Part shown: positions 1-64,000 of the stretch, piece by piece | Layout: each line of letters starts with the position of its first letter | Numbering within the stretch: the stretch's first letter is position 1 | Made by a program: the position numbers and the translations under genes | From: Halomonadaceae bacterium T82-2 | Lineage (GTDB): Bacteria > Pseudomonadota > Gammaproteobacteria > Pseudomonadales > Halomonadaceae | DNA length: 64,000 nt | Reading direction: 5' to 3' | Assembly: GCA_001577635.1 (NCBI GenBank) | Contig: LSBP01000002.1 | Location: 1 to 64,000, forward strand | The notes under the pieces: generated by a model | Told to the model about the DNA's origin: nothing | Database searches by the model: none | What the model saw: the letters and a program-made list of their open reading frames with translations, nothing else

Positions 1-101
1 GGCAGAGATGCATTCGGCGGTTGAGACGGAATCGGAGGTCAAAAAATGCTCGCTGACGGCGATAGGGAAAGTGTCGACGCCGGCATCACGGATTCAGGTC
101 C

Positions 102-593
102 ATGAGAACCTTGTTCATCGCCCTTCTGGCAGCCGCCCTCGCCTCACCGGTACTTGCGCAGGATCAGGACCGGGATCGCGATCAGGACCGCATTCACAAG
201 ACCGACGCCACCCAGGACCAGGATCAGCTTCGTGATCGTGACCAGACCCGGCTACAGGATCGCGACCCGGACGGGCAGTCGATCTATGGCTGGCAGATCA
301 TGTCCCGCGAGGAACGCCAGCAGTACCAGCAGCAGATGCATGACGCCCAGGGCGCTACGGAGCGGCAACGTCTTCGCGAAGAACATCACCGGCTGATGCA
401 GGAACGCGCCAGGAAACAGGGCGTCACGCTGCCCGAGCCGCAGGGCAAGGGCTGGAGCAAAGGCCAGAATCACGGAGCCGACAAGGGGGGCATGGGCCAC
501 GATGGCGGCATGAATGGCGCGGGAGACAGCGGCCATGGCGGCGGCATGAATGGCGGAGGCGACAACGGACACGGAGGCGGCAATCACGACTGA
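102..593 (+). CDS. Secreted hypothetical protein, Asp/Arg/Gln-rich then Gly/His-rich
   Basis: A 163-residue protein with a clear N-terminal signal peptide: residues 1-19 are hydrophobic and end in a VLAQ-type cleavage site. It should therefore be exported to the periplasm. After the signal come low-complexity DQDRDRD-type repeats (about 20-60). A conserved-looking segment follows (about 65-110: YGWQIMSREER, then an ERQRLREEHH helix and RARKQGVTLPEP). The tail from about 120 is Gly/Asn/His-rich with near-repeats of GGGMNG-GDNGHGGG. The central motif resembles a family of small proteobacterial exported proteins of unknown function. The His-rich tail could bind metal, but that is inference. The Shine-Dalgarno is weak. 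It stands alone and converges with the OsmC-YcaO gene. Confidence 0.7.
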   Translation: MRTLFIALLAAALASPVLAQDQDRDRDQDRIHKTDATQDQDQLRDRDQTRLQDRDPDGQSIYGWQIMSREERQQYQQQMHDAQGATERQRLREEHHRLMQERARKQGVTLPEPQGKGWSKGQNHGADKGGMGHDGGMNGAGDSGHGGGMNGGGDNGHGGGNHD

Positions 594-605
594 TTGCCAC
601 ATGTT

Positions 606-633
606 GCGTCCGGCCGCCGATACGGCCGGACGC
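606..633. terminator. Hairpin between convergent genes
   Basis: GCGTCCGGCCG at 606-616 pairs perfectly with CGGCCGGACGC at 623-633 (11 bp, 6-nt loop). It sits between the stop of the secreted protein and the stop of the OsmC-YcaO gene, so it could end both transcripts. There is no U-tract on either side, so intrinsic termination is uncertain. Confidence 0.5.
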
Positions 634-656
634 GATGCACCTTTCGCTGAACGCGC

Positions 657-2861
657 TCAGGCCGACGTCGTCGCCTGTCGTTCCGCCCGGGCCGCGCGGT
701 GGGCGTGCAGCTTGCGATAGCTCTCGATCAGCCGCTGGTGCCGGTCGATGCCCTCCAGCCCCAGGCTGGTGGGCGTCAGGCCGTGGAAGCGGACCTCGCC
801 GGTCACCGAACCGATCACGGCATCCAGGGTCTCCTCGCCGAACATGCGCCCGAGGTTGCGGCGGAAGTCATCCAGCTCGAGCTCGTCGTCGAGCACGATC
901 TCCAGCACCGCCTGCATGGCACGGTAGAACCGCTCGCGCTCGAGGGTGTTGTCATTGAACTGCAGGAACATCTCGACGCGCTCCAGCGCCGCCTCGTGCT
1001 GCCCCAGCGCCAGCTCGATCAGCAGCTTGAGCTCGAGGATGGTCAGCTCGGACCACACGGTATTGTCGTCGAACTCGATGCCGATCAGCGTGACGATCTT
1101 CATCTGCTCGTCGAGCTGGCTCTCCTCCAGCCGCTCGAGCAGATCGGCCAGCCGATCGTCGTCCAGGGCGTGCAGGCCGAGAATGTCCTCGCGGAAGGTC
1201 AGGGCCATGTTGGTGTTGTCCCACACCAGGTCCTCCACCGGGTACACCTCGGAATAGCCCGGCACCAGGATGCGGCACACCGGCGCGCCCAGGTCCTCGT
1301 GGACCATCACGTAAGCCTCGAGTCCCTGCTCGGCCAGCAGGCCGTAGAGCCGTTCGGCCTCCGCCTCGGTGCTGCCGGAAAAGTCCCACTCGCGGAACGC
1401 GTAGTCGGCGCGGTCGCTGAAGAAGCGCCAGGAAATCACCCCGGACGAGTCGATGAAGTGCTCGACGAAGTTGTTCGGCTCGGTGACCGCCAGCGAGCTG
1501 AAGGTGGGCGGCGGCAGGTCGTCCATGCCCTCGAAGCTGCGCCCCTGCAGCAGCTCGGTGAGGCTGCGCTCCAGCGCCACTTCAAAGGAAGGATGCGCGC
1601 CGAACGAGGCGAAGACGCCGCCGGTACGCGGGTTCATCAGCGTCACGCACATCACCGGATAGCGCCCGCCCAGCGAGGCATCCTTGACCAGCACCGGGAA
1701 GCCCCGGGCCTCGAGCGCGGCGACGCCCTCCTGGATGCCGGGATATTTCGCCAGCACGGACTCGGGCACATCGGGCAGCGCGAGTTCCTGCTCGATGATC
1801 TCGCGCTTCACCGCCCGCTCGAAGATCTCGGAAAGACACTGCACCTCGGCTTCGGCCAGGGTGTTGCCGGCGCTCATGCCATTGCTGAGGTAGAGGTTCT
1901 CGATCAGGTTGGAGGGGAAGTACACCGTCTCGCCATCCGAGCGGCGCACGAACGGCAGCGAGACGATGCCCCGCTCCACCCGGCCGGAGTTGGTGTCGAT
2001 CAGGTGCGAGCCGCGCAGCTCGCCGTCCGGATCGTAGATCGCCCGGCAGTGGTCGTCGAGGATGCCGTCCGGCAGCTCGTCGTTCGGCCCCGGCTGGAAC
2101 CACCTCTCGTTCGGGTAGTGAACGAAGTGGCTGTCGGCGATGGCCTCGCCGAAGAACTGGTCGTTGTAGAAGAAGTTGCAGGAAAGGCGCTCGATGAACT
2201 CGCCCAGCGCCGAGCACAGCGCGGCTTCCTTGGTGGCGCCCTTGCCGTTGGTGAAGCACATGTTGGAGTGGGCATCACGGATGTGCAGCGACCAGACGTT
2301 GGGCACGATGTTGCGCCACGAGGCGATCTCGATCTTCATGCCCAGCTCCTCGAGGATGCCGGTCATGTTGGCGATGGTCCGCTCCAGCGGCAGGTCCTTG
2401 CCCTCGATCCAGGTCTCGTCGCCCTCGACGGTGCCGCCCATCAGCAGCGCCTGGGCGTCCTCGTCGATGTTGTCGACCACCTCGATCTGGAACTCGGGGT
2501 TGTTCTGGATCACCCGCTTGACCGAGCAGCGCTCGATGGAGCGCAGGATGCCGGTGCGGTCCTTCTCGGACAGGTCGTTGGGCAGCTCGACCTGGATGCG
2601 GAAGATCTGGTTGTAGCGGTTCTCCGGGTCGACGATGTTGTTCTGCGACAGCCGGATATTCTCGGTGGGGATGTCCCGCGCGTTGCAGTACACCCGCACG
2701 AAGTAGGCGGCGCACAGTGCCGACGAGGCCAGGAAGTAGTCGAACGGCCCCGGCGCGGAGCCGTCGCCCTTGTAGCGGATCGGCTGGTCGGTGATGACAC
2801 TGAAATCGTCGAACTTCGCTTCCTGACGCAGGTTTTCGAGGTAATTGACCTTGATTTCCAT
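657..2861 (-). CDS. OsmC-YcaO fusion protein
   Basis: This 734-residue protein has two domains. Residues about 1-150 are OsmC/Ohr-like, with the start MEIKVNYLEN, a cysteine pair in CAAYFVRVYC and a second conserved-type cysteine in CSVKRV. From about 155 to the end it is a YcaO domain, with CFTNGKGATKEAAL, SALGEFIERLS and the helix EAEVQCLSEIFERAVKREI that carries ATP-binding acidic residues. The C-terminal region resembles the TPR-like tail of E. coli YcaO. YcaO enzymes use ATP to activate backbone amides (azoline and thioamide formation) or, in E. coli, support RimO-dependent methylthiolation of ribosomal protein S12. OsmC domains are thiol-dependent peroxide-linked proteins. The fused form is known in gammaproteobacteria, but its substrate is not. 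The upstream extension of the frame lacks family similarity, so this ATG is preferred, although no strong Shine-Dalgarno is visible. No precursor peptide gene lies nearby. Confidence 0.88.
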   Translation of the reverse strand: MEIKVNYLENLRQEAKFDDFSVITDQPIRYKGDGSAPGPFDYFLASSALCAAYFVRVYCNARDIPTENIRLSQNNIVDPENRYNQIFRIQVELPNDLSEKDRTGILRSIERCSVKRVIQNNPEFQIEVVDNIDEDAQALLMGGTVEGDETWIEGKDLPLERTIANMTGILEELGMKIEIASWRNIVPNVWSLHIRDAHSNMCFTNGKGATKEAALCSALGEFIERLSCNFFYNDQFFGEAIADSHFVHYPNERWFQPGPNDELPDGILDDHCRAIYDPDGELRGSHLIDTNSGRVERGIVSLPFVRRSDGETVYFPSNLIENLYLSNGMSAGNTLAEAEVQCLSEIFERAVKREIIEQELALPDVPESVLAKYPGIQEGVAALEARGFPVLVKDASLGGRYPVMCVTLMNPRTGGVFASFGAHPSFEVALERSLTELLQGRSFEGMDDLPPPTFSSLAVTEPNNFVEHFIDSSGVISWRFFSDRADYAFREWDFSGSTEAEAERLYGLLAEQGLEAYVMVHEDLGAPVCRILVPGYSEVYPVEDLVWDNTNMALTFREDILGLHALDDDRLADLLERLEESQLDEQMKIVTLIGIEFDDNTVWSELTILELKLLIELALGQHEAALERVEMFLQFNDNTLERERFYRAMQAVLEIVLDDELELDDFRRNLGRMFGEETLDAVIGSVTGEVRFHGLTPTSLGLEGIDRHQRLIESYRKLHAHRAARAERQATTSA

Positions 2862-3130
2862 GAAAAAAGCCGGATTGGTGACTGGAGGCGCCCGCAGGCG
2901 AATGGGCGCCATTATCCAGTTTTTCGGGGGTGTCGTCTTGGGCCGGTGGTTGAAAAATCGCCAATCCCGGCGGGCACCGCCCGGCGGGGAGCGGGCCTCG
3001 GCCACGGGCCCCGCCAAGTGCTTGATTCCCATCCCTCCCCTTGAGCGTGACACCGCCATAACGCCTACACTGGAACCTTCACGCCCCGCGGCCGCCCACG
3101 GGGTCGAGACTCGAGAAGAGGAGGTTTCGC

Positions 3131-3679
3131 ATGGCACTCACGCCATCCAACATGATCGATCTGGGCTCGCCGATGCCGGCCTTCCGGCTGCCGGATGCCG
3201 AGGGCGAGGAAGTCGCCAGCGACGAGCTGGCCGGCCAGCCGGTACTGGTGGCCTTCATCTGCAACCACTGCCCGTTCGTCAAGCACATCGCCGACGCTTT
3301 CTCCGCGTTCGGCCGCGAGTATCAGGAACGCGGTCTCGCGGTGGTGGCGATCAACAGCAACGACTTCCACAGCCAGCCGGACGACAGCCCGGCGAAGATG
3401 TGCGAGGAGATCCGCCACCGGGAATACACCTTCCCCTACCTGGTGGACGAGAGCCAGGAAGTGGCGTGCGCCTTCGGTGCCGCCTGCACGCCGGACTTCT
3501 TTCTTTTCGACCGCGAGCACAAGCTGGCCTACCGCGGCCAGTTCGATGACAGCCGCCCGAGCAAGGACACGCCGGTGACCGGCAAGGATCTGCGGGCCGC
3601 GGCGGACGCGGTGCTGGCCGGACGCACACCGGACGAAAATCAGGTGCCGGCGATCGGCTGCAACATCAAGTGGAAGTGA
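3131..3679 (+). CDS. Thioredoxin-family (AhpC/TSA-like) protein
   Basis: A 182-residue cytoplasmic protein of the thioredoxin/peroxiredoxin-like family that lacks a signal peptide. The redox motif is CNHC (Cys44 and Cys47) in AFICNHCPFVKH. It is followed by the family features NSNDFHSQPDDS and ACTPDFFLFD, where the cis-proline loop is TPDF. These proteins are annotated as thioredoxin-family or redoxin-domain proteins. Whether this one is a disulfide reductase or a peroxidase cannot be told from sequence. A strong GAGGAG Shine-Dalgarno lies eight bases before the ATG. A weak promoter-like pair (TTGAGC at 3041 and TACACT at 3066, 19-bp spacer) lies upstream. It is divergent from the OsmC-YcaO gene, another thiol-redox protein, so the two may share an oxidative-stress context (inference). 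Confidence 0.85.
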   Translation: MALTPSNMIDLGSPMPAFRLPDAEGEEVASDELAGQPVLVAFICNHCPFVKHIADAFSAFGREYQERGLAVVAINSNDFHSQPDDSPAKMCEEIRHREYTFPYLVDESQEVACAFGAACTPDFFLFDREHKLAYRGQFDDSRPSKDTPVTGKDLRAAADAVLAGRTPDENQVPAIGCNIKWK

Positions 3680-3692
3680 TCGACGCCGGGCG

Positions 3693-3720
3693 TGACGCCT
3701 ATAGCGAACCAGAGGCGTCA
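3693..3720. repeat. Short inverted repeat after thioredoxin-family gene
   Basis: TGACGCCT (3693-3700) and AGGCGTCA (3713-3720) form an 8-bp inverted repeat with a 12-nt spacer just past the stop. It could be a weak terminator or mRNA 3'-end hairpin. No U-tract follows. Confidence 0.35.
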
Positions 3721-3807
3721 TGCGTCCGGCATCAGTCAAATGCGCCGACTCGCCGCCGGTCGCTGGACTACGCTCGTTGACAGACCCCGGCATCCGAGGC
3801 GGCACCC

Positions 3808-4395
3808 ATGTCCCGACGCATCCTCATCCTCCAGGGCCACCCCGACGCCAGCGAACCGCACCTGTGCCATGCGCTGGCGCAGCACTATCTGGAAGGCGCG
3901 GAAGCGACCGGGCACAGCGTGCGCGTGATCGATGTCGGCACGCTGGACTTTCCACTGCTGCGCAGCCGCCGTGCCTGGGAAAATGAACCGCTGCCGGAGG
4001 CGCTGCGCGAAGCACAGACCGCCATCGCCTGGGCCGAGCATCTCGTGCTGTTCTTTCCGCTGTGGCTGGGCGACATGCCGGCGCTGTTCAAGGGCTTCCT
4101 CGAGCAGGTGGCCCGCCCGGGGTTCGCCTTCACGCCCGGCGCCACGTCACCGTTCGCGGCCAAGGGGCTATCGGGGCGCTCGGCCCGGGTCGTGGTGACC
4201 ATGGGCATGCCGGCACTGGTCTATGAACACTTCTATCGCGCCCACAGCGTCAAATCGCTGGAACGCAACATTCTCGGTTTCGTGGGCATCGCCCCGATCG
4301 AGGCCACCCTCATCGGCCAGGTCGAGTCGCTCGGCGAACGCGCCCTGCGCGCCTGGTTCGAACGCCTGCACGAGATGGGCCGCTGGGCACGCTGA
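3808..4395 (+). CDS. NAD(P)H-dependent flavodoxin-fold oxidoreductase
   Basis: A 195-residue protein of the NQO1/KefF/MdaB flavodoxin-like fold. The N-terminus RILILQGHPD is the FMN/FAD phosphate-binding strand-loop. LVLFFPLWLGDMPALFKGFLEQV matches the flavin-contact region of quinone reductases, and VVVTMGMPALVYE the following strand. Such enzymes transfer two electrons from NAD(P)H to quinones or similar acceptors. The physiological substrate here is unknown. The length fits the family and no domain is missing. The gene stands alone and runs toward the macro-domain gene. No convincing promoter was seen: the TTGACA at 3777 lies too close to the start. Confidence 0.82.
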   Translation: MSRRILILQGHPDASEPHLCHALAQHYLEGAEATGHSVRVIDVGTLDFPLLRSRRAWENEPLPEALREAQTAIAWAEHLVLFFPLWLGDMPALFKGFLEQVARPGFAFTPGATSPFAAKGLSGRSARVVVTMGMPALVYEHFYRAHSVKSLERNILGFVGIAPIEATLIGQVESLGERALRAWFERLHEMGRWAR

Positions 4396-4486
4396 CTTGC
4401 CGGACCGCACGCTCCTCTTCCTGTGGCCACACTCGATCAACAGCCCCGCCAGGTGCCCCGTGGCGCATCGCTCTGGGTGACGCCAC

Positions 4487-5050
4487 TCAATCGTGCGCAC
4501 CGCATACCGGAAAGCCGCTCTCCGCGCAGATCGCCTCGAAGGCCCCGGCGTCCCTTTCGTTGAAGAAGCACAGAATCACCTCAAGCGCATCCCCGGACGG
4601 CGCCTCGGCCAGCACGTCGAGCACCACGCGGGCCGCCTCGTCGAACGGATAGCCATAGGCCCCGGTAGAGATCGCCGGGAAGGCAATGCTGCGGCAGTCA
4701 TGATCGTCGGCCAGTGCCAGGGCGTTGCGGTAGCAGTTGGCGAGCAGGTGCGACTTGTCCTTCGTCTTCGCATAGACCGGGCCGACAGTATGGATGACGT
4801 AACGCGCCGGCAGGTTGAAGCCGCCGGTCAACGCCACTTCGCCATCCGGCAGGCCATCGGGCCAGTCGGTTTCGCGCAGGCGCCGACAGGCCTGCTTGAG
4901 TTCGGGGCCGGCGGCCCGGTGGATGGCGCCGTCCACGCCGCCACCCCCCATCAGCGAGTGGTTAGCGGCATTGACAATGGCATCCACCTCGAGCCGGGTG
5001 ATGTCGCCCGTTGTCACGCGGACGCGGCATTCGCTGGACATCGATGTCAT
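4487..5050 (-). CDS. Macro-domain protein, likely O-acetyl-ADP-ribose deacetylase
   Basis: A 187-residue single macro domain of the YmdB/MacroD type. Signatures include GDITRLEVDAIVNAANHSL (adenine-binding Asp and the catalytic-loop Asn), GGGGVDGAIHRAAG (phosphate loop), YVIHTVGPVY and AFPAISTGAYGYP (second phosphate loop). These enzymes hydrolyse O-acetyl-ADP-ribose or remove mono-ADP-ribose from acidic side chains. E. coli YmdB also modulates RNase III, whose gene lies elsewhere in this window. The Shine-Dalgarno GGAGGA lies just upstream of the ATG. A possible shared transcript with trxC, which lies 16 bp upstream on the same strand, is suggested by spacing. Confidence 0.9.
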   Translation of the reverse strand: MTSMSSECRVRVTTGDITRLEVDAIVNAANHSLMGGGGVDGAIHRAAGPELKQACRRLRETDWPDGLPDGEVALTGGFNLPARYVIHTVGPVYAKTKDKSHLLANCYRNALALADDHDCRSIAFPAISTGAYGYPFDEAARVVLDVLAEAPSGDALEVILCFFNERDAGAFEAICAESGFPVCGAHD

Positions 5051-5066
5051 GGTTCCTCCCTGGTGT

Positions 5067-5501
5067 TCACGTCACTTGCTCGAGCCACTGCTTGAGCTGC
5101 GGCCCCGGCAGCGCGCCGGACTGGCGGGCGATTTCGCGCCCCTCGCGAAAGACGATCAGCGTGGGAATGCTGCGGATGCCGAAGCGCCCGGCCAGCCGTG
5201 GCTGAGCCTCGGTATCGAGCTTGGCGAAGCGCAGGCGTGGCTCGAGCGCCTCTGCGGTCTGCGCGAAGACCGGCGCCATCATCTTGCAGGGGCCGCACCA
5301 GGCGGCCCAGAAGTCCACCACCACGGGCAGCTCGCTGCGCTCGACCAGCGCCGAATAGTTCTCTTCGGTGAGTTCCACGACCTCGCCCGTGAACAGGCGT
5401 CGCTTGCAGCGACCGCACTGGGGGCCGTCGCCCAGCCGTCCGGCTGTCACGCGGTTGATCGCCAGGCAGTGAGGACAGGCCAGCTGAATCACATCGGTCA
5501 T
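5067..5501 (-). CDS. trxC: Thioredoxin 2 (TrxC) with N-terminal zinc ribbon
   Basis: This 144-residue protein carries two CxxC pairs in the first 35 residues (Cys9/Cys12 and Cys29/Cys32), which form the zinc ribbon specific to thioredoxin 2. The thioredoxin domain follows, with the active site WCGPC at 68-72 and the cis-proline strand SIPTLIVF. TrxC is a cytoplasmic disulfide reductase that uses thioredoxin reductase and is typically oxidative-stress induced (OxyR in E. coli). A GGGAGA Shine-Dalgarno supports the ATG at 5501, and the longer upstream frame is not real coding. The macro-domain gene follows on the same strand, so co-transcription is likely. Confidence 0.93.
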   Translation of the reverse strand: MTDVIQLACPHCLAINRVTAGRLGDGPQCGRCKRRLFTGEVVELTEENYSALVERSELPVVVDFWAAWCGPCKMMAPVFAQTAEALEPRLRFAKLDTEAQPRLAGRFGIRSIPTLIVFREGREIARQSGALPGPQLKQWLEQVT

Positions 5502-5531
5502 TGCCGTCTCCCGAATCGGTATCCATTCCCA

Positions 5532-5560
5532 GATATGGCGCGAAAATCCGCTTCGATCAA
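5532..5560 (-). promoter_or_regulatory. Candidate sigma-70 promoter for trxC
   Basis: On the minus strand TTGATC (5560-5555) and CATATC (5537-5532) are separated by exactly 17 bp, with the ATG about 30 bp further on. The -10 element is a poor match, so the call is tentative. Confidence 0.4.
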
Positions 5561-5637
5561 GGGCTACGCACCACTTCCCTGCATCATCGGTGACCAGTAG
5601 CATCGTTTTTCCGTTCGTTACCGCCTGGAGAAGAACA

Positions 5638-6540
5638 ATGCCTCGACAACGCCTGGGATTCGTGGGAATCGGTCTCATGGGAGATCCGATGGTACGCCGC
5701 CTGCTGGAGGCCGGCTTCGCGGTGAGTGTCTGGAACCGGACGCCGGCCAAGGCCGAGGCGCTGTCCGCGGACGGTGCCGACGTGGCCGCCACGCTGGGGG
5801 AACTGGTCGACGGCGTGGATGTAGTGATGCTGTGCTTGGCCAACACCGCCGTCGTCGAGGACGTGGTATTCGGCGAAGACGGCGTGGCAGCCCGCGCCCG
5901 GGCCGACCAGACCCTGATCGACTTCTCCAGCAGTGACCCGCAGGCGACCCGCGAGTTCGCCCGCCGCCTGAACGAGATCTGCGGCACGGCCTGGGTCGAC
6001 GCCCCGGTCTCGGGCGGCGTGGCCGGCGCCGAGGCCGGCACCCTGGCCATCATGTGCGGCGGCGATGCCGGGCGCATCGAGTCCCTGGCACCGGTGTTCG
6101 ACCCGCTCGCCGCCCGGGTGACACGCATGGGACCGGTGGGCAGCGGGCAGGTCACCAAGGTCTGCAACCAGATGATCGTCGGCTGCAACGCACTGGTCGT
6201 CGCCGAAATGATGGCCCTGGCCCGCGCCAGCGGCGTCGATGCCGAGCGCCTCCCCGAGGCGCTGGCCGGCGGCTTCGCGGACTCGACGCCGTTTCGCATC
6301 CTGGCCCCGCGCATGGCCGCCGGGACCTTCGAAGCACCGGCCTGGCACGTGCGCACCCTGCTCAAGGACCTGGACATGGCCGTCGAGCAGGGCCGCCGCT
6401 GCGCCAGTGCCACGCCGATGACCGGCCTGGCCGATCAGCTGCTGCGCCAGCATGCCGGCCAGGGCTTTGCCGATGCCGACCCGGCGACGTTGATTCTGCG
6501 TTATGCCGGGGGCTCGCCTGCCACCGAAAGCGCGTCATAA
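5638..6540 (+). CDS. NAD(P)-dependent beta-hydroxyacid dehydrogenase
   Basis: A 300-residue member of the 3-hydroxyisobutyrate / tartronate-semialdehyde reductase family. The Rossmann motif GFVGIGLMGDPM sits at residues 7-18 and the substrate-binding loop DAPVSGGVAGAEAGTL at 121-135. The catalytic lysine is Lys174 in GSGQVTKVCNQM. The family oxidises or reduces small beta-hydroxyacids with NAD(P). The exact substrate cannot be assigned, because no valine-catabolic or glyoxylate genes are adjacent. The start is placed at the ATG at 5638, preceded by TGGAGAAG. A 16-codon upstream extension lacks family similarity. It is divergent from trxC. Confidence 0.88.
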   Translation: MPRQRLGFVGIGLMGDPMVRRLLEAGFAVSVWNRTPAKAEALSADGADVAATLGELVDGVDVVMLCLANTAVVEDVVFGEDGVAARARADQTLIDFSSSDPQATREFARRLNEICGTAWVDAPVSGGVAGAEAGTLAIMCGGDAGRIESLAPVFDPLAARVTRMGPVGSGQVTKVCNQMIVGCNALVVAEMMALARASGVDAERLPEALAGGFADSTPFRILAPRMAAGTFEAPAWHVRTLLKDLDMAVEQGRRCASATPMTGLADQLLRQHAGQGFADADPATLILRYAGGSPATESAS

Positions 6541-6590
6541 TACGCGTCGTCATGTCACACGTGATCTTCCTCTCACGGCCGGCCTGTGGT

Positions 6591-6614
6591 CTCCCGCGGC
6601 GCCGGTCGCGGGAG
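6591..6614 (+). terminator. Possible terminator after the dehydrogenase gene
   Basis: CTCCCGCG (6591-6598) pairs with CGCGGGAG (6607-6614) over an 8-nt loop and is followed by TAGAATTT. The stem is good but the U-run is poor. It lies just before the diguanylate cyclase start. Confidence 0.35.
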
Positions 6615-6648
6615 TAGAATTTCCCTGAACCCTCCCAAGCGAGACGTG

Positions 6649-7572
6649 ATGCCTGACCGTCGACAACGCCTGCCCCTTCGCCTGCTGAGCACTTTCGGCA
6701 GCCTGTTCCTGCTTGGCGGAACGGGGCTGTGGCTGCTGGCCCGTGCCGAGGATCTGCCGCGCTTCGATGCCCTGATCGTGCACTATCGTCCCGAGCTGCT
6801 CGTGCTGCTGCTGATTGCCTTTCTGGTGCTCAGCCTGCTGGCGATACGCCGCCAGCTCATTCGCCCGCTCAATGAGCTGGTCGCCTACGTGCGGGCCCAG
6901 CAGACGGGGAGCCCGGAATCGCCGCCCAGCCACCTGTACCGGCGCCGCGACGATATCGGCTATCTCGCCCGGGAAATCGCCAAGCTGCTCCACGCCCTGC
7001 ATGACAAGAACCAGCAGCTCCACGCCCAGACCCTCAACGACCCCCTGACCGGCCTGGGCAACCGCCGGCTGCTGGAACAGCGCCTGGAGATCGCCCTGCC
7101 GCTGAGCCGGCGCCGCATGACCCCGCTGTCGGCCTTGATGATCGATGTCGACCACTTCAAGCAGTACAACGACCATTACGGCCACCCGGCGGGCGACGAA
7201 TGCCTCAGGGAAATCGCCAATGTCCTGCGCGACACCTTCCGGCGCGAGACCGACATCGTGGTGCGCCTGGGCGGCGAGGAATTCCTGGTGGTCCTGCTCG
7301 ACAACCAGCTCGACGAGGCCACTCGGCTCGCCGAGGGCATGCGCAGCATGCTGCAGGCCGTCGGCATCCCCCACGCCTGGTCGCCGACCGCGAAGGTGGT
7401 CACCGTCAGCATCGGCGTGGCCACCGCACCCCCCGGTACCCCGATCGATCTGGAGAGCCTGCTGGCCTGCGCCGACGAGGCGCTCTACGCCTGCAAGGCC
7501 GCCGGACGCAACTGCACCATCGGCCGGCATGTCGGCGCCGGGATCAAGGAATCGGCCGAGATGACATCCTAG
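6649..7572 (+). CDS. Membrane diguanylate cyclase (GGDEF)
   Basis: This 307-residue protein has two N-terminal transmembrane helices (about 10-31 and 49-66) with only a short periplasmic loop. A charged HAMP-like linker (67-120) leads to a GGDEF domain (about 125-300). Catalytic elements are intact: DPLTGLGNR (131-139), metal-binding DVDHFK (166-171), NDHYGH, and GGEEF at 208-212. The inhibitory site RETD (199-202) has the canonical spacing before GGEEF, so product feedback by c-di-GMP is expected. It should make c-di-GMP from GTP at the inner membrane. The start at 6649 was chosen because the 21 codons upstream look non-coding and the TM segment begins shortly after. Its TAG stop lies in the same CTAG tetranucleotide as the stop of the opposing XRE gene. 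Confidence 0.92.
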   Translation: MPDRRQRLPLRLLSTFGSLFLLGGTGLWLLARAEDLPRFDALIVHYRPELLVLLLIAFLVLSLLAIRRQLIRPLNELVAYVRAQQTGSPESPPSHLYRRRDDIGYLAREIAKLLHALHDKNQQLHAQTLNDPLTGLGNRRLLEQRLEIALPLSRRRMTPLSALMIDVDHFKQYNDHYGHPAGDECLREIANVLRDTFRRETDIVVRLGGEEFLVVLLDNQLDEATRLAEGMRSMLQAVGIPHAWSPTAKVVTVSIGVATAPPGTPIDLESLLACADEALYACKAAGRNCTIGRHVGAGIKESAEMTS

Positions 7573-8171
7573 GGCGCACCGGCCATCGCCTTGCCGCCGC
7601 CGGTCGATCCCGCCTCACGCCCCGGTCGGGTACCGGTCGGGTAGTTCACCAGATTGTGAAAGCGCGCCCTCGTCGCGTGCGGATTGCGGTAGGCATGCGC
7701 CTGCGCCGCGTCGAGCCGGACGACGTCACCCGCCTGCGCCGACTGCCAGCGCCCGGCCTCGGCCACCTCGAGCGCGCCCTCGATCACGATCACATGCTCC
7801 ACCACCCCCGGGCCATGCGGGCTCGATTCGCTGCAGGCACCGGGCTCCAGGTCGATGGCGAACATCTCCAGGCGCCAGCGCGGCTCGAAGGGAATCAGCA
7901 CGCGCACGTGCATGCCGGCGCTGTCGCTGAACACCGCCCGCGGCTCGACCGGTGGCGCCGCGGCCTCCACCAGAAAGGCGGACAGCGGGACCTCGAAACC
8001 GGTCGCGATCTTCCACAGCGTGGCCACCGTGGGGCTCGATTCGCCCCGCTCGATCTGCCCCAGCATGGCCTTGCTGACACCGGTCGCGCCGGCGGCACGA
8101 GTCAGGCTCCAGCCCCGCGCCTGGCGCAGGGTCTTCAACGTCGCCGCGATGTGGGGGGTCGGATCGGACAC
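7569..8171 (-). CDS. XRE-family transcriptional regulator with C-terminal cupin
   Basis: A 200-residue regulator. Residues about 8-65 form a Cro/CI-type helix-turn-helix (LKTLRQARGWSLTRAAG, then VSKAMLGQIERGESSPTV). Residues about 105-180 form a small cupin barrel with LEPGACSESSPHGPGVVEHVIVI-type metal/ligand strands. This architecture commonly regulates an adjacent transporter or catabolic gene through a small ligand. The chosen start is GTG at 8171, preceded by GAGGAG at good spacing. The longer frame would run through the promoter region. It is divergent from the benE-like carrier gene, and two operator-like palindromes lie between them, so it probably represses that gene and itself (inference). 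Confidence 0.88.
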   Translation of the reverse strand: MSDPTPHIAATLKTLRQARGWSLTRAAGATGVSKAMLGQIERGESSPTVATLWKIATGFEVPLSAFLVEAAAPPVEPRAVFSDSAGMHVRVLIPFEPRWRLEMFAIDLEPGACSESSPHGPGVVEHVIVIEGALEVAEAGRWQSAQAGDVVRLDAAQAHAYRNPHATRARFHNLVNYPTGTRPGREAGSTGGGKAMAGAP

Positions 8172-8208
8172 GTGAAACTCCTCGTCGGTCGGTACCCGTG
8201 GGCTGTCA

Positions 8209-8237
8209 TTGTACGCGATGGCGCACGATGCTATCGT
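8209..8237 (+). promoter_or_regulatory. Sigma-70 promoter of the BenE-like carrier gene
   Basis: TTGTAC (8209-8214) and the extended -10 TGCTATCGT (TATCGT at 8232-8237) are 17 bp apart. The start point would fall near 8244, about 40 bp before the ATG. Both operator candidates overlap or flank it. Confidence 0.6.
8211..8226. promoter_or_regulatory. Operator-like site 1 (degenerate palindrome)
   Basis: GTACGCGATGGCGCAC matches site 2 at 12 of 16 positions and lies between the -35 and -10 elements. Centre-to-centre distance to site 2 is 36 bp. Confidence 0.45.
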
Positions 8238-8246
8238 CGCCGCACC

Positions 8247-8262
8247 GTGCGTTATAGCGCAC
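8247..8262. promoter_or_regulatory. Operator-like site 2 (near-perfect palindrome)
   Basis: GTGCGTTATAGCGCAC is palindromic except for one pair. It covers about +4 to +19 relative to the predicted start, a typical repressor position for an XRE-cupin regulator. Confidence 0.5.
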
Positions 8263-8283
8263 AAGTGAACGCTGGAGACACCC

Positions 8284-9522
8284 ATGCCTGTCCCTTCCGT
8301 GCTGCGTGACCTCTCCCCGTCGGCACTCGTCGCCGGCTTCGTGGCGGTCCTGGTCGGCTATACCAGCTCGGCGGTGATCATCTTCCAGGCGGCAGAAGCT
8401 GCCGGCGCCGGCCCGGCGCAGATCGGCGCCTGGCTGAGCATGCTGGGACTGGGTATGGGCGTTACCTCTCTGGGCCTGTCGCTCTACTATCGCCAGCCAA
8501 TACTCACCGCCTGGTCGACCCCCGGCGCGGCTCTGCTCGCCACCAGTCTGCCCGGCTACAGCCTGCCCGAGGCAATCGGCGTGTTCCTGTTCTCGGCCGC
8601 GCTGGTGCTGCTCTGCGGAGTCACCGGGCTGTTCGCACGTCTCATGCAGCGCATTCCGCCGTCGATCGCCGCGGCCATGCTGGCCGGCGTATTGCTGCGT
8701 TTCGGGATCGATGCCTTCGCCGCCCTGCGCGTCGACTTTCCGCTGGTCGGGGCGATGTGCGCCGCCTACCTGATCGGCAAGCGCTGGCTGCCCCGTTACA
8801 CTATCCTGCTGGTACTGGCGGTCGGCCTGGGGGTGGCCTGGGCCGCCGGCGATATCGAGACACAGCGCACCGCACTGCGCTTCGTCGCGCCGACATTCAT
8901 CATGCCGGCGTTCTCGCCGGCGGCACTGATCGGCGTGGGGATCCCGCTGTTCGTGGTCAGCATGGCCTCGCAGAACGCCCCGGGTGTGGCGACCCTGCGC
9001 GCCGCGGGCTACACCGCGCCGGTCTCGCCACTGATGATCTGGACCGGGCTCGCCACCCTGGTGCTGGCGCCGTTCGGCGGCTTCTCGGTGTGCCTGGCGG
9101 CGATCACCGCGGCAATCTGCATGGGGCCGGAGGCGCACCCCGACCCGGCACGGCGCTACACGGCCGCCGCCGCCGCGGGGGGATTCTACCTGCTCGCCGG
9201 GGTGTTCGGCGGCTCGATCGGCACGCTGTTCGACGCCCTGCCCCAGCCGCTGATCGCCGCCGTCGCCGGCCTCGCCCTGCTCTCGACGATCGGCAACAGC
9301 CTGCACCAGGCACTGGACGACGCCAGTGAACGCGAGGCGGCGGTGGTGACCTTCCTGCTGACCGCCTCCGGCGTCACGCTGCTGGGTGTGGGCGCGGCGT
9401 TCTGGGGGCTGCTGGGGGGCTTGGCGGTACTCGCCCTGCACCGGCGGCCCCGAGCGGCGAACCGAGAGGAGGCGAGCAGCGATGCGGAACCCACCGAAGA
9501 TGGCGCCGTTCAGCGCGGCTAG
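8284..9522 (+). CDS. BenE-family (benzoate/H+ symporter-like) transporter
   Basis: A 412-residue integral membrane protein with about 11-12 hydrophobic segments and no signal peptide. It has the BenE-type start PSALVAGFVAVLVGYTSSAV, the loop LTAWSTPGAALLAT and GFSVCLAAITAAICMGPEAHPD. BenE-family proteins are annotated as benzoate:proton symporters of the NAT/APC fold, but most members have no tested substrate. No aromatic-degradation genes lie near, so a substrate other than benzoate is quite possible. Expression is probably controlled by the divergent XRE-cupin gene through the palindromes in the 112-bp gap. Confidence 0.88.
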   Translation: MPVPSVLRDLSPSALVAGFVAVLVGYTSSAVIIFQAAEAAGAGPAQIGAWLSMLGLGMGVTSLGLSLYYRQPILTAWSTPGAALLATSLPGYSLPEAIGVFLFSAALVLLCGVTGLFARLMQRIPPSIAAAMLAGVLLRFGIDAFAALRVDFPLVGAMCAAYLIGKRWLPRYTILLVLAVGLGVAWAAGDIETQRTALRFVAPTFIMPAFSPAALIGVGIPLFVVSMASQNAPGVATLRAAGYTAPVSPLMIWTGLATLVLAPFGGFSVCLAAITAAICMGPEAHPDPARRYTAAAAAGGFYLLAGVFGGSIGTLFDALPQPLIAAVAGLALLSTIGNSLHQALDDASEREAAVVTFLLTASGVTLLGVGAAFWGLLGGLAVLALHRRPRAANREEASSDAEPTEDGAVQRG

Positions 9523-9560
9523 CCGGTCTCCCGAGACTCTTGCCGTCCACCGGAAGCTGC

Positions 9561-10457
9561 TCAGGCCGTGCGCCGCGACGTCTCGTCGTCGGGAATCACG
9601 TCGACCGCCACGTCGAGCGTATGCTCGCCACCGCCGCTCATCACCCCGTTGAGCGGCGGCACGTCGGCATAGTCGCGCCCCCAGCCGACGACGATGTGCT
9701 GCTCGCCGGGCACGCTGCCGTTGGTGGGGTCGATTTCCAGCCAGCCCCAGCCCGGCAGGAATACCGCCAGCCAGGCGTGCGACGCGTCGGCGCCCACCAG
9801 TCTGGCCTGCCCGGGCGGCGGCAGCGTTTCCAGGTAGCCGCTGACATAGCGTGCCGCCAGCCCCTGCGAGCGCAGGCAGCCGATCGCCAGATGAGCGAAG
9901 TCCTGGCAGACGCCGCGCCGCTCGTCGAGCACGTCCATGAGCGGCGTGGCCAGCGTGGTGAACGTCGCGTCGTAGGTGAAGTCCTCGTGGATTCGGCGAT
10001 TCAGGTCGATCACCGCGTCGAGCAGCGAGCGCCCGGCCGGGAAGCTGGGTGCGGCGTACCCCGCCAGCCGCGGATGCCGGCGGATGAACGGTGAATCGAG
10101 GCGGAACTGGCGAGCCTGCAGGCAGCGGCGCTCGGCGGCCCGGGCGAGAGCGTCGCGGCAATCCTGCCAGTCGCCGGCCATCACCGTCGGCAGTGGCGGT
10201 CGCGACAGGGTCTCGAGCCGGGTCCGCACGGTGACCTCGAGGCTCGAGTGGATATCCTGGATCGCGAAGTACATCACCCGGTTGCCGAAGAAGTCACTGC
10301 GCTCGCTGCGCACCGCCGGGCGCGGATCGATATCCACCTGCGAGTCCTCGCAGCGCTGCCAGGGCAGCTCGCGCGGGAGCATGCGCGCCTCGTTGTGGCA
10401 TAGCGTCACCGGTGCGCTGTAGGTGTAGCGGGTGGTGTGGCGCAAACGGTAGATCAC
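9561..10457 (-). CDS. Transglutaminase-like protein of the ATP-grasp/alpha-E locus
   Basis: A 298-residue protein. The N-terminal beta domain (1-85; IYRLRHTTRYTYSAPVTLCHNEARM) is the bacterial transglutaminase-like N-terminal region. The core follows with the catalytic triad Cys184 (RRGVCQDFAH), His228 (ADASHAWL) and Asp243 (WLEIDPTNG). No signal peptide is present, so it should act in the cytoplasm. Related proteins are predicted thiol peptidases or amide-bond transferases. The start is a GTG that forms a GTGA overlap with the stop of the upstream ATP-grasp/alpha-E gene, which indicates translational coupling and a shared task. Its substrate is unknown. Confidence 0.9.
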   Translation of the reverse strand: MIYRLRHTTRYTYSAPVTLCHNEARMLPRELPWQRCEDSQVDIDPRPAVRSERSDFFGNRVMYFAIQDIHSSLEVTVRTRLETLSRPPLPTVMAGDWQDCRDALARAAERRCLQARQFRLDSPFIRRHPRLAGYAAPSFPAGRSLLDAVIDLNRRIHEDFTYDATFTTLATPLMDVLDERRGVCQDFAHLAIGCLRSQGLAARYVSGYLETLPPPGQARLVGADASHAWLAVFLPGWGWLEIDPTNGSVPGEQHIVVGWGRDYADVPPLNGVMSGGGEHTLDVAVDVIPDDETSRRTA

Positions 10458-13084
10458 GGCTGCACCTGCATCCTGATCAGCTGGCGCGGCGCCTCGACGT
10501 GGCTGAAGTGGCTGTGGGCGATGGCGTCGGAGAGCTTCTCCAGCGGCTCGAGCAGCGCCTCGAACAGCGCCGCCAGGGCCTCGCGGGCCTCGGCCGACTC
10601 GTGGACATGAGAGAGCATGTCGATATCGGCCAGCTGCAGCGTGCTCGAGGCCTGGAGGATCAGCCGCTGCTCCCGGCGCCGATACGGCGTGCCCGATGCC
10701 TCGCTCTGTGGCAGGCGTTCGATCTGGCGACACAGCCGCTTGAGCATGTAGCCCACCGAACGCGGGTTGCCCTCGTCGAACAGCAGCAGATCGAGAATCG
10801 CCGTGGGATGCAGTTCGCTGCGGTAGCGCCGGCGATAGGCGGTGACGTTATCGGTGGTGGCCAGTACCACCTCCCACAGTGCCACGCCCGGCTCGCGGGC
10901 CTCGATCAGCGCCAGCTGCAGCAGCTCCAGGGTGTGCAGCACACGCTCGATGAAACGTCCGATATCCATGAAACGCCAGCCGAAGTGGTGCGGCATGGTC
11001 TCGTTGCATAGCCCGAAGAAGGCCGACAGCTGGGTGACGACCTCCTCGCAGGCGCGCCGTCCGGCGCTCGCCGAGGGCACCGGCGACAGCGCATTGATGT
11101 GGCGGCGCAGATGGTTGAGCACGCGCCAGGCGTCGTCTCCCAGATGGTCGCGCACCGCCCGGCAGTTGCGCAGCATCGGCTGGAAGCAGGCCGGCAGCCC
11201 CGCCGGCTGGTCGTCCTCGAGGAGCGTCAGCAGGGTCGCACGCAGGTCGCCGAAGCGTCGCTCGGCGGCGGCCGCCGCGGGCCACTTCAGCGTCAATGCC
11301 TCGAACAGGTCGGCGAGGCTGATGTCGGCATACTCCTGCTGGTCCTGCTCGAGCAGACGCAGCAGGGCCTCGCGCAACAGCCGCGCGCGCACGTCGAGAC
11401 GCTCGCCGTAGCGTCCCAGCCAGAACAGGCTGTCGGCGACCCGGCTCGGCAGATCGACGCCATCGCGGGTGACCACGATCGGTCCGGCGGCCTGACGCAG
11501 CAGACTGACGTGCGGCTGCGGCTTCTCGGCCAGCACCCAGACATCCTTGACCACCTCGCTGGCCAGCGACGGCGTCCCGGGGCTGCCGACCCAGGCGAGC
11601 CCGCCCGGCATCGCCCGGTAGTCCCAGTCGCCGTCGCGCTCGCCCGGCTCGCGGGTCACGAAGGCACGCAGGTTGAACGGCGCGGGATGCAGGCGGTGCT
11701 CGGCATCGTCGTAGACCGGTGCGGTGGCGGGCATGATCGGCCGCTGGGCCACGTAGCGGGTCGGCCGCGCGATCACCGCCCTGCGCAGTGCCTGCGCCTG
11801 GTCCCGGCTCAGGCTCGACACCTCGACGAGCCGGGCGCCCGGCTCGATGCCGCGGACCACCAGGGCGTCGAACTCGGCGAGCACCGTCTCCAGCGAGGCC
11901 GGGTCGCCACACCACCAGCTTTCCGGGGAGGCCAGCGCGAGCGGCTCGCCGAGCAGGCGCTGGCAGAGCGCCGGCAGGTACGGCGCGAGCCCGGGATGCT
12001 CGAGCACGCTCACCCCCAGTGGATTGGACAGCGCGATGCCGCCGCTGCGCGCCGCCTGCACCAGGCCGGGCACGCCGATCAGCGAGTCGCCGCGCAGCTC
12101 CAGCGGATCGCACCAGGCATCCTCGAGCCGGCGCAGGATCACGTCGACCGGCTTGAGCCCGCCCAGGGTGCGCATCCACACCCGTTCGTCGCGCACCACC
12201 AGATCCAGGCTCTCGACCAGCGGGAGGTTCATGTAGTTGGCCAGGTAGGCATGCTCGAAGTAGCTGTCATTGTCCGGTCCTGGCGTCAGCAGCACCACGT
12301 GGGGCTGATCGCGATGCAGGGGCGACAGCGACGCCAGGGTGCGATGCTCGGCCTCGAGGAACCCGGCCAGGCGACGCAGCGGCGCCTCGCGATAGAGGTT
12401 GGGCATGGCGCGGGCAAGGATGATGCGGTTTTCCAGGGCGTAGCCGGCGCCCGACGGCGCCTGGACCCGGTCGGCGATCACCCGCCAGCGGCCCTCGGTG
12501 TCGAGCACCAGATCGATGCCGTGGAAGATCAGCCCCGACGGCGTGCCGGCAGGCTCGCCGGCAAGCTCGCCCCCCCGGTCGCAGGCCAGCAGAAAGCCGG
12601 GATGCTCGAAGATCAGTTCAGGCGGCAGCACGCCCTCGTCGATCAGCCGACGCGGCCCGTAGAGGTCGGCGAACAGCGCATCGAGCAGCCGGCTGCGCTG
12701 GGTCAGGCCGGCCTCGAGTTCGCGCCAGGTCGCGGGGTCGATCGCCAGCGGCAGCGGGTCGACCCGCCAGGTACGCAGGCGGCCGCGCGCGTCGTCGTGG
12801 ACGTTGAAGGTGACGCCGTTCTCGTAGAGCAGGCGCTGGACCTCATCGGAGCGCTCGGCGAGCCCCGCCTCGCCGAGCGACGCCAGCGCCTCGAGCAGCC
12901 CGCGCCAGTGCGGGCGCAGGCGCCCTTCACTATCTAGCAGGACGTCATGGCCCGTGCCGAGGGGGTAATCGCCGAGGAACGCCTCGAGCGCCTGCGCCGT
13001 CTCGGGCGACAGCGGCGCATCGAGCGCGAGGGCATCGCGCAGTCGCGCGGCATCCGGCAGACCGGGAACATCGTGACCCAGCAT
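10454..13084 (-). CDS. Circularly permuted ATP-grasp / alpha-E fusion protein
   Basis: An 876-residue protein. Residues about 60-540 match the circularly permuted ATP-grasp family: RLLYENGVTFNVHDD, an LYGPRRLI segment, VQAPSGAGYALENRIILARA, VVLLTPGPDNDSYFEHAYLA and VDVILRRLEDAWCDPLELR. The alpha-E domain begins near 545 (SRVADSLFWLGRYGERLDVRARLL) and is all-helical. ATP-grasp enzymes couple ATP hydrolysis to carboxylate-amine or carboxylate-thiol ligation, and this family has been proposed to make peptide bonds (comparative genomics by Iyer and colleagues on amidoligases). It overlaps the downstream transglutaminase gene by four bases. In the rightward operon of the same locus the equivalent ATP-grasp and alpha-E parts are separate genes. 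The start is the ATG at 13084. Confidence 0.9.
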   Translation of the reverse strand: MLGHDVPGLPDAARLRDALALDAPLSPETAQALEAFLGDYPLGTGHDVLLDSEGRLRPHWRGLLEALASLGEAGLAERSDEVQRLLYENGVTFNVHDDARGRLRTWRVDPLPLAIDPATWRELEAGLTQRSRLLDALFADLYGPRRLIDEGVLPPELIFEHPGFLLACDRGGELAGEPAGTPSGLIFHGIDLVLDTEGRWRVIADRVQAPSGAGYALENRIILARAMPNLYREAPLRRLAGFLEAEHRTLASLSPLHRDQPHVVLLTPGPDNDSYFEHAYLANYMNLPLVESLDLVVRDERVWMRTLGGLKPVDVILRRLEDAWCDPLELRGDSLIGVPGLVQAARSGGIALSNPLGVSVLEHPGLAPYLPALCQRLLGEPLALASPESWWCGDPASLETVLAEFDALVVRGIEPGARLVEVSSLSRDQAQALRRAVIARPTRYVAQRPIMPATAPVYDDAEHRLHPAPFNLRAFVTREPGERDGDWDYRAMPGGLAWVGSPGTPSLASEVVKDVWVLAEKPQPHVSLLRQAAGPIVVTRDGVDLPSRVADSLFWLGRYGERLDVRARLLREALLRLLEQDQQEYADISLADLFEALTLKWPAAAAAERRFGDLRATLLTLLEDDQPAGLPACFQPMLRNCRAVRDHLGDDAWRVLNHLRRHINALSPVPSASAGRRACEEVVTQLSAFFGLCNETMPHHFGWRFMDIGRFIERVLHTLELLQLALIEAREPGVALWEVVLATTDNVTAYRRRYRSELHPTAILDLLLFDEGNPRSVGYMLKRLCRQIERLPQSEASGTPYRRREQRLILQASSTLQLADIDMLSHVHESAEAREALAALFEALLEPLEKLSDAIAHSHFSHVEAPRQLIRMQVQP

Positions 13085-13130
13085 CGAGAGAGGCCCGTGA
13101 GGTGATGAAAGCCGACGTCATGATACCGCG

Positions 13131-13146
13131 TTTGCCGTCCGGCAAA
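13131..13146. promoter_or_regulatory. Inverted repeat upstream of the ATP-grasp/alpha-E gene
   Basis: TTTGCCG (13131-13137) and CGGCAAA (13140-13146) are perfect inverted copies two bases apart. On the minus strand a TATCAT -10-like hexamer (13125-13120) lies 5 bp downstream, so the repeat covers the -35 region and could be an operator. Confidence 0.45.
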
Positions 13147-13169
13147 GCGTCGATCTACGCGCCGGCACG

Positions 13170-13183
13170 ACGACATATGTCGT
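13170..13183. promoter_or_regulatory. 14-bp perfect palindrome in the same gap
   Basis: ACGACATATGTCGT is perfectly self-complementary. It lies in the 131-bp gap between the DUF2126 gene and the ATP-grasp/alpha-E gene, 23 bp from the other repeat. A second regulator site is plausible but untested. Confidence 0.4.
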
Positions 13184-13215
13184 ACCTCGACGCTCCCGGC
13201 TCCCGGCCCGGCCGT

Positions 13216-16200
13216 TCACGACCTGTGCCGCAGGTCCAGGGTCATGGGCATCTCCAGGCTTGGCGTCTCGGACGGTGCGCTCATGGTTCCCTGAGTATGG
13301 CCGTCGGCCCAGAAACGCGCCAGACGCCGCGCCTCGGCCTCGTTGGCGTTGATCGGAAAAGTCTCGTAATTGCGTCCGGCCGGGTGCGAGACATGATAGG
13401 TACAGCCGCCCACCGAGCGCGCATTCCAGGTATCGACGACGTCGAAGACCAGCGGCGCATGCACCGGAATCCGCGGATGCAGCGCCGACGGTGGTTGCCA
13501 GGCCCGAAAGCGCACCCCGGCGACCGCCTCGCCGACCCGGCCGGTGGCCGTCAGCGGCACCCGACGGCCGTTGCAGGTGACCGCGTAGCGATCGCCGCTC
13601 ATGCCCTCGACGCGGACCTGCAGGCGTTCTACCGAGGAGTCGACATAGCGCGCGGTGCCGCCTCCGGCGCTCTCCTCGCCGAGCACGTGCCAGGGTTCGA
13701 TCGCCTGGCGCAGCTCGAGCCGGACGTCGCGATAGGCCACGCGGCCGTGCACCGGGAAGCGGAATTCCAGGAACGGCGCGAACCATTCCGGCCGGAAGTC
13801 GAAACCATGACGCCGCAGATCGTCGAGCACGTCGCCGAGGTCATTCCACAGGCAGTGCGGGAGCAACCAGCGGTCGTGCAGCGCCGTACCCCAGCGCACC
13901 AGCTTGCCGCGATACGGGCGCTCCCAGCAGCGCGCCACCAGGGCACGGATCAGCAGCATCTGGATCAGGCTCATGCGGGCATGGGGCGGCATCTCGAAGG
14001 CGCGCAGCTCGACCAGCCCCAGGCGGCCGGTCTCGCTGTCCGGCGAATAGAGCTTGTCGATGCAGAACTCGGCGCGATGGGTGTTGCCGGTGATGTCGGT
14101 GAGCAGGTGGCGCAGCAGGCGATCGACCAGCCACGGCTGGGGCACCTCGCCCTCGGGCATCTGCGAGAGCGCGATCTCCAGCTCGTAGAGCGCCTCGTGG
14201 CGCGCTTCGTCGACTCGCGGCGCCTGGCTGGTGGGGCCGATGAACAGTCCCGAGAACAGGTACGACAGGCTGGGATGGTGCTGCCAGTAGGTGAGCAGGC
14301 TGCCCAGCAGGTCGGGACGGCGCAGGAACGGCGAATCGGCGGGCGTCGCGCCGCCCAGGGTGACGTGATTGCCGCCGCCGGTGCCGGTGTGACGGCCGTC
14401 GAGCATGAACTTCTCGGTGCCCAACCGGGCCTGCCGGGCCTCCTCGTAGAGGGTCTCGGTATGGGCGACCAGCGAGGGCCAGTCCTCGGCCGGCATGATG
14501 TTGACCTCGATCACCCCGGGGTCGGGGGTGATCAGGAACTTCGCCAGGCGCGGATCGGCCGGCGGCGGGTAGCCCTCGACGATCACCGGCATGGCAAGCT
14601 TGGCGGCGGTATCCTCGATGCTCGCCACCAGGTCGAGGTAGTGCTCGAGCCGCGTCAGCGGCGGCATGAACACGTGCACCCGGCCGTCGCGCGGCTCGAC
14701 GCACAGACTGGTATGAATCACCGCGTCGTCGCGATCCTCGGCGGGCGGCGCCTGGTCCTGCCACGCCTCGCCGCCGGGCTCGTGGTGCAGGCCGTGGCCG
14801 GCATCGCCGGCCTGGCGCTCGCGCAGCTCGCTGTAGCGACGCATCACCTCGCCGTGGACATCGCCGAGCGCCTGGCGGAACTCGAACAGCGACTGCGGAT
14901 GGGGCTGGTCCGGGCGCTCGACCCACGGCAGCGCGCTCAGCGGCAGGCGCAGGCCCATCGGCGAATCGCCGGGGATCAGATAGAGATGATCGCGCCTGAG
15001 CGGCCAGTGGCCGCTCTGCCAGGCATGGGCGCGCCCCCGGGCATGGCGCAGCGGCAGGGCGAAGCCGGTGGCCTCGCCCAGCCCCCGCTCGAGCAACTGG
15101 CCCAGCCGGCGCCGCTCCTCGTCATCATCGAGATCGTAGTCGCGCGGGTCGACGTTGACCGGCAGGGTGCGCTCGCGCCACAGGTAGTAGTAGGCGTCCT
15201 CGTAACCGGGGATCAGATGGCGGGGGTCGAGCCCCAGGCGCCGCGTCAGGGCCTCGGCGAAGCGCCGGGCGTCGTCGATCGTGTAGCGTCCCGCCTGGCG
15301 GTCGTCGGCGAGCAGCGCCTCGTCGCGCCACAGCGGCACGCCGTCGCGTCGCCAGTAGCAGGCCAGCGCCCAGCGCGGCAGCGACTCCCCCGGATACCAC
15401 TTGCCCTGATGGGTGTGCAGCAGCCCGCCCGTGGCGAAGCGTCGGCGCAGGCGCTTGAGCAGGTCCCCGGCCAGCCGGCGCTTGTGGGGCCCCAGGGCGG
15501 CGGTGTTCCACTCCTCGCCGTCCATGTCGTCGATCGACACGAAGGTCGGCTCGCCGCCCAGGGTCAGGCGCACGTCGCCGGCCGCGAGACGCGCGTCGAC
15601 GGCCTCGCCGAGCGCCATGATCTCGGCCCACTGCGTCTCGCTGTAGGGCCGGGTGACCCGCGGGTCCTCGTGGATGCGTTCGACGTGCATGGTGAAGTCG
15701 AACTCGACCTCGCACTCGTCGGAGAAGCCGCTGATCGGCGCCGCACTGGACGGCTCCGGCGTCGCCGCCAGCGGGATGTGCCCCTCCCCGGCCAGCAGCC
15801 CCGAGGTCGGGTCCAGCCCCACCCAGCCGGCCCCGGGAATGAACACCTCGGTCCAGGCATGCAGGTCGGTGAAGTCGACCTCGGTGCCCGACGGGCCGTC
15901 GAGCGCCTTGACGTCGGCGGCCAGCTGGATCAGGTAGCCGGACACGAAGCGCGCCGCCAGCCCCAGGTGGCGCAGGATCTGCACCAGCAGCCAGGCGCTG
16001 TCACGACACGAGCCGCTGCCGCTGGCGAGCGTCTCCTCGCAGCTCTGCACCCCGGGCTCCATGCGCACCAGGTAAGCGATGTCGTGCTGCAGCCGCTGGT
16101 TGAGGTCGACCAGGAAATCGACCGAGCGGCGTTCTCCCGGCGCTACGCGGCTCAGCCAGTCACGCAGCCGCTCGCCCGCCTCGCGCACCTCGAGATAGGG

Positions 16201-16545
16201 CGCCAGCTCCTTGGCCAGCCCCTCGGGATAGGCGAAGGGAAACGTCTCGGCGTAGGGCTCGACGAAGAAGTCGAAGGGGTTGATCACGGTCATCGGCGCG
16301 ATGAGTTCGATGTCGACCGTCAGCTGCGTGAGCTTTTCGGGGAACACCGCACGGGCGATGAAGTTGCCGAAGGGGTCCTGCTGCCAGTTGAGGAAATGGG
16401 GACCGCCGTCGATCGTCAGCGAATAGGCCTCGATCGGCGTCCGGCAATGCGGTGCGGGTCTCAGGCGGATCAGATGCGGCGAGAGGTTGACCGGGCGATC
16501 GAAGTGATAGCGGGTGTGGTGCTGCAAGGCGACGCGAATCGTCAT
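13216..16545 (-). CDS. Transglutaminase/DUF2126 large protein
   Basis: A 1109-residue protein. Residues 1-260 are a transglutaminase-like unit with the triad Cys180 (SGSCRDSAWL), His229 (DLHAWTEVF) and Asp245 (GLDPTSG). The remainder, from about 340, is the DUF2126 region with LGGEPTFVSIDD, LIPGYEDAYYYLW, GDSPMGLRLPLSALPW, HTGTGGGNHVTLGG and ITGNTHRAEFCIDKLYSPDS. This region has been proposed to belong to the glutamine-synthetase-like carboxylate-amine ligases, and the Gly-rich GTGGGNH motif fits that idea. The protein would then carry both a bond-forming and a bond-breaking or transferring domain. The ATG at 16545 begins the typical MTIRVALQHHTRYHFD; the 30 codons upstream are not family-like. 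It is divergent from the second ATP-grasp gene and 131 bp upstream of the first. Confidence 0.9.
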   Translation of the reverse strand: MTIRVALQHHTRYHFDRPVNLSPHLIRLRPAPHCRTPIEAYSLTIDGGPHFLNWQQDPFGNFIARAVFPEKLTQLTVDIELIAPMTVINPFDFFVEPYAETFPFAYPEGLAKELAPYLEVREAGERLRDWLSRVAPGERRSVDFLVDLNQRLQHDIAYLVRMEPGVQSCEETLASGSGSCRDSAWLLVQILRHLGLAARFVSGYLIQLAADVKALDGPSGTEVDFTDLHAWTEVFIPGAGWVGLDPTSGLLAGEGHIPLAATPEPSSAAPISGFSDECEVEFDFTMHVERIHEDPRVTRPYSETQWAEIMALGEAVDARLAAGDVRLTLGGEPTFVSIDDMDGEEWNTAALGPHKRRLAGDLLKRLRRRFATGGLLHTHQGKWYPGESLPRWALACYWRRDGVPLWRDEALLADDRQAGRYTIDDARRFAEALTRRLGLDPRHLIPGYEDAYYYLWRERTLPVNVDPRDYDLDDDEERRRLGQLLERGLGEATGFALPLRHARGRAHAWQSGHWPLRRDHLYLIPGDSPMGLRLPLSALPWVERPDQPHPQSLFEFRQALGDVHGEVMRRYSELRERQAGDAGHGLHHEPGGEAWQDQAPPAEDRDDAVIHTSLCVEPRDGRVHVFMPPLTRLEHYLDLVASIEDTAAKLAMPVIVEGYPPPADPRLAKFLITPDPGVIEVNIMPAEDWPSLVAHTETLYEEARQARLGTEKFMLDGRHTGTGGGNHVTLGGATPADSPFLRRPDLLGSLLTYWQHHPSLSYLFSGLFIGPTSQAPRVDEARHEALYELEIALSQMPEGEVPQPWLVDRLLRHLLTDITGNTHRAEFCIDKLYSPDSETGRLGLVELRAFEMPPHARMSLIQMLLIRALVARCWERPYRGKLVRWGTALHDRWLLPHCLWNDLGDVLDDLRRHGFDFRPEWFAPFLEFRFPVHGRVAYRDVRLELRQAIEPWHVLGEESAGGGTARYVDSSVERLQVRVEGMSGDRYAVTCNGRRVPLTATGRVGEAVAGVRFRAWQPPSALHPRIPVHAPLVFDVVDTWNARSVGGCTYHVSHPAGRNYETFPINANEAEARRLARFWADGHTQGTMSAPSETPSLEMPMTLDLRHRS

Positions 16546-16674
16546 GGCGGCCCCCGTTGGCGCGACGGATACCGGTATGACCGGCGGATGCCCTTCACTA
16601 TCGGCCGGGGCCGCGCCCAGCACAACCTGCAACATCGTGTATCAACGCTTGGCGAGAGGCGGTCACTCACAAAC

Positions 16675-16683
16675 TGGTATAGC
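16675..16683 (+). promoter_or_regulatory. Extended -10 candidate for the split ATP-grasp operon
   Basis: TGGTATAGC lies about 75 bp before the ATG in the 213-bp divergent gap, just ahead of an A/T-rich run. No good -35 element is present. This gap has no other recognisable feature. Confidence 0.35.
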
Positions 16684-16758
16684 TTTAAAAAGGCCCCCGC
16701 GGCGTGTAACGGACCGAAATCGCGACCCGCTTGCCGGTCGCCTGCCGAGGTAACGCCC

Positions 16759-18213
16759 ATGAGTCTCATCGATTGGCAGAACTACCGCAGCAACGGTTTC
16801 TACGACGAGCTCCTGGCGGCCCCCGGCCAGCCCCGCCCCGCGGCCCGGGAACTCTGCGACATCCTCGCCGGCTTCACGCCGCAGGACCTCTCGGAGCGCA
16901 AGGCCGCCGCCGAGATCGCCATCCAGACCATGGGCATCACCTTCACCGTGTACTCCGAGGGCAGCATGATCGATCGCGCCTGGCCGTTCGACATCGTCCC
17001 GCGGATCATCCCCGCCGACGAGTGGCGGCGCACCGAGGCGGGGCTCAAGCAGCGCGTCGAGGCGCTCAACCTGTTCATCGACGACCTCTACCATGACCAG
17101 CGCATCGTCAGGGACAAGGTGCTGCCCGCCGAGGTCCTGGCCCAGTCGGTCAACTTCCGCCCGCAATGCCGCGGCATCGACCCGCCCCACCACGTCTGGG
17201 CGCACATCTGCGGCTCGGACCTGGTCCGCGACGCCGACGGCACCCTCTACGTGCTCGAGGACAACCTGCGGGTGCCCTCCGGGGTCTCCTACATGCTCGA
17301 GAACCGCAACGTCACCAAGCGGGTGCTGCCCGAGGTCTTCGCCACCGGGCGCATCCTGCCGGTCGACGACTACTGCGCCCAGCTCTACGACATGCTGGCC
17401 AGCCTCTCGCCGCGCCCCCACGACGAGCCGCAGGTGGTGGTGCTGACCCCGGGGATCTACAACTCCGCCTACTACGAGCATGCCTACCTGGCCCAGCAGA
17501 TGGGCGTCGAGCTGGTCCAGGGCTCGGACCTGGTGGTCGATGACGACGACATCGTCTACATGCGCACCATCGAGGGGCTGACGCGGGTCGACGTGATCTA
17601 TCGCCGCATCGACGACCTGTTCCTCGACCCCGAGGTCTTCAATCCCGAGTCCACGCTGGGTGTCGCGGGGCTGATGCGCGCCTGGCGCGCCGGCAAGGTG
17701 GCGCTCGCCAATGCCCCCGGCGCCGGCGTCGCCGACGACAAGGTGGTCTACGCCTTCGTGCCGAAGATCATTCGCTACTATCTCGATCAGGAAGCCATCC
17801 TGCCCAACGTGCCCAGCTACCTGTGCATGTTCGAGAAGGATCGCCGCTACGTGCTCGACCATCTCGATGAGCTGGTGGTCAAGCCGGCCAACGAGTCCGG
17901 CGGCTACGGCATGCTGATCGGCCCGCGCGCCACGCCGACCCAGCGCGCCGCGTTCGCCGAGCGAATCCAGGCCGACCCGCGCAACTACATGGCCCAGCCG
18001 ACGCTCAACCTGTCGACCGCACCGACGCTGTGCGACGGTCATGCCGAGCCGCGTCACGTCGACCTGCGTCCCTTCATTCTTTCCGGCACCGACATCCAGG
18101 TCACCACCGGTGGACTGACCCGGGTGGCGCTGGTCAAGGATTCGCTGGTCGTGAACTCCTCGCAGGGCGGGGGTAGCAAGGACACCTGGATCGTCGAGAC
18201 CGACGGGGAGTGA
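16759..18213 (+). CDS. Circularly permuted ATP-grasp protein (stand-alone)
   Basis: A 484-residue protein of the circularly permuted ATP-grasp family (former DUF404/DUF407). It has MGITFTVYSEGSMIDRAWPFDIVPRII, YVLEDNLRVPSGVSYMLENR, VVVLTPGIYNSAYYEHAYLA, VDVIYRRIDDLFLDP and ELVVKPANESGGYGMLIGP, the last being the ATP-grasp nucleotide-binding strand and glycine loop. It should use ATP to join a carboxylate and an amine, probably on a peptide. It is immediately followed by an alpha-E gene, and together they mirror the fused protein at 10454-13084. The start is the ATG at 16759. A very long open frame that begins far upstream is an antisense artefact over the DUF2126 gene. Confidence 0.92.
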   Translation: MSLIDWQNYRSNGFYDELLAAPGQPRPAARELCDILAGFTPQDLSERKAAAEIAIQTMGITFTVYSEGSMIDRAWPFDIVPRIIPADEWRRTEAGLKQRVEALNLFIDDLYHDQRIVRDKVLPAEVLAQSVNFRPQCRGIDPPHHVWAHICGSDLVRDADGTLYVLEDNLRVPSGVSYMLENRNVTKRVLPEVFATGRILPVDDYCAQLYDMLASLSPRPHDEPQVVVLTPGIYNSAYYEHAYLAQQMGVELVQGSDLVVDDDDIVYMRTIEGLTRVDVIYRRIDDLFLDPEVFNPESTLGVAGLMRAWRAGKVALANAPGAGVADDKVVYAFVPKIIRYYLDQEAILPNVPSYLCMFEKDRRYVLDHLDELVVKPANESGGYGMLIGPRATPTQRAAFAERIQADPRNYMAQPTLNLSTAPTLCDGHAEPRHVDLRPFILSGTDIQVTTGGLTRVALVKDSLVVNSSQGGGSKDTWIVETDGE

Positions 18214-18218
18214 ATGCC

Positions 18219-19208
18219 ATGCTGTCGCGAGTCGCCGAGAACCTCTACTGGATGGCACGCTACATCGAGCGCGCCGAGGACACCGCACGCCTGGTCAGCG
18301 TGAACAGCCACCTGCTGCTCGACCTGCCCCATCAGACGGCCCTGGGCTGGTCGACGCTGATCGACATCACCGGCAGCGACGAGACCTTCGCCACGCTGCA
18401 CGACCGGCGCAACGAGAAGAACGTCGTGCACTTTCTCTGCGTCGAGCGCGAGAACCCCGGCTCGATCCTCTCCTCGCTGGCCGGCGCCCGGGAGAACCTG
18501 CGCACCACCCGCGACGTGGTCTCGCGCGAGATCTGGGAGCAGATCAACGAGATGTATCTGGAGGTTCGCGACCAGGCCGAGCACGGCCTCGCGCCGCGGC
18601 GTCGCGACGGCTTCCTCAAGCGCCTGATCCGCGGCTGCCAGACGCTCACCGGGCTGATCGAGGGCACCCTGAGTCATTCGGCGGCGCGCACCTTCATCGA
18701 GATCGGCCGCCATCTCGAGCGCGCCGACATGACCACCCGCATCCTCGACGTGCGCTCGGGCAACCTGCTGCCCAAGGACCCCGAAGAGCTGCGCCCCTTC
18801 GAGAATCTGCAGTGGATGAGCGTGCTCAAGTCGCTGACCGCCTATCAGATGTACCGCCAGCAGGTTCGCCTGCGGGTCCGCGGGCCCGACGTACTGCGTT
18901 TCCTGCTCCAGGACCAGCACTTCCCGCGGGCGGTGGCGAGAAGCCTCGAGGCGCTGGCCTGGGAGCTGCAGTCGCTGCCCCGCCACGACCGCGCCCTGGC
19001 GGCGGCGGCACTGGTCCGTGCCGACGCGCTCGAGGCCGACATGCAGGCCCTGGCCCGCTCACCCGACGAGCTGCACGCCTTCATCGATGAGCTGCAGATC
19101 GGCTTCAATACCCTGCATGACGCCATCGCCGCGACCTACTTTGCCCATCCGGAGGATACACCACACGCCAGGGCGACCTCGGCCCAGAGCCACGCCCGCG
19201 CGGACTGA
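18219..19208 (+). CDS. Alpha-E domain protein
   Basis: A 329-residue all-helical alpha-E (DUF403) protein that opens with the family signature MLSRVAENLYWMARYIERAEDTARL. Further motifs are HFLCVERENPGSI, RTTRDVVSREIWEQIN and EIGRHLERADMTTRILDVR. Members always accompany the permuted ATP-grasp ligase and are probably a structural or substrate-holding partner; no enzyme activity is established. Two starts are possible: a GTG at 18210 that overlaps the previous stop, or the ATG at 18219. The ATG is preferred because GGGGAG lies eight bases upstream and the family begins there. It converges with the metallopeptidase gene 20 bp away. Confidence 0.9.
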   Translation: MLSRVAENLYWMARYIERAEDTARLVSVNSHLLLDLPHQTALGWSTLIDITGSDETFATLHDRRNEKNVVHFLCVERENPGSILSSLAGARENLRTTRDVVSREIWEQINEMYLEVRDQAEHGLAPRRRDGFLKRLIRGCQTLTGLIEGTLSHSAARTFIEIGRHLERADMTTRILDVRSGNLLPKDPEELRPFENLQWMSVLKSLTAYQMYRQQVRLRVRGPDVLRFLLQDQHFPRAVARSLEALAWELQSLPRHDRALAAAALVRADALEADMQALARSPDELHAFIDELQIGFNTLHDAIAATYFAHPEDTPHARATSAQSHARAD

Positions 19209-19228
19209 GCCGACCCGTTACCGACTCG

Positions 19229-20275
19229 TTAGTGGGCTGCGGATCGTACCAGCCCATGCACATAGCTCAGCTTGGTCTGGATAGCGGCCGTGACGACCTC
19301 GGGCACCAGGTCGGTCAACCCCATCTCGCGATTGAGCTCGTTGGCGGCGAGCCCCACCTGCTGAAAGGCCGAGAGCATGCGCGGCAGGCTGGCGTCGTGA
19401 TCGATCCCCGAGAAACCCAGATGATGGGCCGTATCGAGTACCGAGACGATATCCAGGTAGAAGGCGAAGGTTTCGGCGAAATCCTCCCACGGATGCATGG
19501 TGGCATAGGCGGAGACGAAATCCGCCGGCCAGCCGGCGGGCGGCCCCGCTTCGTAGTAGTGTTCCAGTGCCTCGCCGTAGGTCGGTGAGTCGTGATCGCC
19601 GAACACCTCACGGAAAGCATCCTCGTCACGCCCCCTGACCAGCAGATCCCAGTAGTAGTGGCCGATCTCGTGGCGGAAATGACCGATCAGCGTGCGGTGG
19701 GACTCGTTCATGTCAACGCGCAGCCGCTCGCGTTCGACAGCGTCGGCTTCCTTGACGTTGATGGTGATGTGGCCCTCGGCATGCCCGGTATAGACCCGTT
19801 CATTGCCCGCCGTGGAGCGCCAGAGACCGGCATCCGGCAGGGCATCGGCCATGAACGAGAAGCTCAGCGGCGGATCGAAGCCCTCCTCGGCGGTACCATG
19901 CGGCAGCGCCAGCAGGTCGAGGGTATAGAACAGTCGCCGCTTGGCCGCCTCGAGCGCCGCCCAGCGCTCGCGGTGCCCCTCGACCGACAGGTCGGGCACC
20001 ACGTCATTGTAGCGACAGCAGTCGCACAGCGCCTCGGCCCGGCCGTCGACGATGGTCACCAGCCGGTTGCAGACGTCGTGGTCGGCATAGTTGCGGCACT
20101 TGAGCAGTGCCGCACCGCAGTCGTCGTTCAGGCAACGGTAGCCGCCCTCCGCCAGGGAATCGAGCGCACTGATGCGAGCGCAATCGGGGCACCAGCCAAC
20201 CTCGTGGCCGCAGGCCAGGCAGTGGGTATTGTCAAAGAACAGCCTGGCCCCGCAGACACACTCATAGGTTTTCAT
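19229..20275 (-). CDS. Putative zinc-binding metallopeptidase with N-terminal zinc ribbons
   Basis: A 348-residue protein. The first 90 residues contain many cysteines in ribbon-like pairs (C6/C8, C19/C22, C29/C32, C48/C53, C60, C69, C84/C86/C87). The rest is a gluzincin-like domain with RHEIGHYYWD (HEIGH at 202-206) and a downstream Glu-rich helix in PWEDFAETFAFYLD that could supply the third zinc ligand. It matches the family annotated as putative zinc-binding metallopeptidase or zinc-ribbon domain-containing protein (DUF2248). No signal peptide is present, so it is cytoplasmic. Related genes are frequently found beside ATP-grasp/alpha-E loci, so it may trim or recycle their product (inference). 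The ATG at 20275 follows GGGAG. Confidence 0.85.
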   Translation of the reverse strand: MKTYECVCGARLFFDNTHCLACGHEVGWCPDCARISALDSLAEGGYRCLNDDCGAALLKCRNYADHDVCNRLVTIVDGRAEALCDCCRYNDVVPDLSVEGHRERWAALEAAKRRLFYTLDLLALPHGTAEEGFDPPLSFSFMADALPDAGLWRSTAGNERVYTGHAEGHITINVKEADAVERERLRVDMNESHRTLIGHFRHEIGHYYWDLLVRGRDEDAFREVFGDHDSPTYGEALEHYYEAGPPAGWPADFVSAYATMHPWEDFAETFAFYLDIVSVLDTAHHLGFSGIDHDASLPRMLSAFQQVGLAANELNREMGLTDLVPEVVTAAIQTKLSYVHGLVRSAAH

Positions 20276-20354
20276 GCCGATCTCCCGTTGGCGCGACCCC
20301 GTGCTCTTTCTGGATAGTCGCTCGCGGCGCATCTGGCAATCGGCGCCTCGAGGC

Positions 20355-21872
20355 TCAGCCGTCGTCGCGCAGGGTGCGCATGTGGCCGTCGCGTTCCATG
20401 GCCTGATGCCAGCCGAGCGCCTGCTCCAGGCAGTGCGGCGTATGGCCGCCCCGCCGGCAGGCCGCCTCGAAGTAGCGACGCAGCGCCGGCCGGTAGGCCG
20501 GGTCGGCACAGTTCTCGATGATCAGCGGTGCCCGCTCGCGAGGGGCCAGACCGCGCAGGTCCGCCAGGCCGTGCTCGGTGACCAGGATGTCGACGTCATG
20601 CTCGGTGTGGTCGACATGGCTGACGAACGGCACCAGGCTCGACACATCGCCACCCTTGGCCAGCGACTTGGTGATGAACACCGCCAGCTGGGCGTTGCGG
20701 GCGAAGTCGCCGGAGCCGCCGATGCCGTTCATCATCCGCGTGCCGCAGACATGGGTGGAGTTGACGTTGCCGTAGATGTCCGCCTCCAGCGCCGTGTTGA
20801 CGGCGATCACGCCCAGCCGCCGCACGATGCCGGGATGGTTGGACAGCTCCTGGGGACGCAGGATCAGCCGGTCGCGGTACTTGTCGAGATTGCGCCAGAC
20901 CGCATCGCCACGCGCTTCGGACAGGGTGATCGAACAGCCGGAAGCGTAGTCGAGCTTGCCGGCATCGAACAGGTCGAAGGTGGAATCCTGCAGCACCTCG
21001 GAGTACATGGTCAGGTGCTCGAAGGGGCCGTTGGCCAGGCCGGTCATCACCGCGTTGGCCATGGTGCCGATGCCCGCCTGAAGTGGCAGCAGCGAGCGGG
21101 ACAGGCGCCCCGCCTCCACCTCGGCGGCGAAGAACGCCATCAGGTGGTCGGCGATGCGCTGCGTGTCGACATCCGGCGGCAGCACGGTGGACGGGCTGTC
21201 GCGGCCCTCGGTCACCACGATGGCGGCGATCTTGCTCGGGTCGATGGGGATATAGGGCGTGCCGATCCGCGAGTCGGGTGCCACCACCGGGATCGGCGTG
21301 CGGTTGGGACGCATCTGCGGAATGTAGATGTCGTGCAGCCCCTCGAGCTCGGCGGGGGCCGAGAGGTTGAGCTCGATGATCACCTGCTTGGCGAGAATCG
21401 CGTAGCTGGCCGAGTTGCCCACCGAGGTGGTGGGCACGATGCCGCCGTCCTCGGTGATCGCCGCGGCCTCGACCACTGCCACATCCAGGTCCTGAAGCTG
21501 ATGGTTGCGCAGCAGTTCGACGGTTTCCGAGAGGTGCTGGTCGATGAACATCACCTCACCGTTGTTGATCGCCCGACGCAGCGTGGCATCGACCTGAAAC
21601 GGCATGCGTCGGGAGAGCGCCTTGGCCTCGGTCAATTGCTTGTCGAGGTCGTTGCCCAGCGAGGCGCCGGTCATCAGGGTGATCGACAGCGGATCGCGAC
21701 GCGCCCGCTCGGCCAGCGCCAGCGGCACCGCCTTGGCTTCGCCGGCACGGGTGAAACCGCTCATGCCAACCGTCATGCCGTTGTCGATCAGGGCGGCGGC
21801 CTCCTCGGCGCTGCGCTTGAGTGACTCCCAACCCGGCAGGCGGCAACGGGCCCCGATACTGGCTACGGTCAT
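20355..21872 (-). CDS. Acetyl-CoA hydrolase / succinyl-CoA:acetate CoA-transferase family protein
   Basis: A 505-residue protein of the AarC/Cat1/Ach1 class of CoA-transferases. The likely catalytic glutamate is Glu292 in MYSEVLQDS, where AarC-type enzymes form the glutamyl-CoA thioester. CoA-binding segments include LLPLQAGIGTMANAV and ADIYGNVNSTHVCG, followed by MMNGIGGSGDFARNA and VTEHGLADLRGL. The length equals that of characterised succinyl-CoA:acetate CoA-transferases. It would recycle acetate or another short acid into its CoA ester, supporting a modified TCA cycle or acetate detoxification. Substrate choice cannot be decided from sequence. It starts at MTVASIGARC; the 25 upstream codons are hydrophobic by chance. 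The 226-bp gap to the GNAT gene shows no clear promoter. Confidence 0.9.
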   Translation of the reverse strand: MTVASIGARCRLPGWESLKRSAEEAAALIDNGMTVGMSGFTRAGEAKAVPLALAERARRDPLSITLMTGASLGNDLDKQLTEAKALSRRMPFQVDATLRRAINNGEVMFIDQHLSETVELLRNHQLQDLDVAVVEAAAITEDGGIVPTTSVGNSASYAILAKQVIIELNLSAPAELEGLHDIYIPQMRPNRTPIPVVAPDSRIGTPYIPIDPSKIAAIVVTEGRDSPSTVLPPDVDTQRIADHLMAFFAAEVEAGRLSRSLLPLQAGIGTMANAVMTGLANGPFEHLTMYSEVLQDSTFDLFDAGKLDYASGCSITLSEARGDAVWRNLDKYRDRLILRPQELSNHPGIVRRLGVIAVNTALEADIYGNVNSTHVCGTRMMNGIGGSGDFARNAQLAVFITKSLAKGGDVSSLVPFVSHVDHTEHDVDILVTEHGLADLRGLAPRERAPLIIENCADPAYRPALRRYFEAACRRGGHTPHCLEQALGWHQAMERDGHMRTLRDDG

Positions 21873-22098
21873 GCTGAACTCTCCGGCTATGGCAAGGAAG
21901 GCGCGACACAAGAGTGTCGACAATCGGATGGCGCAAAAGCATTGCATGCTAACAAGGCGTCGCCAATCCCTTGGTAGTAAGACCTTGGTCTAAAGAAGCG
22001 ATATTGGATCTCGCCGGGCAGGTCCCCCTCGGCCCGCCGGCATTGGCGATTTGCGACGTTCCTGCTACCGTCGCCCGAGCAACTCAGGAGGGTCGAGC

Positions 22099-22707
22099 AT
22101 GGCCGACATCACGCTGACTTCATGCCAGGGCGGCGACATCGCCCCTCGCCTGGAGGCGCTGGCGAATCTGCGCATCCGCGTATTCCGCGACTTTCCCTAC
22201 CTCTACGACGGCGACCTGGCCTACGAGGCCGACTACCTGGCTCGCTATGCCGAGTGTCCGGCCAGTCTTTTCGTGCTCGCCTTCGATGACGACACGCTGG
22301 TCGGCGCTGCCACCGGCATGCCGCTGGCCGAGGAGTGCGAGTCCTTCCGCCACCCCTTCACGGCGGCCGGGCTCGATCCACAACGCATCTTCTATTACGG
22401 CGAATCGGTGCTGTTGCCCGCCTATCGCGGTCGCGGGATCGGCAAGGCGTTCATGAAGGCCCGCGAAGCCCATGCCGCCGCGCAGGAATTCGAGCGCGTC
22501 GCCTTCTGCGCCGTCGAGCGCCCCGACGATCATCCAGCCCGCCCCGTCGACTACCAGCCGTTGCACGGCTTCTGGCAGGGGCGCGGCTATCGTCGCCACC
22601 CCGAGCTCACCGCCCGCTTTGCCTGGAAGGATGTCGGCGAGGCCGAGGAAACCGCCAAGCCGCTGGTCTTCTGGCTGCGCGACCTGACCCCGGAGGATCG
22701 CCCATGA
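22099..22707 (+). CDS. GNAT-family N-acetyltransferase
   Basis: A 202-residue GCN5-related acetyltransferase. The acetyl-CoA pyrophosphate loop is LLPAYRGRGIGKAFM, after the beta-bulge strand FYYGESV. The C-terminus contains a GFWQGRGYRRHPE segment usual in the fold. The acceptor is unknown. AGGAGG precedes the ATG at 22099. It overlaps the following nitrilase-superfamily gene by ATGA, so the two are translationally coupled. In other bacteria a GNAT domain is sometimes fused to a carbon-nitrogen hydrolase, which suggests the pair processes one metabolite (inference). Confidence 0.85.
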   Translation: MADITLTSCQGGDIAPRLEALANLRIRVFRDFPYLYDGDLAYEADYLARYAECPASLFVLAFDDDTLVGAATGMPLAEECESFRHPFTAAGLDPQRIFYYGESVLLPAYRGRGIGKAFMKAREAHAAAQEFERVAFCAVERPDDHPARPVDYQPLHGFWQGRGYRRHPELTARFAWKDVGEAEETAKPLVFWLRDLTPEDRP

Positions 22708-23615
22708 ACCGCTTGTGCCGGGTCGCCACGGCCCAGTACCCGATCGAAGCCTTCCGCGACATGGGCGAGTTCCATGCCAAGGCCGAGCGCTGGGTCCAGA
22801 ACGCCGTGAACCACGGCGCCGAGCTGCTGGTGCTGCCCGAGTATGGCGGCATGGAGCTCGCCTCGCTGCTGCCCGCCCCCGTGCGCGACGACCTGCTCGC
22901 CCAGCGCGAGGCCCTGCAGGCGTTGCGCGAGGAGGCGCTCGCCACCTGGCGGGCGCTGGTGGAACGCCACGGCGTCACCCTGCTCGCTCCGTCGATGCCC
23001 TGGCGCATCGCGCCGGAGCGCTATGTCAATCGCGCCTGGCTGCTCACCCCCGGCCATGCCGACTTTCAGGACAAGCAGCTCATGACCCGTTTCGAGCGCG
23101 GCCCCTGGGGCATCACGCCCGGCGACCCCGACCACGGCGGCGGACTCAAGGTCTTCGACACGCCGGCCGGGCGCCTGGGCGTGTTGATCTGCTACGACAG
23201 CGAGTTTCCGCTCCTTGCCCGCCGCCTGGTCGAGGCCGGCGCGGAGCTGCTGCTGGTGCCCAGCTGTACCGACACCGAGGCCGGCTACCACCGCGTTCGC
23301 TGGTGCGCCCAGGCGCGCGCCATCGAGCAGCAGGTGGCGGTGATCCACTCGCCGACCAGTGGCGAGGCCCTGTGGTCGCCGGCGGTGGACATCAATATCG
23401 GCCGGGCCGCGGTCTACACGCCCTGCGACCATGGCTTCCCGCCCGATGGTGTGCTGACCCGCGCCCACGACGACACCCCCGGCTGGCAGTTCGCGCACCT
23501 CGACCTCGATGCCATCGCCGCACTGCGCGAGACCGGCCAGGTCGACAACCACGCCGACTGGCAGCGCCAGATGACACGCCTGGAAACGCCGATCGAAACC
23601 GTGCGCCTGCGCTGA
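22704..23615 (+). CDS. Carbon-nitrogen hydrolase (nitrilase superfamily)
   Basis: A 303-residue nitrilase-superfamily enzyme with the full Glu-Lys-Cys triad: Glu46 (LLVLPEYGGM), Lys124 (DFQDKQLMTRFE) and Cys163 (GVLICYDSEFP). The family hydrolyses or transfers amides and related C-N bonds through a cysteine thioester. RFERGPWGITPGDP differs from NadE, Lnt or ureidopropionase signatures, so the substrate is open. The start is the ATG that overlaps the GNAT stop (ATGA). No transmembrane segment is present, which excludes an Lnt-type lipoprotein acyltransferase. Confidence 0.88.
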   Translation: MNRLCRVATAQYPIEAFRDMGEFHAKAERWVQNAVNHGAELLVLPEYGGMELASLLPAPVRDDLLAQREALQALREEALATWRALVERHGVTLLAPSMPWRIAPERYVNRAWLLTPGHADFQDKQLMTRFERGPWGITPGDPDHGGGLKVFDTPAGRLGVLICYDSEFPLLARRLVEAGAELLLVPSCTDTEAGYHRVRWCAQARAIEQQVAVIHSPTSGEALWSPAVDINIGRAAVYTPCDHGFPPDGVLTRAHDDTPGWQFAHLDLDAIAALRETGQVDNHADWQRQMTRLETPIETVRLR

Positions 23616-23627
23616 CAGCACGGATTT

Positions 23628-23656
23628 TTGCCGCGCCCTCGGCTTGCCCGTACAAT
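23628..23656 (+). promoter_or_regulatory. Sigma-70 promoter of proS
   Basis: TTGCCG (23628-23633) and TACAAT (23651-23656) have a 17-bp spacer. The start point would be near 23663, about 50 bases before the proS ATG. Confidence 0.65.
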
Positions 23657-23712
23657 GCCTCGAATCGCCGAACCAGGCCCTTTAACGAGTCACTGAAGGA
23701 AACGCCGGACCC

Positions 23713-25402
<1,690 letters not shown>

Positions 25403-25422
<20 letters not shown>

Positions 25423-25990
25423 GCGCCTTGCCGGTCTGCTGCTGGCGCTGAGCCTAGTGCCTTCCGCGACCGCTTCGGCGGCGGAAGGGGCACCGGCAGC
25501 GCCCGCTCCTTTGCAGCGCACCCTGGACGCGACCCGGACCGCCACACCATCGGCCGCGGCGGATGCCTGGGTCGCCGCCCTGGCACCACGCCTGGCTTCG
25601 CGCCTGCCGGACGCGCACCGCCGTCGCGCCCTGTTGCGGCGGGTCCGGGCGGAGGCTCGCCTGGCCGGCCTCGATCCGCGGATCATCCTCGCCGTGATCC
25701 AGGTGGAAAGCGGTTTTCGCGCCGACGCCGAATCGCCCGCGGGCGCCCGGGGCCTCATGCAGGTGATGCCATTCTGGAAGCGCGTGCTGGGGCGAGCCGA
25801 CGATGACCTGTTCGACCCTGCCACCAACCTGCGCTACGGCTGCACCATTCTCGCCTACTATTTGCGTCAGGAGGGCGGTGATCTCACCCGGGCACTGGCC
25901 CGCTATCACGGCTCCCGGGGTCGCACGGATTATCCGGAGCGGGTCATGCGCGCCTGGCAGCGCCACTGGTGGCTGACCGAGCGCCGCTGA
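25403..25990 (+). CDS. Soluble lytic transglycosylase (SLT domain)
   Basis: A 195-residue protein with an N-terminal hydrophobic signal region (about 8-27) and a small SLT domain (about 85-185). The catalytic glutamate is Glu102 in [13 protein letters not shown]. It is followed by the family motif [10 protein letters not shown] and by [13 protein letters not shown] and ALARYHGS. It should cleave the MurNAc-GlcNAc bond of peptidoglycan in the periplasm to give 1,6-anhydro products. These are substrates of the AmpG-like permease encoded at 28959. The GTG start lies inside proS (20-nt overlap), suggesting coupling. No other in-frame start fits the signal peptide. Confidence 0.87.
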
Positions 25991-26083
25991 GCCGGTCCCG
26001 AGCGAACCCTCGCCGTTTTTCGCTGCCCAAGTTCGAGAACCGTCCGCTGACTCGTCGGCCTTCACCCCACAGGAAACCGGCTC

Positions 26084-27466
26084 GTGATCGCCCTGCTGAA
26101 ACACGCAACCGCCCGGCTGCTACTGGGCACCTCGCAACTCACCCGCCGCAGCGCCGAACGCCTATTGCCGGCATCGGCGCCTCGGCTGCCGGCCCTGGAC
26201 ATCGATGTCCTGACCGGAGTCGGCACGCATCGCGCGGCCCTGGCCGAAATCGACCGGCTGATCGACGCACGTCGGCCGTTCTCGCTGATCCGCCTGAGCG
26301 TCAACAATATCAAGGCCATCAACGAACGCCTGGGGCACGCCATCGGCGATGAACTGCTGGTCTCTCTGGCCCGGCGCCTTCAGCAACTGAGCCTGCACGA
26401 CGGCCGGGTCTACCGGCTGGGCGGCGACGAATTCCTGATGATCACCGAAGCCACCCTCGGCAACGACCGCTGGCGCGAGACGATCGACCAGCCCCTCGAG
26501 CTGGAGGGCACGTCGCTGATCCCCTCGCTGTCGGTGTCGGACCTGCGCTACCCCGAACACGGCCAGGAGAGCCGCCACCTGCTGCGCCGCTCGGGCATCG
26601 CCCTGTCGCTGGCCCGGCAGTCGCACGACGGCTATCACGCCTATGAATGCGGGCTGGACCGCCTCCACGAGCGCGAACGTCAGCTGCTCCGCGACATGGT
26701 CATGGCGGTACGCGAACAGCAGCTGCGAGTCGTCTACCAGCCCAAGATCCGTATTCGTGATGGGAGCGTGACCGGTTTCGAGGCCCTCATGCAGTGGCAG
26801 CACCCGCAGCTCGGCCTGCTGCAGCCGGACGAGTTTCTGCCGCTGGCCGCGGCCTCCGGCCACATGACGCTGCTGGGCGAGTGGCTGCTCCAGCATGTCA
26901 TCGCCCAGATGGCGGAGTGGCAGGCCCGGCAGAATCCCCAGACCATCGCCGTCAATCTCTCGGCGCTCAACCTGGAGCGCACCGGCTTCGGCACGCTGGT
27001 CTCGGCCTGGCTGGCCGACCGCGGTGTCGACCCGCACCAGCTGATGGTGGAGATCACCGAGCAGTCGATGATGCATGACCCGGAACTCACGGCCCGCGGG
27101 CTCGCCGAATGGCGGCGCCAGGGCATCCAGATCGCCATCGACGACTTCGGCACCGGTTATTCGTCGCTGACCCAGCTGCGCCAGCTGCCGCTCGATGTGC
27201 TCAAGATCGACAAGTCATTCGTGATGGGTATGCTCGAGCAGCCCGAGGACGCAATGATCGTCGATGCCAGCATCGCCCTGGCCCACCGCTTCGGGTTGAG
27301 CGTCATCGCCGAGGGCGTGGAAACATCGCAGCACCTGAACCGGCTGGCCGCCGCCGGCTGCGACCAGGCCCAGGGCTACCTGATCTCGTCCGGCCTCGAG
27401 GCCGATGCGGTGCTCGCCTGGCTGGATCGCTATCGGGAGAGCCCCCTGCTCGCCACGCCGGCCTGA
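26084..27466 (+). CDS. Degenerate GGDEF + intact EAL protein, likely c-di-GMP phosphodiesterase
   Basis: A 460-residue cytoplasmic protein. Residues about 38-190 are GGDEF-like: GGDEF itself is present at 113-117, but the metal-binding Asp of the LDxD strand is replaced (LSVNNIK; Ser72), and no RxxD inhibitory site precedes GGDEF. Cyclase activity is therefore unlikely. Residues about 205-455 are an EAL domain with YQPK, EAL at 233-235, NLSALNLE, EITEQ, IDDFGTGYSSL, KIDKSF, EGVET and QGY, the metal and substrate residues expected for hydrolysis of c-di-GMP to pGpG. The start is a GTG with AGGA upstream. No transmembrane or sensory domain is seen. It is probably monocistronic. Confidence 0.9.
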   Translation: MIALLKHATARLLLGTSQLTRRSAERLLPASAPRLPALDIDVLTGVGTHRAALAEIDRLIDARRPFSLIRLSVNNIKAINERLGHAIGDELLVSLARRLQQLSLHDGRVYRLGGDEFLMITEATLGNDRWRETIDQPLELEGTSLIPSLSVSDLRYPEHGQESRHLLRRSGIALSLARQSHDGYHAYECGLDRLHERERQLLRDMVMAVREQQLRVVYQPKIRIRDGSVTGFEALMQWQHPQLGLLQPDEFLPLAAASGHMTLLGEWLLQHVIAQMAEWQARQNPQTIAVNLSALNLERTGFGTLVSAWLADRGVDPHQLMVEITEQSMMHDPELTARGLAEWRRQGIQIAIDDFGTGYSSLTQLRQLPLDVLKIDKSFVMGMLEQPEDAMIVDASIALAHRFGLSVIAEGVETSQHLNRLAAAGCDQAQGYLISSGLEADAVLAWLDRYRESPLLATPA

Positions 27467-27504
27467 CACGGGCACTGGCGGATGGGCGACAAAAGGCACC
27501 GACG

Positions 27505-27529
27505 AAAAAAAGCCGGCCCGAAGGCCGGC
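27505..27529 (-). terminator. Intrinsic terminator of rfaH-slyD transcript
   Basis: Read on the minus strand: GCCGGCC, a TTCG tetraloop, GGCCGGC, then seven T. It is a textbook terminator, about 170 bases past the slyD stop. A separate 14-bp palindrome GGGGCAATTGCCCC (27536-27549) lies just upstream of it in the same transcript. The remaining 27550-27701 shows nothing recognisable. Confidence 0.85.
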
Positions 27530-27701
27530 GATAGCGGGGCAATTGCCCCTCCCTGACGACATCTATCGATCAACGCGGGCGGCCCGATGAACCGGGGCGA
27601 CCGCGTGACCCGACACCTCGCACTGTAGCGCAGCACCGCGTCCGGCTTTCTGACCTGAGTCAAGAGCCGGGCACAACATGGCGGCGGGCTTGTCGCCGGG
27701 G

Positions 27702-28211
27702 TCATCCGAACTTCTTGTCCTCGACCTGCGATGCCTCGACATCCGGCGCCAGCGGGTGCCCCTTGGCCAGCTCGGCCCGGGTCGCCTCGCGTACCTCGAG
27801 AATCTCGACACTGTAGCTCAGGGTCTGCCCAGCCAACGGATGGTTGGCATCCACGGTCACCCGGCTGTCATCGACATCGACGATCGTCACCACCCGCGGG
27901 CCGTCCGGCCCCTGGGCCTGAAAGCGCATGCCCGGCGCCAGCGCCTCGACGCCGCCGAAGGCGCTGCGCGCCACTGTCTGCACCCGCGCCTCGTCACGCA
28001 GGCCATAGGCATCGGCGGGCGCCAGCGTCACCGTCAGGCGGTCGCCGGCCGCGTGGCCGTCGAGCGCCCGCTCGAGACCGGCCACGATGTTGTCGTGGCC
28101 ATGCAGGTACTCCAGCGGCGACTCGCGCCGCCGCGAGTCATCGAGCATCTCGCCGTCGGCATTGCGCAGGGTGTAGTGCAGGGTCACCACCTGCTGGGCG
28201 GTAATGGACAT
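27702..28211 (-). CDS. slyD: FKBP-type peptidyl-prolyl isomerase, SlyD-like, without metal-binding tail
   Basis: A 169-residue cytoplasmic isomerase and chaperone. FKBP strands flank an IF (insert-in-flap) domain, recognisable from LEYLHGHDNIVAGLERALDGHAAGD, DAYGLRDEARVQ and VTVDANHPLAGQTLSYSVEILEVREAT. These track E. coli SlyD closely. Unlike E. coli SlyD, the protein ends at about residue 169 with VEDKKFG and has no His/Cys-rich nickel-binding tail. A role in [NiFe]-hydrogenase nickel loading is therefore unlikely, while proline isomerisation and chaperone activity remain. GGAGG precedes the ATG. It lies 48 bp downstream of rfaH on the same strand and ends at a strong terminator. Confidence 0.85.
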   Translation of the reverse strand: MSITAQQVVTLHYTLRNADGEMLDDSRRRESPLEYLHGHDNIVAGLERALDGHAAGDRLTVTLAPADAYGLRDEARVQTVARSAFGGVEALAPGMRFQAQGPDGPRVVTIVDVDDSRVTVDANHPLAGQTLSYSVEILEVREATRAELAKGHPLAPDVEASQVEDKKFG

Positions 28212-28259
28212 GAAAGCCTCCGGTCAGGCAGGGAAAAGAGGAAGGTCGGACTCGGGCTG

Positions 28260-28802
28260 TCAGGAGCGGCGCAGTTGCGAGATGGGCAAGTCCACGGCCT
28301 GCTGGCCGTGCAGAAGGTTGAGCAGCACGATGGCGCGTTCCTCGCCCTTGCGGCGCTCGAAGACCGCCTGCAACTGCCGGAACGGCCCCTCGCAGATTTC
28401 CACGACGTCGCCGGCCCGAAAATAGACGTTGATTTCACGCTCGTCCGCCGTGGCGGCGGCGTTGTGGCGCAACGCATCGACCAGGGCGTCGTCGACCGGC
28501 AGGGGCTGGTCGCCGAACGTCACCAGACGCAGCACGCCCCGGGTGGAGCGGATCGGCCGCCAGTTGCTGGCCAACCGGTCGAGCCGGATGAACAGGTAAT
28601 AGGGAAACAGCGGCTCATCGACCCAGCACAACCGGCCCCGGCGCTTCTTCTGGACCTGCAGCACCGGATGAAAGATCTCGTAGCCCTGGTTGGCCAGATT
28701 TTCGGTGGCACGAAACGATTCCCCGCCCTTGCACTGAATCAGGTACCAGTGAGGAATGGCCCGGGTATCGATATCCGCGGAAACGCTGTTGGATTCGCTC
28801 AT
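28260..28802 (-). CDS. rfaH: RfaH-like transcription antiterminator (NusG paralogue)
   Basis: A 180-residue protein with an N-terminal NGN domain (about 17-115; HWYLIQCKGGESFRATENL, FPYYLFIRLD, RSTRGVLRLVTFG) and a C-terminal KOW-like domain (about 125-178; GDVVEICEGPFRQLQAVFE, GEERAIVLLNLLHGQQ). The C-terminal pattern EGxF..QAxF....GExR...LLNL is that of RfaH, not housekeeping NusG. RfaH binds RNA polymerase at ops elements and reduces pausing in long polysaccharide or secretion operons. No ops-controlled operon is in this window. AGGAG precedes the ATG. It heads an apparent rfaH-slyD operon. Confidence 0.8.
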   Translation of the reverse strand: MSESNSVSADIDTRAIPHWYLIQCKGGESFRATENLANQGYEIFHPVLQVQKKRRGRLCWVDEPLFPYYLFIRLDRLASNWRPIRSTRGVLRLVTFGDQPLPVDDALVDALRHNAAATADEREINVYFRAGDVVEICEGPFRQLQAVFERRKGEERAIVLLNLLHGQQAVDLPISQLRRS

Positions 28803-28958
28803 CTTGCTCCTGACACCGTGGCTGGGATGCGTCGCGCAGCGGCATTGATTCGACGACGGGGAACCGCGTAAGTTAGCCGCTTGCCGCCACCCCTTCATCC
28901 TAACATCGATGACGGCAGCGATCGCCACCGGCATCGCCCGTCCGGCAGGAGACCGATC

Positions 28959-30326
28959 ATGCCCGACTCCCCCCGCCGCTCCTGGCGTCAGGCCCTGAGC
29001 GTCTACCGCCGCGCCCCTGTCGTCGCCATGCTGTTTCTCGGTTTTGCGGCCGGCCTGCCGTTTTTGCTGGTCTTCTCGACGCTGACCGCGTGGCTGCGCG
29101 ATGCCGGGGTCGAGGTCGCGGCGATCGGCTTCTTCTCGTGGATCGGCATGCTCTATTCGATCAAGCTGTTCTGGGCGCCGGTCATCGACCGACTCCCCTT
29201 GCCGATCCTGACCCGCCGACTGGGCCAGCGGCGCAGCTGGATGCTGCTCGCCCAGCTGGTGATCGCCGGAGCACTGGCGGCGCTGTCCGGCCTCGACCCG
29301 CGCCAGGACCTGGCGCAGGTCGCCGTCTTCGCCCTGCTGGTGGCCTTCGGCTCGGCCACCCAGGACATCGTCATCGACGCCTTTCGCATCGAGTCCGCCG
29401 AAGAGCGCATCCAGGCGGCCATGGCCTCGACCTACATCATCGGTTATCGCGGCGGCCTGCTGGCCGCCGGCGCCGGTGCCCTCTACATTGCCGACCTGGT
29501 GTCCTGGCAGGCCGCCTATCTGACCATGGCCGGGCTGGTCGGCGTGGGCATGCTGACGGTGCTGTCGCGCCCCGAGCCGCCGCGTTCGACACTCGGCGTT
29601 CCCTGGCAGCACGAGCCCCGCGTGCGCCGCTTTCTTCACGCGCAGCGGCATCGTCCCCGGCGCTGGCGGCGCTTCGGGGCCTGGGTGGTGGGCGCGGTGG
29701 TCTGCCCCTTCACCGACTTCTTCACGCGCTACGGGCGGCAAGCCGTCGGGCTGCTGGCACTGATCGGACTGTTTCGCCTGAGCGACCTGTCGATGGCAGC
29801 CATGGCCAACCCGCTGTACATCGACCTGGGCTTCTCGCTGGCCGAGATCGCCAACGTGACCAAGGTGTTCGGCATCGCCATGAGTATCGCCGGCGGGGTA
29901 ATCGGCGGGCTGCTGGTGGTGCGCTACGGCATCGCCCGGATGCTGCTGGCCGGTGCCGTGCTCGCCGCAGCCACCAACCTGCTGTTCGCCACCCTGGCCA
30001 GCCTGGGGGCCCAGCTGCCCATGCTGGTGGTAACCATCATGGGCGACAACCTGGCCAACGGGCTGGCCAGCACGGTGTTCATCGCCTTTCTATCGAGCCT
30101 CACCTCACGGGCCTACACGGCCACCCAGTACGCGCTGTTCTCGTCGCTGATGACCCTGCCGGGAAAGTTCATCGGCGGCTTTTCCGGGATGGTGGTGGCC
30201 AGCCAGGGATACATGGTCTTCTTCCTGTGGTCCACCCTGATCGGCCTGCCGGCGATCGCCCTGGCCTGGTGGCTGGGCCGCGATCCCCGACTGATCCCCT
30301 CGCCAACCGCCGAGGCCGACCGCTGA
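28959..30326 (+). CDS. AmpG-family muropeptide MFS permease
   Basis: A 455-residue inner-membrane protein with about 12 hydrophobic segments. The MFS start is LFLGFAAGLPFLLVFSTLTAWLRDAGV, then SWIGMLYSIKLFWAPVIDR and the AmpG-typical SATQDIVIDAFRIE. AmpG imports GlcNAc-1,6-anhydro-muropeptides released by lytic transglycosylases for wall recycling, and links to beta-lactamase induction where ampC/ampR exist. AGGAG precedes the ATG at 28959; the 26 codons upstream are not family-like. Its last codons (ADR-stop) form half of a 26-bp perfect palindrome with the convergent SEC-C gene. Confidence 0.87.
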   Translation: MPDSPRRSWRQALSVYRRAPVVAMLFLGFAAGLPFLLVFSTLTAWLRDAGVEVAAIGFFSWIGMLYSIKLFWAPVIDRLPLPILTRRLGQRRSWMLLAQLVIAGALAALSGLDPRQDLAQVAVFALLVAFGSATQDIVIDAFRIESAEERIQAAMASTYIIGYRGGLLAAGAGALYIADLVSWQAAYLTMAGLVGVGMLTVLSRPEPPRSTLGVPWQHEPRVRRFLHAQRHRPRRWRRFGAWVVGAVVCPFTDFFTRYGRQAVGLLALIGLFRLSDLSMAAMANPLYIDLGFSLAEIANVTKVFGIAMSIAGGVIGGLLVVRYGIARMLLAGAVLAAATNLLFATLASLGAQLPMLVVTIMGDNLANGLASTVFIAFLSSLTSRAYTATQYALFSSLMTLPGKFIGGFSGMVVASQGYMVFFLWSTLIGLPAIALAWWLGRDPRLIPSPTAEADR

Positions 30327-30339
30327 TCAGCGGTCGGCC
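30314..30339. repeat. 26-bp perfect palindrome across two convergent stop codons
   Basis: The arm GGCCGACCGCTGA is followed directly by its reverse complement. The two TGA stops abut at the centre (30326/30327), and both proteins end in Ala-Asp-Arg. No U-tract flanks it; each mRNA would end with only one half unless read through. Confidence 0.8.
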
Positions 30340-32153
30340 AGCCGCCGGCGCTGCTCGTCGAGCCACTTGAGCGCGCCGCGGGTGGCCACCCACTGATCGC
30401 GCATCAACGCACGATACTGCCAGGCCTCGGCCTTGGTGCCGGGCTCGGGCACTTCCACGGCCAGCGGCACCGGCCGGGGATTGTCGGCACACAGCATGGC
30501 GACGACATGGGCGTTGAGGGCATCGACCGCCTCCAGCGCCTCCTCGGCGGCATCGAAGCGCTCCAGCCGGTACAGCGCCAGAACCCGCCCCATCAGCACA
30601 CCGAGCAGCGGCGCTTCCTCTTCTCCCGTCGGCTGGTCGCTGAGGGCCAGCGCCTCGCTATCGCGGCCCTCGCGCAGCAGCTGGTCCAGCACCAGTTCGC
30701 GCAGCCCCAGGCTGTCGTTCTCGTCGAGCACCAGCAGGCGCTCGGCCAGCCGCCGGGACCGCTGCCGATCGCCACGCTCCATGCCCACCACCAGCGCGAG
30801 CCCGGCACGCAGCAGCACGGCGTTGTCGGCCACGTCCCAGACGAAGGGCGCACCGTGGCTCTCGATCTGCTCCAGCCAGCGCTCGAAGCGCACCGCCAGC
30901 GGCGCGAAGAAGCTCTCCGCCATCCACGGCAGGCTACCAAAACGGCTGGCCAGGGCCATGCTCAGGGTCTGCACCACGGCCGGCGAGTCCAGCCATTCGG
31001 GATGGGCGCACAGGGCGTTGAGCCAGTCAGCGGCCTGCGGCCAGGGGTCCGCCTGGAAGCCCAGAGCCGCCTCCTCGTCCACATCGACCCCGAACACCTC
31101 GCGCCAGGCGGCGAAGAAGGTATCCTCGCGGGCCGTCGACTGGTATTCGATACCCGCCTCTCCGACCTCGAAATGCAGCCGCGGCGCAGTGGGCAACGCC
31201 TCGAGGAGCGCCTGCAGCCCCATCAGGGGCTCGGCCAGCGCCTCCTCGGAATTGACCATCTGCTCGGCCAGGGTCGCGCCGGGATTGTCGGCCAGATCGG
31301 CCAGGAACTGCAGCTGCTCGGCGTCCATATCCCCCTGGCGCGCCAGGCGACGGAACCAGAAGCGTGCCCGCTCGCGGGCCTCCTGCGGGTGTCCCTCATG
31401 CAACAACAGCATGGCCTCGATATAGGCCAGGGTCGGCGAATCGGGCAGGGTCTGCTGGGCCCGCACGAAGGCCTCGCGGGCGCTGGCCAGATCGTCGCTG
31501 TCCAGATGCATCAGGCACAACCGCTCCAGCGCCACGCCGCGCAGGAACAGCGGCCCCCGCTCGAGAATGGCGTCCAGCAGTGCCGCGCGCTTGCGGTTGA
31601 AGCCCCGCTCCTGGTAGAGCTCGATCAACAGCTCGAAGGCCGGTTCGGCCTGTTCGGGCAGCTGATCCCAGTCGGCGGCCTGGAAGAGGGTCTCGAGAAT
31701 CTGCTGGGCACGGCCGCGCTGGCCGCCCTCGGCGGCGATCAGTCCGGCTTCCAGCAATGCCTGGGCGGGGGCCCGGCCGCTCTCCAGCGCCGCCTTGAGG
31801 GTATCGCCCTTCCAGTCGCGCAGCGACAGCATCCACATCAGGTGCGGCGGTACCGCGCCCGGCAGGGTCACGGCGCCGCAGCAGTGCTTTGTCTTGCGTC
31901 CCGAGTCGCACCAGCAGGGCTCGTTGCGCCCCGGCCGGGCCAGCGGTTCACAGGCGAAGTCCAGCCGCACCAGCGGCGTCTGGTTCCACAATTCCGGCGC
32001 CAGCGCCTGCGCCTGGGCGATGTTGCCGCCCAGATACCTGACACCCTCCTCACGGGCCCAGGCCATCAGCGAGGGATAGTGTTCATCCGCCCGGATCGCC
32101 GACAGGGCGCCCCCGGCGTACCCCAGCAGCTGCTCTACCCACATCGCCAGCAT
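30327..32153 (-). CDS. SEC-C motif protein with helical repeats
   Basis: A 608-residue cytoplasmic protein. Near the N-terminus is a zinc-binding SEC-C motif, GRNEPCWCDSGRKTKHCCG (Cys80, Cys82, Cys91, Cys92), as found at the SecA C-terminus. From about 110 onward the protein is alanine/leucine-rich with amphipathic helix pairs resembling TPR repeats (for example QALLEAGLIAAEGGQRGRAQ and DSPTLAYIEAMLLLHEGHPQ). The SEC-C motif may bind SecB or ribosomes, but no function is known for the whole protein. AGGAGG is six bases before the ATG at 32153, which supports this start over a second Met three codons on. It converges with the AmpG-like gene without any spacer. Confidence 0.75.
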   Translation of the reverse strand: MLAMWVEQLLGYAGGALSAIRADEHYPSLMAWAREEGVRYLGGNIAQAQALAPELWNQTPLVRLDFACEPLARPGRNEPCWCDSGRKTKHCCGAVTLPGAVPPHLMWMLSLRDWKGDTLKAALESGRAPAQALLEAGLIAAEGGQRGRAQQILETLFQAADWDQLPEQAEPAFELLIELYQERGFNRKRAALLDAILERGPLFLRGVALERLCLMHLDSDDLASAREAFVRAQQTLPDSPTLAYIEAMLLLHEGHPQEARERARFWFRRLARQGDMDAEQLQFLADLADNPGATLAEQMVNSEEALAEPLMGLQALLEALPTAPRLHFEVGEAGIEYQSTAREDTFFAAWREVFGVDVDEEAALGFQADPWPQAADWLNALCAHPEWLDSPAVVQTLSMALASRFGSLPWMAESFFAPLAVRFERWLEQIESHGAPFVWDVADNAVLLRAGLALVVGMERGDRQRSRRLAERLLVLDENDSLGLRELVLDQLLREGRDSEALALSDQPTGEEEAPLLGVLMGRVLALYRLERFDAAEEALEAVDALNAHVVAMLCADNPRPVPLAVEVPEPGTKAEAWQYRALMRDQWVATRGALKWLDEQRRRLADR

Positions 32154-32209
32154 TGCAACCCTCCTCGGAAAATCCGCTCAGTCTAGCATGCCCCGCGCAG
32201 CCGGCTCAC

Positions 32210-32237
32210 CACCGCTGGCGCGCGCACGCCGGCGGTG
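32210..32237. repeat. Imperfect inverted repeat in the divergent gap
   Basis: CACCGCTGGCG (32210-32220) and CGCCGGCGGTG (32227-32237) pair over 11 bp with one T-G position and a 6-nt loop. It lies between the SEC-C gene and the membrane-protein gene, and may be an operator or a leader hairpin. Confidence 0.35.
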
Positions 32238-32286
32238 CTAGGGTAGCGCCCTGTTCCGGTCTGCCCCCGTTCGAGGACTCTTCGCG

Positions 32287-34194
32287 TTGCGCCTGCCGTT
32301 CCGTCGTGATCAATCCCCCCACGAAACCCCGCAGGTGCGGCTGGAGCGCGAAGGACGCGACGAGATCCGGCGCATCACGGCCGCCGTGGAGAAGGTTCCC
32401 TGGACGGTCAGCCTGCTGCAGATCCTGTGGACCGCCGGCCCGGTGACCCTGCTCGGCGCCTGGGGCGGTTACCTGCTGGGCTACGGCAAGGCCCCCACCG
32501 CCGACAACTACATCTTCTTCATCTCCTACACGGTGATCACCGGTGCGGCGGGTATCATCGCCAACCTGGTGCACAACCTCACCGGGGGACGACGTGCGGA
32601 GCGCACCGCCCGCAAGGTCGAGCGTGTCATCAAGAGCCTGCCGGAACTGCTGCTGGCGACCCGCAATCTGATCGTCGAGAGTCTCGAGGGCGACGCCCGC
32701 CGCCGCGAAGCCGCCGCCATGCTGCTGCGCAAGCAGGATCTCTCCCCCGAAGGGGTCGAGCTGGCCGCCATCGAGCTGCTCGACGATCGCGACAGTGCCC
32801 GCATCATCACCCAGATCGACATCTACCGCCGCGCCGGGCTGCATGCCCGCATTCGCGACCTGGTGGCACGCTACCGCGACGGCCTGGAGCCGCAGTTCGC
32901 CGCGATCGCCGAACTCGCGCCGGCCGCCACCACGCTGCTGCGCGAGCGCTTCGAGGGCCGCGCCCCCGACCTGCGGCTGGGCGTACCGCGCGACACCAAC
33001 TTCATCGAGCGCGTGCTAGCCGCCATCGAGCAGGACAACGAACTGCTGATGACGCTGCAGGATGTCGAAGAGATGCTGATTCTCGCCTTCGAGCTGATCA
33101 GCGGACGCCAGATCCCCATGCTGACCTTCGAATACAAGGGACGCTGGCGGCTCGCCCAGGCCCTGGACAACCTCGAGGAGGCCCGCGCCCGCTACCGGAT
33201 CGCCCAGGCCACCGCCCTGTCGCGCCTCAAGGCCCTTACCGCCTATCTGGCCGAACAGTCCGGTACGCTGGTCGAGCATGCCGCCGCCGGACTGCGCGCC
33301 GAAGTGCTCCAGGAGCGCTCGCTGCAGGCCATGGACGCGCTGGCCGAACAGATCCATCACCTGGCGCCGGTGGTGGCTCGCGGCCAGAGTGACCGGCGCA
33401 GCCAGCTGCGTCAGAAGGCTGACCTGCTGACCAACGCCATCCGTCTCTACAAGTCGGCCTACAACGCGTATGAAGCGGTCGGCCGCAGCCACGCCCAGCT
33501 GATCAAGCGTTCCGAACGCTGGGAGCGCATCAGCAACCGTCTGGGCGACCAGGACACCCGTCTGCGGCTGGGCCCGGGGCGACGCGGCCTGCGCATCCGC
33601 GAGCACATCATCGCCCTGGACGATGCCGCCAAGGCCGAGGTCTGCAAGCACCTCGCCCGGCACCTGAAGGAAGCCGGCATCGAGATGCCGCGGCCATCGC
33701 GCACGCAACAGCTGGAACGCGACACCCTGCTCGCCGTCGGCGTGGACGCCGCCAAGCGCCTGGCGATCGAGATCGCGCTGGCCCTGGAGCCGCACATCCA
33801 GCTTTCGCGCCCGGAGGTCCAGCGCGCCATCAACGGCTCCAACGCCGCCGACTTCGGCCAGCTGGAACCCAACCTGTCGGCTGCCGCCAAGGCCGCGCTG
33901 GGGGCCGCCATGGTCAAGGAAATCGAGGTCAACCTGGCGCATACCGCCGAATCCCTGGCGCTGGCTCTGGTGCGTCACTATCGGGTCGATCTGGACCCCG
34001 CTGCCCGACGCTTCTTGATCGAGCATTACGGTGCACGCGAGCAGACCCTCGACATGCTGGTCAACTACCAGGCCAGCCATGCGCATACCGACAACCGGGG
34101 CGTGAGTTTCCTGAGCCAACGCCCGCTGGCGATCGGTCCGCCGCGCCGCGACTGGTACCGGGCGCTGGTCCAGGCCAAGCGCGCTCTCGGCTGA
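32287..34194 (+). CDS. Large uncharacterised inner-membrane protein
   Basis: A 635-residue protein that I do not recognise. It has two likely transmembrane helices near the N-terminus (about 40-66 and 72-98) joined by a very short loop. About 500 residues of mostly helical, charged cytoplasmic sequence follow, rich in Ala, Leu, Arg and Glu, with coiled-coil-like stretches (for example LAQALDNLEEARARYRIAQA). No catalytic motif is evident. The start appears to be TTG at 32287, the only in-frame start candidate before the TM helices, with GAGGA eight bases upstream. A rare start codon would keep expression low. It lies 94 bp upstream of topB on the same strand; co-transcription is possible. Confidence 0.75.
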   Translation: MRLPFRRDQSPHETPQVRLEREGRDEIRRITAAVEKVPWTVSLLQILWTAGPVTLLGAWGGYLLGYGKAPTADNYIFFISYTVITGAAGIIANLVHNLTGGRRAERTARKVERVIKSLPELLLATRNLIVESLEGDARRREAAAMLLRKQDLSPEGVELAAIELLDDRDSARIITQIDIYRRAGLHARIRDLVARYRDGLEPQFAAIAELAPAATTLLRERFEGRAPDLRLGVPRDTNFIERVLAAIEQDNELLMTLQDVEEMLILAFELISGRQIPMLTFEYKGRWRLAQALDNLEEARARYRIAQATALSRLKALTAYLAEQSGTLVEHAAAGLRAEVLQERSLQAMDALAEQIHHLAPVVARGQSDRRSQLRQKADLLTNAIRLYKSAYNAYEAVGRSHAQLIKRSERWERISNRLGDQDTRLRLGPGRRGLRIREHIIALDDAAKAEVCKHLARHLKEAGIEMPRPSRTQQLERDTLLAVGVDAAKRLAIEIALALEPHIQLSRPEVQRAINGSNAADFGQLEPNLSAAAKAALGAAMVKEIEVNLAHTAESLALALVRHYRVDLDPAARRFLIEHYGAREQTLDMLVNYQASHAHTDNRGVSFLSQRPLAIGPPRRDWYRALVQAKRALG

Positions 34195-34288
34195 GGGGCA
34201 CGAGGGAAGCCGCCCGCAGGGATGAATCGTCCTGCCGGCTCGGGCATACTGGACGCCCATCCAGCCACACGGTGCCGGACTCACCACC

Positions 34289-36355
34289 ATGCGCCTGATC
34301 ATCGCCGAAAAGCCCAGCCTGGCCCGCGCCATTGCCGATGCCCTGCCCGGACGGACGCAGCGCCGGGACGGCGCCCTCGAGGTCGGCGATACCTGGGTCA
34401 GCTGGTGTCTCGGCCACCTGCTGGAGCCGGCCCCGCCGGATGCCTACGACCCGCGCTACAAGCAGTGGCGACTCGACCACCTGCCGATCGTCCCCGAGCG
34501 TTGGCGACTGGTGCCGCGCCACAAGGCCCGCGGCCAGCTCAAGGTACTGCGCGAGCTGATCAAGCGCGCCGACAGCCTCGTGCATGCCGGCGATCCGGAC
34601 CGGGAAGGCCAGTTGCTGGTGCAGGAGGTCATCGAGCATCTCGGCTGGCGCGGACCGGTGGCGCGGCTGCTGATCAGCGACCTCAACCGGCCGGCGGTGA
34701 CCCGCGCGCTGGACACGCTGCAGGACAACCGCCGCTATCAGCCACTCTACGAGGCGGCCCGGGCGCGCTCGCGGGCCGACTGGCTCTATGGCATCAACCT
34801 GTCCCGCGCCTGGACCCTGACCGGCCGCCAGGCCGGCCACGACGGCGTGCTGTCCGTGGGCCGCGTGCAGACGCCGGTACTCGGGCTGGTGGCACGCCGC
34901 GACATCGACATCGCCCGCTTCGAGCCGCGTCCGTATCATGTGCTGTGGGCCGACCTGTCGGTAGCCGCCGGCGAGCTGCGTGCCTGGTGGCAGCCACAAG
35001 AGCATCATCCGCTCGATGACCAGGGACGCCTGCTCGCCCGGGCCCCGGCCGAAGCGCTGCTGGCACACCTGCCCGGTGCCGAGGGGCGACTGACTCAGCT
35101 GGACGCCCGACGCAAGCGCCAGAACGCGCCCCTGCCCTATTCACTGTCGGCGCTGCAGGTCGACGCCGCCCGCCGCCACCGCTTCTCCGCCCAGCAGGTG
35201 CTGGATATCTGTCAGGCGCTCTACGAACGCCATCAGCTGATTACCTACCCGCGCTCGGACTGTCGCTACCTGCCCGAAGACCATCGCGCCGGCATGGGCG
35301 CCCTGCTCGAACGCGCCGGGGCCGGCGACGAGGCCCTGCGCGGCTGGCTGACCGGTGCCGACTTCACACGGCGCCCGCGGGCCTTCGACGATGCCAGGGT
35401 CGGCGCGCACCATGCCCTGGCGCCGACCGGCAAGCCCTTCGTGCCCGAGCGCCTGTCGCAGCCGGAAGCGGCGATCTATCGGCTGATCGCCCGCAACGTC
35501 ATCGCCCAGTTCTACCCGATGCTCGAAACCCGCGAGGTCAAGGCTGAGTTCACGATCCTCGACGAGACCTTCCGCGCCCAGGGCCGCGAGATCCTGGTTG
35601 CCGGCTGGAAGCCGCTGTTCACCAGCCGCGACGAGGCCCCGCCCCTGCCGCCGTTGACCGAGGGCGAGCCGGTCACGGTGGCCGACGCCGGCATCGACGA
35701 CAAGCTGACCCGGCCCCCGGAACCGTTCACCGACGCCAGCCTGATCAAGGCGATGATGAACATCGCCCGCTACGTCGAGGAACCGGCGGTCAAGCGCACC
35801 CTGCGCGACACCGACGGCCTGGGCACCGAGGCGACCCGCGCCGCGGTCATCGAGACCCTGCTCAAGCGCGGCTACCTGGTGCGCCAGAGCGGCAACCTGC
35901 GTGCTACCGCCACCGGGCACGCGTTGATCCGGGCCCTGCCCGACGCGGCGACACGACCCGAGCGCACCGCCCTCTGGGAGCAGCGCCTGCGCGCCATCGC
36001 CGAGGCCGGCGAGGCCTACCAGCCTTTTCTCGACGGGCTGCTCGCGGACCTGCGCGAGCTACTGGCCGCCGCCGATGCCGGCCGCATGCGCCAGGCCCTC
36101 GGCGAGACCCGCGGCCTGGGACCGGCCCCGAAAAAGCCGACCTCTAGGAAGCCGGCCTCCGGTAAGCAGTCCTCCGGTAAGCAGTCCTCCGGTAAGCAGT
36201 CCTCCGGTAAGCAGTCCTCCGGAAAGCCGGCCTCAAAGAAAGCAAAAGCGTCGTCGCGCCGTCGGCGCTCCATTCAATCCGGCAGCAGTGACACGCCCGG
36301 CAAATCCACACGGCGCGGAACGCGCCGCGCCACCCGGCAGGGAGACGACACATGA
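34289..36355 (+). CDS. topB: DNA topoisomerase III
   Basis: A 688-residue type IA topoisomerase. The TOPRIM domain is at the start (MRLIIAEKPSLARAIADALPG, later HAGDPDREGQLLVQE with the DxD metal site). The catalytic tyrosine is Tyr320 in QLITYPRSDCRYLPEDH. Downstream are HHALAPTGKP and TDGLGTEATRAAVIETLLKRGYL. TopB decatenates DNA and resolves replication or recombination intermediates with RecQ-type helicases. The C-terminal about 70 residues are a Lys/Ser/Arg-rich tail with five near-identical pentapeptides (KQSSG), probably a DNA-binding extension longer than in E. coli TopB (653 residues). The ketopantoate-reductase-like gene overlaps its stop by ATGA. Confidence 0.95.
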   Translation: MRLIIAEKPSLARAIADALPGRTQRRDGALEVGDTWVSWCLGHLLEPAPPDAYDPRYKQWRLDHLPIVPERWRLVPRHKARGQLKVLRELIKRADSLVHAGDPDREGQLLVQEVIEHLGWRGPVARLLISDLNRPAVTRALDTLQDNRRYQPLYEAARARSRADWLYGINLSRAWTLTGRQAGHDGVLSVGRVQTPVLGLVARRDIDIARFEPRPYHVLWADLSVAAGELRAWWQPQEHHPLDDQGRLLARAPAEALLAHLPGAEGRLTQLDARRKRQNAPLPYSLSALQVDAARRHRFSAQQVLDICQALYERHQLITYPRSDCRYLPEDHRAGMGALLERAGAGDEALRGWLTGADFTRRPRAFDDARVGAHHALAPTGKPFVPERLSQPEAAIYRLIARNVIAQFYPMLETREVKAEFTILDETFRAQGREILVAGWKPLFTSRDEAPPLPPLTEGEPVTVADAGIDDKLTRPPEPFTDASLIKAMMNIARYVEEPAVKRTLRDTDGLGTEATRAAVIETLLKRGYLVRQSGNLRATATGHALIRALPDAATRPERTALWEQRLRAIAEAGEAYQPFLDGLLADLRELLAAADAGRMRQALGETRGLGPAPKKPTSRKPASGKQSSGKQSSGKQSSGKQSSGKPASKKAKASSRRRRSIQSGSSDTPGKSTRRGTRRATRQGDDT
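36149..36223 (+). repeat. 15-bp tandem repeat inside topB
   Basis: Five 15-bp units of the form AAGCAGTCCTCCGGT (first and last slightly different) encode Lys-Gln-Ser-Ser-Gly. A partial sixth unit follows. Because the unit is a multiple of three, copy-number change alters tail length without a frameshift. Confidence 0.9.
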
Positions 36356-37239
36356 CGACCGCCCCACACTGGCTGATAATCGGCGCCGGCGCCCTCGGCC
36401 GGCTGCTGGCGGCACGCCTGACCGAGCGGCAGCCGCCTATCCTGATCGGACGCCGAGCCAGTGCGGATCCCCTGGTCATGACGACCCCTGAAGGACAAAC
36501 CAACCGATACCATGTGGCACGCCTCACCCTCGCCGAGGCCCCCAGTCAACCGTCGCTGATCCACGTCACCACCAAGAGCCACGCGGTGGCGGCAGCGCTC
36601 GACGAACTGGTCGCCCGGGTCGCTCCCGACACGCCCCTGGTGCTTTGGCAGAATGGCTTTCAGGCCCAGCCGCTGGCGACCCGGCGCTGGACCGGCCCGG
36701 CCCTCTGCGCGGTGACCAGCGAAGGCGCCTACACGCAAGGCGAGAACGAGGTGGTGCATGCCGGCCACGGTCTGACCCACCTGGGCCATCTCGAGGGCCG
36801 GTACCGGGAGCTGGCAATCTCCATCGCCGCCGAGCTGACCGCCGCCGGCATCGAGACACGAGCCTGCGACGATATCCGCCGCCGACTGTGGCACAAGCTC
36901 GCCGTCAACGCCGCGATCAACCCGCTGGTGGCGATTCACCGCATTCGCAACGGTGAACTGCGCGACCCGGCGTACCAGCCCCACGTCGAGGCGATCGTTG
37001 ACGACGTGGCGGCCATCATGGCCGCCGAGCAGGTCGAACCACCGGAAATCGGCTGGCAAGCCCATGTCCAGGGCGTTATCGAGGCCACGGCGGGCAATCG
37101 CGCCTCGATGCTGCAGGACGTGCTGGCCGGGCGGCGTACCGAGCGGGATGCCATTCTCGGCCCGCTGCTCGAGGCCGCACGACGCCACGCCCTGCACGCG
37201 CCGACTCTGGAGCGACTCTGGCACGACACCCCGCAATAG
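36352..37239 (+). CDS. Ketopantoate reductase family protein (PanE/ApbA-like)
   Basis: A 295-residue NADP-dependent reductase. The Rossmann loop is LIIGAGALGRLLAARL (8-23), the catalytic-type lysine Lys75 in VTTKSHAV, and family helices WHKLAVNAAINPLVAI and GNRASMLQDVLAGRRTERDAI supply the substrate-binding Asn, Ser and Glu. PanE reduces 2-dehydropantoate to pantoate for coenzyme A synthesis. Many genomes carry several paralogues of unknown substrate, so panE is not asserted. The start ATG overlaps the topB stop (ATGA), giving translational coupling. It ends before a strong hairpin shared with ppc. Confidence 0.85.
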   Translation: MTTAPHWLIIGAGALGRLLAARLTERQPPILIGRRASADPLVMTTPEGQTNRYHVARLTLAEAPSQPSLIHVTTKSHAVAAALDELVARVAPDTPLVLWQNGFQAQPLATRRWTGPALCAVTSEGAYTQGENEVVHAGHGLTHLGHLEGRYRELAISIAAELTAAGIETRACDDIRRRLWHKLAVNAAINPLVAIHRIRNGELRDPAYQPHVEAIVDDVAAIMAAEQVEPPEIGWQAHVQGVIEATAGNRASMLQDVLAGRRTERDAILGPLLEAARRHALHAPTLERLWHDTPQ

Positions 37240-37380
37240 CACCGACGACAGGCCTGATAACGAAAGCCATGTGGCTGAAAGCTCGAAGCAGCCACCAATA
37301 TAGCTATCTGGAAAAGCTTCATAGATAACGGTATAAAGAGTCGGCAAGCGTGGCCGGACAAGCGATGGCCCGACGCAAGC

Positions 37381-37404
37381 GGGGCCGGGATGTATCCCGG
37401 CCCC
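37381..37404. terminator. Hairpin terminator between the reductase gene and ppc
   Basis: GGGGCCGGGA and TCCCGGCCCC form a perfect 10-bp stem with a TGTA loop, followed on the plus strand by GTTT. It lies between convergent genes and probably serves both, although neither side has a long U-run. The stretch 37290-37345 just before it is unusually AT-rich. Confidence 0.65.
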
Positions 37405-37432
37405 GTTTCCGCCTGAGCTCACCGACACCGTA

Positions 37433-40081
37433 TCAGCCGGTGTTGCGCAGTCCTGCGGCGATGCCTGCCATGGTCACCATCAACGCCCGGGACAACGCCG
37501 GGCTGATCGCCCCATCGGCATCCCGGTTGCGCTGCAGCAGTTCGGCCTGCAGTCCATGCAGCGGGTCGATGTAGGGGTTGCGCACGTCGATCGCCTGACG
37601 GATCAGTGGCGTGCCCTCGAGCAGCTCCTGCTGATCGAGAATCGACAGCAGCACACCGTGCAGACGCTCGAGTCGTTCACGCAGGGCACTGCCCAACTGC
37701 TGAAGCGCCGGCTCATCGACCAGGCGCTGCTCGTAGTAGGCGGCGATCCCCAGGTCGGCCTTGGCCAGCAGCATCTCCAGCATGTCCAGATAGGTGCCGA
37801 AGAACGGCCAGCGATGGCGCATCTCGCGCAGCCGCTCGAGGCCGTCGGGCTCTTCCAGACGCCGTGCGAAGGCCTCGCCGCTGCCCAGCCAGGCCGGCAG
37901 CATCAATCGCGTCTGGGTCCAGGCGAAGATCCAGGGGATCGCCCGCAGCGACTCCACCCCGCCTTCCGAACGTCGCTTGGCCGGTCGCGAGCCCAGGGGC
38001 AGGCGACCCAGCGCCCCTTCAGGGGTCACGGCGCGGAAATAGGGAACGAAATCCGGGTCCTCGCGCACCACGCCGACATAGGCGCCGTGGGCGATCTCGG
38101 CCAGCCGGTCCATCTCCTCGCGCCACTCGGGTTCGGGGGACGGCGGCGGCAGCAGCGTGGCCTCGAGCACCGCGCAGGCGTAGATCTCCATCGAGCGCAG
38201 GGCGATGTCGGGCTGGCCGAACTTGAAGCGAATCATCTCGCCCTGTTCGGTGACCCGGAGGCTGCCGTTCACCGACCCCGGCGGCTGCGAGAGGATGGCC
38301 GCATGCGCCGGGCCGCCGCCACGGCCGACGGTGCCGCCACGACCGTGGAACAGGGTCAGGTCGACGCCATGGCGACGACATATCTCGACCAGCGTCTCCT
38401 GGGCCCGGTACTGGGCCCAGGCGGCGGCCAGCTGACCGGCATCCTTGGCCGAATCCGAGTAGCCGATCATCACTTCCTGGCTGTCGCCGGCCATCTCGCG
38501 GTAGCCGGGCAGTGACAGCAGCCGGTCGATCACCTCGCCGGCGCGGTCCAGGTCGTCGAGCGTCTCGAACAGCGGTGCGATGGGCAACCGCACGTCACCG
38601 CCCACCTCCTTCATCAGCAGCGCCACCGCCAGCACATCCGAGGGCTGGCCGGCCATCGAGATGATATAGGTCCCCAGCGCCTCGCGATGTTCCTGGGCGA
38701 TCACCCGGAAGGTATCGATGACCTCCCGCGCCTCGGTGGAGCAGTCCCAGCGCCGCGGGATCAGGGGCCGCGGCGAGGCCAGTTCCTCGAGCAGGAATGC
38801 CTGACGCTGCGCCTCGTCCCAGGCCTGATAGTCGCCAACCCCCAGGTAGCGGGTCAGTTCGTCGAGCATCTGTGTGTGGCGGCTGGACTCCTGGCGAATA
38901 TCCAGCTTGGTCAGCGACACGCCGAACACCGCCACCCGCCGCAGGGTATCGAGCAACGCGCCGTTGGCGATGGTGTCCAGTCCCACGTCGCACAGCGAGC
39001 GGTAGCAAGTCAGCAACGGCGCATAGAGCTGATCGCGGGTTTCGATGATCGGCCCGCCCTCGAAGCTGCGCCCGTCGAGACACGCCTTGGCCCAGTCGCG
39101 AGTGGCCTCGACTCGCGCCAGCAACCGCCGGATCAGCGCCCGATAGGGCTCGGGCTCATCGCCGACCTCGGCCTTGAGGGCGCTGTTGGCCTTCCACATC
39201 GACAGTTCGGACTTGAGCTGTTCCAGATCGCGCAGATACAGGTCCGCGGCCATCCAGCGCCCGAGCAGCAGCACCTCGCGGGTGACCCTGGCGGTGACGT
39301 TGGGATTGCCGTCACGGTCGCCACCCATCCACGAGGCAAAGCGCAGCGGCGAGGCATCCAGCGGCAGCCGCTCCCCGGCGGCATCCAGCAGCAGGTTGTC
39401 GAGATCGCGGTGGAAGTCGGGCACCGCCTGCCACAGCGAGTTCTCGATCACCGCGAAGCCCCACTTGGCCTCGTCGACCGGCGTCGGCCGCTCGTGGCGA
39501 ATCTCGTCGGTGTGCCAGGCCTGGCTGATCAGTTCCTGAAGACGCCCCTGAACCCGGGTGGCCTTCTCGGGATAGTCGACCGCGCCTTCCATCGCCGTCA
39601 GGCAGTCGTCGATGGCGTCGTACTTCTGGATCAGGGTACGCCGGATGACCTCGGTGGGGTGCGCGGTCAGCACCAGCTCGACGCGCATGCCGGCGAGCGT
39701 CTCGATCAGCTGGCGCGGCGAGTAGCCGGAGCGCCCGATGCGCTCGAACAGCTCGCCGAGCACCGGCTGGGATCCCGGCTTGTAATCCTCGACACGGCGG
39801 AACCGGGCGCGATAGTGCTGCTCGGCGATGTTGGCCAGGTTGAGAAACTGGTTGAAGGCACGGGTCACCGGCAGCAGGTCCTGGTCGGGCAACGCGCGCA
39901 GGTATTCGATCAGTTCGCGCTGCGAGCCGCCCTCCCCCTGGCGCCCCCGCTTGGCCAGCCCGCGGATCGCCTCGATCTTGTCGACGAACCCGTCGCCGAG
40001 GTCGTCGGCGATGGTGTGTCCCAGGCTGTCACCCAGGATGCGAACGTTGTCGCGCAACGATTCGTGCAGATCATCACTCAT
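37433..40081 (-). CDS. ppc: Phosphoenolpyruvate carboxylase
   Basis: An 882-residue enzyme that carboxylates phosphoenolpyruvate with bicarbonate to oxaloacetate, the main anaplerotic step. Signatures include the catalytic histidine region VLTAHPTEVIRRTL, the Gly-rich loop FHGRGGTVGRGGGPAH, FASWMGGDRDGNPNVTARVT and the C-terminal NTG. The length is that of E. coli Ppc (883). The ATG at 40081 overlaps the end of mazG by eight bases, and the long upstream extension of the frame lies inside mazG. GGAGAG within mazG is its Shine-Dalgarno. It is last in the relA-mazG-ppc run. Confidence 0.97.
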   Translation of the reverse strand: MSDDLHESLRDNVRILGDSLGHTIADDLGDGFVDKIEAIRGLAKRGRQGEGGSQRELIEYLRALPDQDLLPVTRAFNQFLNLANIAEQHYRARFRRVEDYKPGSQPVLGELFERIGRSGYSPRQLIETLAGMRVELVLTAHPTEVIRRTLIQKYDAIDDCLTAMEGAVDYPEKATRVQGRLQELISQAWHTDEIRHERPTPVDEAKWGFAVIENSLWQAVPDFHRDLDNLLLDAAGERLPLDASPLRFASWMGGDRDGNPNVTARVTREVLLLGRWMAADLYLRDLEQLKSELSMWKANSALKAEVGDEPEPYRALIRRLLARVEATRDWAKACLDGRSFEGGPIIETRDQLYAPLLTCYRSLCDVGLDTIANGALLDTLRRVAVFGVSLTKLDIRQESSRHTQMLDELTRYLGVGDYQAWDEAQRQAFLLEELASPRPLIPRRWDCSTEAREVIDTFRVIAQEHREALGTYIISMAGQPSDVLAVALLMKEVGGDVRLPIAPLFETLDDLDRAGEVIDRLLSLPGYREMAGDSQEVMIGYSDSAKDAGQLAAAWAQYRAQETLVEICRRHGVDLTLFHGRGGTVGRGGGPAHAAILSQPPGSVNGSLRVTEQGEMIRFKFGQPDIALRSMEIYACAVLEATLLPPPSPEPEWREEMDRLAEIAHGAYVGVVREDPDFVPYFRAVTPEGALGRLPLGSRPAKRRSEGGVESLRAIPWIFAWTQTRLMLPAWLGSGEAFARRLEEPDGLERLREMRHRWPFFGTYLDMLEMLLAKADLGIAAYYEQRLVDEPALQQLGSALRERLERLHGVLLSILDQQELLEGTPLIRQAIDVRNPYIDPLHGLQAELLQRNRDADGAISPALSRALMVTMAGIAAGLRNTG

Positions 40082-40928
40082 TGTTGTTGCTCTCCTCGGG
40101 GTAAGGATGTTCCCGCCGCTTGGCCTCGTTCCAGTGCCGGTCCATCTCCGCCAGGGAGACGTCCTGAGGCTGCCGGCCGTCGGCGGCCAGCGCCCGCTCG
40201 ACATGCCGGAAGCGGCGCTCGAACTTGGCATTGGTGGTACGCAGGGCCTGCTCCGGGTCGGCGCCCAGTCGTCGCGCCAGGTTGACCACGGCGAACAGCA
40301 GGTCACCGACCTCCGCACGGGCCTCCTCGGTCTCGCCCGCTTCCAGTGCGTCTTCGACCTCGCCGAGTTCCTCGCGGATCTTGGCCAGCACGCCCCGCTC
40401 GTCGGGCCAGTCGAATCCCACGCGGGCGGCCCGCTTGCTCAGCTTGGCGGCCCGCGACAGCGCCGGCAGGTTGCGCGGCACGTCGTCGAGCACCGAGACG
40501 GCGGCCCGCTCGCGGCGCTCGTCAGCCTTCAGTGCCTCCCAGCGGGACTTGACCTGGCGCTCCTCGACCTCGGCCGCACTCACGCCCTCGCGGCGTGACG
40601 CCAGGGTGCCGTCGGGGAAGACATGCGGATGACGCGCCAGCATCTTGGCGGTCAGGGCATCGATCACGTCATGGAAGTCGAAACGCCCCTCCTCCTCGGC
40701 GAACCGGCTGTAGTAGACCACCTGGAACAGCAGGTCGCCCAGCTCGCCGGGCAGTTCGTCATAGGCGCGGCGCTCGATGGCGTCGGCGACCTCATAGGCT
40801 TCCTCAAGGGTATGAGGGACGATCGTCTCCCAGGTCTGCGTCACGTCCCAGGGGCAACCCTGCACCGGGTCGCGCAGCACCGCCATCAGGGTCAGCAGGT
40901 CGTCGAGGGTATGACGGCGATCGCTCAT
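40074..40928 (-). CDS. mazG: Nucleoside triphosphate pyrophosphohydrolase MazG
   Basis: A 284-residue protein with two MazG repeats. The N-terminal repeat has CPWDVTQTWETIVPHTLEEAYEVADAI and ELGDLLFQVVYYSRFAEE. The C-terminal repeat has KIREELGEVEDALE and EVGDLLFAVVNLARRLGADPE, with the ExxE...ExxD metal sites. It hydrolyses NTPs to NMP and pyrophosphate, and in E. coli it lowers ppGpp and limits programmed death. Its start overlaps the relA stop by ATGA, and its end overlaps ppc by eight bases. Both junctions suggest coupled translation. Confidence 0.95.
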   Translation of the reverse strand: MSDRRHTLDDLLTLMAVLRDPVQGCPWDVTQTWETIVPHTLEEAYEVADAIERRAYDELPGELGDLLFQVVYYSRFAEEEGRFDFHDVIDALTAKMLARHPHVFPDGTLASRREGVSAAEVEERQVKSRWEALKADERRERAAVSVLDDVPRNLPALSRAAKLSKRAARVGFDWPDERGVLAKIREELGEVEDALEAGETEEARAEVGDLLFAVVNLARRLGADPEQALRTTNAKFERRFRHVERALAADGRQPQDVSLAEMDRHWNEAKRREHPYPEESNNNE

Positions 40929-43186
40929 GCCCGCCCTCCCTTGCCGGCCCCGTTGCGCAGGCGCTTGACGTCGATGACGTTGGGCAGCTGCTGGATGCGC
41001 GAGAAGATCCGCCCCAGCGATTCCAGACCGTCGACCTCGAGCGTGATGTGCAGCCGGGCGGTATTGTCGTCCTTGTTGGTACGGGTATTGACGCCGAGCA
41101 CGTTGACCCGATCGTGACTGAGCACATTCGTCACGTCACGCAGCAGCCCGGAGCGGTCCCAGGCCTCGATCTCGATGTCCACCGGGTACTGGGTCCGTGC
41201 CTGATCCCCCCATTCCACATCGACGATGCGCCCCGGCTCCTCGCTGCGCAACTGGAGAATGTTGGGGCAGTCCTGGCGGTGGATGGTCACGCCACGCCCC
41301 TGGGTGATGTAGCCGATGATCTGCTCGCCGGGGACCGGGTGGCAGCAGTTGGCCATGGAGGTCTTTAGGTTGCCCACGCCGAGCACGGTGATGCCGTCGC
41401 CGGGGCCCTTCGCCGTGCGCCGGGGCTTGGCCAGCAGGCGGTCGAGCTGCTCCTCGTCATCGGTGTCGCCGAACAGCTGCTGGGCCTGGTGCAGCACCTG
41501 GCCGATGCGCAGGTCGCCGGCGCCGATGGCCGCATACATGTCGTCGGGCGACGTGTAATTGACCGCGCCGGCCAGGGTGGCGAGATCCAGGCCCTCGAGA
41601 TCCAGCCGCCGAAACTCCTTCTCGAACAGCGCCTTGCCTTCCTCGAGATTCTGTTCACGCGCCTGATGCTTGAACCAGGACTGGATCTTGGACCGAGCCC
41701 GGGAGGTCTTCACATACCCCAGACTGGGATTGATCCAGTCGCGGCTGGGTCCGCCCCGGGTGGCGGTGAGGATCTCGACCTGCTGGCCGGTCTTCAACCG
41801 ATAGGTCAGCGGCACGATGCGGCCGTCGACCTTGGCGCCCCGGCAGCGATGGCCGATCTCGGTATGCACGCGGTAGGCGAAGTCGATCGGCGTGGCAATC
41901 CGTGGCAGATCGATGACATGCCCGTCGGGGGTGAACACGTAGATGCGATCCGGCGCCACGTCGCTGGACAGCCCTTCGCGCAGGTCGCCGAGATCGCCCA
42001 CCTCGTCCTGCCATTCCAGCACCTGACGCAACCAGGCGATCTTCTCCTCGTAGCTGCGGCTCTTGCCGCCCACGTCGTGGCCCTTGTAGCGCCAGTGGGC
42101 GCAGACCCCGAGCTCGGCCTCCTCGTGCATGGCAAAGGTGCGAATCTGGATCTCCAGCACCTTGTTCTCGGGGCCGATGAGCGCGGTATGCAGCGACTGG
42201 TAGCCGTTCTTCTTGGGGTTGGCGATGTAGTCGTCGAACTCGTTGGGCACGTGGTGCCAGCGCGAGTGCACGATGCCCAGCGCGGTATAGCAGTCGGCCA
42301 CCTCGGGCACCAGGATGCGCACCGCGCGCACATCGTAGACCTGCGAGAAGTCGATGTGCTTGCGCTTCATCTTGCGCCAGATGGAATAGATATGCTTGGC
42401 GCGGCCGCTGACCTCGTAGCGATGGATATGGTTCTGCTCGAGCAATTGCTTGAGCGTGGCGACCACATCCTGAATGTAGTGGTCGCGATCCACGCGCTTT
42501 TCGGCCAGCAGCCGGGCGATGGTCTTGTAGTCGTCCTCGTGCAGGTAGCGAAACGACAGGTCCTCGAGCTCCCACTTGAGATGACCGATGCCCAGGCGGT
42601 GGGCCAGCGGCGCATAGATGTCGAACACCTCGCGAGCCACGCTGAGCTGCTTCTCGCGCGGGGCGTCACGCACCTGGCGCAGGGCGCAGGTACGCTCGGC
42701 GATCTTGATCAGCGCCACCCGCACATCATCGATCATGGTCACCAGCATCTTGCGCAGGTTCTCCTGCTGGTTGTGCTGGGACATGCCGTGGCTGGGGGTC
42801 TGCTGCTGGCTGATCGCGGCCATGTTGAGCACGCCGTCGATCAGCCGGGCCACGCCGTGGCCGAAGCGCTTCTCGATCGCCGCCAGGCCGATCTGCCCCT
42901 CGCGCACGGCGCGATAGAGCACGGCGGCTTCCAGCGCCTCCTGATCGAGGCGCAGCTCACCGAGGATGTCCGCCATCTCCAGCCCGGTGCGGAAGCTGGA
43001 GCCGTCTTCCAGCCACGCCTTGTGGGGCTTTTCCGTCTCGCGGGCGCGGCGCCGGGACAGCTCGCAGGCCGACTTGAGCTCGTCCACGTCGCGCAGGGTG
43101 ACGTCGTCCTGCAGACGCGCCAGCCAGCGGTCGATATCGACCTGCCCGTCGCCGTCGAGGGGTTGATCTTCGCGAACCTTGACCAT
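40925..43186 (-). CDS. relA: GTP pyrophosphokinase RelA
   Basis: A 753-residue (p)ppGpp synthetase. The N-terminal HD region has lost the HDxxED hydrolase motif (YRAVREGQ at that place), as in RelA rather than SpoT. The synthetase domain contains FSQVYDVRAVRI, NEFDDYIANPKKNGYQSLHT and HEEAELGVCAHWRYK. Next come a TGS domain (VFTPDGHVIDLPRIATPIDFAYRVH), a zinc-finger/conserved-cysteine region (CCHPVPGEQIIGYI and DCPNI) and a C-terminal ACT domain. RelA senses uncharged tRNA on ribosomes. It is upstream of mazG with an ATGA overlap and 54 bp downstream of rlmD. Confidence 0.96.
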   Translation of the reverse strand: MVKVREDQPLDGDGQVDIDRWLARLQDDVTLRDVDELKSACELSRRRARETEKPHKAWLEDGSSFRTGLEMADILGELRLDQEALEAAVLYRAVREGQIGLAAIEKRFGHGVARLIDGVLNMAAISQQQTPSHGMSQHNQQENLRKMLVTMIDDVRVALIKIAERTCALRQVRDAPREKQLSVAREVFDIYAPLAHRLGIGHLKWELEDLSFRYLHEDDYKTIARLLAEKRVDRDHYIQDVVATLKQLLEQNHIHRYEVSGRAKHIYSIWRKMKRKHIDFSQVYDVRAVRILVPEVADCYTALGIVHSRWHHVPNEFDDYIANPKKNGYQSLHTALIGPENKVLEIQIRTFAMHEEAELGVCAHWRYKGHDVGGKSRSYEEKIAWLRQVLEWQDEVGDLGDLREGLSSDVAPDRIYVFTPDGHVIDLPRIATPIDFAYRVHTEIGHRCRGAKVDGRIVPLTYRLKTGQQVEILTATRGGPSRDWINPSLGYVKTSRARSKIQSWFKHQAREQNLEEGKALFEKEFRRLDLEGLDLATLAGAVNYTSPDDMYAAIGAGDLRIGQVLHQAQQLFGDTDDEEQLDRLLAKPRRTAKGPGDGITVLGVGNLKTSMANCCHPVPGEQIIGYITQGRGVTIHRQDCPNILQLRSEEPGRIVDVEWGDQARTQYPVDIEIEAWDRSGLLRDVTNVLSHDRVNVLGVNTRTNKDDNTARLHITLEVDGLESLGRIFSRIQQLPNVIDVKRLRNGAGKGGRA

Positions 43187-43240
43187 GATTGTCTGGGTGC
43201 CTCTTCCTATTGTTCGATGTGGCGATATCGCCCCATCCGC

Positions 43241-44608
43241 TCATCCTGCGCGTTCGAACAGCAGCATCGATTCGAGATGGGCGGTCTGCGTGAACATGTC
43301 GGCCACGGCGGCGCGCCGCAGCCGGTAGCCGCCATGCACCAGACGCGCCGCATCGCGGGCCAGGGTCGCCGGATCGCAGGCCACGTAGAGCACGCGCGGC
43401 ACCGCCGACGACGCCAGGGCGTCACAGGCCGCCTCGGCGCCTTCGCGGGGCGGATCCAGCACCACGATGTCGGGGGCGTCTCGCCAGTCCGGGGCAACGC
43501 CGAGATCGTGGGCCCGCGCCGTGACATTGCCCAGGCCGTTGGCCAGTGCATTGGCCTGCAGGCGCTGCACCATCGCGGCGCTGCCCTCCAGCGCCATCAC
43601 CTCGCCGACCCGGGTCGCCAGCGACAGGGTAAAATTGCCGATACCGGCGAACAGATCGTGGACACGCTCACCACCCGACGGCGCCAGCCACGCCAGCGCC
43701 CGCTGAACCAGCTGCTGGTTGACGCCGGCGTTGACCTGCAGAAAGTCGCCCGGTGCGAAATCCAAGGTGACGTCGCGGGCCCCTCCCTTCAGGGTATAGC
43801 GCAGCGTTCCGGGCTTGCCGAGCCAGCGCCAGGCCGGCTGCTCGCGGCCCACCAGCCAGGCGACCGCCACGCCGTTGGCCTCGCCCCAGTCCTGCCAGCG
43901 CCGGGCGTCCTCGGCCTGCTCGCGAAGCTGGCGTACCACGACGACCTGCTCCGTCTCACCAGCGACCAGTTCCAGATGGCCGACATGCCGCGGCGCCGCC
44001 AGGGTCGGCAGCAAGGCCCGCAGCGGCGCGATCAGGGCCGCCAGTTCGGGCATCAGCACCGGGCAGTCATCGACGTCGATCAGGTGGTGGCTGCCGCGGG
44101 CCCGGAACCCGAGATGCACGTCGCCGGCATTGTCACGACGTACACCGAGCCGAGCCCGGCGCCGATAGCCCAGTGGCTCAGCCGCCAGCAGCTCGATGGA
44201 CTCGGGCGCGTCGACACCCTGGCGACGCAGCTGGTCGGCCAGCACCTCGCGCTTGTGCTCGCGCTGGGCCTCGACGGCCAGATGCTGCAGATCGCAGCCG
44301 CCGCAGCTGCCGTAGACCGCGCAGACGGGCGCCACCCGCGTCGTCGCCGTGGTCAGCCGCTCGCGCACATGCGCCTCGTCGTAGCGCTTGCGCGTGGTGT
44401 GCACCGCCACCATCACCCGCTCACCGGGCAGGGCATCACTGACGAAAAGGGTCTTGCCGGCCGCGTCGCGCGCCACGCCGCGGCCGTCATGCGAGAGGCG
44501 TTCGATCTCCACCACCCCGCCGGCCTCGTCAGCCCCGCACGGTGCCACGGCATCCTGACGGTTCCGCTGCGCCTTGCGCGGCGTGCGCCGCTCGCCCAGT
44601 CGGCTCAT
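43241..44608 (-). CDS. rlmD: 23S rRNA (uracil-1939-C5)-methyltransferase
   Basis: A 455-residue SAM-dependent RNA methyltransferase (RumA). It has an N-terminal TRAM domain (about 28-88), a [4Fe-4S] cluster site (Cys96, Cys102, Cys105 and a later Cys near 183 in DVDDCPVL) and the methyltransferase core VHDLFAGIGNFTLSLA. The nucleophile is the Cys of YVACDPATLARD, and the base Glu is in AHLESMLLF. It methylates U1939 of 23S rRNA. The ATG lies one base after the cysM stop (TGACATG), so the two are co-transcribed. The basic N-terminus begins MSRLGERRTPRKAQRN. Confidence 0.93.
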   Translation of the reverse strand: MSRLGERRTPRKAQRNRQDAVAPCGADEAGGVVEIERLSHDGRGVARDAAGKTLFVSDALPGERVMVAVHTTRKRYDEAHVRERLTTATTRVAPVCAVYGSCGGCDLQHLAVEAQREHKREVLADQLRRQGVDAPESIELLAAEPLGYRRRARLGVRRDNAGDVHLGFRARGSHHLIDVDDCPVLMPELAALIAPLRALLPTLAAPRHVGHLELVAGETEQVVVVRQLREQAEDARRWQDWGEANGVAVAWLVGREQPAWRWLGKPGTLRYTLKGGARDVTLDFAPGDFLQVNAGVNQQLVQRALAWLAPSGGERVHDLFAGIGNFTLSLATRVGEVMALEGSAAMVQRLQANALANGLGNVTARAHDLGVAPDWRDAPDIVVLDPPREGAEAACDALASSAVPRVLYVACDPATLARDAARLVHGGYRLRRAAVADMFTQTAHLESMLLFERAG

Positions 44609-44609
44609 G

Positions 44610-45506
44610 TCAGACCTCGGGGGCGAACAGGCCCGTGGACAGGTAGCGGTCGCCCCGGTCGCAGACGATGAACACGATCACCGCATTCTCGACCTGCTCG
44701 GCGACGCGCAGCGCGCCGGCCAGCGCGCCGCCCGAGGAAACGCCGGCGAGGATGCCTTCCTCGCGCGCCAGACGACGCATGTGTTCCTCGGCCTCGTGCT
44801 GGCCGATGTCGAGCACGTCATCGACGCGCGAGGCCTCGAAGATGCTCGGCAGGTAGGCCTGTGGCCAGCGGCGGATGCCGGCGATGCTGGCACCATCCTC
44901 GGGCTGCAGGCCGACGATCCGGATCTGCGGATTGCGCTCCTTGAGATAGCGCGACACCCCCATGATCGTGCCGGTGGTGCCCATCGAGCTGACGAAATGG
45001 GTGATGCTGCCGGCGGTCTGCTCCCAGAGCTCCGGCCCTGTGGTGCGGTAGTGCGCCAGCGGGTTGTCCGGGTTGGCGAACTGGTTGAGCGGCTTGCCCT
45101 CGCCCCGGGCGACCATCTCGTCGGCCAGGTCGCGGGCGCCTTCCATGCCCTGTTCGCCGGTGACCGTGATCAGCGTCGCGCCGTAGGCCGCCATGGCCTG
45201 CTTGCGCTCGCTGGAGGCGCTGTCGGGCATGATCAGCACCATGCGATAGCCCTTGATGGCGGCGGCCATCGCCAGGGCGATGCCGGTGTTGCCCGAGGTG
45301 GCCTCGATCAGGGTGTCGCCCGGGGCGATCTCGTCCCGGGCCTCGGCTTCACGAATCATCGACAGGGCCGCACGGTCCTTGACCGAGCCCGCCGGGTTGT
45401 TGCCCTCCAGCTTGGCCAGCAGCGTGTTGTTGCGACCGGCTCCGATACGCTGCAGGCGGACCAGCGGCGTGTTGCCGACGACATCCTCGAGGGTGGGAAA
45501 GTGCAT
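44610..45506 (-). CDS. cysM: Cysteine synthase B
   Basis: A 298-residue PLP-dependent O-acetylserine sulfhydrylase B. The PLP lysine is Lys43 in NNPAGSVKDRAAL. The substrate loop is EATSGNTGIALA, the phosphate-binding region SSMGTTGTIMGVSRYLKE, and GILAGVSSGGALAGAL is near the end. CysM (rather than CysK) is indicated by the ERNPQIRIVGLQPEDGASIAGIRRW segment, by length, and by genomic position next to rlmD and relA as in pseudomonads. It can use sulfide or thiosulfate. AAGGA precedes the ATG. A TATAAT -10 element lies about 70 bp upstream. Confidence 0.93.
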   Translation of the reverse strand: MHFPTLEDVVGNTPLVRLQRIGAGRNNTLLAKLEGNNPAGSVKDRAALSMIREAEARDEIAPGDTLIEATSGNTGIALAMAAAIKGYRMVLIMPDSASSERKQAMAAYGATLITVTGEQGMEGARDLADEMVARGEGKPLNQFANPDNPLAHYRTTGPELWEQTAGSITHFVSSMGTTGTIMGVSRYLKERNPQIRIVGLQPEDGASIAGIRRWPQAYLPSIFEASRVDDVLDIGQHEAEEHMRRLAREEGILAGVSSGGALAGALRVAEQVENAVIVFIVCDRGDRYLSTGLFAPEV

Positions 45507-45577
45507 GACGGTTTCCTTCTGCGCCGGGGCGAGCTGTCATTCGGCGAGCGCCCGAACGGTGAATAAGAACTGGCCGC

Positions 45578-45583
45578 ATTATA
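45578..45583 (-). promoter_or_regulatory. Consensus -10 element upstream of cysM
   Basis: Read on the minus strand this is TATAAT, 72 bp before the cysM ATG. No good -35 element is found at 16-18 bp, so it may need an activator such as CysB (inference). Confidence 0.45.
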
Positions 45584-45667
45584 TCGTCGCCGCCCGGTGG
45601 TGGACAGGCGGGGGGGCCGGTCTGTGGCATACTGTCAGCCCATGTCGCGTCTTCGGAATCTCGCCCC

Positions 45668-48328
45668 ATGACCCTGTGGTTGCGCCTGCTGCTGGCCTTG
45701 CTGGTCATTCCCTGGCTACTGATGCTGGCGCTGGGCGGCTGGCAGTTCGCCGCGGACGACCGCCAGCGCCGCGAAGCGCTGGTGACGCGCATCGAGGACG
45801 GGGTCAGGGTGCTCGCGCCCTTCCTCGCCGAGACCCGAGACACGGCAACGGCGGCGCCACCGGCAGCGCTGCTGGACCGGCTGGCCCGACTGACGGATGT
45901 AGACGCGGTGCACTGGCGCGATACTGCCGCGACGAACACCCCACCTCCTGGCCGGGCGGCCCTGACCCGGCGCGACGGCCGGGCACACGTGATCGTGCCG
46001 CTGCCTGCCGAAGGCAATGTCGCTCCCCCCGCCTGGCTGGACGTGACTCTCGACGACGGCGCCCTGAGCCTGCCGCGCTATCGCCAGCTGGCCGGCTGGG
46101 CGGTCGCACTGACCCTGGCCATGCTGGTACTGGGCCTCATCGCGCTGCTGGTGCCGCGTCGTGCCCTGGCGACCATCGCAGAACAACGCCATGTTCTGGA
46201 GCGGCTACGGGCCGGCGACACCAGCGCCCGCCTGCCCAACGAAGGCCCCCACGAACTGGCGCTGCTGTCCCTTGCCATCAACGGGCTCGCCGACACGCTG
46301 GCCTCAAGCCACCCGGCCGACACGCCGGTGACCACGGAACTGCGCGCCTCGCTGCAGACCATCGAGCGCCAGAACGCCGAACTCGAGAACGCCCGCCAGC
46401 AGGCACTGGATGCCAGTCGCGTGAAATCGGAGTTTCTCGCCAATGTCAGTCACGAGATCCGCACCCCGCTCAACGGCATCATCGGTTTCTGCCGCCTGCT
46501 CGAGCGCAGTCCGCTGGACGCCCGCCAGCAGGAGTGGCTGGAAAATGTCACCCTCGCGGCCGACAATCTGCTGTCGCTGGTCAACGGCATTCTGGATTTT
46601 TCCAAGCTCGAGGCCGGCAAGCTGGCGCTCGATACCGCCGGCCTGGACATTGCCGAGGTGATCGACGAGGTCCTGCTCCTGCAGGCCCCCGCCGCCCAGG
46701 GCAAGGGACTCGAGATGCTGGGGCTGGTCTATGACGACGTCCCGACAACACTGTCGGGCGATCCGCTGCGGATCAAGCAGATCCTCACCAACCTGGTCCA
46801 CAATGCCGTCAAGTTCACCGATCGCGGCGAGGTTCTGGTGCGCGTTCAGGTCGAGGCGGAATACGGCAGCCGGGTCGTGCTGGGCATTCGCGTCAGCGAC
46901 ACCGGCGTCGGCCTGGCCGAGGAGATTCGGGACCAGCTGTTCCAGCCGTTCGTGCAATCCGAGGCCACCCGCCTGAGTCACCCCGGCGGCACCGGTCTCG
47001 GGCTGATGATCTGCAAGAAGCTGCTCGATCAGATGGACGGCGAGATTCGCGCCGACGGCACGCCCGGAGGCGGCACCACCTTCCACGTGACATTGCCGCT
47101 GGACGTGGTGGAATCTGCCGGCGAACGCGGCACGGCGCTCGACCTGAGCGGGCGGTGCCTGGTACTCGTCGAGCCGCACACCCCCAGCCGCCGCGCCCTC
47201 GCTCACCTGCTGCGTCAGGCCGGTGCCGAGGTGGTGATGCGTGATGCGTCGCCGACGGCCGAGTCACTGCCGGCGGGCACGGACCTGGTGATCGAGGCGG
47301 TGTCAGCGGGCATCGATCCCGTGACCCGGGCACGTCTGGGACGGCTGCCCTGCCCCGTACTGGTACTGGGCAAGTGCGAACCCCGGGAGTCGGAGACCGG
47401 CGGCCTGCCCGACACCATTCGCTGGTTCAGCAAACCCCTGACCCGTGCACGCCTGGCCGTCGCGCTGAGCGAACTGCTGCCGGCCGGTTCTCTCTCCCTG
47501 GCTGCCCATGCCGCGGACGAGGCGCCCTCGCCCCAGGGGGCCTGCGTGATGATCGTCGACGATATTGCCTCCAACCGCCTGCTGGTCAGCGAATTGCTGC
47601 GCCAGCGCGGCATCGAGAACATATTCTGTGCCGACAGCGGCGAGGCGGCACTGGCCCTGGCGCGCCGGCAGAGCGCCGACCTGGTACTGATGGATATTCG
47701 CATGTCGGGCATGGACGGCATCGCGACCACGACCGCGCTGCGCCGGCTCGGCGGTCCATGGCGCCACTGCCCGGTCATCGCCCTTACCGCCCACGCCCGC
47801 CCCGCGGACATCCGCTCGCTGCTGGCGTCGGGGATGCAGGCAGTACTGATCAAGCCGCTCGACGAGCAGGCCCTGGACCGCGTGCTGGACGATTACCTGG
47901 CCCTCCCTCCTGCGCCCGATGCCGCCGCGACGCCTGCCCGGCGCGACACGGCGGCCGACGACGACGAGCTTCCGGTCGTCGATGCCGAGCTCGGCATCAC
48001 GCTGGCGGGGGGGCGCCCGGAACTGGCCGAACGGATGCTGGCGACGCTGCTGGAAAGTCTCGACGCGACCGAGGCCGAACTGCGACGCACCTACGAAAGC
48101 GGCGACGACACTGCCTTCCTCGACGCCGTGCACCATCTCAATGGTGCCTGCCGCTACTGTGGCGTGCCGCAGCTGGCCCTGGTCGCCGAGACCCTCGAGT
48201 CACGCCTGCGCGCCCAGGGCATCGCCAGCGTGGCGGACATCTACGAGACCCTGCTCAATGCCCTGCAACGACTGCGTGCCTGGCAAACCGCGCAGACTCG
48301 CCCGGTCGCGCCAGGCACCGACGACTGA
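45668..48328 (+). CDS. barA: Hybrid sensor histidine kinase BarA/GacS
   Basis: An 886-residue tripartite sensor kinase. TM1 (about 5-23) and TM2 (about 138-160) flank a periplasmic domain. A HAMP (about 160-215) and a coiled coil follow. The dimerisation/phosphoacceptor site is His262 in NVSHEIRTPLNG. The ATPase has NLVHNAVKFTD, DTGVGLAEE and GGTGLGL. A degenerate receiver (about 495-610) lacks the phosphoacceptor Asp, while a true receiver has Asp676 in LVLMDIRMSGMDG. The C-terminal HPt has His822 in VHHLNGACRYCGVP. It would phosphorylate a UvrY/GacA-type regulator controlling Csr/Rsm small RNAs; that regulator is not in the window. It is divergent from cysM, and its stop is adjacent to the pdxJ stop. 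Confidence 0.94.
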   Translation: MTLWLRLLLALLVIPWLLMLALGGWQFAADDRQRREALVTRIEDGVRVLAPFLAETRDTATAAPPAALLDRLARLTDVDAVHWRDTAATNTPPPGRAALTRRDGRAHVIVPLPAEGNVAPPAWLDVTLDDGALSLPRYRQLAGWAVALTLAMLVLGLIALLVPRRALATIAEQRHVLERLRAGDTSARLPNEGPHELALLSLAINGLADTLASSHPADTPVTTELRASLQTIERQNAELENARQQALDASRVKSEFLANVSHEIRTPLNGIIGFCRLLERSPLDARQQEWLENVTLAADNLLSLVNGILDFSKLEAGKLALDTAGLDIAEVIDEVLLLQAPAAQGKGLEMLGLVYDDVPTTLSGDPLRIKQILTNLVHNAVKFTDRGEVLVRVQVEAEYGSRVVLGIRVSDTGVGLAEEIRDQLFQPFVQSEATRLSHPGGTGLGLMICKKLLDQMDGEIRADGTPGGGTTFHVTLPLDVVESAGERGTALDLSGRCLVLVEPHTPSRRALAHLLRQAGAEVVMRDASPTAESLPAGTDLVIEAVSAGIDPVTRARLGRLPCPVLVLGKCEPRESETGGLPDTIRWFSKPLTRARLAVALSELLPAGSLSLAAHAADEAPSPQGACVMIVDDIASNRLLVSELLRQRGIENIFCADSGEAALALARRQSADLVLMDIRMSGMDGIATTTALRRLGGPWRHCPVIALTAHARPADIRSLLASGMQAVLIKPLDEQALDRVLDDYLALPPAPDAAATPARRDTAADDDELPVVDAELGITLAGGRPELAERMLATLLESLDATEAELRRTYESGDDTAFLDAVHHLNGACRYCGVPQLALVAETLESRLRAQGIASVADIYETLLNALQRLRAWQTAQTRPVAPGTDD

Positions 48329-49123
48329 CTAGTCGTGCTCGTCGTGGCCGTGGTCATGTTCATGACCGTCGAGGGCGGCCACGAAACCGGCTTCATAGCC
48401 CGCCACGACCAGCCGCTTCATCTCGGCAACCGCCTCCTTGAGCCCCACGAACAGGGCGCGAGCGATGATCGCGTGGCCGATATTGAGTTCATGAATGCCG
48501 GGAATCGCGGCGATGGGCTCGACATTGTGGTAGTGCAGGCCATGTCCCGCATTGACCGTCAGCCCCAGCTCCTGGGCCAGTTCCGCCGCGGCGGCCACCC
48601 GGGCGTGTTCGATGCGGGCAGTCTCGCCCCGGGCCTCGGCATAGGCACCGGTGTGCAGTTCGATGACCGGTGCACCGACCTCGTGGGCGGCACGAATCTG
48701 CTCGGGCTCGGGGTCGATGAACAGCGACACCTCGCAACCCGCGGCGGCCAGACGCTCGCAGGCCGACGCGATCGCGGCCCGGCCGCCGACCACGTCCAGC
48801 CCGCCTTCGGTGGTCAGCTCCTCGCGCTTTTCCGGGACCAGGCAGACGTTCGCCGGCTTGACGCGCTCGGCGAAGGCGACCATCTCCGCGGTGACCGCCA
48901 TCTCCAGGTTGATGCGCGTGTTGACGACCTCGGCCAGGCGCAGCACGTCGTGCTCCTGAATGTGCCGACGATCCTCGCGCAGGTGCAGCGTGATGCCATC
49001 GGCACCGGCCTCCTCGGCCAGCAGCGCGGCCTGGACCGGATCGGGATAACGGGTACCGCGCGCCTGGCGCAGGGTCGCCACATGGTCGATGTTGACGCCG
49101 AGCAGGATGCGGGGAGGCTGCAT
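48329..49123 (-). CDS. pdxJ: Pyridoxine 5'-phosphate synthase with His-rich tail
   Basis: A 264-residue TIM-barrel enzyme that condenses 1-deoxyxylulose 5-phosphate with 3-amino-2-oxopropyl phosphate to pyridoxine 5'-phosphate. Signatures are [55 protein letters not shown] and the phosphate loop region [15 protein letters not shown]. The protein ends with an extra tail of alternating His, Asp and Glu (about 12 residues, [12 protein letters not shown]) beyond the usual end. It may bind metal, or may be a disordered acidic tail. It is last in the lepA-to-pdxJ run, 62 bp after recO. Confidence 0.96.
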
Positions 49124-49185
49124 GGGGGTACTCCTTGGATAAGCCGCAGGGATGGAGGGGCATCTTAGCGCCTACCGGCGGTGGC

Positions 49186-49899
49186 TTACACCTCGCGCCG
49201 CTCGCCGCGGCGCCGTGCCACCAGCGCGCGCATCAGTTCCCGCGAGCGCAGCGGGCGCTCGCCCAGCAGCGTATCCAGTGCGGCACGCGTCAACGTCCTG
49301 GCGACCCGGGCCAGCCCCGGACGCTCCCAGTCGCCCGCAGCCAGCAGCCGCAGGGCCCGCCCCTCCATGCCCCACCCTTCTTCGGTCGACGAGAAGCGGC
49401 GAAGCTCGGGGCGATAGACGTAGCGGGCCTGGGGGTCCAGGGCCTGATCCCGACAATCGAGGAAGACCGGTTCGCTGTCGAGCGCCTCGAGGAGGCTGAG
49501 CTCCAGCCGACGCAGGGCGCCGGCGCGCTGCGCCGGCATGGTCAGCGCGTCGAGTGCCGCCGTGTAGTAGGCGAAGACATCCGGAACCGGCAGCAAGGGC
49601 GGCAACAGCCGGGTCAGCAGCTCGTTAGCGTACAGGCCGCACAGTAGGCCCTCGCCGGCCAGCAGCGATACCGACCCTCGCGACTCGAGCAGCCGCAGCC
49701 GCTTGAGTTCACGATCGCCCTGCCAGGTGACATGTAGCGGCGCGAAGGGCTGCAGGCGCCCACGCGACTTGCTGCCGGCCCGCTGCACACCCTGGGCCAC
49801 GGCACGCACCCGGCCGTGCTCGAGCGTGATCAGCTCGACCAGGGCGCTGGTCTCGCGGTAGGGCCGCTTGTGCAGCAGATAGGCCGGCTGAGGGATCAT
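49186..49899 (-). CDS. recO: DNA repair protein RecO
   Basis: A 237-residue protein with an N-terminal OB fold (AYLLHKRPYRETSALVELIT, HGRVRAVAQGVQR) and a helical C-terminus (LLCGLYANELLTRLLPP, LRRLELSLLEAL). RecO works with RecF and RecR to load RecA on SSB-coated gaps. The zinc-finger cysteines seen in Gram-positive RecO are absent, as expected in gammaproteobacteria. It lies between era (152 bp upstream, with the hairpin at 49953-50012 in the gap) and pdxJ, the standard order. Confidence 0.94.
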   Translation of the reverse strand: MIPQPAYLLHKRPYRETSALVELITLEHGRVRAVAQGVQRAGSKSRGRLQPFAPLHVTWQGDRELKRLRLLESRGSVSLLAGEGLLCGLYANELLTRLLPPLLPVPDVFAYYTAALDALTMPAQRAGALRRLELSLLEALDSEPVFLDCRDQALDPQARYVYRPELRRFSSTEEGWGMEGRALRLLAAGDWERPGLARVARTLTRAALDTLLGERPLRSRELMRALVARRRGERREV

Positions 49900-49952
49900 G
49901 ACTGCCTCCCTGACGCCGGACGAGACCTCGCCGAGCGACGATCAGGCAAGGC

Positions 49953-50012
49953 GAAGAGCGGTGAGAATGCGGAGTTTACACAGGGGTAAATGAGCATTTT
50001 GAACCGCTCTTC
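49953..50012 (-). other. Long imperfect hairpin in era-recO gap
   Basis: Nested inverted repeats GAAGAGCGGT/ACCGCTCTTC (10 bp), AATGC/GCATT and TTTAC/GTAAA fold 60 nt into one stem with small internal loops and an apical ACAGGG. On the minus strand it would lie in the recO leader. There is no U-tract, so it is not a standard terminator. Confidence 0.6.
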
Positions 50013-50051
50013 AACACAGCATTGATCGAGCGCAGGCAGGTATCGCCGGCG

Positions 50052-50951
50052 TCAGTCCAGGTCGTAGCCCAGGCTCTTCAGGGCCCGATCATCGTCCGAC
50101 CAGCCACGCTTGACCTTGACCCAGAGGTTGAGCATCACCTTGGCCCCGAGGGCCCGCTCCATCTCGAGCCGTGCCTCGCGGCCGATCTTCTTGATCCGTT
50201 CGCCGTTCTCGCCGATCAGGATCTTCTTCTGCCCGGGGCGCTCAACCAGCATCAGCGCACTGATGTGAATGACACGCCCCTCGTCACGGAACTCCTCGAT
50301 CTCGACCGTCATCTGGTAGGGCAGCTCGTCGCCGAGCTGGCGCATGACCTTCTCGCGCACCAGTTCGGCGGCCAGGAAGCGCTGGCTGCGATCGGTGATC
50401 TGATCCTCGGGAAAGTAGTGGATCCCCTCGGGCAGATACTGGGCCACCTCGGCCTCGAGCTCGGGGACATTGGTGCCGTGCTTGGCGGAAATCGGCAGGA
50501 TGGCGGCGAACTCGCGCTTGGCCTGCAGCGACTCCAGCCACGGCAGCAGCGTGCTCTTGTCCTTGAGCCAGTCAACCTTGTTGACCGCGAGAATCACCGG
50601 CGCCCGCACATGGGTCAGCTTGTCGAGCACCACGTCGTCTTCTTCGGTCCAGCGAGTGCGGTCGACCAGGAAGACCACGCAATCGATATCGCGCAGGGCC
50701 TGGGTCGCCGCCTGGTTCATGAAGCGATTGATGGCCTTGTTGCGATCCCGGGACTGGATGTGCATACCCGGGGTGTCGACATAGATGAACTGCGTCTCGT
50801 CCTCGGTCTTGATCCCCATCACCTGGTGGCGCGTGGTCTGCGGACGACGCGAGGTGATCGAGACCTTCTGCCCGAGGATGCGGTTCATCAGGGTCGACTT
50901 GCCGACGTTGGGCCGGCCGACAATGGCCACGAAACCACAGCGTTGGGTCAT
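50052..50951 (-). CDS. era: GTPase Era
   Basis: A 299-residue GTPase. G1 is [16 protein letters not shown]2 lies around RRPQTTRH, G3 is YVDTPGMH, G4 is NKVDWL and G5 is ISAKHGTNV. The KH RNA-binding domain occupies the last about 80 residues ([22 protein letters not shown]). Era binds the 3' end of 16S rRNA during 30S assembly and couples it to growth. The ATG at 50951 overlaps the rnc stop by ATGA. The 39 codons before it are within rnc. Confidence 0.97.
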
Positions 50952-51637
50952 GAGCGCCCTCCTCGCGGCTCGAGCCGGTGCAAGGCCTGCTCGGCCGCCT
51001 GCTGTTCGGCATGCCGGCGGCTGGAGCCGACACCCAGAGTATGTTCGTCGAGCATCGCCACGTGGCACTCGACGGTGAAGGTCTGCGCATGCGCCTCGCC
51101 TTCCACCGACACCACCTCGTAGCGCGGCAGCGGTGACTGGCGGGACTGCAGGAACTCCTGAAGCCGCGTCTTGGGGTCCTTCTGGGTATCGTGCAGATTG
51201 ATCGACTCGAGCCGTGTGCCGTACCAGGCGAGGATGCGCGCCTTGACCGCATCCATCCCGGCATCCAGATAGATGGCGCCGATCACGGCCTCCATGGCAT
51301 CGGCAAGGATCGATTCACGCCGGAATCCACCGCTTTTCAGTTCGCCCGATCCGAGCCTGAGCTGCTCGCCGAGCTCGAACTCCCGGGCCAGTTCCGCCAG
51401 TGTCTGGCCCTTGACCAGACGCGCGCGCAGACGCGACAGCTGGCCTTCACGGGCCTGGGGAAAACGCTGGAAAAGCGCCTCCCCGATCACGAAATTGACG
51501 ATGGAATCCCCCAGAAATTCCAGGCGTTCGTTGTTGTCGCCACCGTAGCTGCGATGCGTCAGGGCCAGTTCCAGCAGCGCCGGATCACGAAAGTCATGAC
51601 CGATGCGGCGGCTGAAGGCTTGTTGCGAGGTAGTCAC
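50948..51637 (-). CDS. rnc: Ribonuclease III
   Basis: A 229-residue double-strand-specific endoribonuclease. The signature [20 protein letters not shown] holds the first catalytic acids, and [15 protein letters not shown] the second. The dsRNA-binding domain is at the C-terminus ([14 protein letters not shown] and [16 protein letters not shown]). It processes rRNA precursors and some mRNAs. Translational coupling to era follows from the ATGA overlap. lepB lies 43 bp upstream. Confidence 0.97.
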
Positions 51638-51680
51638 GAAACGTCCGCTCTCGAATTCTCTTGAATGGTGGGTATCCGGC

Positions 51681-52484
51681 TCATGGAATCAGGCGCACCG
51701 AGCTGAAGCTGGGCAGTCCGCCATCCCAGTGCATCCATACGGCAAAGGCCTTGCCGACGATATTCTCTTCCGGCACGAAGCCCCAGTAGCGACTGTCGTT
51801 GGAATGGTCGCGGTTGTCGCCCATCATGAAATAGTGGCCCGGCGGCACCACCACCTCGCGCATCTGCGGCCCCGGGTCCCGCGGGTTGTTGTAGATGGCA
51901 TGCTCGTGTTCGCCCAGCCACTCCTTGAAGCGCACCTCGCCCGGCGCGGTCTCGGGGTTGCGATCCGCCACCTCCTTGGGCACCGGCTTGCCGTTGACGT
52001 AGAGCTGCTTGCCCTCGTAGCGGATCCGGTCGCCGGGCAGCCCCACGACACGCTTGATGAAGTCCACCGAGGGGTCTTCCGGAAAGCGGAACACCATCAC
52101 GTCACCACGCTCGGGCTCGCCCAGGTCGAGCACCTTGGTGTTCACCACCGGCAGGCGCAACCCGTAGGTGAACTTGTTGACCAGGATGAAGTCCCCCACT
52201 TCGAGCGTGGGACGCATTGAGCCGGAGGGAATCTGGAACGGCTCGACGAGGAAGCTGCGCAGCAGCAGCACGACCAGCAGGACGGGGAAGAACGACCGGG
52301 CATAGTCGACCGGCCAGGGCTCGCGCGTCAGCTTGCGGCGCGCCGTGTCATCGAGCGTCACCGCCTCGCCGGCCTCGGCGGCGACCAGCCGCGCCCGACG
52401 GCGGCGCCGCCACCAGACCACATCCAGCAACCAGACCAGTCCGGTGACGGCCACGGCCACCACCAGCAGCAGCGAAAAATCCAT
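51681..52484 (-). CDS. lepB: Signal peptidase I
   Basis: A 267-residue inner-membrane protease with two N-terminal TM segments (about 4-24 and 64-80) around a short basic loop. The catalytic dyad is Ser89 ([11 protein letters not shown]) and Lys144 ([13 protein letters not shown]). Box E is [20 protein letters not shown]. It removes signal peptides from exported proteins, including the secreted proteins in this window. It lies 14 bp downstream of lepA and is in the usual lepA-lepB-rnc-era order. Confidence 0.97.
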
Positions 52485-52498
52485 GTCTCTTTCAGTTC

Positions 52499-54316
52499 CT
52501 AGTCATTGACCTTGAGTACGGCGAGGAAGGCATCCTGGGGGATCTCGACGCGCCCCACCTGCTTCATGCGCTTCTTGCCGGCCTTCTGCTTCTCGAGCAG
52601 CTTCTTCTTGCGCGTCACATCCCCGCCATAGCACTTGGCGGTCACGTTCTTGCGCAGCGCCTTGACCGTGGAGCGGGCCACGACCTGGCTGCCGATGGTG
52701 GCCTGAATCGCCACATCGAACATCTGCCGGGGAATCAGTTCCTTCATTTTCTCGACCAGTGCCCGGCCGCGCCCCTGGGCATGATCGCGATGCACGATCG
52801 CTGCCAGGGCGTCAACCTTGTCGCCGTTGATCAGCACGTCGAGACGCACCAGCTTGGCCGCCTGGAAACGCACGAAGCCGTAGTCGAGCGAGGCATAGCC
52901 GCGGGAGACCGACTTGAGGCGGTCGAAGAAATCCATCACCACCTCGCTCATCGGCAACTCGTAGGTGAGCTGGATCTGATTGCCGAGGAACTGCATGTCC
53001 TGCTGTACGCCGCGGCGCTGCTCGCACTCGGCGATCACGTTGCCCACGAACTCCTGAGGTACCAGGATGCTGGCCTTGACGATCGGCTCGCGCATCTCCT
53101 CGACGTTGGCCAGATCCGGCAGCTTCGAGGGGTTGGAAACATAGAGCACATCCTCGTTCTTCAGCACCAGCTCGTAGACCACCGTCGGCGCAGTGGTCAG
53201 CAGGTCGAGGTTGTACTCGCGCTCGAGTCGCTCCTGGATGATCTCCATGTGCAGCGTACCGAGGAAACCGACGCGGAAGCCGAAGCCCAGAGCGTCGGAG
53301 TTCTCCGGTTCGTAATCCAGCGAAGCATCGTTGAGCGCCAGCTTCTCGAGGGCGTCGCGAAATTCCTCGTAGTCGTCGGAGCTGACCGGGAACATGCCCG
53401 CGTAGACCTGCGGCTTGACCTTCTGGAACCCGGGCAGGCGCGGCGTATCCGGTGTCCTGGCGTGGGTGATGGTGTCGCCCACCGGGGCACCGTGGATGTC
53501 CTTGATCCCGGCCACCACGAAGCCCACCTCACCGGCGCGCAGGATACCGGTCTGCTTGCGCTTGGGGGTGAAGATACCCACCTCGGTGACGTCCCAGTCG
53601 CGTCCCGTGGAGGTCATGCGGATCTTGTCACCCTTGCGCAGCGTGCCGTCGAACAGGCGAATCAGCGACACCACGCCCAGGTAGTTGTCGAACCAGGAGT
53701 CGATGATCAGCGCCTGCAGCGGCTTTTCGGCATCTCCTCTGGGCGGTGGAATGTCGCGAACCAGACGCTCCAGCAGCCCCTCCATGCCGATGCCGGTCTT
53801 GGCCGAGACCTGGCAGGCATCGGCGGCATCCAGGCCGATGATCTCCTCGACCTCCTGGGCCACGCGGTCCGGATCGGCCTGGGGCAGGTCGATCTTGTTG
53901 AGCACCGGCAGCACTTCCAGATCCTGGGCGATCGCCGTGTAGCAGTTGGCTACCGACTGGGCCTCGACGCCCTGGGCGGCATCCACCACCAGCAGCGCGC
54001 CTTCGCAGGCGTAGAGCGACCGCGAGACCTCGTAGGAGAAGTCGACGTGCCCCGGGGTATCGATGAAGTTGAGTTGATAGACCTCGCCGTCATCGGCGTG
54101 GTAGTCCAGCGTCACGGACTGGGCCTTGATGGTGATGCCGCGCTCGCGCTCAAGATCCATCGAGTCGAGCACCTGCTCCTTGAGCTCGCGCTCGGTCAGC
54201 CCGCCGCAGAGCTGTATGATGCGATCGGCCAGGGTCGACTTGCCGTGGTCGATGTGCGCAATAATCGAAAAATTTCGTATGTTGTTGATGACCTTGCGAT
54301 TGTCGTTGCTGCTCAT
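52499..54316 (-). CDS. lepA: Elongation factor 4 (LepA)
   Basis: A 605-residue translational GTPase. G1 is [15 protein letters not shown], the switch region includes [15 protein letters not shown]3 is [10 protein letters not shown] and G4 is NKIDLPQAD. The C-terminus has the LepA-specific domain ([45 protein letters not shown]). It acts on ribosomes in back-translocation and in 30S biogenesis. The start [16 protein letters not shown] is chosen because homologues begin just before NIRNF; the longer frame crosses the promoter. Confidence 0.97.
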
Positions 54317-54402
54317 TGACGCCTGTCCGGTGTTGTGTACACGATCTCGCCGCGTCGGCTGGCGAACGACGAACGATCGAGTAACGTAATCGATTGGCGG
54401 GC

Positions 54403-54408
54403 ATTGTA
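54403..54408 (-). promoter_or_regulatory. -10 element for the lepA operon
   Basis: TACAAT on the minus strand, 87 bp before the lepA ATG, in the 196-bp gap after mucD. The -35 region (TGTCCA at 17 bp) is weak. Confidence 0.35.
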
Positions 54409-54465
54409 CCGACAAGCCCGCGGCATGGACAGCGACGCGCCGGCGCCGGAGATGAACACGACGAC

Positions 54466-54481
54466 GGGGCCCAAAGGCCCC
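54466..54481. terminator. Short hairpin downstream of mucD
   Basis: GGGGCC, a CAAA loop and GGCCCC make a 6-bp GC stem 32 bases past the mucD stop. No U-run follows on the minus strand, so termination is uncertain. Confidence 0.35.
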
Positions 54482-54512
54482 GCCGCCGACATGCCTGACG
54501 CCACTGGCAGTG

Positions 54513-55943
54513 TTACTCGCCACCACCCAGACGCAGCGCCACGAACAGCGAGTGGCCGTCGCGGATCAACCGCACCGGCACCACACTGTTGCCCTTGACC
54601 GATGCGATCGCCGAAGCCAGCTGATTGGCGGAGTCGATCGGCTTCTGAGCCACCGAGACGATGATGTCACCGCTCTGAATGCCCGCGGCGGCAGCGGCAC
54701 CACTCGGATCGACCTGCACGATGCGCACGCCGTGGTCGAGGCCCAGGCGCTCTAGCTGGCGGCTGTCGAGATCGCTGACCGCCACGCCCAGGCGGGTCTG
54801 CGAATCGTTGCCCGGCTGCCCCTGCATCGCCTGCTGATCGCTTTCCGGCCAGTCACCGACGGTCACCTTCTGGGTCCGCTCCTTGCCGTTGCGCAGCAAC
54901 TTGAGCGATACCGTCTCGCCCGGCGCCACCTTGCCGATCAGCCGCGGCAACTTGCTGGACTGATCGACCGCGTCCCCGTTCACACCGAGGATGATGTCAC
55001 CGGCCTGCAGACCGGCCTTGGCCGCCGGCGATTCGTCCGCCACCTCGGCGATCAGGGCCCCGTGCGAATCTTTCATGCCGAAGGACTCGGCCAAATCCCG
55101 GGATACCGGCTGGATCACCACGCCCAGCCAGCCACGGCTGACGTGACCGGTCGCCTTGAGCTGGTCGGCGATATCCATCGCCACATTGATCGGAATCGCG
55201 AAGGACAGCCCCATGAAGCCGCCGCTGCGGGTGAAGATCTGCGAGTTGATACCCACGACCTTGCCGTCGAGATTGAACAGCGGGCCGCCGGAGTTGCCGG
55301 GGTTGATCGCCACATCGGTCTGGATGAACGGCACGTAGGTATCGGTCGGCAGGGTACGATCGATGGCGCTGACGATGCCCGACGTCACCGAATGATCGAA
55401 GCCGAACGGCGAGCCGATGGCGGCCACCCATTCACCGACCTCGAGGTCATCGGAATTGCCGATATTGAGCGTCGGCAGATCCTTGGCATCGACCTTGAGC
55501 AGCGCCACATCGGTCTTCTTGTCGGCACCGACCAGCTTGGCCTTGAGTTCGCGGCGATCATTGAGACGCACCACGATCTTGTCGGCCCCGTCGACGACAT
55601 GCGCATTGGTCAGGATATAGCCGTCCTTGCTGATGATGAAACCGGACCCCAGCGAATGACGCTCTTCGGTGCCACTGTTATTGCCCTGTTGTCCCGGCCC
55701 GAACGGGGTCTGGTCACCGAAGAAATGCCGGAAGATTTCCGGAACATCCTGGTTGGATCCGCCCCAGGGGCCCATGTTGCGACGCTGAACCTCCTGGGTT
55801 GTCGAGATATTCACCACCCCCGGCGCCGCCTGCTTCACCAGCTCGGTAAAGTCCGGCAACTCGCGCGCTTGTGCCGCCTGCACGGCGAACGCGGCGAGCA
55901 CGAGCATCAGCCACATGGAGACCTGTCGTGTGATGCGTTGCAT
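54513..55943 (-). CDS. mucD: Periplasmic serine protease MucD (DegP/DegQ family)
   Basis: A 476-residue HtrA protease with a signal peptide (1-26, ending VQAAQA). The triad is His115 ([10 protein letters not shown]), Asp145 ([10 protein letters not shown]) and Ser218 ([11 protein letters not shown]). Two PDZ domains follow (about 255-345 with [10 protein letters not shown], and about 385-470 with GVAVSDLDS and [11 protein letters not shown]). It degrades misfolded envelope proteins and in Pseudomonas restrains AlgU activation. It is adjacent to the rpoE operon but separated by about 400 bp and a terminator, with its own candidate sigma-E promoter. Confidence 0.95.
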
Positions 55944-56162
55944 TGAGAACTCCTGCTTGCTGTCTGGGAGTCATTCCGCCCGGCGGACTCCGGAAACATC
56001 GAAAAACGCGCGGTCGACGAGAACACCATCAGCACGAAAACCGCCACCGTCACATCCTTCGACATCCGGCGACACCGCCCGCGAAAAGAAGCTCCATCGC
56101 GAAACGCGGTTATTTGTCGGTGAGCACCTTTCATCGCCGACCGACGACCAGGCACTCGACGA

Positions 56163-56190
56163 GTTTGAGTCACCTCACCGCAAAGAGTTC
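56163..56190 (-). promoter_or_regulatory. Candidate sigma-E promoter of mucD
   Basis: On the minus strand GAACTC (56190-56185), 16 bp, then TCAAAC (56168-56163). The pattern fits the GAACTT-N16-TCxxA type used by RpoE/AlgU. The transcript would start near 56156. Confidence 0.5.
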
Positions 56191-56260
56191 AGCCGACTCG
56201 ATGAAATTGTCGCGATCGGACAACACCTCATGGCCCGACATTCCTGCCAGGGCCGAAACG

Positions 56261-56284
56261 AAAAAGGCCCGCCGAAGGCGGGCC
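56261..56284 (-). terminator. Terminator of rpoE-rseA-rseB
   Basis: Minus strand: GGCCCGCC, TTC loop, GGCGGGCC, then five T. It lies 57 bases past the rseB stop and separates mucD from the sigma-factor operon. Confidence 0.8.
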
Positions 56285-56340
56285 GGGCATGACGGGTCAC
56301 GGCTCGAACAAGCCGGAACGCAAGGCGGAGGGACAACACA

Positions 56341-57312
56341 CTAACGCGCGCCGACGGGCGGCCGATACTCCATCCCTTCCACGACGCGAGCCAGGGCCAT
56401 GGGCGGCACCTCGCCGATCGCCACAATCTGGAAGACCCGTTCGCCGAGGCGGACATGGCGAACCGCCGCATGGGTAATACCCAGCCGGTGCATGCCGGCA
56501 CGCAGTATCCGCTGCCGACGCTGCACAGGCTCGATGAAGAGGCTGAAACTGGACAAGCCGTCGCTGTAGAGGCGATGGGCTACCGGCGCGGAACGCACCC
56601 CGAAATCATTGGGCAGCGGCAGAGCATGATAGCCGGTGGGCAGCCAACGGGCTGCCCAGGGAGACGAAGGCTGCGTCGCCAGCGGCTCGAAATCGATGGT
56701 GCCGTCATACAGCGACGGTTCACCCAGTTCGGTCATCTGGAAGGTTTCCAGGACGCGGCCATCGAGCCCCACCATGACCTGCTTGAGGGGCAGACCGGTG
56801 CGCTTGTCGAGCCATAACCGATGCCCGTAGCGGAGGTTGTCCTGCGACTCGATATTCAGCCGGACCACGTCGCGCCCGGCCACGCGGGACGCCCCGTCCA
56901 GGGTCAGCTGATAATGACCATCGAGCCGCGCGAGAATCGCCGCCGGTGCTGCCCGCCCGGTACCGATGGCTTCCGCCGGGCTGCCCCGACCGACACGTCC
57001 ACGCCGCTCATAGACCACCGGCGGCCCGTCGAGATAGCTAGCGATTTCACGTTCCACGCCGTTCTCGACGTCGTGAGACAGCGCCAGGGTCCGCACGCCG
57101 TCACCGCTGATGCGCACCGCACGGGCCCGGAATTCGTAGCAATGGCTGGCCCACAGGCTGCGTTCCAGCCAGTCGCGTGGCGTGTCCGGGGTCGAGGCAT
57201 CAGTCAACTGCAGGCAGTCGAGCCCCGTGGCAGCCGAGGCGTCAGCCCGGGCCGGCCCGGCGCCCCACAGCCACAGCAACGGCGCGGCCAGCGCGATCCA
57301 GCGAGTCGGCAT
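56341..57312 (-). CDS. rseB: Sigma-E regulatory protein RseB/MucB
   Basis: A 323-residue periplasmic protein with a signal peptide (1-about 24, ending GPARADA). The N-terminal part folds like LolA (SHCYEFRARAVRISGDGVRTLAL, LNIESQDNLRYGHRLWLDKRTGLPLK) and the C-terminal MucB/RseB domain includes FSLFIEPVQ. RseB binds RseA and senses lipopolysaccharide or lipoprotein stress, shielding RseA from DegS. The ATG at 57312 shares one base with the rseA stop (TGATG); a TTG one codon earlier is an alternative. Confidence 0.92.
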   Translation of the reverse strand: MPTRWIALAAPLLWLWGAGPARADASAATGLDCLQLTDASTPDTPRDWLERSLWASHCYEFRARAVRISGDGVRTLALSHDVENGVEREIASYLDGPPVVYERRGRVGRGSPAEAIGTGRAAPAAILARLDGHYQLTLDGASRVAGRDVVRLNIESQDNLRYGHRLWLDKRTGLPLKQVMVGLDGRVLETFQMTELGEPSLYDGTIDFEPLATQPSSPWAARWLPTGYHALPLPNDFGVRSAPVAHRLYSDGLSSFSLFIEPVQRRQRILRAGMHRLGITHAAVRHVRLGERVFQIVAIGEVPPMALARVVEGMEYRPPVGAR

Positions 57313-58016
57313 CAACGCACACCCAGGGAGTCCTGCGCCGATGCACGCAGCAATGGCATCCAGGTTTCGCCGGAGCGATAGGCCGCGCCCTGGGCGTGGC
57401 GATCCAGGTAGCCCTGCAACAACTGGGCCTGTTCGAAGTCGAGACTCGGCGATTGCGAGTCGGGTGCCAGGAACATCGGCGTCTCGACGTTGGCACCGAC
57501 CGTCATCAGGCCGCTGCCACCGCCATCGCTGACCAGCGAGGAGTAGCGCGGCAGGCTGACCGGCTCGGCACCGCCACCCTGAAGGCGCGGAAGATTCGAG
57601 ACGGCACTGCCGCCGCTCGCCGTCGATGCGCCGGACTCGGCGGTCATGGCCGGCGCGCCGGCCGGATCCATGCCGTTGTAGACCTGCACCCCGGTAATGA
57701 CCATCAGCGATACCGTGGCCGCGATGGCGGCGCTGCCGGCGAAGGAAAGCCCGCCATGACGCCGGGGAGCGGTGGCATCCTGCACCTCGGGACGCGGCTC
57801 CCGCTCGATTCGTGCCATGATGCCTGCCGAGAGATCGGTGGTGACATCGACATCCCGGTCCCGGTTCATGAGACTGCGCGCCAGATGATAGCGCCGCCAG
57901 GCATCGGCACTCTGGTCGCCCGCATCATCGAGCGACTTGAGCACGCGCCGCAGCTCGAGTTCATCCCCTTCGTTGTCCATCAGCGCGGACAGCGATTCGC
58001 GTAGATTGTCGTTCAT
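57312..58016 (-). CDS. rseA: Anti-sigma-E factor RseA/MucA
   Basis: A 234-residue single-pass protein. The cytoplasmic N-terminal anti-sigma domain (1-about 85) opens with NDNLRESLSALMDNEGDELELRRVL and has WRRYHLARSLM. A TM helix spans about 92-112 (FAGSAAIAATVSLMVITGVQV). The periplasmic C-terminus ends FEQAQLLQGYLDRHAQ, MucA-like. It holds RpoE inactive at the membrane until DegS and RseP cleave it. It is followed by rseB with a one-base overlap and preceded by rpoE with a 181-bp gap, longer than usual. That gap shows no clear gene or promoter. Confidence 0.93.
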   Translation of the reverse strand: MNDNLRESLSALMDNEGDELELRRVLKSLDDAGDQSADAWRRYHLARSLMNRDRDVDVTTDLSAGIMARIEREPRPEVQDATAPRRHGGLSFAGSAAIAATVSLMVITGVQVYNGMDPAGAPAMTAESGASTASGGSAVSNLPRLQGGGAEPVSLPRYSSLVSDGGGSGLMTVGANVETPMFLAPDSQSPSLDFEQAQLLQGYLDRHAQGAAYRSGETWMPLLRASAQDSLGVR

Positions 58017-58197
58017 TTTACACCCTCACAGTCGATGGAGCGGCAACCGCGACCGCCCCGGCTCGACACGACATTCCCATCATCCTGCGCCCGTTTGCGG
58101 CGCCCCGTCAGTTCCTTCGCACCCAAGGATGCGACACCCCGTGTGACGCCGGAACGGCCGGACAGTTCAGTCACAGGGCCAATTTTCTTGATGCGCA

Positions 58198-58803
58198 TCA
58201 CTCGTGAATCGGATCCTGTTGCCGTGACTGGCTCAACAGCGGCTGGATATGCTTGTCCACCGCCTCGCGCGCCCGGAAGATACGCGACCGCACGGTGCCC
58301 ACCGGGCACTGCATGATGTTAGCGATATCCTCGTAGGAAAGCCCGTCCATCTCGCGCAACGTGATCGCCGTGCGCAGATCCTCCGGCAGCTGCTCGATCG
58401 CCTCGAAGACCGCCGCCTCGAGCTGGTCGCGGGCCATCGCCGCCTCCGGCGTCTCGATGTCGGAGAGCCGCCCGCTGTGATCCACCACCTCGGCGTCATT
58501 GATATCCAGGTCGCTGCCCGGCGGGCGCCGCCCCTTGGAAACCAGATAGTTCTTGGCCGTGTTGATGGCGATGCGATACATCCAGGTATAGAAGGCGCTC
58601 TCGGAACGGAAGTTGCCCAGGGCGCGGTAGGCCTTGATGAACGCCTCCTGAGCGACGTCCTGGACCTCGGCATGATCGTGCACGTAACGCCCGATCAGAC
58701 CGAGAATCTTGTGCTGGTATTTCTTGACCAGCAGATCGAAGGCTCGGGTATCGCCCCGCTGGGCGCGTTCGACGAGTTGCTGATCGGTTTCCCGCGCGCC
58801 CAT
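58198..58803 (-). CDS. rpoE: RNA polymerase sigma factor RpoE (AlgU)
   Basis: A 201-residue ECF sigma factor. Region 2 contains RAFDLLVKKYQHKILGLI and DVAQEAFIKAYRALGNFR (promoter melting and -10 recognition). Region 4 contains LPEDLRTAITLREMDGLSYEDIANIM and CPVGTVRSRIFRAREAV (-35 recognition helix). The sequence resembles E. coli RpoE and P. aeruginosa AlgU. It directs the envelope-stress response and here would transcribe its own operon and mucD. GGGAGA lies upstream of the ATG. Confidence 0.96.
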   Translation of the reverse strand: MGARETDQQLVERAQRGDTRAFDLLVKKYQHKILGLIGRYVHDHAEVQDVAQEAFIKAYRALGNFRSESAFYTWMYRIAINTAKNYLVSKGRRPPGSDLDINDAEVVDHSGRLSDIETPEAAMARDQLEAAVFEAIEQLPEDLRTAITLREMDGLSYEDIANIMQCPVGTVRSRIFRAREAVDKHIQPLLSQSRQQDPIHE

Positions 58804-58906
58804 TCAGTACGTCTCCCGGCAAACGGGAAAGACCAGACGGACAGGCGAACAGAAGCGCCTTCGCGGCGTGACACGGTGGAGATTCATGAATGCAAGCTGA
58901 GCCCTG

Positions 58907-58934
58907 GCTGACGAACGTTTTGTGCTAAGTGTTC
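58907..58934 (-). promoter_or_regulatory. Candidate autoregulated sigma-E promoter of rpoE
   Basis: Minus strand: GGAACAC core (GAACAC at 58934-58929), 16 bp, then GTCAGC (58912-58907). It resembles the mucD candidate. The leader would be about 97 bases. Confidence 0.4.
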
Positions 58935-59007
58935 CTGTTTATGGCTACGGCATCAACCGGCAGCATGTGCCTGGCTTGACGCACCGGGCCAAAAAGCGGC
59001 GTCACAA

Positions 59008-59037
59008 TTGATTTTTTCGCCCCTCGCGGGCGATAGT
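59008..59037 (+). promoter_or_regulatory. Candidate promoter of the DAHP synthase gene
   Basis: TTGATT (59008-59013), 18 bp, GATAGT (59032-59037). A small inverted repeat TCGCCC/GGGCGA lies in the spacer. The start point would be about 30 bases before the ATG. Confidence 0.4.
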
Positions 59038-59074
59038 AACGGGATTCTCCCCCATGCGATTCACAGGTAGCTGA

Positions 59075-60154
59075 ATGTCGGAACAGCAGGTCAACAACCT
59101 CAACGTTCTTTCCCAGGACGTCCTGATCACACCCGAAGCCCTCAAGCAGGAAATTCCGCTGTCGGAAAGCGCCGAGCGGACCGTGATCGAAGGGCGTCAC
59201 ACCATCCAGCGGATTCTCGACGGTGACGATCCGCGCCTGCTGGTCGTGATCGGCCCCTGCTCTATCCACGATGTCGACGCCGCCCGTGACTATGCGCGCC
59301 GGCTGCGCCAGCTGGCGGACAGCGTCAGCGACAGCCTCTACGTGGTGATGCGCGTCTACTTCGAGAAGCCGCGGACCACCGTCGGCTGGAAGGGCCTGAT
59401 CAACGATCCTCACATCAATGACTCCTTCGAGATCGAGGAAGGCCTGCATATCGCCCGCCGCCTGCTGGTGGAGCTGGCCGAGATGGGGCTGCCGCTGGCC
59501 ACCGAAGCCCTCGACCCGATCTCGCCGCAGTACCTGCAGGACTGCATCAGCTGGTCGGCGATCGGTGCGCGTACCACCGAGTCGCAGACGCACCGCGAAA
59601 TGGCCTCGGGGCTCTCCTGCCCGGTGGGCTTCAAGAACGGCACCGACGGCAGCCTCGACGTCGCCGTCAACGCCCTCAAGTCGGTGGCCCATCCACACAA
59701 CTTCCTGGGCATCGACCAGGCCGGCCAGGTCGCGATCATTCGCACACGCGGCAATGCCTACGGGCACGTGGTGCTGCGCGGCGGCAACGGCAAGCCCAAC
59801 TATGACAGCGTCAGCGTGGCGCTGGCCGAGCAGGAACTGAGCGGTGCCGGGGTCAAGCCGAACATCATGATCGACTGCTCCCACGCCAACTCCAACAAGG
59901 ACCCGGCCCTGCAGCCACTGGTCATGGATAACGTCACCAATCAGATTCTGGAAGGCAACCGGTCGATCATGGGCCTGATGGTCGAATCCAACCTCGCCTG
60001 GGGCAACCAGAAGATCCCCGAGGATCGCAGCCAGCTCGAGTACGGCGTGTCGATCACCGATGCCTGCATCGACTGGCCGACCACCGAGGAAGCCCTGCAC
60101 CGCATGGCCGAGAAGCTCAAGCCGGCACTCGCCGCGCGTCGGCGCGCCGCCTGA
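59075..60154 (+). CDS. 3-deoxy-7-phosphoheptulonate synthase, class I
   Basis: A 359-residue type I-alpha DAHP synthase. It joins phosphoenolpyruvate and erythrose 4-phosphate in the first step of aromatic amino-acid synthesis. Signatures are LLVVIGPCSIHDVDAARDYA, VVMRVYFEKPRTTVGWKGLINDP, GARTTESQTHREMASGLSCPVGFKNGTDG, IRTRGNAYGHVVLRGG and IMIDCSHANSNKDP with the metal ligands. Which aromatic amino acid inhibits it (aroF, aroG or aroH type) cannot be read reliably, so no symbol is given. AGGT precedes the ATG weakly. It is divergent from rpoE across a 271-bp gap. Confidence 0.95.
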   Translation: MSEQQVNNLNVLSQDVLITPEALKQEIPLSESAERTVIEGRHTIQRILDGDDPRLLVVIGPCSIHDVDAARDYARRLRQLADSVSDSLYVVMRVYFEKPRTTVGWKGLINDPHINDSFEIEEGLHIARRLLVELAEMGLPLATEALDPISPQYLQDCISWSAIGARTTESQTHREMASGLSCPVGFKNGTDGSLDVAVNALKSVAHPHNFLGIDQAGQVAIIRTRGNAYGHVVLRGGNGKPNYDSVSVALAEQELSGAGVKPNIMIDCSHANSNKDPALQPLVMDNVTNQILEGNRSIMGLMVESNLAWGNQKIPEDRSQLEYGVSITDACIDWPTTEEALHRMAEKLKPALAARRRAA

Positions 60155-60169
60155 GTTCAGCGCCTAGTT

Positions 60170-60194
60170 CCGGGCCCGTCAGCGACGGGCCCGG
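60170..60194 (+). terminator. Terminator after the DAHP synthase gene
   Basis: CCGGGCCCGTC (60170-60180), AGC loop, GACGGGCCCGG (60184-60194), then AGTCCTTTCTT. The 11-bp stem is strong and the T-run imperfect. It may also serve convergent dinG. Confidence 0.65.
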
Positions 60195-60225
60195 AGTCCT
60201 TTCTTCCACATCGTCCAGAGGCCGC

Positions 60226-62367
60226 TCAGGCCGTCGCGGCGACGCCGTCGATCTCGCGGCGAAACGGCGGCAGCGAGTCGAGCAGCGCACGGCCGTAGCG
60301 CCGGGTCAGCACCCGCCGATCGAGCAGCGTGATACGCCCCTCGTCGGCCTCCTTGCGAATCAGCCGGCCGCAGGCCTGGACCAGCTTGATCGAGGCATCC
60401 GGCACGGCGATGCGCATGAAGGGGTTGCCGCCGCGGCTCTCGATCCACTCCGCCAAGGTCGCCCCCACCGGGTCGTCGGGCACGGCGAACGGCAATCGCG
60501 TGATCACCACATGGGTCAGGTAGTGCCCCGGCAGGTCGATGCCCTCGGCGAAACTGGCCAGACCGAAGATGATACTCCCCTCCCCGGCATCGACCCGCTT
60601 GCGATGCCGATCCAGCAGTTCGCGCTTGGGCAGGCGATCCTGGGCCAGAATTCGCTCGCGCAATGCACTCGGCAACGCCTTCTCGACGGCACGCAGCTGG
60701 GCCCGCGAGGAGAACAGCATGAGCACCGCCTCGTCAGGCGCCAGCGTGGCGACGAAGTCGATGATGGCTTTCTCGTGTGCCTCGCGGTCGGCCGGATCGG
60801 CCGCCGCCTCGGGCACGCTGAGTACCGCCCGGGAATAATCGAAGGGGCTGGGCAGGCGCTGATAGCGATAGCGATTGGCCAGCCCTGCGCGCTCCTGTAT
60901 CCGTTCGAAGCGCCCCAGCGCGGTCAGCGTCGCCGAGGTCACCACCGCACCGTGGCAGCTGCCCCAGAGATGACGCGCCAAGGTCTCGGCGGCCGATACC
61001 GGACTGGCCGCATAGGTCAGCTCGCTGTCGCCGCCCGGCGCCTCGAACGTCAGCCAGCGCGCCCGCGGCGGCTCGCCCTCGGGGTCCGTCTCCGCCATGG
61101 CCTGCCACAGGGCATGGGCCTCCAGGGCACGGCCGTGAAGCAGGGCTACCAGCGGCAGCCAGCTTTCGGCCTGCTCGCGGGGCAGCCCCGTGGATTTTTC
61201 CGGATCCAGGCTTTCGCGCAGGATATCGCTCATGGTCTCGAGCTGACGCGACAGCTCGGCGAACGGCGTCACCAGCGCCGCTGCCAGCTCGCGCAGCGCC
61301 TCCGGCGCCTGTCCCCGCGGGAAACGATGGTGGCGAGTCTCGCCGCCGGAGCCTTCCGGAAGGTCGGCCAGCTGGTGCCCCAGCGAAAAGGCCTCGCCGA
61401 GGCGCGGCTCCAGGGCGGCAATGAGCTCGGGGAAACCGGCCAGGATACGCGCCAGGGTCGGCTGCCCACCCAGAGCGGCATTGAGCTCGGTCAGCGATTT
61501 CTTGAGAGTACGCAGCCAGCGCAACGTGGCATTGACGCCAAAGCGGTGGTGGAAGTGCTCCAGGGCCTTGTCGGGCAGGTGATGCCCCTCGTCGAAGATG
61601 TAGATGCAGTCCTTCGGCGACGGCAGCACCACCCCGCCGCCGAGCGAGAGGTCAGCCAGCACGAGATCGTGATTGGCGACGATCACGTCGGCCTGATCCA
61701 GCCGCCGCCGGGCGCGAAAGAAGGCGCAGGCCCCGAAATGGCCGCAGCGGCGATTGGTGCACTGGCGATGATCGGTGGTCAGGCGCCGCCAGTCGGTCGG
61801 CTCGATCGCCTCGGGCCAGCTGTCGCGATCGCCTTCCCAACGGCCGTTGCCATAGGCATCGGCAAGTTCATTGACCAGCGCTTGAAAGTCATCGCCGTGG
61901 GCGGCACTGTCCGCCGGATCGAACAGCGACAGGGTGGAATTCTCCTCACCCCCGTCAAGCAGCTGATCGAGCTTGGCCACGCACAGGTAGCGCCCGCGCC
62001 CCTTGGCCAGCGCATAGTCGAACGTCAGGCCGCTGTGGGCCTGAAGCGCCGGCAGATCCTGATGCAGCACCTGCTCCTGCAGCGCGACCGTCGCGGTGGC
62101 GACGACCAGCCGCTTGCCATGCGCGCGGGCGACCGGCAGCGCGGCCAGCAGGTAGGCCAGCGTCTTGCCCGTGCCCGTCCCGGCCTCGAGCACACAGACA
62201 TGCTCGTTGGAAATGCGCTGACCGGCATCGTCCACCTCGATGCCGCCCAGTGTGCGGGCGATCTCAGCGATCATCAGCCGCTGGCCGTAGCGCGGGGTCA
62301 GGTCGAGCCCCTCGAGCACGCGGCGATAGGCTTCCTGGATCTCGCCCTTGAGGGCTTCGTCTAGCAT
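60226..62367 (-). CDS. dinG: ATP-dependent DNA helicase DinG
   Basis: A 713-residue XPD-like superfamily 2 helicase. Walker A is EAGTGTGKT at 61-69. The iron-sulfur cysteines are in the CVAKLDQ region and HRQCTNRRCGHFGACAF. The Walker B variant is IYIFDEGHHLP. C-terminal motifs include LMLFSSRAQL, FGLASFAEGIDLPG and VQACGRLIRKEADEGRI. DinG unwinds R-loops and D-loops and is LexA-controlled in E. coli; no LexA box was recognised here. The length matches E. coli DinG (716). The start is the ATG at 62367 (MLDEALKGE). Confidence 0.95.
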   Translation of the reverse strand: MLDEALKGEIQEAYRRVLEGLDLTPRYGQRLMIAEIARTLGGIEVDDAGQRISNEHVCVLEAGTGTGKTLAYLLAALPVARAHGKRLVVATATVALQEQVLHQDLPALQAHSGLTFDYALAKGRGRYLCVAKLDQLLDGGEENSTLSLFDPADSAAHGDDFQALVNELADAYGNGRWEGDRDSWPEAIEPTDWRRLTTDHRQCTNRRCGHFGACAFFRARRRLDQADVIVANHDLVLADLSLGGGVVLPSPKDCIYIFDEGHHLPDKALEHFHHRFGVNATLRWLRTLKKSLTELNAALGGQPTLARILAGFPELIAALEPRLGEAFSLGHQLADLPEGSGGETRHHRFPRGQAPEALRELAAALVTPFAELSRQLETMSDILRESLDPEKSTGLPREQAESWLPLVALLHGRALEAHALWQAMAETDPEGEPPRARWLTFEAPGGDSELTYAASPVSAAETLARHLWGSCHGAVVTSATLTALGRFERIQERAGLANRYRYQRLPSPFDYSRAVLSVPEAAADPADREAHEKAIIDFVATLAPDEAVLMLFSSRAQLRAVEKALPSALRERILAQDRLPKRELLDRHRKRVDAGEGSIIFGLASFAEGIDLPGHYLTHVVITRLPFAVPDDPVGATLAEWIESRGGNPFMRIAVPDASIKLVQACGRLIRKEADEGRITLLDRRVLTRRYGRALLDSLPPFRREIDGVAATA

Positions 62368-62456
62368 AAGCGTCCTAACGGTAAGCCTTGCGCCGCAAGC
62401 GGTAAGAGAAAACCATTCCAGCTGAGCCCAACCTGGCTCCATGGGCGGCCCCGCCA

Positions 62457-62492
62457 AAGCTGCAAGCCTTTTATACTCAAGGCTTGCAGCTT
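62457..62492. repeat. 14-bp perfect inverted repeat between dinG and the helicase gene
   Basis: AAGCTGCAAGCCTT (62457-62470), spacer TTATACTC, AAGGCTTGCAGCTT (62479-62492). Related words (GCCTTGCGCCGCAAGC at about 62385, TATAGCTTACAGCTGC at about 62493) lie on both sides, as in a small REP/MITE-like element. There is no U-tract and no coding. Confidence 0.65.
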
Positions 62493-62509
62493 ATAGCTTA
62501 CAGCTGCCG

Positions 62510-63784
62510 TTAAAGCAGTCCTTCGGGCGGATGCTCGCAGGGCAGCTTGTCATTGATGAAACGCTCGATCTCGGGCAGCGAGAAGGCGTCTTCCTCGCCC
62601 ACGAAGCTGATCGACACGCCCTTGGCGCCGGCACGACCGGTACGGCCGATGCGGTGCACGTAGTCCTCGGGGTCTTCCGGCAGGGTGTAGTTGATGACAT
62701 GGCTGACATCATCGATATGAATCCCGCGGCCGGCCACGTCGGTGGCCACCAGCACCGTCAGCTCGCCCTCACGGAAACGCTCGAGGGTCTGGATGCGCTG
62801 ATTCTGCGGCACGTCGCCGGAAAGCATGGCCACGTTGATGTCGGCCTTGCGCAGCAGATCGTCGAGCTTGCGCACCAGATCGCGACGGTTGCCGAAGACC
62901 ATCACCCGCTCGAAGCTCTCCTGCTTGAGCAGATTGACCAGCAGCCGCTGCTTGTCGGCGTCGCTGACCAGATAGACCCGCTGGTCGATGTTGGCGGCGT
63001 TGTCGACGGTGACCTCGATCTCGACATGCGCCGGATTCCAGGTCCACTGCTCGGCCAGGTTGAGGATGTCCTGGGTGAAGGTGGCCGAGAACAGGAAGGT
63101 CTGACGCTCCTCCTTCTTCGGCGTGTGGCGGATGATGCGCTTGACGTCCGGGATGAACCCCATGGACAGCATGCGGTCCGCCTCGTCGAGTACCAGCACC
63201 TCGGTCTGGCTGAGGTCCACGTCGCGCTTCTGCTGGAAGTCCAGCAGGCGCCCGGGGGTGGCGACCAGGATGTCGAGCTTCTTGCCGAGCTGGTCACGCT
63301 GCTTCTGGTAGTCCATGCCGCCGACCACGCTGGCGACGTTGAGCGACGTGAAGCGGGCCAGCGCCTTGGCGTCCTTCTCGATCTGCAGCGCCAGCTCGCG
63401 GGTCGGCGCCACGATCAGCGCCCGCGGCGCCCCGGGCTTCTGGCCGTCCGGCGCGTCCTCCTCGAGGAAGTAGGCGAGGATCGAGATCAAGAAGGCGGCC
63501 GTCTTGCCGGTGCCGGTCTGGGCCTTGCCCACCACGTCACCGCCCAGCAGGGTGTGAATCAGCGCCTCGGCCTGGATCGGCGTGCAGTACTCGAACCCGA
63601 GGGCATGGATGGCCCGCATCAGCGGCAGCGGCAGATCGAAGTCGTGGAAGCGCCACTTGCCGGCCATCGGCGGCACCTGAAACTGGCGCAGATCCCAGCT
63701 CGACGGCTTCTTGCGCGGCTTGCGGCGCCGACGCTTGGGCTTGCGATTCTCGGCCGGGGCGGCTGTCTTTTCCGACTCACTCAT
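62510..63784 (-). CDS. rhlB: DEAD-box RNA helicase, RhlB-like
   Basis: A 424-residue ATP-dependent RNA helicase. A basic N-terminal tail ([13 protein letters not shown], 15-27) is followed by the Q-motif near [12 protein letters not shown]. Motif I is AQTGTGKT at 88-95, motif [10 protein letters not shown], motif III FSATF, and the C-terminal motifs are [20 protein letters not shown] and [10 protein letters not shown]. The short C-terminus and overall pattern fit RhlB, which works with RNase E and PNPase in mRNA decay; another DEAD-box subfamily cannot be excluded. The start is [10 protein letters not shown] at 63784. An extended -10 lies about 50 bp upstream. Confidence 0.85.
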
Positions 63785-63831
63785 AGGCTTGCGGTTGTTC
63801 CGGTTGCGTTGAAGGTGTCTATCATCGCGCC

Positions 63832-63837
63832 ATTGTA
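63832..63837 (-). promoter_or_regulatory. Extended -10 element of the helicase gene
   Basis: Minus strand TGGTACAAT, 48 bp before the ATG; the -35 element is unclear. Confidence 0.4.
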
Positions 63838-63928
63838 CCAGTCCTTGTCGACCAGGGCTTGCACGGGTGACGCCGTGCGCCGGCAAGCTGGTAGACTAGG
63901 CGCAGAACCGATTCAGGACGTTTTCCCC

Positions 63929-64000
63929 ATGACACGCAAGAAGAAGACCCGCTCGCTGGCCGACAAGGTGACGATCCGCACCGGCCGGCGCAAGGATTAT
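63929..64000 (+). CDS. Start of a basic protein cut by the window end
   Basis: The first 24 codons of an open frame that begins ATG ACA CGC and encodes a very basic start (MTRKKKTRSLADKVTIRTG) run off the window. It is divergent from the RhlB-like gene. A TGGTAGACT extended -10 (TAGACT at 63892-63897) precedes it. The fragment is too short to assign a family. The basic start would suit an RNA- or ribosome-binding protein, but that is a guess. Confidence 0.5.
   Translation, partial: MTRKKKTRSLADKVTIRTGRRKDY

Follow-up and report, generated by a model that had tools for sequence, protein, structure and literature searches.

Systems that combine a circularly permuted ATP-grasp, an adjacent alpha-E protein, and a transglutaminase-like protein form a known class, which, according to passages of later papers, Iyer et al. 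2009 described earlier as predicted amidoligase systems. The best-studied member of the class is the Anbu operon (ATP-grasp, alpha-E, transglutaminase, and Anbu; PP_2685 to PP_2688 in P. putida). The available passages of PMC6376114 report that an ATP-grasp from an Anbu operon releases phosphate from ATP, with no stimulation by glutamine or glutamate, in a study that could not separate ligation from hydrolysis.

Here, we describe a six-gene block from a genome (3.42 Mb) of a Halomonadaceae bacterium close to Modicisalibacter. The window, i.e., the whole stretch of DNA analyzed, is 64,000 nucleotides long (G000:C2:1-64000). Pfam detected in the block a circularly permuted ATP-grasp, an adjacent alpha-E protein, and a transglutaminase-like protein, and the block thus belongs to this class. 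It has the same domain set, and the same predicted peptide synthesis or modification, as the Iyer et al. 2009 systems represented in the later papers, and it shares the first three families of the Anbu operon, also in an operonic arrangement. Unlike the Anbu operon, the block lies in a genome with no Anbu match (five-sequence Anbu profile; E ≤ 1e-10), in which the single proteasome-family match was HslV, and its stand-alone ATP-grasp (AG2) falls in a clade separate from the Anbu type. Beyond the Anbu operon, the block adds a transglutaminase-DUF2126 protein (TG-DUF2126), a pseudo-ATP-grasp fusion (AGf-AEf), and a metallopeptidase (PMX).

Gene content and organization

All six genes carry domains scoring over the curated Pfam cut-offs (Table 1), and the domains named by an earlier sequence-only reading were all present. 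The broader proposal of that reading, a predicted system that forms and breaks amide bonds and is without a published product, holds for the domains, and no product was found in the available passages of the open-licence PMC literature.

TABLE 1 Features of the six-gene block (positions in the window)
Feature	Description	Position	Strand	Evidence
TG1	Stand-alone transglutaminase-like	9561..10457	-	Pfam (Bact_transglu_N + Transglut_core)
AGf-AEf	Circularly permuted ATP-grasp (CP_ATPgrasp) fused to Alpha-E, predicted pseudo-ligase	10454..13084	-	Pfam, residue counts, tree
TG-DUF2126	Transglutaminase-like domain + DUF2126	13216..16635	-	Pfam, alignment, model, Foldseek
Divergent promoter region	Between TG-DUF2126 and AG2	16546..16758	.	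Upstream-site scans
AG2	Stand-alone CP_ATPgrasp, motif residues intact	16759..18213	+	Pfam, residue counts, 3n6x match
AE2	Alpha-E	18210..19208	+	Pfam, alignments, model
PMX	Zinc-ribbon + Peptidase_Mx metallopeptidase	19229..20275	-	Pfam, motif counts, co-occurrence

TG1, AGf-AEf, and TG-DUF2126 are transcribed leftward and AG2 and AE2 rightward from a common divergent region, with PMX transcribed leftward at the end. Two pairs of genes share a 4-base overlap (the TG1 start, a GTG codon, overlaps the stop of the upstream gene, and the AE2 start overlaps the AG2 stop). The other intra-block gaps are 131, about 213, and 20 bp, leaving scant space for a precursor peptide. The TG-DUF2126 frame ends at 16635, and its conserved start is probably at 16545; AG2 sits within a longer open frame starting at 13102. 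The window genome has two alpha-E matches, both inside the block. A BenE-type transporter gene (8284-9522) adjoins the block; also to its left, a macro-domain gene (4487-5050) lies near thioredoxin-like and HTH-cupin regulator genes.

Conservation of the locus

Loci anchored on the peptidase were those of the best 80 of 364 peptidase relatives, many of them from Halomonadaceae; among these 80, the nearest relative of the window PMX was that of Modicisalibacter tunisiensis (Halomonadaceae; 89% identity). The fetched stretches contained all six genes in 32 of the 80 loci, AG2 in 53, and no other system gene in 23. The gene order is conserved and is not due to chance, and the gene set was found again in several phyla. 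Four Rufibacter loci (L058, L069, L072, and L079) have the order AG2-AE2-TG1-PMX and a planctomycete locus (L073) the order AG2-AE2-TG-DUF2126-PMX, indicating that the peptidase is part of the system in distant phyla too.

Of 40 regions fetched around DUF2126, 36 contained AGf and 36 contained TG1. Both were absent from L127 (where DUF2126 is split and low scoring), L143, and L152; AGf was absent from L153, and TG1 from L148, which is cut at the region edge. Three loci (L039, L045, and L068) have AG2, AE2, PMX, and a transglutaminase, with AGf-AEf and TG-DUF2126 not seen in the fetched stretch, and the fetched stretch of L041 lacks TG-DUF2126 alone; thus, the modules can separate.

Some loci had irregular genes. 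In L026 (AP019416.1, a complete genome record), most block genes are broken over several frames, by sequencing error or decay, and split block genes also occur in parts of L016, L040, and L056. In the Rhodopirellula genome of L080, three adjacent places on one contig (G267:C248:18866-27675) match DUF2126, which suggests tandem copies, and another contig has one more match.

Co-occurrence in Pseudomonadota and neighboring genes

An evenly drawn sample of 249 Pseudomonadota genomes was searched for DUF2126 (present in 75), alpha-E (145), PMX (47, including three [G174, G185, and G233] with fragmentary or weak matches), and Anbu (98). Given this patchy distribution of DUF2126 and alpha-E, and the nitrogen-limitation induction published for relatives, the "housekeeping" role that had been proposed for the block is not supported. 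Alpha-E was present in all 75 DUF2126 genomes, and at least two copies were present in 70 of these versus 10 of the 174 genomes without DUF2126. In the remaining five (G036, G049, G064, G081, and G218), the single alpha-E lies in a frame of 313 to 370 amino acids, i.e., it is of the stand-alone kind. Judged from these alpha-E matches, DUF2126 seems to depend on the stand-alone pair more strongly than on AGf-AEf.

Alpha-E was also found in 46 of the 47 PMX genomes versus 99 of the 202 others, in all 24 of the peptidase-bearing genomes reached via loci, and in 96 of the 98 Anbu genomes. The 145 alpha-E genomes comprised 35 with Anbu and the peptidase, 61 with Anbu alone, 11 with the peptidase alone, and 38 with neither. 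The idea that the metallopeptidase substitutes for Anbu was discarded, as the two were not mutually exclusive (Fisher p, 0.09; related genomes are not independent, and such p-values, like the site counts given below, are overstated).

Clustering of neighboring genes (161 loci; ORFs of ≥90 amino acids) revealed no recurring substrate gene. Anbu recurred at 25 loci. Ten other clusters, named from one representative each, included GGDEF/EAL, aldehyde dehydrogenase, sodium:solute symporter (24 loci), carboxymuconolactone decarboxylase, CorA (13 loci), DUF3581, LysR, and two without a match; they occur mostly in Halomonadaceae, and their recurrence is a raw count. The tenth cluster, an oligopeptide/dipeptide-type ABC transporter, lies near the ATP-grasp in 8 of the 161 loci (e.g., L148:9968-11854), likewise a raw count.

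Intact stand-alone and degenerate fused ATP-grasps

ATP-grasps were scored at 11 conserved motif positions, after exclusion of proteins with <380 residues or <150 bits. Going by the general features of the fold, and not by a ligand structure, we assign these positions to the metal and nucleotide sites. All 11 residues were present in 105 of 106 stand-alone ATP-grasps (105 distinct sequences, window included); the exception, with 9, comes from the broken locus L056. The fused ATP-grasps (75 distinct sequences, window included) retained at most 4 residues in 75 of 75 cases (0 residues, n = 1; 1, n = 34; 2, n = 20; 3, n = 19; 4, n = 1). Of the 75 fused sequences, 1 has the E of the VLEDN motif and none has its N, and 10 keep the VVKP lysine. 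A further set of 30 rows from 24 genomes (24 AG2 rows, which repeat 8 first-set genes, and 6 fused rows representing 5 genes, one a repeat) added 16 stand-alone genes, all intact, and 4 fused genes, all degenerate (three from planctomycete genomes and one from a gammaproteobacterium). L046, which had looked like a fused ATP-grasp whose site is intact, was dismissed; its AG2-like label came from a contig-end fragment, and the remaining motif is degenerate.

Other residues are still held by the fused form, namely, R183 and E240 in 75 of 75 sequences and R437 in 74. Their retention suggests that AGf is kept for something besides ATP use and is a pseudo-enzyme and not debris. Judged by its residues, the fused ATP-grasp is predicted to be a conserved pseudo-ligase, and the ATP-grasp-alpha-E fusion is probably a helper.

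In a quick tree of 113 rows, a single branch (SH-aLRT, 100) divided fused from stand-alone ATP-grasps, and a recent local duplication was rejected on this ground; some fused branches are very long, and relations within the fused group are unsure. The stand-alone rows fell into a window-type clade (24), an Anbu-type clade (38), or neither (8). Members of the window-type clade are mostly next to DUF2126 and/or PMX; 5 have Anbu nearby, and 2 have none of these. The closest solved structure to AG2 by sequence is 3n6x (466 aligned residues; E = 3.5e-154), a homologue named glutathionylspermidine synthase, a name that is putative only.

The sequence-only reading had seen the locus as two parallel versions. 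The pairs within the window are indeed homologous (identities of 32% for the ATP-grasps, 24% for alpha-E, and 28% for the transglutaminases), but they are not equivalent, since one ATP-grasp is catalytically degenerate. Within the block, AG2 has an intact motif (11/11) and AGf does not, and the proposal that both ATP-grasp genes form bonds had to be given up for the fused one. We did not encounter this motif loss, or the pairing of the fused form with an intact copy, in the available passages of the open-licence PMC literature.

Transglutaminases, DUF2126, alpha-E, and metallopeptidase

The catalytic residues of TG1-type transglutaminases (window included) were conserved (Cys, 71/71; His, 71/71; Asp, 70/71), as were Cys, His, and Asp in the DUF2126-fused domains (77/77). 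The Cys was present in 25 of 26 Anbu-adjacent transglutaminases and in 11 of 13 of the other AG2-adjacent type.

Pfam labels DUF2126 a putative amidoligase. The TG-DUF2126 model (pLDDT, 79.4) matched transglutaminase 3isr in Foldseek (E = 1.1e-12) and weakly resembled 9qur, of the gamma-glutamylmethylamide synthetase/glutamine synthetase fold (E = 0.0098, above 0.001; probability, 0.80). This fold likeness had no counterpart in sequence, as the DUF2126 profile retrieved no glutamine synthetase relative among PDB sequences (four matches alone; E = 1.3 to 2.4). A glutamine-synthetase-like DUF2126 is thus a prediction to which the model lends slight fold support.

The AE2 model is all helical (pLDDT, 92.4) and had no match among PDB folds at E ≤ 0.001 (best, 0.18). 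Model alignment A1 consisted of the window and 63 of 69 selected stand-alone alpha-E rows, with 0 of 25 fused rows; model alignment A2 consisted of the window and 46 of 48 rows. L016, L026, L047, and L056 had been left out beforehand. AE2 has two ER motifs (E20R21 and E170R171). Stand-alone domains keep the ER at positions 20 and 21 in 104 to 105 of 108 cases, and fused domains keep it in 68 to 69 of 69. At position 170, 107 of 108 stand-alone domains have E, and all 69 fused domains have E or D. When positions 18210-19208 and 10454-13084 of the window were compared, a second, weak alignment (E = 0.03) set the beginning of one alpha-E against the central part of its counterpart. The two ER motifs and this alignment hint at an internal duplication.

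All 90 PMX relatives scored carry an H[ED]xxH motif, and 85 of the 90 have at least three CxxC motifs. The literature passages available describe no activity for DUF2126, alpha-E, or PMX.

Promoter-like sites and nitrogen limitation

Promoter elements of the sigma-54 type (-24/-12) frequently serve genes used under nitrogen scarcity. Sites of this type with at most one mismatch were enriched upstream of system genes. They preceded 14 of 43 distant, mostly Anbu-type ATP-grasps (shuffles, 0.53), where 5 of the 14 sites touch or overlap the estimated gene start so that starts or sites are approximate; 7 of 40 TG-DUF2126 genes (0.93); and 3 of 14 window-type ATP-grasps (0.17). None were found upstream of 34 Anbu genes (shuffles, 0.3), and neighboring control genes, for which the first ATG was taken as the start, had 5 in 456. 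Many Halomonas/Vreelandella relatives carry such elements in the divergent region: among 38 divergent loci, almost all from Halomonadaceae and hence related, a site with at most one mismatch pointed toward AG2 in 20, toward DUF2126 in 16, and in both directions in 14. We did not encounter these divergent sites, or the link between the peptidase and alpha-E, in the available passages of the open-licence PMC literature.

No such site was found in the divergent region of the window, where the best candidates have 3 and 4 mismatches, nor in L004 to L007, L081, L032, L034, L035, L038, and L052. Six of the siteless loci, namely, the window (16675-16683), L004 to L007, and L081, have in common the motif TGGTATAGC, which may represent either an extended -10 element or a site that has decayed.

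Published data, as far as the passages available go, also connect the class with nitrogen. In B. cenocepacia, I35_5080-83 are among the common targets of sigma-54 and NtrC (PMC5491218); I35_5083, described there as a "large protein containing transglutaminase-like domain," is a candidate for the DUF2126 protein. In P. putida, PP_2685 and PP_2688 increased on nitrate versus ammonium (log2, +4.44 and +3.99; PMC8050072), and PP_2686-2688 rose 12.6-, 11.0-, and 14.7-fold in the nitrogen-limited wild type, with PP_2685 (Anbu) at 1.12-fold (PMC7801951). In the rpoN mutant, the same three genes rose 14.2-, 16.0-, and 19.6-fold (PMC7801951), which argues against a strict need for sigma-54 in P. putida. 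Apart from the P. putida nitrogen result, operon expression was unchanged in various conditions (PMC5666114). A 2025 survey of the sigma-54 regulon includes the proteasome-type protease COG3484 (PMC12316311). The Anbu operon has both a published induction by nitrogen limitation and, in this analysis, enriched sigma-54-type sites. We take COG3484 to be Anbu.

Proposed mechanism and alternatives

The block is best read as a ligase/amidase system that is linked to nitrogen stress and would act on a peptide or an amine. It would be one cytoplasmic conjugation/deconjugation system, linked to nitrogen limitation, and not two copies of one machine; we give this explanation somewhat less than an even chance, with the rpoN-mutant values (PMC7801951), which speak against strict sigma-54 control, weighing on it. 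Gene content, dead and intact motif residues, co-occurrence, and promoter-like site enrichment were computed here, and the substrate, the direction, and the role of each partner we infer as follows. AG2 would activate a carboxylate with ATP and couple it to an amine, as a working ligase together with AE2, which may bind or position the substrate. TG-DUF2126 would provide another ligase, of a glutamine-synthetase-like kind, in one chain with a cysteine amidase, and AGf-AEf would be a dead ATP-grasp retained as its scaffold or substrate-binding partner. TG1 and the metallopeptidase would take off or recycle the amide. The ancestral role may have been the handling of peptide- or amine-bound nitrogen under nitrogen limitation, with sigma-54-type promoters in many lineages and absent from that of the window. 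The nearest named ligase types are glutathionylspermidine synthetase and gamma-glutamylmethylamide synthetase, which couple amines to peptides or to glutamate; by analogy, an amine or polyamine would be a reasonable first substrate. A bolder form, in which the dead ATP-grasp-alpha-E protein is a substrate carrier for TG-DUF2126 and the intact pair makes the conjugate, would amount to a nitrogen-starvation tagging or amine-shuttling system, in several phyla, that works without ubiquitin-like proteins; we consider it rather unlikely.

Pupylation-like tagging and turnover of proteins is a little less likely still; tagging was already proposed in a passage of PMC6376114. Proteins would receive a small tag or an amino acid from the ligases and be degraded or detagged by Anbu or the metallopeptidase, and nitrogen starvation would trigger this amino acid recycling. 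Anbu is a proteasome relative (PDB match) that closely tracks alpha-E, and in L152 and L153, TG-DUF2126 and Anbu are immediate neighbors on one strand. However, the window genome has HslV and lacks an Anbu match, the recurring neighbors (ORFs of ≥90 amino acids) include no tag gene, and Anbu was inactive on standard peptide substrates and showed no specific binding to operon partners (available passages of PMC6376114).

On a par with tagging in its low probability is a dedicated small peptide or amide metabolite (an osmolyte, storage compound, or thiol peptide) trimmed by the transglutaminase and peptidase. Small peptides are common products of ATP-grasp and glutamine-synthetase-like ligases, the name of 3n6x would fit such a product, and genes for transporters are found repeatedly around the block in relatives (raw counts). 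Against it, none of the ten neighbor clusters (one representative each) is a tailoring gene recurring across lineages, and induction under nitrogen limitation suits scavenging better than storage.

A reading of the two halves as parallel ligase systems, each with a substrate of its own, is improbable: the ATP-grasp/alpha-E pairs and the transglutaminases are homologous, but the fused ATP-grasp has lost the motif residues in 75 of 75 sequences, and the five DUF2126 genomes with one alpha-E hold the stand-alone kind. An antibiotic/RiPP cluster or anti-phage defense, which amide ligases and peptidases known from such systems might recall, is highly improbable for a gene set found in several phyla, and a defense or phage origin was rejected, with no matches for the six proteins in PADLOC and for four in PHROGs.

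Returning to the conjugation/deconjugation system, alpha-E serves as its marker, found in 145 of the 249 sampled Pseudomonadota genomes, yet the available passages of the open-licence PMC literature yielded no product or substrate. The promoter and expression evidence makes nitrogen limitation the condition to examine. The split between intact and dead ATP-grasps makes AG2, with AE2, the protein to assay as a ligase and AGf-AEf the one to treat as a partner.
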